From positions 1-20,874 of IMG/VR virus record IMGVR_UViG_3300035703_000455: DNA of 20,874 nucleotides. One strand, written 5' to 3'. Positions 1-20,874 of this stretch are shown one piece after another. Below the pieces are notes generated by a model, which was not told the DNA's origin, searched no databases, and saw only the letters and a list, made by a program, of their open reading frames with translations. This DNA is from a virus. The first letter of the stretch is position 1. The number at the start of each line of letters is the position of its first letter. A program made the position numbers and the translations under genes.

Positions 1-15
1 CCGCTGATTCTTGAT

Positions 16-21
16 AGGAGG
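16..21 (+). promoter_or_regulatory. Strong Shine-Dalgarno of the major capsid gene
   Basis: AGGAGG lies 8 nt before the ATG at 30. It is the best initiation signal before any gene in the window. It fits the high output needed for a capsid subunit and fixes the start codon. Confidence 0.85.
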
Positions 22-29
22 CCCTAACA

Positions 30-938
30 ATGTCTGAATTCCGTATGGATGACGCGGGTCTGTTCCTTGAGCGTCAGCTTGAGTACATCCGCCCCCAAGT
101 GTTTGAAGTGCAGTATGCGGATATTAAGTATCCGACCATCCTGCCTGTTACTAGTGAAGCTGGCCCTGGCGCTCAGACCTTCACCTATCGCGTCATGGAC
201 TCCACTGGCGAGTTCAAGCTGATCGCTGATGCTGCTGATGATCTGCCCCGCGCCGATATCAGCCAAGTTGAGAAGAGCATCAACATCCGCTCCTTCGGTG
301 GTTCCTTTGGTTATACCGTGCAGGAACTGCGTGCTGCTCAAATGGCCAATATTGCCCTGGAGCAGCGCCGTGCTGCTGCCGTGCGCCGTGCCTATGAGGA
401 GAAAGTGGAAGAAGTGGCTCTGTTCGGTGAGAGCAGCGTCGGTCTGTCTGGTTTCTTCAATAACTCCACTGTGGACGTTATCGCTGCTGATAAGTGGTTC
501 ACCAGCAGTGGCACCACTGCTCAGGAAATGCTTGAACTGCTGAACTATGGCGTGACTGCCATTATCAACGGCTCCAAGATGAAGGAGCAGCCCGACACCA
601 TCCTCATGGCTTATGAGGACTATAACAAGGTGAGCACCACTCGCAATTCCGACTCTTCGGACGTGACCGTGCTGGAATACTTCCTGCGCACCAACCCCTA
701 CATCCGTAACGTTGAGCCCATCAACCAACTGGATGCTGACAATAGCGTGCTCAATACCAACCGCATGGTTGTGTACAAGCGTGATCCTGAGAAGCTGCAA
801 CTGCACATTCCTCAGCCGCTGGAAATCTTCCCGCCCCAACAGCGTGGTCTTGAGTTCATTGTTCCCGCTCATGCTCGCGTGGGTGGCGTGGCTCTGTACT
901 ATCCCAAGAGCGTTATCTACGTTCAAGCTTCGGCCTGA
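30..938 (+). CDS. Major capsid protein, DUF2184-like HK97-fold type
   Basis: This 302-aa protein is probably the main shell subunit. The central segment (residues about 85-135) with IRSFGGSFGYTVQELRAAQ, followed by a long Arg/Ala/Glu-rich helix ending in a G-E-S motif, matches the pattern I know from DUF2184-type major capsid proteins. The C-terminus (HARVGGVALYYPKSVIYV) has the usual beta-rich end. Length suits a capsid protein without a fused scaffold. A perfect AGGAGG precedes the ATG. Codon choice (CTG, CGC/CGT, AAG, GGC) differs clearly from most other genes here and suggests selection for high expression. No portal, protease or scaffold is present, so these should lie upstream. The family name is from memory; the capsid role is well supported by position and codon use. 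Confidence 0.85.
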   Translation: MSEFRMDDAGLFLERQLEYIRPQVFEVQYADIKYPTILPVTSEAGPGAQTFTYRVMDSTGEFKLIADAADDLPRADISQVEKSINIRSFGGSFGYTVQELRAAQMANIALEQRRAAAVRRAYEEKVEEVALFGESSVGLSGFFNNSTVDVIAADKWFTSSGTTAQEMLELLNYGVTAIINGSKMKEQPDTILMAYEDYNKVSTTRNSDSSDVTVLEYFLRTNPYIRNVEPINQLDADNSVLNTNRMVVYKRDPEKLQLHIPQPLEIFPPQQRGLEFIVPAHARVGGVALYYPKSVIYVQASA

Positions 939-969
939 GGATAGTTAGTCAAGCAAGGGACGTTAAGCT

Positions 970-990
970 ATGGACAATTGTTTCTTTTGA
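970..990 (+). other. Candidate leader micro-ORF (MDNCFF) with SD
   Basis: AAGGGA (955-960) sits 9 nt before ATG 970, which opens a six-codon frame ending in TGA at 988-990. The next gene's ATG is at 994, only 3 nt after this stop, and has no good SD of its own. Ribosomes ending here could re-initiate at 994. A frame this short can arise by chance, so this is a candidate only. Confidence 0.3.
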
Positions 991-993
991 ACA

Positions 994-1380
994 ATGCTCA
1001 TTGCTTATCGTCCCGAACTTGAAAACCCGCCCCGCGAAGGCGGGTTTGGCATTATTACGCAAACTGGCATGATTCAACTCACGCCTGGTCTTAATCAAGA
1101 TATTCCAGAGCATCAATGGAAAGTGGCTCGTGAAAATAGGGCGGTTAAGCGTCTTATGAACATTGGAGCCATTGAGGAAGTACGGGAGCAAATCATGGTG
1201 GAAGACATTCCGCAAGATGTGCAAACACTTTCTCAAATGCCAATGGTGGAAGCCATCCGCATGATCGAGCTTATTCATGATCCCGATCAACTAAATGGCT
1301 GGAAAAAAATTGAAGGCCGTGTGCGCGTGCGTAATGCTATCAACAAGCGCATTGAAAACATTCGCATTGGGAAAGCCTGA
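994..1380 (+). CDS. Hypothetical head-region protein
   Basis: This 128-aa protein is not recognised with confidence. Residues about 26-60 (GMIQLTPGLNQDIPEHQW, then a helix ending in an IGAIEEV segment) resemble short phage proteins encoded between the capsid and the connector, which have a beta-hairpin followed by a helical tail. The C-terminus is basic and helical. ATG 994 is the first usable start and lies 55 nt after the capsid gene; the alternative is ATG 1069 (Met26). A 9-bp hairpin covers codons 10-18. If it is a terminator, the N-terminus could begin later, but the residues upstream of Met26 look like a plausible beta-hairpin, so I keep 994. A head-completion or accessory capsid role is inferred only from position. 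Confidence 0.7.
   Translation: MLIAYRPELENPPREGGFGIITQTGMIQLTPGLNQDIPEHQWKVARENRAVKRLMNIGAIEEVREQIMVEDIPQDVQTLSQMPMVEAIRMIELIHDPDQLNGWKKIEGRVRVRNAINKRIENIRIGKA
1023..1047 (+). terminator. Terminator-like hairpin inside the start of the 994 gene
   Basis: AAACCCGCC (1023-1031) and GGCGGGTTT (1039-1047) form a perfect 9-bp stem with a 7-nt loop, preceded by an A and followed by GGCATTATT. The GC core with flanking A/T is typical of intrinsic terminators, but the U-tract is short and broken. It lies about 85 nt after the capsid stop. It could attenuate readthrough, stabilise the capsid mRNA 3' end, or be a coincidence within coding DNA. Confidence 0.5.
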
Positions 1381-1382
1381 TT

Positions 1383-1694
1383 ATGGCCGTCACTTATGCA
1401 AGTTTTCTTGAGCGCTTCCCTGAATTCACTCCTCATCCATCGGGGATTGTGAATGGTGCCATCTCTGAAGCCACTTACGATGCCTCAGAAGATGTGTTTG
1501 GGAATCAGACTGATAGGGCAGTTAAGTTTTTAGCAGCTCATATCATTGCCATTCAACTTGCGCAGATGGGCATTCAAATTGGTGCCACCGATGGCAAGGT
1601 TTATGGTGAGGGGCTAGATGCCACTCAATACGGTCAAGAGTTCAAGCGGATGTTAAATCTGCTTCCTTCTTCTTCTGTTGGTTTCGTTGTATGA
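1383..1694 (+). CDS. Head-tail connector (adaptor), DUF4054-like
   Basis: This 103-aa protein probably sits below the portal as an adaptor ring subunit. The N-terminal FLERFPEFTPHPSGIV pattern (residues 8-23), then a helix with a TDRAVKFLAAHIIAIQ segment (about 43-58), and a Gly/Asp-rich end are typical of DUF4054-type connectors. Its size is normal. It starts 2 nt after the previous stop and overlaps the next gene by ATGA, so the neck genes are probably translationally coupled. The SD is weak. Confidence 0.65.
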   Translation: MAVTYASFLERFPEFTPHPSGIVNGAISEATYDASEDVFGNQTDRAVKFLAAHIIAIQLAQMGIQIGATDGKVYGEGLDATQYGQEFKRMLNLLPSSSVGFVV

Positions 1695-2080
1695 GCAATT
1701 TCCTGGAGCCACTTGCTAATTCCACTTTGGTATGGTCAGTGGCTTCGGGCTATGCGCTTGATAGCGAAACTGGAAATTACGTGGCTGTTGCAACGGGCGT
1801 CACTTACTACGCATCGTTAAGGCAAAAGCGTAATCCTCAGTACGATTATTTGCTTGGTGCAGATCAAACTGCAGTGTACATGGAGGGGCGCCTCACTTCT
1901 CCATTAACACTTTCTGGAATTGTCCCTGGCGATTCTGCTAGAGCAACAATCAATGGAAGAGAAGGGCGTTTTGAATTGTTGCCAAACGAGGAAATTGCTA
2001 TTCATTATTGGCAGTTCCTCGGCACGCCAATTAGGGGAATTTTTAGACTAATTGGCAAAGGAAGCGTTGACAATGCTTGA
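1691..2080 (+). CDS. Probable head-tail stopper or neck protein
   Basis: This 129-aa protein is predicted to be mostly beta-strand: a tyrosine-rich middle (ATGVTYYASLRQKRNPQYDY, about 36-55), an EGRLTSPLTLSGIVPG segment and an EGRFELLPNE strand. This fits the small beta-barrel head-closure (stopper) proteins that follow the DUF4054-like connector, but there is no diagnostic motif. Its ATG overlaps the TGA of the connector gene (ATGA). The role is inferred from gene order. Confidence 0.45.
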   Translation: MSNFLEPLANSTLVWSVASGYALDSETGNYVAVATGVTYYASLRQKRNPQYDYLLGADQTAVYMEGRLTSPLTLSGIVPGDSARATINGREGRFELLPNEEIAIHYWQFLGTPIRGIFRLIGKGSVDNA

Positions 2081-2130
2081 TCAAGCATGGCGCCGCTTAA
2101 TCATTCTTTCCTTCCATTGAGGATCTTCTC

Positions 2131-2721
2131 ATGCTTTACCATCCCACTGAGCTGGTGAAGAGCCAAGACGTGATTGTGCGCGTTGGCTCTGTCGCTCTCG
2201 CCAGCGGCCGTCCCATCATCACTCAAAGCGGCGCTACGTTTACCGTTACTGGCGTGCCCGACTTGTACACTCTGCAAGCTGCCACGACGGCTTCTGTTGC
2301 CTTTAACGATGGCAACCAAGAATTCTATCTGCTTGGTGGTGGCGGTTTTGCTGATAGCGTGATTGTTACTAGCCAAGCCACTGCTTCCATCACCTCCTAC
2401 TTCCAGAAGGATGTTGATGGTGTTACATTCCTGCCCAATAGCTTTGACGAAGCTTTCCAAGTGATTAGCGCTTCGCGCTATGACAAGAACCACGAAGTGT
2501 ACGTGGAAATCAACAAGCAACTTGGCGCCACTACCAGTGGTTATTACTATGATCGAGTGGCTTTTGTTGCTTGCGTGATGAACTATAACGAGAGCTATCC
2601 TGCGGATAATCTCGTGGAATGCACGTTTGATTTGATTAGCCGTGGTCGCATTGGCATTAATCAATCGGTATTTACTGCGTCTGGCCTCATTCCGACTGCC
2701 CCCAACGGCCCTGCTGCTTGA
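2131..2721 (+). CDS. Probable major tail tube protein
   Basis: This 196-aa, beta-rich protein is probably the repeating subunit of the tail tube. The features are indirect: a 'SRYDKNHEVYVEI' strand (about 113-125), a 'YYDRVAFVACVMNY' strand (about 138-151) and an 'ECTFDLISRGRIGIN' strand near the end. Codon use is the GC-ending, CTG/CGC-rich type seen otherwise only in the capsid gene. GAGG (2119-2122) is 8 nt before the ATG, and a strong terminator follows, all consistent with a very abundant protein. Alternatives are a head decoration protein, with the tube role taken by the 14493 or 14915 gene products, which have a tube-like domain. Confidence 0.55.
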   Translation: MLYHPTELVKSQDVIVRVGSVALASGRPIITQSGATFTVTGVPDLYTLQAATTASVAFNDGNQEFYLLGGGGFADSVIVTSQATASITSYFQKDVDGVTFLPNSFDEAFQVISASRYDKNHEVYVEINKQLGATTSGYYYDRVAFVACVMNYNESYPADNLVECTFDLISRGRIGINQSVFTASGLIPTAPNGPAA

Positions 2722-2752
2722 TCTTTGATTCATCTTTCCATTGTTCTTTGCT

Positions 2753-2778
2753 AGCCTCTCCTTACGGAGAGGCTTTTT
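2753..2778 (+). terminator. Rho-independent terminator whose 3' arm is the next gene's SD
   Basis: AGCCTCTCC (2753-2761), loop TTAC, then GGAGAGGCT (2766-2774) make a perfect 9-bp stem running into TTTTT (2774-2778). It lies 32 nt after the tube-gene stop. GGAGAGG in the 3' arm is also 9 nt upstream of the GTG start at 2782, so folding would hide the SD of the next gene in any transcript that reads through. Confidence 0.85.
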
Positions 2779-2781
2779 ACT

Positions 2782-3192
2782 GTGAACATTGCACAACTTC
2801 GGGAAGTGGTCACTGAACTACTTTCTGCGTCGCCTAATTTAATCGGCACTTATACGTTGCCCGGCAATTCAACTATTCCTGCGGTGTATGTAGTGGGAAG
2901 GCAAAGCGTGCCCAATGAATGGAAGGCTAAGGGGCTTGAAGTGGCAATGCGAGAGTTTCCCCAGTTGAATCCACGTTCTCCGCTGGGAGGCACTGTAAAG
3001 GTGAGCCAAGTGTGGGAAGTAATTCTCACGCAGTTTACGCCTAGCAGCGGCACGCTTGCCGCTGCAATGGACAGAATGGTGAGGCGGTTTCCCGACGCTA
3101 CGCCTCGATATTTTCCAGGCGATGACGTGGCTTACGAGCGTTGTCGATTTTTGATTCCCGATTTGATTCTACGTAATCTACTAGCACCATGA
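2782..3192 (+). CDS. Probable tail terminator protein (gpU-like)
   Basis: This 136-aa protein has a short N-terminal helix (IAQLREVVTELLSA), a central TVKVSQVWEVILTQF strand, then a helix (LAAAMDRMVRRFP) and a final RCRFLIPDLIL strand. This alternating layout is common in small tail-terminator proteins that cap the tube. The start is GTG 2782, chosen because GGAGAGG (2766-2772) is at the right spacing; no ATG fits. It overlaps the next gene by ATGA. The role is inferred from fold pattern and position. Confidence 0.5.
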   Translation: MNIAQLREVVTELLSASPNLIGTYTLPGNSTIPAVYVVGRQSVPNEWKAKGLEVAMREFPQLNPRSPLGGTVKVSQVWEVILTQFTPSSGTLAAAMDRMVRRFPDATPRYFPGDDVAYERCRFLIPDLILRNLLAP

Positions 3193-3641
3193 GCGCAACT
3201 ATTGTTGGCGGTACGATTATTAATGCAAAGCTTTTGGAAGCAAAGCTCGCAAAAGCTTTTGAGACGTGGGCTCGCTTTGATGCAAACGATTATTTTCGCG
3301 ATCAGTTTGTGGAAGATAAATGGTTTTATCCTGGGGAAACAGAGCGAAAGAGCGGTGAACTGGCAAGAGATCCTCGTAATATTTTTGATTTAGGCGATTT
3401 ATACAGAAGTGGTAGGGATAGTTTTAAAATCACGCAAGGCAGCGCAGATGTCACCGCGTCATGGGACTGGGACGCAAAAAACAGCTCAGGCAGGGGCTAT
3501 GCATGGTATGTTCACGAAGGACTGTCTACCAATTTGGCGCCAAGACAATGGACGGATGTATTTCAGCAGCGTGATTTATTTGATGGAAGCAGTGTGAGCA
3601 AGGAGCTAAGATCTCGGATGCGTATTGCATTGAACAGATGA
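3189..3641 (+). CDS. Neck / tail completion protein, gpZ- or HK97 gp10-like
   Basis: This 150-aa protein probably joins the tail to the head. Its key pattern is a W-F-Y-P-G-E-T-x-R-K-S-G-E segment (about 46-58), then 'DPRNIFDLGDLYRSG' (61-75), a beta-hairpin containing WDWDAK, and 'YAWYVHEG' (105-112). The 'PRNI.D.G.L..S ... W ... YA..VH.G' order is characteristic of the gpZ/gp10 minor tail proteins. Its length is normal for the family. It overlaps the genes on both sides by ATGA, so it is coupled to both. Confidence 0.65.
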   Translation: MSATIVGGTIINAKLLEAKLAKAFETWARFDANDYFRDQFVEDKWFYPGETERKSGELARDPRNIFDLGDLYRSGRDSFKITQGSADVTASWDWDAKNSSGRGYAWYVHEGLSTNLAPRQWTDVFQQRDLFDGSSVSKELRSRMRIALNR

Positions 3642-3895
3642 AGATTGATTATTTGTGGAGTGCAGATAATTCTGTTCACGCCATTAATTGCGAGATTGAT
3701 GGTATGGCATTAGACGTGGGCATTTTGTGTCTTATTTCCTGTCGCGAAGAGACGCTTAGAATAAGCAACGAAAATCATTCAATGCTGGTTGAAGTGCCCA
3801 AAGAATTTCGCTCTAGCAGCGAAAGAGTGAAGGTGTTCAACGCATTGTTAAACGTTCTTGATCATGAGCAAATACAGCTTCCTTCTGCAGACTAA
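3638..3895 (+). CDS. Hypothetical 85-aa tail-region protein
   Basis: Not recognised. It has a beta-rich N-terminal half (IDYLWSADNSVHAINCEIDG), two cysteines near 'LCLISCREE', and a helical C-terminus. Its ATG overlaps the previous stop and its last 32 nt overlap the tail chaperone gene in another frame. Position between the neck gene and the chaperones suggests a tail role, perhaps a small completion protein, but nothing in the sequence proves it. Confidence 0.65.
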   Translation: MKIDYLWSADNSVHAINCEIDGMALDVGILCLISCREETLRISNENHSMLVEVPKEFRSSSERVKVFNALLNVLDHEQIQLPSAD

Positions 3896-4400
3896 GGCCG
3901 AAGACTATTTTGAGCTTTTGCCGGAAATTCGCATGAAGAAATATGGCGGCTGGCTTGTGGCTGAAGCCATCGAGCAGGAAGAAATCAGCAAGCTCCAAAG
4001 TCAGGCGACTATTCGCGCCGTGCAGCTTGCCAAGAAAATTGCGAGTGCCAAAGGCATTCCTCTTGACGAAGCATTTGGGCTGTTGCAAGGCGGTGGTGGT
4101 TCGATCACGGAAGCGGAGCTTCTTTCGGAATACACCGAGGAAACGCTGAGCATGATCACTAGCGGGTCTTCAGTGGAAAGCACTAATGCACGCATGGTGA
4201 CTGCCTTCATCCGTTCTCGTGGCCAGGGCTTAATTGATGGTGAATGGCAAGATCTTTCTGATTGGGAACTGGGCGACACTAAAAATCTTCCTCGTAAAGC
4301 CATCGCAAAAGTGGTTGAATTTATTGCCGAAGAGCAGAACGCTGAGACGCAGGAGGCTGTGACAGCAAAAAAAGCGACGAAGAGGAATGGTCCTCAGTAG
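3864..4400 (+). CDS. Tail assembly chaperone (gpG-like), frame-0 product
   Basis: This 178-aa protein probably coats the tape measure before the tube polymerises. The N-terminus (SKYSFLLQTKAEDYFELLPE) is followed by a helical domain with a GGWLVAEAIEQEEISKL helix, a Gly-rich turn (LLQGGGGSITEAE) and a C-terminal Lys-rich tail. I start at ATG 3864; a TTG at 3858 would add two residues. It lies directly before the tape measure, as G/GT genes do. Seven A residues at 4367-4373 form a slippery site in frame, and the -1 frame is open from there into the next ORF. Most ribosomes would stop at TAG 4398-4400. Confidence 0.8.
   Translation: MSKYSFLLQTKAEDYFELLPEIRMKKYGGWLVAEAIEQEEISKLQSQATIRAVQLAKKIASAKGIPLDEAFGLLQGGGGSITEAELLSEYTEETLSMITSGSSVESTNARMVTAFIRSRGQGLIDGEWQDLSDWELGDTKNLPRKAIAKVVEFIAEEQNAETQEAVTAKKATKRNGPQ
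4351..4395 (+). promoter_or_regulatory. Programmed -1 ribosomal frameshift signal
   Basis: There are three parts in order. AGGAGG (4351-4356) is an internal SD. A 10-nt spacer separates it from the slippery heptamer A AAA AAA (4367-4373, in-frame as GCA AAA AAA GCG). Eight nt further on, GAGGA (4382-4386) and TCCTC (4391-4395) can form a 5-bp hairpin with a 4-nt loop. SD-to-slippery spacing of about 10 nt is what stimulates the known E. coli dnaX -1 frameshift. After slippage the next codon is AGC at 4373, and the frame is open to 4840. Confidence 0.8.
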
Positions 4401-4840
4401 CAGAAATGCTGGAAGCGCGAGCGCGTAACCAGCTTAAAAACTTAACGGATTGGAACGAAATCTATTTTCGGCTTTCGGCTTCTGACTTCAACGATAGGCG
4501 ATGGCATGCTGATCAATTTGGTCAGCAGCCATTGTCTGATATTAAGCGTGCATTGAAATATCTTGACAAGCATGACATAGCAAAATACAATGTGCAAAGC
4601 GTTGCCATTGCAAAGCTCGGCACGATGGCGGCTGGCATGATGGCAGGGCGCAAGTCCAAAGTGAAGCCAGAGGATTTCTTGCCGTTTGATACAAAGTCAA
4701 TCAAGAAAGACACTGGAGTCACTGATGCAAGCTTAATTATTTTCCAACGTTTGATGAAGACTAGAAAGATGGATGGAAGGGTTATTGCGTTGTTAGCAGA
4801 TGATCTAAAAGCTTTTTCTGGGCGTAATCAGGAACAATGA
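4373..4840 (+). CDS. Tail assembly chaperone extension (gpT-like part of G-T fusion)
   Basis: This segment is probably made only as the C-terminal part of a frameshift fusion of about 325 aa (170 residues from 3864 plus 155 from here). From codon 4373 the -1 frame reads SDEEEWSSVAEM and continues to TGA 4838-4840. An independent ATG at 4406 would give 144 aa but has no SD. The helical domain with YLDKHDIAKYNV, and 'SKVKPEDFLPF' near residue 90 of the 144, fits gpT-like domains that recruit tube protein to the tape measure. The next gene is the tape measure, 34 nt on. Confidence 0.75.
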   Translation, partial: SDEEEWSSVAEMLEARARNQLKNLTDWNEIYFRLSASDFNDRRWHADQFGQQPLSDIKRALKYLDKHDIAKYNVQSVAIAKLGTMAAGMMAGRKSKVKPEDFLPFDTKSIKKDTGVTDASLIIFQRLMKTRKMDGRVIALLADDLKAFSGRNQEQ

Positions 4841-4843
4841 TTA

Positions 4844-4849
4844 TAGAAT
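4844..4849 (+). promoter_or_regulatory. Putative -10 element upstream of the tape measure gene
   Basis: TAGAAT within TTATAGAATGAAGGG lies 26 nt before ATG 4875. Similar hexamers occur in five other gaps downstream. No convincing -35 box is visible, so this is a candidate based on recurrence only. Confidence 0.3.
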
Positions 4850-4874
4850 GAAGGGACTGTGATTAGAAAGTAAG

Positions 4875-7800
4875 ATGGCAGCTCAAGACGCCGAATTGAA
4901 GCTTAAGGTAAGTCTTGATCTGGCCTTTTTTAGACAGCAATTAGCGGGACTTGGACAAGCTGCCGCTGGCACTCCGATGCCAGTGCAGATTAAATTTGAT
5001 AGGCGCAGTGTACAGAATGAATTAAATACTCTTGGTGCAAATATTAAACGAAGAAATTATACTCTCAATGTCAACACCAATTTAAAAGCGGAAATCGAGA
5101 ATGCATCAAAGCTTGCAAAGGCTTTGGATGAGCTTAGTCGCTCTCGAAATACTGCACAAAAATCAATCAATCAACAGCTTGGTCTTGGCGTTTTGATGCA
5201 GGGTCCGCAAAGCGGCGGATTAGGTAGTAAAGACGTTATAAAGTTGTATCGAGCCGCCGCGCAGGCAGGATTGCTTGAATATAACAAAGAAATTGCCAGG
5301 ACAAAAGCCTCCACGATAGCTGCCTTAGAAGAAGTCGGCGCCGACAGTGTGCGTGGATTGTTGAATGGATTAAACAGTGAAGACGAAAAACTTCGGGCGG
5401 CAGCTACTTATCTAGGCGAAACTTTAATAAAAACAGTCAAAAATGTTCTTGGTATTGCATCGCCTTCTCGTGAATTCAAAAAGATTGGTCAAAACGTAGG
5501 CGAAGGCTTCCAGCAGGGCATGCTGTCCTCAATGGACAAAGCTTTCGGTGCAGTAGAAGGTTTAATGCGAGCACGCATGAAAGTGCTTGATACCATTGCT
5601 CGTGGTATGTTCCGCATGGCAGGTATTGATCCTGTCGCCCTTAGGGCTGAAGCTGCTCAGCGCCGTGCATTGCCAGGAGTGAATTTCCCTGCAACAGTGC
5701 CACCACGCAACTTCCCTATTGGCCCCTCTGGAACGGGCAGGGCATTACCTCCCGGTGCGACCCCATCCGCGCTTCCCGGTACTGCATTTGGCGCTCAAAA
5801 GTATTTGCCCACGGCCCTTGGAGAAGAATTGAAGGCTATTTTGCGTGGGGCTGCATTCGCTTTTGTTGATTCCTTAAAACAACAAGTGAGAAGCGTTCGC
5901 GTTGGACTTGGCGCCACCCAGCAACCATTATTGAGCCCAAGTCGCATCGCAGGATTGCTTCCCGCAGGAGTAGGTCGCGCGCCTAGTATGTATTCAACTG
6001 GCGCCATGGGAGGAGAGACACGCGCAGAAATGATGGCACGCAGAGAGCGTGAAGCTCGTATACGTTCTGACTTGCGTGGCATGGATGTATTGGGAGGTGG
6101 TGCTGGACGCGCTCCTTCTACTTATAGCCATGCGTATCGCAGCGCACGGCCAACGAGCGCCATTGTTCCTTATGCAAGTGGAGGAGCAATTGTGCCACAG
6201 CCCTCAATGGCTGGAGGCGGCAATGTACCTCCGTCTGGAGGCGGTGGTTTTGGTGGGATGGGCGGCTTTGGCGGCTTTGGACGTGCGCTAGGAAACGTAC
6301 CCAATCTTCCCGGCACTGGCACCATTCGAGAACTCGGAAGTGAATTCGCTTTTGCGACCAAGCAAGTATTGCTATTTGGTCAGGCATATAAATTACTGGG
6401 CGTCATTCAAGCTTTCCCGGCGCAAGTGGGAGCCGCAGTTGGGCAGTTGCAAAGCTTTAGAAATACATTGAATGCAGTGACGCCTTCAGCAGAAGAAGCC
6501 CGCGCGTCCAATGAGCTGCTGCTTGGCCTGATGGAAAAGTACAACGTGCCCCTGCAATCGGCGCGTGATGGCTTCACCAAACTATATGCTTCCATGGCTC
6601 CGGCTGGTTTTAGTGGAGACGAAATTAGAGATTTGTTTACTGGCATTACAAAAGCTGCTGCCACTTTTGGCATGAGCGCAGATAAAGTTGATCGCGTGAA
6701 TTATGCCTTTGCGCAGATGGCCAGCAAAGGTCAGGTGATGAGCGAAGAACTTAAGGGGCAATTAGGTGATGTACTGCCTGGCGCGATGGCATTATTTGCG
6801 GAAGCTGCTGGATTCAAAGGGCCAAAAGCCATCCAAGATTTTTCTGCCGCATTGGAAGATGGTGCTTACAAGGGGAAGGCAATGGTTGCATTGTTGAAGA
6901 ATGTGACTGTCGTAATGAATAAGGAATTTGGTCCTGGTGCCGAAGGGGCTGCTCTTACATTCCAGGGTGTAATGAATCGCATGCAAAACTCAATGACTCT
7001 TCTTTATGAGAGCTTTGAGCCTGTTGCAGTGGGATTCTTGAATACTGTTGTTGTTCCAATGACAAATGGAATCAAACAACTTACTGATGGGCTTAATGCA
7101 TTTTTCACAGGCACTGCAGCGAAAACTGCAGGAGGTTTTGCCATTGCTCAAGAGCTTGAGCGGCTCCGCCCAGCCTTTGATGGCATTGGTCAAAATGTGC
7201 AAAAGCTAGTCCCCGTCTTTCAGCAATTCGCAAATGTTGCATTAAACGTGGCAAAAGTTTTTCTTGAAATCGCAGGGAATCCATTTGTTGGGTATTTATT
7301 GCGAGTTTACGCGGCAGTTCTTCCATTGACGCTTGCATTGCAAGTGTTGAATTTACAGGCGCTTATTCCAATGATCGCCAGTTTCGTGCGCTCTGCATAT
7401 GCTCTGACGGTTTTCACCGTTCAGTGTGCAAAAGCGGGTCAAGCGGCTGCCATTGCAAAGCTATCTTTCCAAACTGCTGGAATTACACTGAGAACATTCT
7501 TTGCTTCTACTGGTGTTGGATTGGTACTTGTCGGGATTGGATTATTGATTGAAAGATTTACTTCCATGAATCAAGCATTGGAAGATACTAGAAATAAAGC
7601 ACTTGGAGCGGCGCAGGCAATTCGCTCCATGTCTCAAACAGAGGCAAGAGCGGCAGAGCAGCAGGCTCAGACCGCTTATAAAACTATCGGCTCTGTCGCT
7701 GGGCGACAAGGCCCTCAGCAGCAAGGAGGGGACAGGCTTGTTCCAGTTAGCGAAAGAGAGCTAAAGCAACTCCAATCCCTTGGTGCAATTAGAGAACAAA

Positions 7801-9422
7801 GAGATCCCAGTGGGCAGATTTACGTAAAACGCAGTCAAGCCCTTTCTCTTGCCCAGCAAGCACAACGCATTAAATCGGAGGCTGCATTTAGACAGGAACA
7901 AATTAAATTTGAAGAAAAGCAGGCGGCAATGCCGGTGACGATTGCTCCCATTTCGGGGGCTGCGTCTGACGGGAAAGGGACAAAAGCCGCAAAAGAGAAG
8001 AAGGAAAGAGAAAGCCAAGTGCCGTTACTGCAATTGCAACTTGCAACAACTAAACAGCTCTTTGATCTTGAGCGAGATATTCTTGCCGCAAGACTTGGCG
8101 GCAATGATTTAGAAGTGATTCGACTAGAGGGACTTCGCCAGCAATTGCAAATCAACGAGGAAATTGCAAAAATTAATCTTGAAAAAGACATTCCAGGACA
8201 AGAAAAGGCATTGCAAATTGAAAGACTAAGAAAGCAATCGGAAGGGGAAAGACTTCGTACTGCTTTTGAAATAGAACAAAAAATTCAAGAAGTGTATTCG
8301 GGGATTAGTGATGCGGTGACAAAAATTGCCCAAGATTCAGCAAATGAACTTGCTGACAAGCAATCATACGAAAAACTGGTATCGGAAGGGGTGTTGCCAA
8401 GTATCGCGAAGATTACAATAGAAACCAACAGGCAGTTCGCTGTTGAAGCTCAGAAACTTTCCGTCTTAGAAGCGCAAATAAAGGATCAAATTGCGCTTCT
8501 TTCGGCCAAGGAAAAGATAAGCGATGAAGACCAAAAACAGTTGAACATTTTAAAAGAAAGGCTCGGTATCATACAAGGAGGGCAAACTGATTTGCCGGGG
8601 TTGGCCCAGGAAGCAATGCAAGCACGCATCAGTGGCGAACAGCCACTTTCGGGCAGGGTTGTGGCGCTGGAAGAAATTGAATCTATGCGTAGGGAATTAG
8701 AAAAGCTTACATCTTGGGAATACCAAGCAGTACAAGGTGCGCAAGCAGTTGGATCAGCCCTTGCTGAAGCAATGACGACTGGTGTAGCTGGCATGATTTC
8801 TGGCACCGCAACTGCCAAGGAAGTGTTTGCCAGCTTCCTGCAAAGCGTTGGTCAAGCGCTTTCTCAAGCCGCCTCGCAAATGATTGCCACTTACATTGCT
8901 ATTGGCATCGCAAAAATGTTTGCCGGTCTTAGCGGAGGAGGCGGGAATCCAGCAGGCAGCGGAGGAGGTATTTCGGACAGCCTTCCTGGAATACGTCAAT
9001 ACGCAGGAGGCATGGGAGGAGGTGGAGCGCCAGGCTCTATGCCGTTCGCGCCACCTGCATTTGCTAATGGCGGCATTGTTACAGGCCCCACGCTTAGCCT
9101 CATTGGAGAAGGACGTTATAACGAAGCCGTTGTGCCCCTTCCAAATGGTCGCGCCATTCCAGTGCAAATCAACGGCGAGCGTTCTGCTCGTGATTTAATG
9201 GGGCGCAATGCACCAGGCATGGCTAATGCTGCTCCGCTTACGCTTAAGTTTGAAAGTACAAAGATTAATGGCGTAGAGTATGTAAGCCGTGAGCAATTAG
9301 AGCTTGCAATGGCTGAAACACGCCGTGCTTCAATTGCAGGCGGTGCTACTAGGGGAATGAATATGGCTCTTGATAAGATACAACAAAGTCCATCCACTCG
9401 CTCTCGCATTGGCATCCGTTAA
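4875..9422 (+). CDS. Tail tape measure protein
   Basis: This 1515-aa protein sets tail length and is probably delivered through the tube. N-terminal helical segments (about 50-105) lead to a GIASPSREFKKIGQNVGEGF motif near 193-212. A Gly-rich linker (about 447-474) follows. The conserved tape-measure N-domain (about 500-700) includes 'QMASKGQVMSEELKGQLGD' and 'LPGAMALF', the TIGR02675-type signature. Hydrophobic stretches lie at about 802-840, 878-895 and 1325-1345. Long coiled coils occupy about 920-1250. The C-terminus has 'FANGGIVTGPTLSLIGEGRY', typical of tape measures. At about 0.15 nm per residue the tail could be near 225 nm, if not processed. Its TAA overlaps the next ATG (TAATG). Confidence 0.95.
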   Translation: MAAQDAELKLKVSLDLAFFRQQLAGLGQAAAGTPMPVQIKFDRRSVQNELNTLGANIKRRNYTLNVNTNLKAEIENASKLAKALDELSRSRNTAQKSINQQLGLGVLMQGPQSGGLGSKDVIKLYRAAAQAGLLEYNKEIARTKASTIAALEEVGADSVRGLLNGLNSEDEKLRAAATYLGETLIKTVKNVLGIASPSREFKKIGQNVGEGFQQGMLSSMDKAFGAVEGLMRARMKVLDTIARGMFRMAGIDPVALRAEAAQRRALPGVNFPATVPPRNFPIGPSGTGRALPPGATPSALPGTAFGAQKYLPTALGEELKAILRGAAFAFVDSLKQQVRSVRVGLGATQQPLLSPSRIAGLLPAGVGRAPSMYSTGAMGGETRAEMMARREREARIRSDLRGMDVLGGGAGRAPSTYSHAYRSARPTSAIVPYASGGAIVPQPSMAGGGNVPPSGGGGFGGMGGFGGFGRALGNVPNLPGTGTIRELGSEFAFATKQVLLFGQAYKLLGVIQAFPAQVGAAVGQLQSFRNTLNAVTPSAEEARASNELLLGLMEKYNVPLQSARDGFTKLYASMAPAGFSGDEIRDLFTGITKAAATFGMSADKVDRVNYAFAQMASKGQVMSEELKGQLGDVLPGAMALFAEAAGFKGPKAIQDFSAALEDGAYKGKAMVALLKNVTVVMNKEFGPGAEGAALTFQGVMNRMQNSMTLLYESFEPVAVGFLNTVVVPMTNGIKQLTDGLNAFFTGTAAKTAGGFAIAQELERLRPAFDGIGQNVQKLVPVFQQFANVALNVAKVFLEIAGNPFVGYLLRVYAAVLPLTLALQVLNLQALIPMIASFVRSAYALTVFTVQCAKAGQAAAIAKLSFQTAGITLRTFFASTGVGLVLVGIGLLIERFTSMNQALEDTRNKALGAAQAIRSMSQTEARAAEQQAQTAYKTIGSVAGRQGPQQQGGDRLVPVSERELKQLQSLGAIREQRDPSGQIYVKRSQALSLAQQAQRIKSEAAFRQEQIKFEEKQAAMPVTIAPISGAASDGKGTKAAKEKKERESQVPLLQLQLATTKQLFDLERDILAARLGGNDLEVIRLEGLRQQLQINEEIAKINLEKDIPGQEKALQIERLRKQSEGERLRTAFEIEQKIQEVYSGISDAVTKIAQDSANELADKQSYEKLVSEGVLPSIAKITIETNRQFAVEAQKLSVLEAQIKDQIALLSAKEKISDEDQKQLNILKERLGIIQGGQTDLPGLAQEAMQARISGEQPLSGRVVALEEIESMRRELEKLTSWEYQAVQGAQAVGSALAEAMTTGVAGMISGTATAKEVFASFLQSVGQALSQAASQMIATYIAIGIAKMFAGLSGGGGNPAGSGGGISDSLPGIRQYAGGMGGGGAPGSMPFAPPAFANGGIVTGPTLSLIGEGRYNEAVVPLPNGRAIPVQINGERSARDLMGRNAPGMANAAPLTLKFESTKINGVEYVSREQLELAMAETRRASIAGGATRGMNMALDKIQQSPSTRSRIGIR

Positions 9423-9805
9423 TGGCTGATTTTCCTTCTATTCGCCCTGCATCGAGAACCTACTCAGCGGGGCAATTCCCTCTTAAAACTTATCGGGCTT
9501 TATCAGGCGCTACGGTCAAGCGCGTATTTGGCAATAAAGCTTATGGTCATTCCATTGAGCTTCAATTTACAAACATCACTGATGCATTGGCCAAGCAAAT
9601 CATTGACCATTACTATGGACAGAATGGCAGCGTAGACAGATTTGCTCTGCCTGCTGAAATGTTTTCTGGAATGAACAGCGCCTTTGGCGATGAGCTAAGA
9701 GCGCCAGACGGTATTTCCTGGGAATATGCAGAGCCTCCTGCAATTGAGGCCGTGTTCAATGGGATAAGCAATGTTACAGTGCGATTGATTGGTGAGTTGT
9801 CATGA
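9422..9805 (+). CDS. Minor tail protein at tape-measure/tip junction (gpM-like position)
   Basis: This 127-aa protein is the first of four coupled tail-tip genes. It has an 'RTYSAGQFPLKTYRALSG' N-terminus, a 'HSIELQFTNITDALAKQII' strand-helix, a Gly/Asn turn (YYGQNGSVDRF) and a final strand 'SNVTVRLIGELS'. This layout matches small minor tail proteins directly after the tape measure in cyanophage-like genomes as I remember them. Its place equals lambda gpM. Its start overlaps the tape measure stop and its end overlaps the next ATG (ATGA). Confidence 0.65.
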   Translation: MADFPSIRPASRTYSAGQFPLKTYRALSGATVKRVFGNKAYGHSIELQFTNITDALAKQIIDHYYGQNGSVDRFALPAEMFSGMNSAFGDELRAPDGISWEYAEPPAIEAVFNGISNVTVRLIGELS

Positions 9806-10341
9806 GCGAGAAGATTATTGTTGCCAATTTTTTAGAACTTACCACGGCTAGTGGCATCACAGCTAGTGGCACTCCGATTAGTGGCACCACTCATCGTTAT
9901 CAGAATTTTTTCTATGGCACAAATGATTCTCAGGTGGCAGTGCCTGGTACAAGCGTGCCGTTGTATGAATTTGCGCCATTCAGAGCAGAAGGCTCTCTTG
10001 CTTCGTTGAACGGAGAAAATGCCTTATTGCGTGTGCTGTTCCCACACAGTGAATTTAGCGTGGCACTGGTTGAAGAAGGCGATGGCAATAGGCTTAGTCG
10101 ATTATCTTTTAAAACTGCATGGCTAGGCAACGCGGGAAGTCTTTCAAGCTATGAAAACTATTCCACCGTTGCATCGTATGACGAATACTATATCGGCGTA
10201 GGCGCATCGTTTGATGACACTACTGTTGAACTACGCTTCAGAAGCGCCATGGATAGCGTTGGGGCAAATTTCCCACGACGTACGTTTAACACTACAAATG
10301 TAGGCATTTTGCCAGTGACAGCAGAAGTGAGCTTCCGCTAG
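9802..10341 (+). CDS. Minor tail protein (gpL-like position)
   Basis: This 179-aa protein is probably a tail-tip hub component. It has a 'VPLYEFAPFRAEGSLASLNG' segment (about 50-69), a run of beta strands, 'NRLSRLSFKTAWLGNAG' (about 96-112), and a C-terminal 'NVGILPVTAEVSFR'. It contains no cysteine, so it cannot carry the iron-sulphur cluster known in lambda gpL; the likeness is one of position. It overlaps its upstream neighbour by 4 nt and ends 2 nt before the next gene. Confidence 0.6.
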   Translation: MSEKIIVANFLELTTASGITASGTPISGTTHRYQNFFYGTNDSQVAVPGTSVPLYEFAPFRAEGSLASLNGENALLRVLFPHSEFSVALVEEGDGNRLSRLSFKTAWLGNAGSLSSYENYSTVASYDEYYIGVGASFDDTTVELRFRSAMDSVGANFPRRTFNTTNVGILPVTAEVSFR

Positions 10342-10343
10342 TC

Positions 10344-10730
10344 ATGAATGATCTCATTGGCTTGCAATATAAATGGGGGGCTTCTCCCGACGATGGCTTG
10401 GGTTTTACAGACTGCTTCCAATTGTTTTGTGCAATTAGACGAAGGCTTGGCCTTTATGATTATGCTGCTGATTTTGCTTGGGCCTATGAGAACTATCAAG
10501 AAAATGCTCTTCCTCCATTGAGAATGGCTCGTTGGCTTTTGCAAAATGCTGACAGAACACTTAGTCCATCGTCTGGTTGCGTGGCAATGCTTGGACAGCG
10601 CAGCGCATTGGGGACAATAGCAAACAAAAGCATTATTTGCATTGCTCCAAGAGGACGTAGTGTTAGCATTGCTTTATCGTCAAAGACGACAAGAGAATTC
10701 AACTGGTTTAAGCCAAAGGCCGATGCGTAA
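10344..10730 (+). CDS. Degenerate NlpC/P60-like tail assembly protein (gpK-like position)
   Basis: This 128-aa protein has the start of an NlpC/P60 cysteine peptidase fold: 'LIGLQYKWGASPDDGLGF' then T-D-C (Cys24) at the head of a helix, as in peptidoglycan hydrolases of tail tips. The usual G-D-V strand after the helices is seen as 'SGCVAMLGQR' (about 77-86), but the H-V-G motif with the catalytic histidine is absent, and the whole protein has no histidine. It is therefore probably inactive, or it works as a structural tip factor. Order after gpL-like and before gpJ-like matches lambda gpK. It overlaps the next gene by 8 nt (ATGCGTAA). Confidence 0.6.
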   Translation: MNDLIGLQYKWGASPDDGLGFTDCFQLFCAIRRRLGLYDYAADFAWAYENYQENALPPLRMARWLLQNADRTLSPSSGCVAMLGQRSALGTIANKSIICIAPRGRSVSIALSSKTTREFNWFKPKADA

Positions 10731-13700
10731 ATTACTGCCCTACGAGCACCAATTAATTGAAGCACTTGGCATTACGGAACAAGAATACTGGCAGTTTTAT
10801 CTTGCACAATTAAATTACAGAGACGAAAAAGTAGGCACTATTTTTGATGTACGAAATACAGGCGCAGAAGTTGCAATTGTCTTGAGTATTGTTGGCGTAC
10901 TTGCGCAGGTAGGTGCTGCTTTATTGGCGCCCAAGCCAGAGCTTCCTGAGCAACAAAAAGTTGGCAAGCAAAGTCGCAATGCCATCTTTGGCCCACGTTA
11001 TGGCTTCAATTCTTTTCAGGAAGTGGCACGCTATGGCGATCCTGTGAATTTGGTTTATACCAATAAAGAGGACGATAACAAAAGCGCTGGGGGGCTAAGA
11101 GTTAATACGTCCTTGGTCTGGTCGGCTGTACAAAGCTTTGGCAACAAGCAATTCATTCAAATGCTTGGCGTTGTCGGAGCTGGAGACATTGAAGCTTATG
11201 AATATGGCTTCACTGCATTTGGCCAGGCCCCATTGGAGGATTTTCCTGCTCAAAAATACTGGCTCTATGGCAACAATGCCAGCGGTCCGCTGAAGTTTGG
11301 TGACTTTCAGCTTCCGCCTGGCAACGCAGAGCAAGACCCAAGCAAGGATGGGCAAGGCGCACAAGATTACACTTATCGAGCAAACAAAGGCGGAGCCATC
11401 ATCGTCGATGGTTATAGCCAAGCATTTTCTCCTTCTAGCAATAACACTTTAGGCCTTTACGACGTGGTGCCTATTAACGTGCTCGTATTAGAGCGCGATG
11501 AAAACGGCCAGTTGACTAAAGATAATGGAGACATTCTTGGTCGATCAAAAGATGACCTTGGTACTCGCATTTCTTCCGAAGATAGAGGCATATATTGGCC
11601 GCAATCATGGCAAGGCAGCGACAATCGCCCAATGTTTCCAGAAGGCGCTTCTTTTACATTGCGCTTTGTTGAAACTGATGACAGGATTGATGATGAAGTG
11701 GAACGTGCTGCGCAGGACTATCGCATTGCCTTGATCAGCACAATGACAGCATCTAGCGTTTACAAGCTTGGTGCCGCAAAATTTAAGCTTACTAATGCCA
11801 TTGAAACGAGGCAGGGAAGAGAAGGAGAATTCACTTTTCAATGTGTAGAAAGTGGCATTCTTTGCGAAGAAGACTATGGAACAACGAGCTATTTAGAGAA
11901 CGAAGTAGAAACAGAAGAGCTTTTGCAGCAAAAGCGAGAAGAGCTTCAAGCTTTAGACGATGAAAGAAAAGGATATGGCAATATTTACATTGGTGAAGGA
12001 GCTGATGTATTTCTTGCATTGCAAGCTGAATTTGATCAAGTGGAGGATGAAATTGAAACACTCACTTCAATTATTAAGGGTACCATTGATGACGATTCCC
12101 TTTATGACGCAGCCAAAAATAGCGGACAGTTCACTGATCTAATTAAACAGATTGATGGTATCGAGGATACGATTAAAGCCAAGAGAGATTTGATTGAAGA
12201 AAAGAATGATGAGATTGCAGATCTCTTAGACGACAAACCGCAGGGCTATAAAGGGCAGATTTCTAGCAAGAAGCAAAGGAAGAGAGCTTTGCAGAATGAA
12301 GTGAGAAATGCCAAAAACGAATTGAAGGATCTATATGCCAAGCTTTCGAGAAGGGCTACGTTGCGTGGCTTGTATGACGGCAATCCGCGTTCTGATGCGG
12401 CAGATGAGCGCAAGCGCCTGAAGCGCAGGAAGAACAGGCTCAAGACGCGCCTCGGAGAGCTTGCGTCAAATCTTATTATTGACACCAATGCCATGGCTGC
12501 GAGAGATGCGGCATGGCAAACGCGGTACGATGAAGTGCAGGAAGTCATTAATGAATGCCAGTTTATCTTGCGCGATCCAGAACGATTTAATGACTATTTC
12601 AATGTTAAATGCCTAGCAAAGATTGATGAACTTACTTACACCACTGTTACAAAGTGTGACATCGTTGATTTTGCATTGAAAGCAAGAGTTTATAAGCGCA
12701 TTTCTGGGCGCCAAAGCAAATATGGAGACAACAAAGAGCAAAAGCATAGAGACGCAGATAATGGTCTCCGCATACGCACAGCAATGTTTTGGTTGCTTTA
12801 CAAGAAAGAGTCTGATGATATTTATCAGCGCGTGCCAACTGTTTTTGCCATTCGTAGAGGCGTGGAAGTGGACAACTTTGTCAGTATGCGTTTTGTATCA
12901 AATGAGGAGCGAACGAAATGGTCATTCAAGATGGAACCAATTATCGACTTGTCGGCAGAAATTCGCACTTACTTTGGCGAGCGAGAAGTGGACGTAGCCT
13001 ATCTTGACACTCGCGCATACAAGAATAGCGAGAAGAATAAGAATATTCCCATTGGCAATGGCCGAGCGGGATATGTTGCCATTCACGGTCGAGTGTTGAA
13101 AACCGAAAGGCTCCTTCCTCCGCTCAATAATAATCCAGGGTTTGTAGATGAATGGGGCGTGTTTTCAATGCGTTCTGACACGCAAATTGCCTTCTCTTTC
13201 GATGGTGGCCCTGAAATTGCATTGGCGGCTGTTACGGAGCAGCAAATAGAAACTTTCCCACGCGATCTTTACCAAGGACTTTCTCTCATTGGCTTCAATG
13301 CTTACAGCGGAAAAGGCATTCAAGATTTGCGCACGCTGAGCGCTTATGTGACCAAAGGCAAGAAAGTTAGGCGGTTTGCTCCGAATCAAGATGGCGACTA
13401 TGTAGTAGACGTAAATAGTGTGCCAGTCAGTTCAACGAGTTACGCTCCTGAAATCTTCTTGGACAGCGTGCTCGATAAGGAGAATGGCATTGGAGCATAC
13501 GCTGATATTAATGGCATCGACCTAGAAAGCCTTGGCAAGGCCGTGAAGTTTTGCAAGGCAAATGGTTATTTCATGGATGGCATCATTGCCGATCCTCAGT
13601 CATGGCGCGAATTTTGGACAACAGTGGCACCGTTTTCATTGCTGGAATTTACCAAGATTGGCGGCAAAGAATCATTGGCACCTGCGGTGCCCTATGACGA

Positions 13701-14457
13701 GAATGGCTTAGTTGATAGCCGCATTAATATTTCTGCTTTGTTCAATCAAGGGAACATTCTCGAAGGGAGCTACAAGGAAGAATTTATTGACTATGGCGAC
13801 AACACTGAAGATCTTCTTGCCACCATCGTCTATCGAGATTCAACAGACGGGGATCCATTTCCTGGCAATACAAGCTTCACCATTCGCTTGGCGAATGCAG
13901 ATGAAGCCTCTTGCATCAGGCAAACGTTTGATTTATCTGCGTATGTCTCCAGCAGGAATCAGGCAATTAATTATGGCATGTTGTTATGTTCACAGCGGCG
14001 ATGGTCTAAGCGTGCCGTGGAATTTAAAACATTCCCAACTGAAAGCCCAGTGGCGCCTGGATCCTATATTTATGTGCAAACAGACCAAAACCAATGGGAC
14101 AACCTCACTGCAGGCAAAATTGGAGCTGGCGGAAGCCTTGACATTCCATTGACAGAAGGCATTGTCAATGCCACGTACGATGCTTTGCTTTACAAGGGCG
14201 GCCAAGGCGTCGTCAAAAAACCTGGCATCACCATTGTGAACAACACTGCTCCAGAACTTGCCGCTTTTGAAGGATGGCTAGTAGTGTTTGGCAATCAAAT
14301 TACAAACAAGCGCGTGTTTCGCGTGACGGAAATCACAATGGAGGAAGAAGGGGAAGTGACCATCAGGGCCATTGAACATCCTTGCGACGAAAGAGACGGC
14401 ACCACTTATTCTCACATCGTACAGTTTGACACCACTTTGTATCAAATTGATGATTAA
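10723..14457 (+). CDS. Tail tip / central hub host-specificity protein (gpJ-like)
   Basis: This 1244-aa protein probably closes the tube and carries the fibres. I start at ATG 10723, which overlaps the stop of the previous gene (ATGCGTAA); a TTG at 10642 would add 27 residues inside the upstream gene and is unlikely. A hydrophobic segment (residues 50-72, ending LLAPKP) is like the gpI/gpJ hydrophobic hairpins. A beta-rich part (about 80-390) follows. A charged coiled coil of about 210 residues (395-605, starting at EETEELLQQKREELQALDDE) interrupts the protein. Then come more beta domains with 'PERFNDYFNVKC'. The C-terminal half carries 'QRRWSKRAVEF' and 'PVAPGSYIYV', as in hub proteins. Confidence 0.8.
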   Translation: MRKLLPYEHQLIEALGITEQEYWQFYLAQLNYRDEKVGTIFDVRNTGAEVAIVLSIVGVLAQVGAALLAPKPELPEQQKVGKQSRNAIFGPRYGFNSFQEVARYGDPVNLVYTNKEDDNKSAGGLRVNTSLVWSAVQSFGNKQFIQMLGVVGAGDIEAYEYGFTAFGQAPLEDFPAQKYWLYGNNASGPLKFGDFQLPPGNAEQDPSKDGQGAQDYTYRANKGGAIIVDGYSQAFSPSSNNTLGLYDVVPINVLVLERDENGQLTKDNGDILGRSKDDLGTRISSEDRGIYWPQSWQGSDNRPMFPEGASFTLRFVETDDRIDDEVERAAQDYRIALISTMTASSVYKLGAAKFKLTNAIETRQGREGEFTFQCVESGILCEEDYGTTSYLENEVETEELLQQKREELQALDDERKGYGNIYIGEGADVFLALQAEFDQVEDEIETLTSIIKGTIDDDSLYDAAKNSGQFTDLIKQIDGIEDTIKAKRDLIEEKNDEIADLLDDKPQGYKGQISSKKQRKRALQNEVRNAKNELKDLYAKLSRRATLRGLYDGNPRSDAADERKRLKRRKNRLKTRLGELASNLIIDTNAMAARDAAWQTRYDEVQEVINECQFILRDPERFNDYFNVKCLAKIDELTYTTVTKCDIVDFALKARVYKRISGRQSKYGDNKEQKHRDADNGLRIRTAMFWLLYKKESDDIYQRVPTVFAIRRGVEVDNFVSMRFVSNEERTKWSFKMEPIIDLSAEIRTYFGEREVDVAYLDTRAYKNSEKNKNIPIGNGRAGYVAIHGRVLKTERLLPPLNNNPGFVDEWGVFSMRSDTQIAFSFDGGPEIALAAVTEQQIETFPRDLYQGLSLIGFNAYSGKGIQDLRTLSAYVTKGKKVRRFAPNQDGDYVVDVNSVPVSSTSYAPEIFLDSVLDKENGIGAYADINGIDLESLGKAVKFCKANGYFMDGIIADPQSWREFWTTVAPFSLLEFTKIGGKESLAPAVPYDENGLVDSRINISALFNQGNILEGSYKEEFIDYGDNTEDLLATIVYRDSTDGDPFPGNTSFTIRLANADEASCIRQTFDLSAYVSSRNQAINYGMLLCSQRRWSKRAVEFKTFPTESPVAPGSYIYVQTDQNQWDNLTAGKIGAGGSLDIPLTEGIVNATYDALLYKGGQGVVKKPGITIVNNTAPELAAFEGWLVVFGNQITNKRVFRVTEITMEEEGEVTIRAIEHPCDERDGTTYSHIVQFDTTLYQIDD

Positions 14458-14466
14458 GGAAGCTGC

Positions 14467-14472
14467 TAAGAT
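14467..14472 (+). promoter_or_regulatory. Putative -10 element before the 14493 gene
   Basis: TAAGAT, 20 nt before ATG 14493, is the least exact member of a -10-like set in the gaps of this region. It overlaps the micro-ORF start at 14471. No -35 is seen. Confidence 0.2.
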
Positions 14473-14488
14473 GAAACAAAGACAATAA
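14471..14488 (+). other. Candidate leader micro-ORF (MKQRQ) with SD
   Basis: AAGGA (14456-14460), overlapping the hub gene's stop codon, is 10 nt before ATG 14471. The five-codon frame ends with TAA 14486-14488, 4 nt before the next gene's ATG at 14493, which lacks a good SD. The arrangement would suit re-initiation, but may be chance. Confidence 0.25.
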
Positions 14489-14492
14489 AGCC

Positions 14493-14912
14493 ATGCCATT
14501 TTATACTGGACGCACTGGCAAGTTGCGACTTAGCGACAATGAAGTGGCGAAAGTTAGAGACTGGGCCTTGGATGTATCCATGGATCCCATTGAAACTACT
14601 GCTCTTGGTGACACCGCACAGTCTTATACGGCTGGCATGTCTAGCGCTACGGGGAATGCCACGGTTTCGTACTATACAGGCGCTGCAACAGGCGTAGTGC
14701 AGCTCCTGCAGAAGATTGTTACGACTGGCGCTATCACTGACGATAATCAAGTGGAGGTGACGTTTGAAGTGGGCGCCGATCAATACTTTAAGGCAAATGC
14801 TTTCATTACCAACGCAAGCATTTCATCGTCTACAAACGAGCTAACTAGCGTATCGTTTCAGTTTACAGTGAACGGAGCATTAACTACAGTAGAAACTACT
14901 GGCACGGTTTAG
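14493..14912 (+). CDS. Tail-tube-like virion protein
   Basis: This 139-aa, beta-rich protein has a 'MPFYTGRTGKLRL' start, then V-R-D-W-A-L-D-V (about 21-28), 'IETTALGDTAQSYTAG' (33-48) and a strand-rich C-terminus. This pattern, with an 'ETT.LGD' motif between two strands, is typical of a tail-tube-like family found in cyanophage-type genomes. Its neighbour at 14915 carries the same domain. Being after the hub gene, it may form part of the distal tail or the fibre base, or even be the true tube. The SD is weak. Confidence 0.6.
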   Translation: MPFYTGRTGKLRLSDNEVAKVRDWALDVSMDPIETTALGDTAQSYTAGMSSATGNATVSYYTGAATGVVQLLQKIVTTGAITDDNQVEVTFEVGADQYFKANAFITNASISSSTNELTSVSFQFTVNGALTTVETTGTV

Positions 14913-14914
14913 TT

Positions 14915-15817
14915 ATGACATTCTTTGTTGGGCATACTGGCATGGTGCGCCTACGGCGCAGAAGCTTAGAAGATATTGACCTGCCAATTAATGTGGACGC
15001 GAGCGAAATTAATACTACGCTCAATAGGCTTTATTTTGAAGGGAGTGAAGACAATATTCTGACGGGAGATCAGCTCTTTATTTCTACGGAAGACAGCAGA
15101 GGGCTTGCGTTTTTTTCCGCAGAAGCATGGCCCACGTCTTTGCAGGTGCAGAAATATTTACGCGCCTATGTCAATGTAAACGCCCTTGGTGGACTTCGAT
15201 TTTACGATACATTTGTCGATGCAGTTAATAACAATAGAGAGAATGAACTAGTGCTGTCGGCAGATTTTAGTGCGCCCATTGCTGCCACCATTGTCGTCAA
15301 AGATAGTCGTTACAACACCCTTGGTTCTGTCATTTCTTATGACATCAATACTGATCGAGCGGCAGTAGAGACAACTAGCCTTTCTGATAAATTCAGGCAG
15401 CAATACTCGGCTGGCTTAATCAGTGGCAGCGGAAGCATTGAATGCCTGTTCAGCTATCAAACAGTTGCAGATGAAGAGGCGCCTTTGTTTTTGTTGCAGA
15501 CAATTCAACGCCTGGATGTTGGCAGCGAGCTGAGCATGCTTTTGTCATTGTCTCCGCCAGAAGGAGAACGTAGTAATTATTCTGCATCGTCAAACGAAGT
15601 GTTCTATGAAGTGCAGGCGGTAATCACGCGTGCTGGCGTAACAGTTCGCTCTGACGCACTCATTTCATGCTCTATTGACTTTCTGACTACTGGCGAATTC
15701 AGAGTGAAAGTGGGCGTACCAAACGAATACATCCTGAAGGAAGACTTCGATCTCATTGAAATGGAAGAAAACCAAGAAACTGGCCTTGGTTTCTTACTGC
15801 AAGAAATCACTGATTAA
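14915..15817 (+). CDS. Two-domain virion protein with C-terminal tube-like domain
   Basis: This 300-aa protein begins 'MTFFVGHTGMVRLRR', similar to the start of its neighbour. The N-terminal half (1-120) has its own fold ('LRAYVNVNALGGLRFYDTF'). The C-terminal half (about 125-275) repeats the tube-like pattern: V-I-S-Y-D-I-N, 'VETTSLSDKF', then Y-S-A-G-L-I-S-G-S-G and 'GVTVRSDALISCSIDFLTTG'. It looks like a paralogue of the 14493 gene with an added N-terminal domain, and is probably a structural protein between tail tip and fibre. It starts 2 nt after the previous stop, so the two are likely co-translated. Confidence 0.6.
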   Translation: MTFFVGHTGMVRLRRRSLEDIDLPINVDASEINTTLNRLYFEGSEDNILTGDQLFISTEDSRGLAFFSAEAWPTSLQVQKYLRAYVNVNALGGLRFYDTFVDAVNNNRENELVLSADFSAPIAATIVVKDSRYNTLGSVISYDINTDRAAVETTSLSDKFRQQYSAGLISGSGSIECLFSYQTVADEEAPLFLLQTIQRLDVGSELSMLLSLSPPEGERSNYSASSNEVFYEVQAVITRAGVTVRSDALISCSIDFLTTGEFRVKVGVPNEYILKEDFDLIEMEENQETGLGFLLQEITD

Positions 15818-15848
15818 TTGCAGCTTGATTAATGAGGCTTAGTGAATG

Positions 15849-15866
15849 GCTACAATTGGTTGTAGC
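15849..15866 (+). promoter_or_regulatory. Hairpin with -10-like TACAAT before the main fibre gene
   Basis: GCTACAA (15849-15855) and TTGTAGC (15860-15866) form a perfect 7-bp stem with a TTGG loop. TACAAT (15851-15856) lies inside it. The 9-mer GGCTACAAT at 15848 is found again at 20064 before the second fibre gene. It may be a promoter, an operator-like palindrome or an RNA hairpin in the leader; the sequence does not decide. Confidence 0.35.
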
Positions 15867-15892
15867 ATTGTATCATTAGGCCGAATTGAGAC

Positions 15893-18800
15893 ATGGCTGA
15901 CCAAAGAATTTCGGAACTTTTTGAAATTAGCAGCAGTGGCGTTGCGTCTAATGACGTGCTTCCCATTGTTGATACTAATGTCAGCCAGACCAAGAAGATT
16001 ACGGCCAAAAGTTTAGCAGAAGCTGGATTTCGCCTTGCTGATGATTCAACATTAAGTGGATCCAAACTTACTGCCACTGGCGTTACCAGCGATAAGCTCG
16101 CTGATGGTGCGGTTACAACAGCTAAAATTGCTGCCACTGGTGTTACTTCCGCAAAGATTGCCGATGGTGCAGTAGGAACAACACAGCTCGCTGCAACTGG
16201 TGTGACCACGGCAAAGATTGAAGATGGCGCTGTCACTTTTGCCAAGATTCAAGACATTGCCACAAACACGCTGCTTGGTCGTTCAACGGCTGGTTCTGGC
16301 GATGTAGAAAGTATTTCCTGCACTGCTGCAGGACGCGCTGTGATTGGCGCTGCTGACGCGGCTGCTCAACGCACTGCATTGGGCTTGGGCAATATTTCTC
16401 TTGCCACTGGCACATGGGCCAACGGTGCCACAGTGAGCGGCACCAACACTGGCGATCAGACCATCACGCTTTCTGGCGATGTCACTGGCACTGGCACTTC
16501 TGGCATCGCAGTGACAATTGCTACGGGCGCCGTTAGCACAGCGAAGATTGCTGACAGCGGCGTTACCACTGCAAAAATTGAAGATTCTGCCATCACTGGA
16601 GCAAAGATGGCAGATAATTCTGCGGCCATTGTTGCCACCACTGCTCCTTCTGCGAATGGTGATTATATTGGCCAACAATATTTAGACTCTGTTACAAATA
16701 TTGAATATACATGGACTGGAGAAGAATGGAGGCAGCAAGCGGGCCTCACTTCTCTCGCGGTGTCCCCTGATGCATTGTTCACTTATAGCACTGATTTGAC
16801 GGTAGCTTATACGGCTACTATTTCGGGGGCATTGAATACACAACCAGCAGCATGTTTCTTTGCAGGACCAGCGAGCGGATCTGATGCAGCTCCAGCATTT
16901 AGAGCAATTGTCACCACTGATCTGCCAACGGCTACTAATTCTACGCTTGGCATTGCACGTCCAGGAAGTGGTTTAACAATTAATGCAAACGGCATTATTG
17001 ACCATAGCAATACCACAACAAGCGGCTCTTATTACAAAGTAAATGTAGACACAAATGGTCACGTTACTGGCGGAAATACTGTTCTTGTTGCAGGAGACAT
17101 TCCAGCTTTAGACGCAAGCAAAATCACTACTGGCACTTTTGGCTCCACATTTATTGGCGACGATGCTATTGATGGAACCAAAATTGGAGACCGCGTGGTT
17201 TGCAACTTTGGCGAAACACGCCCAGCCGCTGGCGATTTTGTTGGGCAATTTTTCTATGATCCTATCAACAAAGACACTTATGTTTGGGACTCTAACGTTT
17301 GGCAAGAAATTTCTGTTACTGCTGGCGCTATTGTTTTAGCTGGTCTTTATAACGCAGGCACAAATAAAATTGTTTCACTAACTGGTGCTGGCGCTGCAGT
17401 TTCTGGTCTTACTGTTTCAGGCACTATTCCTGCTGCCAACAGTGGCAACTCTGGATATTATTTCCTTGTGAGCGCTAGCGGCACTGGCTCTGGCAACGCT
17501 CCTAACGTCACGCTTATTCCGCCTGATCTCATCGTTTCTGATGGCAGTGCATGGTATGAAGTGGATGTAAGCAGCTCCTATGTAAGTCAAAATGCTGCTT
17601 CTATTTCCTTTGCTCCTTCTGGGGATGTAAGCGCTACCACCGTCCAAGCCGCGATCCTGGAGGTGAGTAGTGAATGCAGAGATGCCACAAACATTAGCAG
17701 CGGCACGCTGGCTATCGCACGAGGCGGCACTGGTATTAATTCTTACACAAAGGGCGATCTGCTTGTTGGTTCCGGAACCACTCTTGTTAAGCTGCCAGTT
17801 GGCACGAACACCCACGTATTGGTAGCCGATTCGACGGCTGGTCCTGGCGTAAAATGGGCAGCAGCGACGAATGGCACGGTCACTACTGTCAGTGGCGTGT
17901 CGCCGTTGAGCGTTAGTAATCCAACCACCACTCCAACAATTTCCGTGGCGGCTGCTTCTACAAGCGCTGCTGGTGTTGTTCAGCTTACCAATAGCACGAG
18001 CACGACTAGTAGCACACTTGCCGCCACTGCTACGGCAGTAAAGAGTGCTTACGACCTTGCCAATGCTGCGTTGCCCAAGTCTGGCGGCACAATGACTGGC
18101 AACTTGCAGCTTAATAGTTCAAGCAGCGTTGTATTCCAAGGCACGTCTTTTAATACCACGCTTAATATTGTCAATCCTTCTGCTGCTCGTACAATTTCTC
18201 TTCCCAATGTGGGCGGAACTATTGTTACAACTAGTGGGACAAGCGTTGTAAGCAATGCAATGGTTGCAAGCGGAATAGATGGAAGAAAGGTTAGCTTTAC
18301 ATCCCAGAATAAATTACAATTGGATGGTGGGTTTAAAATCGGCAATACTGTATTTAACGGTGATGACGTAGCAATTGGCGTTAGCGCATTGGGTGGCGAC
18401 CAGCCAGGTTCTTCTCGAATTGCGATTGGATCCAGTGCACTGTACAACAGCAATGGCCTAGGTGATATTGCAATTGGTGGCAACGCTTTGTATAGTTGGG
18501 TCGTTGGATCCGGCGTCGATACTTCACATGTTGCAATTGGCTACACATCACTCTCATCTCTTCCATCCGGCGATGCAAACGTTGCCATTGGTGGATACAC
18601 ACTTTGGCAACTTACTAATGGCAGTTATAATACAGTCATTGGAGACAATGCGGAAAACTCAAAAACGTCTGGAAGCAATTGCATAACTATTGGGGCAAAT
18701 GCATCTGGCAGCACGGTAACAGTTAGCAACGAAATCACATTAGGCAATTCAAGCATTACAAGCCTGCGCTGTGCAGTGCAAACTATTTCTTCACTGTCCG

Positions 18801-19129
18801 ATGCTCGCGATAAAACTGACATCGACGATCTTGGTCTTGGTATTCACTTCATTGACAAGCTACGGCCAGTTAGTTTCACTTGGCAAACGCGAGAAGGCAT
18901 TGACACAAGAGATGGCACAAGGGATTGCGGCTTTTTGGCTCAAGATCTTCTCGAAGCACAGTCAGACGACGATGCAGAATTCTTAAATCTTGTATTGCAA
19001 GCCAATCCTGATAGACTTGAAGCCTCCTATGGGCGACTCATGCCAGTGGTTGTACAAGCTCTTAAAGACTTGTCTTCAGAGCTAAAAACAATCAAGCAAG
19101 AACTTGCTCAATTAAAAGGAGAAGCTTGA
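15893..19129 (+). CDS. Long tail fibre protein with S74 chaperone domain
   Basis: This 1078-aa protein is probably the main receptor-binding fibre. After a short N-terminal anchor (about 1-55) come decapeptide repeats (60-119 and 210-239). Then follow two related 'Y.GQ.Y.D ... Y.W....W' units (about 257-285 and 445-475), an ARGGTG..YTKGDLL repeat (about 607-625), and a phage tail-fibre repeat of PF03406 type (about 690-735, GVVQL then AYDLANAAL). Next is a YadA-like head (about 826-950) with VAIG/IAIG repeats. The C-terminus is a Peptidase_S74 intramolecular chaperone from S-D-A-R-D-K. The catalytic pair would be Ser969 and Lys974, spaced as in endosialidase. It ends in a short coiled coil (1056-1078). 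The chaperone should self-cleave near Ser969. Confidence 0.9.
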   Translation: MADQRISELFEISSSGVASNDVLPIVDTNVSQTKKITAKSLAEAGFRLADDSTLSGSKLTATGVTSDKLADGAVTTAKIAATGVTSAKIADGAVGTTQLAATGVTTAKIEDGAVTFAKIQDIATNTLLGRSTAGSGDVESISCTAAGRAVIGAADAAAQRTALGLGNISLATGTWANGATVSGTNTGDQTITLSGDVTGTGTSGIAVTIATGAVSTAKIADSGVTTAKIEDSAITGAKMADNSAAIVATTAPSANGDYIGQQYLDSVTNIEYTWTGEEWRQQAGLTSLAVSPDALFTYSTDLTVAYTATISGALNTQPAACFFAGPASGSDAAPAFRAIVTTDLPTATNSTLGIARPGSGLTINANGIIDHSNTTTSGSYYKVNVDTNGHVTGGNTVLVAGDIPALDASKITTGTFGSTFIGDDAIDGTKIGDRVVCNFGETRPAAGDFVGQFFYDPINKDTYVWDSNVWQEISVTAGAIVLAGLYNAGTNKIVSLTGAGAAVSGLTVSGTIPAANSGNSGYYFLVSASGTGSGNAPNVTLIPPDLIVSDGSAWYEVDVSSSYVSQNAASISFAPSGDVSATTVQAAILEVSSECRDATNISSGTLAIARGGTGINSYTKGDLLVGSGTTLVKLPVGTNTHVLVADSTAGPGVKWAAATNGTVTTVSGVSPLSVSNPTTTPTISVAAASTSAAGVVQLTNSTSTTSSTLAATATAVKSAYDLANAALPKSGGTMTGNLQLNSSSSVVFQGTSFNTTLNIVNPSAARTISLPNVGGTIVTTSGTSVVSNAMVASGIDGRKVSFTSQNKLQLDGGFKIGNTVFNGDDVAIGVSALGGDQPGSSRIAIGSSALYNSNGLGDIAIGGNALYSWVVGSGVDTSHVAIGYTSLSSLPSGDANVAIGGYTLWQLTNGSYNTVIGDNAENSKTSGSNCITIGANASGSTVTVSNEITLGNSSITSLRCAVQTISSLSDARDKTDIDDLGLGIHFIDKLRPVSFTWQTREGIDTRDGTRDCGFLAQDLLEAQSDDDAEFLNLVLQANPDRLEASYGRLMPVVVQALKDLSSELKTIKQELAQLKGEA
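16070..16249 (+). repeat. Six decapeptide repeats in fibre gene
   Basis: Residues 60-119 are six 10-residue units of type [AT]-x-[TD]-G-[AV]-[VT]-x-x-x-[KQ]-[IL], for example AATGVTSAKI and ADGAVGTTQL. The DNA copies are diverged, so the repeat is old or selected at protein level. This type of repeat is common in fibre stalks. Confidence 0.8.
16520..16609 (+). repeat. Three further decapeptide repeats in fibre gene
   Basis: Residues 210-239 read ATGAVSTAKI, ADSGVTTAKI and EDSAITGAKM, the same unit as the block at 16070. A stretch of about 90 residues with the 'NTGDQTITLSGDVTGTG' motif, common in phage fibres, separates the two blocks. Confidence 0.75.
18368..18750 (+). repeat. YadA-like head repeats in fibre gene
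   Basis: The fibre repeats short V/I-A-I-G units: VAIGVSAL, IAIGSSAL, IAIGGNAL, VAIGYTSL, VAIGGYTL, and less exact TVIG and ITIG copies. This is the pattern of left-handed beta-roll heads of trimeric adhesins, which occur in many tail fibres. It supports a trimeric fibre. Confidence 0.75.
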
Positions 19130-19131
19130 TA

Positions 19132-19188
19132 ATGACTATTGTTAGAATGCCAATTAATGATTGCTTGCAGGATAGGCCCCATCAATGA
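19132..19188 (+). CDS. Candidate 18-aa leader ORF coupled to the next gene
   Basis: AAGGAG (19116-19121) inside the end of the fibre gene is 10 nt from ATG 19132. The frame encodes MTIVRMPINDCLQDRPHQ and stops at TGA 19186-19188, which overlaps the ATG (19185) of the 194-aa gene as ATGA. It has the best SD in this part of the window, and the overlap is the one used by other genes here for coupling. It may be a translated leader or just chance. Confidence 0.4.
   Translation: MTIVRMPINDCLQDRPHQ
19143..19148 (+). promoter_or_regulatory. Putative -10 element before the 19185 gene
   Basis: TAGAAT, 36 nt before ATG 19185, is one of six similar hexamers in gaps of the tail and fibre region. It lies inside the candidate micro-ORF, so both roles cannot be judged from sequence alone. 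Confidence 0.25.
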
Positions 19189-19769
19189 TCTACCCCGCAT
19201 CGTACGATATTACTATCCTGCAAAACTCTACTTGGCGGGGCGTATTTCGCGCCACCGATGAACGCAGAGATATTGACAGTATTTCCGTGGTGTCCAGCGG
19301 AGCCACGTTTACTTCTGACTGCCATGGTTTAACTAGTGGCAATAAAGTGGTATTCACTGGAAGCGGAGATTTCCCTTGTGGGCTTAGTATTAATAGCGTT
19401 TATTACGTTATTAGCTCTGGGCTTACTACTAGCCAATTCAAGGTGTCGGCATCTAGCGGGGGGACAGAAGTTAGCGTGAGCGGCCCTGGAAGTGGAACGT
19501 TTTATGTGGCCAAGCCGTTGGTACTTTCTGGTTATGGTATTGACTCCGACATTAAAGGACTCACCGATAATACGCAAATAGGATACTTTGATTGCACTGT
19601 TACCGATGCATCAAATGGCGTGTTCACAGTAGAAATGCCTCCCGCCAGAAGCTCTGGGCTTACCCCTGGCCGCTATGGTTACGACGTGAGCCTTACCACC
19701 GCTGGTGGAGACCGTTACTATTGGCTCACTGGCGTAGCCACTGTCCAGCGCACGTACTCTCGCAATTAA
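19185..19769 (+). CDS. Fibre/baseplate-associated structural protein with inserted beta domain
   Basis: This 194-aa protein starts 'MIYPASYDITILQNSTWRG', a beta opening common in small phage tail-accessory proteins that bind fibres. Residues about 37-107 look like an inserted domain of the kind 'TFTSDCHGLTSGNKVVFTG' ... 'SVYYVISS' ... 'TSQFKVSASSGGTEV', which is common in phage tail proteins. The outer fold resumes at 'KPLVLSGYGIDSDIKG' and ends with 'GVATVQRTYSRN'. ATG 19185 is supported by the coupling overlap with the micro-ORF at 19132. The exact role is unknown. Confidence 0.6.
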   Translation: MIYPASYDITILQNSTWRGVFRATDERRDIDSISVVSSGATFTSDCHGLTSGNKVVFTGSGDFPCGLSINSVYYVISSGLTTSQFKVSASSGGTEVSVSGPGSGTFYVAKPLVLSGYGIDSDIKGLTDNTQIGYFDCTVTDASNGVFTVEMPPARSSGLTPGRYGYDVSLTTAGGDRYYWLTGVATVQRTYSRN

Positions 19770-19771
19770 TT

Positions 19772-19804
19772 GCTTTCTTTTTCATAGAATAAAGAAAAGC
19801 TTTT
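19772..19804 (+). terminator. Weak terminator-like A/T hairpin
   Basis: GCTTTCTTT (19772-19780) pairs with AAAGAAAAGC (19791-19800) with one bulge, followed by TTTT. The stem is AT-rich and weak. It overlaps the -10-like TAGAAT at 19785. It follows the 194-aa gene and could slow or end transcription, but support is low. Confidence 0.25.
19785..19790 (+). promoter_or_regulatory. Putative -10 element before the 19811 gene
   Basis: TAGAAT in TTCATAGAATAAAG lies 20 nt before ATG 19811. It has no clear -35 box and belongs to the recurrent gap motif seen at 4844 and 19143. Confidence 0.3.
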
Positions 19805-19810
19805 ATAGTT

Positions 19811-20059
19811 ATGGCACAGCGTATTATTGGCAGTGAAAGCTATGAAGGCGTGTTTGTTCGAGGTGATGCCAGTGGCAGCGCTGTGCCTATCACTGGCTCA
19901 TTGCGCATTCCTGAGCACGATTATATTGCTTTAGGATATGACGGCACTAAGCTTTCTTCCATTGCATATAAACTTGGTGGTGCAAGCGGAGAGACCGTCG
20001 CTTCATTGACGCTTACTTACGATGGAAGTGATAATTTAATTAGCGTAGCTAAAGCATAA
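19811..20059 (+). CDS. Small fibre-associated virion protein (82 aa)
   Basis: This small beta-rich protein sits between two fibre-region genes. The start is 'MAQRIIGSESYEGVFVRGD', followed by 'SGSAVPITGSLRIPEHDYIA' and a tail of strands with G-Y-D-G-T-K-L and YDGSDNLISVAKA. The latter pattern is frequent in small proteins next to phage fibre genes and may be a decoration or attachment protein. There is no SD; a -10-like hexamer precedes it. The function is not known. Confidence 0.6.
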   Translation: MAQRIIGSESYEGVFVRGDASGSAVPITGSLRIPEHDYIALGYDGTKLSSIAYKLGGASGETVASLTLTYDGSDNLISVAKA

Positions 20060-20061
20060 AC

Positions 20062-20100
20062 GGGGCTACAATAAGGCAAGAAAAGAATTGCTAAAGCCCC
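20062..20100 (+). promoter_or_regulatory. Leader hairpin abutting the second fibre start, with TACAAT
   Basis: GGGGCT (20062-20067) and AGCCCC (20095-20100) can pair across 27 nt, and an inner GCAA (20076-20079) with TTGC (20088-20091) could stack inside. The hairpin ends exactly before ATG 20101. It holds TACAAT (20067-20072), the -10-like hexamer of the gap set. It may affect start-codon access if transcribed from upstream. Confidence 0.35.
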
Positions 20101-20874
20101 ATGGCTAATGTTCAACTTGCCGTAGCAGGCGACGATACCACGCAAGTTATTTTGTCAGTGCCTGGTGTGCAAGGGCCTGCAGGAAGTAATCTTCCTGCTA
20201 GTGGTACGACGAATCAAATACTGTTTAAGCAAAGCAATACTGATTACGACACTGCATGGAGCTTTGTCACCAATGCGATGGTGGACAGCAGCGCCGCGAT
20301 TGCTGGCACCAAGATCAGCCCCAACTTCGGCAGCCAGAACGTCGTCACGACTGGCACTGCAACGGCTGCATCGTTCATCCCAACCAGCAGCAGCGTCCCT
20401 ACCAACGGCGTTTATCTACCTTCGGCAAACAACGTAGCCATCTCGACTAGTGGGACGCAGCGTGTCAACTTTGGCACCAGCGAAGTCGTATTCAACGAAA
20501 CAGGCGAGAACTACGACTTCAGGATTGAAAGCGATACTAATGCAAATATCTTTTTCGTTGATGCCTCCGCAAATGCGGTAGGGATTGGCACTACTTCGGT
20601 TACCAATCTTCTCCACCTTCGCAGCGATAGCGCCAGTGCTGTTGACCATCTTTACCTACAAAATCGCAATGGTGGATCTAACAGCGGCGCTCGAATTGCG
20701 TTTTCCAACGGCACCGTCGATTACGGCGACAACCGCTATGCGTACATTGGCGCAGTCAATACTGGGGCGTCTGAAAGCGGCAATGACCTTGTATTTGCTA
20801 CCAACGCAAACGGTGGCGCGGCCACTGAGAAAGCTCGCATCGACAGCTCCGGCAGGTTGTTAGTTGGCACGTCT
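20101..20874 (+). CDS. Second tail fibre protein, partial (runs off window end)
   Basis: The frame is open for 258 codons from ATG 20101 to the window end. It starts 'MANVQLAVAGDDTTQVILSV', then a short collagen-like 'GVQGPAGS'. Next come 'GTTNQILFKQSNTDYDTAW', and fibre-type motifs: 'NETGENYDFRIESDTNANI', V-G-I-G-T-T, and 'ARIDSSGRLLVGTS' at the cut. Fibres with this ending often carry an S74 chaperone domain next, so I expect one downstream, but it is not in view. From about 20270 codon use turns GC-rich (AGC, CCC, TTC, GTC), unlike the first 170 nt. The start lacks an SD and abuts a hairpin. Confidence 0.8.
   Translation, partial: MANVQLAVAGDDTTQVILSVPGVQGPAGSNLPASGTTNQILFKQSNTDYDTAWSFVTNAMVDSSAAIAGTKISPNFGSQNVVTTGTATAASFIPTSSSVPTNGVYLPSANNVAISTSGTQRVNFGTSEVVFNETGENYDFRIESDTNANIFFVDASANAVGIGTTSVTNLLHLRSDSASAVDHLYLQNRNGGSNSGARIAFSNGTVDYGDNRYAYIGAVNTGASESGNDLVFATNANGGAATEKARIDSSGRLLVGTS

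Follow-up and report, generated by a model that had tools for sequence, protein, structure and literature searches.

Two adjacent genes behind the tail hub gene of a lambda-like siphophage, designated here q139 and q300, encode products that sequence comparisons and structure predictions support well as distant paralogues with the tail-tube fold. Together with their neighbours they form a well-supported conserved cassette, hub-q139-q300-fibre. Our best explanation, to which we give about an even chance, is that both are tube-fold proteins of the tail tip and not of the tail shaft, probably ring-forming, with an inserted domain that points outward and helps to dock the fibre.

The stretch of DNA analysed (the window) is the virus record of 20,874 bases. 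In its major capsid protein it shares 87% identity with Synechococcus phage S-CBS4, so a cyanobacterial host is likely.

Tail module and predicted main tube protein

The window follows the lambda-like siphophage order: capsid, neck, tube gene, chaperones, tape measure, gpM-, gpL- and gpK-like genes, hub, q139, q300 and fibre, the neck and chaperone genes and those of gpL and gpK type being named tentatively, from their position. The tape measure (4875-9422) is followed by a minor tail protein gene (9422-9805, + strand; phrog_15525 at 2.3e-23), which from its position we take to be gpM-like, i.e. to encode the usual ring between tube and hub; the slot directly after the tape measure, the lambda gpM or Dit place, is filled by this gene and not by q139 or q300. 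The lambda J-like hub ORF (10642-14457, + strand; phrog_31 at 4e-9, phrog_27845 at 1.4e-11) overlaps, as listed, the gpK-like gene by 89 bases (10642-10730), and its start is likely the ATG at 10723, judging from relatives, many of which have about 1240 amino acids. Because the match to the J profile ends at position 841 of 1565, the hub seems to be devoid of the central-fibre extension of lambda J. Next come q139 (14493-14912, + strand), q300 (14915-15817, + strand) and a tail fibre gene with an S74 chaperone domain (15893-19129, + strand), whose N-terminus, MADQRISEL..LPIVD..TKK, is presumed to be the anchor. Further downstream an 82-amino-acid protein (19811-20059) is related, at 54% identity, to a protein of phage S-H1 (L001 15977-16183) whose gene stands directly before an annotated tail fibre gene. 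The 3189-3641 product has a relative encoded after, not before, the chaperone-like genes in L012 (571-1095), L022 (993-1517), L089 (1053-1565) and L196 (5204-5722), L012 and L022 being the same contig.

The usual main-tube slot, upstream of the tape measure, holds the gene at 2131-2721 (+ strand), and the pair stands behind the hub. The 2131-2721 product had no confident match among the family profiles; compared with tail tube proteins, its structure model (pLDDT 72, pTM 0.69) gave a Foldseek match at 1.4e-4 and Z scores of up to 10.8. From this model it is predicted to be the main tail tube protein, separate from q139 and q300.

The gene was searched for in 42 records, and frequencies among them are not representative since q139, q300 or the 2131-2721 gene served to find the loci from which the records were chosen, named phages being added. 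It was found in 36 records, 24 of which also have q139 and q300 and 11 neither; the remaining one (G033) is partial, only the first 48 bases of the q139 gene being matched, at the record end. The 11 pair-less records comprise the complete S-CBS4 (W01), contigs of 68.5, 74.3 and 70.4 kb, and seven records of 33-44 kb that could be fragments; two of these seven, G028 and G034, have an S-CBS4-like tip. In S-CBS4 and its kin a different cassette stands in place of this tip cassette. No match to the 2131-2721 gene was obtained in W02-W05, the four named phages whose main tubes are of the q139 type.

Paralogy of q139 and q300 and the domain inserted in q300

Among the PHROG profiles q139 matched major tail protein families at 3.7e-9 (phrog_1407) and 6.3e-8, and 32 of 35 q139 family members matched phrog_1407 (E up to 0.01). 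Pfam tail-tube models matched q139 below their cut-offs only, and PDB sequences gave no match. Relatives of q139 include the main tail proteins of S-H1, MED4-184, CRP-811 and DSL-LC06, for three of which the annotation reads tail tube or main tail protein. Sequence homology and the tube fold are common to q139, phrog_1407, phrog_10528 and these four proteins, whose genes have no insert and precede the tape measure (in S-H1, its expected place), whereas q139 lies behind the hub. In S-H1 two adjacent q139-type genes occupy the main tube place (L001 19582-19998 and 20001-20423), so a tandem pair exists there too; Cyanophage MED4-117 showed two match places as well.

The preliminary description of this DNA proposed that the two proteins share an opening and a further block, the latter repeated near residue 140 of the second protein. 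Both ORFs (139 and 300 amino acids) are real, and the motifs were found where expected. Both proteins have the opening [FY].G.TG..RL from residue 4 onward, and it recurs in one of 3216 other distinct ORFs; [IV]ETT[AS]L, at residue 33 of q139 and 151 of q300, recurs in none of them, nor does the ordered block, searched with a slightly relaxed pattern, which begins at residues 24 and 142, respectively. The last element had been written Y[ST]AG...SG: Y[ST]AG is present in both, but the ending has to be corrected to four residues followed by TG (q139) or SG (q300). In q139 the block (WALD...IETTAL...YTAG) covers residues 24-54 (14562-14654, + strand), corresponding, by the topology of the q300 model, to strand 2 and the strand 2-3 loop.

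BLASTP aligned residues 16-128 of q139 with 134-260 of q300 (E 9e-4), and the profile-profile alignment (Hhalign) proposed in the preliminary description gave a P of 1.2e-4, though with a probability of only 55. With the q139-family HMM the window q300 scored 23.7 bits and 51 distinct q300 proteins 11.7-33.3 bits, all above the best of 1020 shuffles (10.1 bits) and the best of 3566 other ORFs (7.9 bits), even if the lowest of them (L086, 11.7 bits) barely exceeds the best shuffle. When whole records were searched with the q139 profile, the tube region of q300 was reported alone in three of the 26 q300 records (6.6e-9, 1.2e-8 and 3.0e-8) and not reported in the other 23. A 12-column matrix of the opening gave 3.1 for the window q300 (family range -1.7 to 12.0) and at most -3.0 over 2330 other N-termini.

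The preliminary description regarded the N-terminal half of q300 as novel. Its first 14 residues (14915-14956), MTFFVGHTG.VRL, match the opening of q139 and correspond to tube strand 1, so that this half is better read, from sequence alignments and the structure model, as an insertion of about 118 residues after strand 1. The inserted domain takes up residues ~15-133 (14957-15313, boundaries estimated), between strands 1 and 2, and provides the extra domain that one copy had been suggested to have. It is followed by the remaining tube fold, residues ~134-268 (15314-15718) with the ETT/YSAG block at 142-173, and by a C-terminal tail, YILKED...LLQE, residues ~269-300 (15719-15814), of low model confidence; all four segments are on the + strand. 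The ten best structural rows start at model residues 5-7 and end at 267-270, yet no more than 89-124 residues are aligned in them, and in the profile alignment q139 columns from about 16 pair with q300 residues from about 134. These spans together with the matching opening indicate one tube fold interrupted after strand 1, the position of the gap being taken from the sequence alignments and not from the output of the structural tool. A single tube domain was recognised in q300, not the two of a T5-type chain.

The predicted structure of q300 is moderate (pLDDT 63, pTM 0.50). Of the 50 best rows in its structural comparison 48 are titled as phage tails, tail-like particles or Hcp (Z up to 9.7), and two, 'SPR' and MrkH, have no plain tail title; the roseophage R4C tube aligned with Z 9.3 and rmsd 3.8 over 110 residues, 17% identical. 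Foldseek of the model against the PDB gave nothing below 0.001 (best 1.4e-2), which may be because the insert splits the fold and the model is moderate. Only marginal hits were obtained among viral models, such as one at 8.7e-4 (TMq 0.25) to a 'baseplate wedge initiator' of a cyanomyophage, and these were not used. By sequence, weak matches to phrog_1407 were obtained for 23 of 38 q300 family members (E up to 0.1, the best being 3.3e-4); the window q300 had no match in Pfam or PHROG, and q300, including types B and C described below, had none in the phages collection. A match to a capsid protein among PDB sequences, at 0.5, was taken as chance, and the q300 alignment, scanned over bacterial and archaeal genomes, gave 66 pattern stretches, none of them confirmed. 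A resemblance of the insert to a domain of the downstream 194-amino-acid protein was also considered and gained no support from the comparison.

Three types of q300 were distinguished. Type A proteins (75) have total lengths of 282, 291, 300, 301 or 336 residues. Type B (L254 and relatives) has another insert, of 196-222 residues, and lacks the C-terminal tail. In type C (L255 and relatives) this tail is different, and q139 is itself interrupted at the equivalent site, by an insert of 105-123 residues in 11 of the 12 lengths listed and of 83 in one. The q300 inserts of types A and C are homologous (E 8e-16), that of type B shows at best a weak similarity to type C (P 0.0013, probability 18), and the insert of type C q139 had no match to the q300 inserts of types A, B and C by profile comparison. 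As the inserts vary in length and kind at one loop, the insertion site has been used more than once. The loop between strands 1 and 2 in the lambda tube touches the exterior Ig domain, and that between strands 2 and 3 in such tubes is folded onto the neighbouring ring, as described in excerpts of PMC8718954; by the topology of the q300 model, the shared ETT[AS]L...Y[ST]AG block would sit in this ring-stacking loop.

The preliminary description also suggested a duplication of a tube-like gene. The paralogy and the tube fold hold, but a recent duplication does not agree with the tree, built from 58 of 65 tube domains, in which the 25 q300 domains of types A, B and C form one branch (100/99) and q139 is mixed with main tail proteins of other phages; judged from this tree, the split of q139 and q300 predates the three types. 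Neither a single origin of q139 (p-AU 0.31) nor one origin of q139 and q300 apart from five named main tail proteins (p-AU 0.23) was rejected.

Cassette order, co-divergence and association with the fibre

The position behind the hub, which had been called unusual, was confirmed but is not a one-off, since the loci come from 124 distinct IMG/VR contigs. The 132 loci were fetched by similarity to q139 or q300, so that the counts describe gene order and not frequency. Where the locus was long enough to tell, q300 directly follows q139 in 128 of 129 cases, the exception (L294) being apparently broken by frameshifts. The hub lies upstream of q139 in 128 of 129 loci, with L262 starting too close to tell, and the fibre gene comes next in 106 of 109 (exceptions L279, L282 and L294). 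A relative of the gpM-like gene was seen between hub and q139 in L254 (5085-5510), L090 (2821-3189) and L093 (5089-5466).

Over 21 genomes the distances of q139, q300, hub and the gpM-like gene were correlated at 0.75-0.89, with none of 999 permutations as high (q139-q300 0.89, q139-gpM-like 0.89, q300-gpM-like 0.88, q139-hub 0.77). Correlations of these genes with the main tube gene in the same genomes were 0.22-0.35 (reached by 33 to 77 of 999 permutations), 0.28 for q139 or q300. After removal of the type B and C genomes, 19 were left, in which q139-q300 (0.79) and the pair with the gpM-like gene (0.81 and 0.80) still exceeded the values for the main tube (0.55 for q139, 0.54 for q300); the contrast between hub (0.59 and 0.54, respectively) and main tube vanishes in this set.

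For 38 of the 42 records a search was made with a profile of the fibre N-terminus, built from fibres encoded beside q300; strong matches (6.4e-23 or better) came from all 22 records with type A or C q300 and from none of the other 16. There was no match in the type B record, where the fibre has another N-terminus, or in the four named phages. Among the 11 records devoid of q300 this N-terminus was absent from nine and weak in two, G028 (1.2e-4) and G034 (1.0e-5), which have a distant form of it; it is therefore not always dependent on q300. The association may reflect docking and fits equally well with co-inheritance of neighbouring genes.

Possible role of the pair and related systems

For the tip role proposed above the following arrangement can be envisaged. 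The proteins would assemble as one or two tip rings of six subunits, homomeric or mixed, and stack on or around the gpM-like ring and the hub via the conserved strand 2-3 loop. The domain inserted in q300 would face outward and help to hold the fibre encoded just downstream, and the pair might thereby do the job of the central-fibre portion that lambda J has and the hub here apparently lacks. Ring formation, placement and fibre docking are all inferred; the explanation is backed by the pair-less phages, which have another tip cassette, and by the separate predicted main tube. A more specific version, which we regard as distinctly unlikely, assumes a mixed ring of three q139 and three q300 subunits, a split counterpart of the T5 double-tube protein, that would convert six-fold into three-fold symmetry at the tip and present exactly three outward domains, each binding one trimeric fibre.

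Rings without any relation to the fibre, serving as tube starter or spacer between the main tube and the hub in the manner of T4 gp48 and gp54 or of the centre piece in contractile-phage baseplates, would explain why the block of the stacking loop is kept in both proteins and why their divergence follows that of the gpM-like ring gene so strongly (0.89 and 0.88), and a tube-fold ring with an added domain is known, gp114 of 7-7-1 (from the portion of PMC12796354 available). We consider this possible but on the whole unlikely, as the usual gpM-like ring gene is also present, the pair adjoins the fibre gene, and the types of insert and C-terminal tail change with the fibre N-terminus. Helpers in the assembly of tip or fibre, left outside the finished virion, would suit a pair placed between hub and fibre and known here from genes alone. 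The tube fold is structural, the insert and the conserved stacking block suggest lasting assembly, and no chaperone family was matched in profile searches, so only a small chance is left to this idea.

Two further alternatives concern the shaft itself. Were q139 the true main tube, its gene displaced behind the hub, the 2131-2721 product would have to be something else; q139 does match PHROG main tail families and has main tail proteins as relatives, whose usual place was checked in four phages, and the 2131-2721 product has no confident family match. We find this very improbable, because that product is itself a predicted tube protein whose gene precedes those of the chaperones and the tape measure, because this gene occurs without q139 in S-CBS4 and 10 other records, and because q139 tracks the tip genes and not the 2131-2721 gene over 21 genomes. 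Nor does a remnant of an old main tube gene, since replaced by the 2131-2721 gene, seem credible to us: q139-type genes are indeed the main tube in W02-W05, which lack 2131-2721, but the ORFs are intact and strongly conserved, the pairing of q139 and q300 is strict and their divergence is coupled.

Several known systems resemble the proposed tip proteins in part. In the baseplate of Milano, chain 8fqc_U1 has the tube fold with added domains, at the distal end of a contractile tail. T4 gp48 and gp54 have the tube fold, also at the distal end of a contractile tail, and lambda gpM is a ring protein near the hub, encoded before the hub. Excerpts of PMC8718954 describe T4 gp48 and gp54 as forming rings. 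The baseplate centre piece gp114 of 7-7-1 resembles q300 in combining a distal tube fold with added domains, whereas its tail is contractile and the addition is C-terminal (residues 128-398), between tube and hub, and not after strand 1, according to the available part of PMC12796354. T5 pb6 has two paralogous tube domains, as do q139 and q300, which are possibly used together in a similar way; in T5 they form one chain present in three copies per ring, whereas here there are two genes in the tip module (parts of PMC8718954 and PMC13243795). The Dit of roseophage R4C forms a ring near the hub with an outward-facing insertion domain, as proposed for q300, whereas it is encoded before the hub and the window has a separate gpM-like gene (PMC10276861, in part). 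Domain 2 of the YSD1 main tail protein is an extra domain within the tube fold, as in q300, but it is inserted between helix 1 and strand 4 of a main tube protein (PMC8718954, same excerpts).

The cyanobacterial phages Mic1 (Mic1_27 and Mic1_26) and S-LBS1 (A24 and A26) also have additional minor tail genes a short way behind the hub; these genes are gpM-like and not q139/q300-like, the two Mic1 genes being judged so by eye only. As possible holders of the pair these phages were dismissed, none of the 19 proteins tested giving a profile match. The gpM-like genes lie at L297 16020-17749 (Mic1) and L298 16928-18361 (S-LBS1), and two S-LBS1 proteins encoded behind the hub match the 9422-9805 product of the window (2e-18 and 5e-18). 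Cyanobacterial phages may more widely tend to have genes of ring type behind the hub. Tube-fold paralogues in this place were not found described in the part of the literature searched.

The way in which side fibres are attached to the tail of a siphophage can be difficult to establish; in the LSH1 study a search for the side fibre attachment site failed (from the accessible part of PMC13243795). The conserved and exchangeable tube-fold pair between hub and fibre offers a concrete, testable attachment candidate. If the reading of three plus three subunits were true, the loop between strands 1 and 2 would serve phages generally as a docking site, in which domains are swapped to change fibres. 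The pair suggests that tail-tube genes have been put to another use in a phage whose own main tube is retained.
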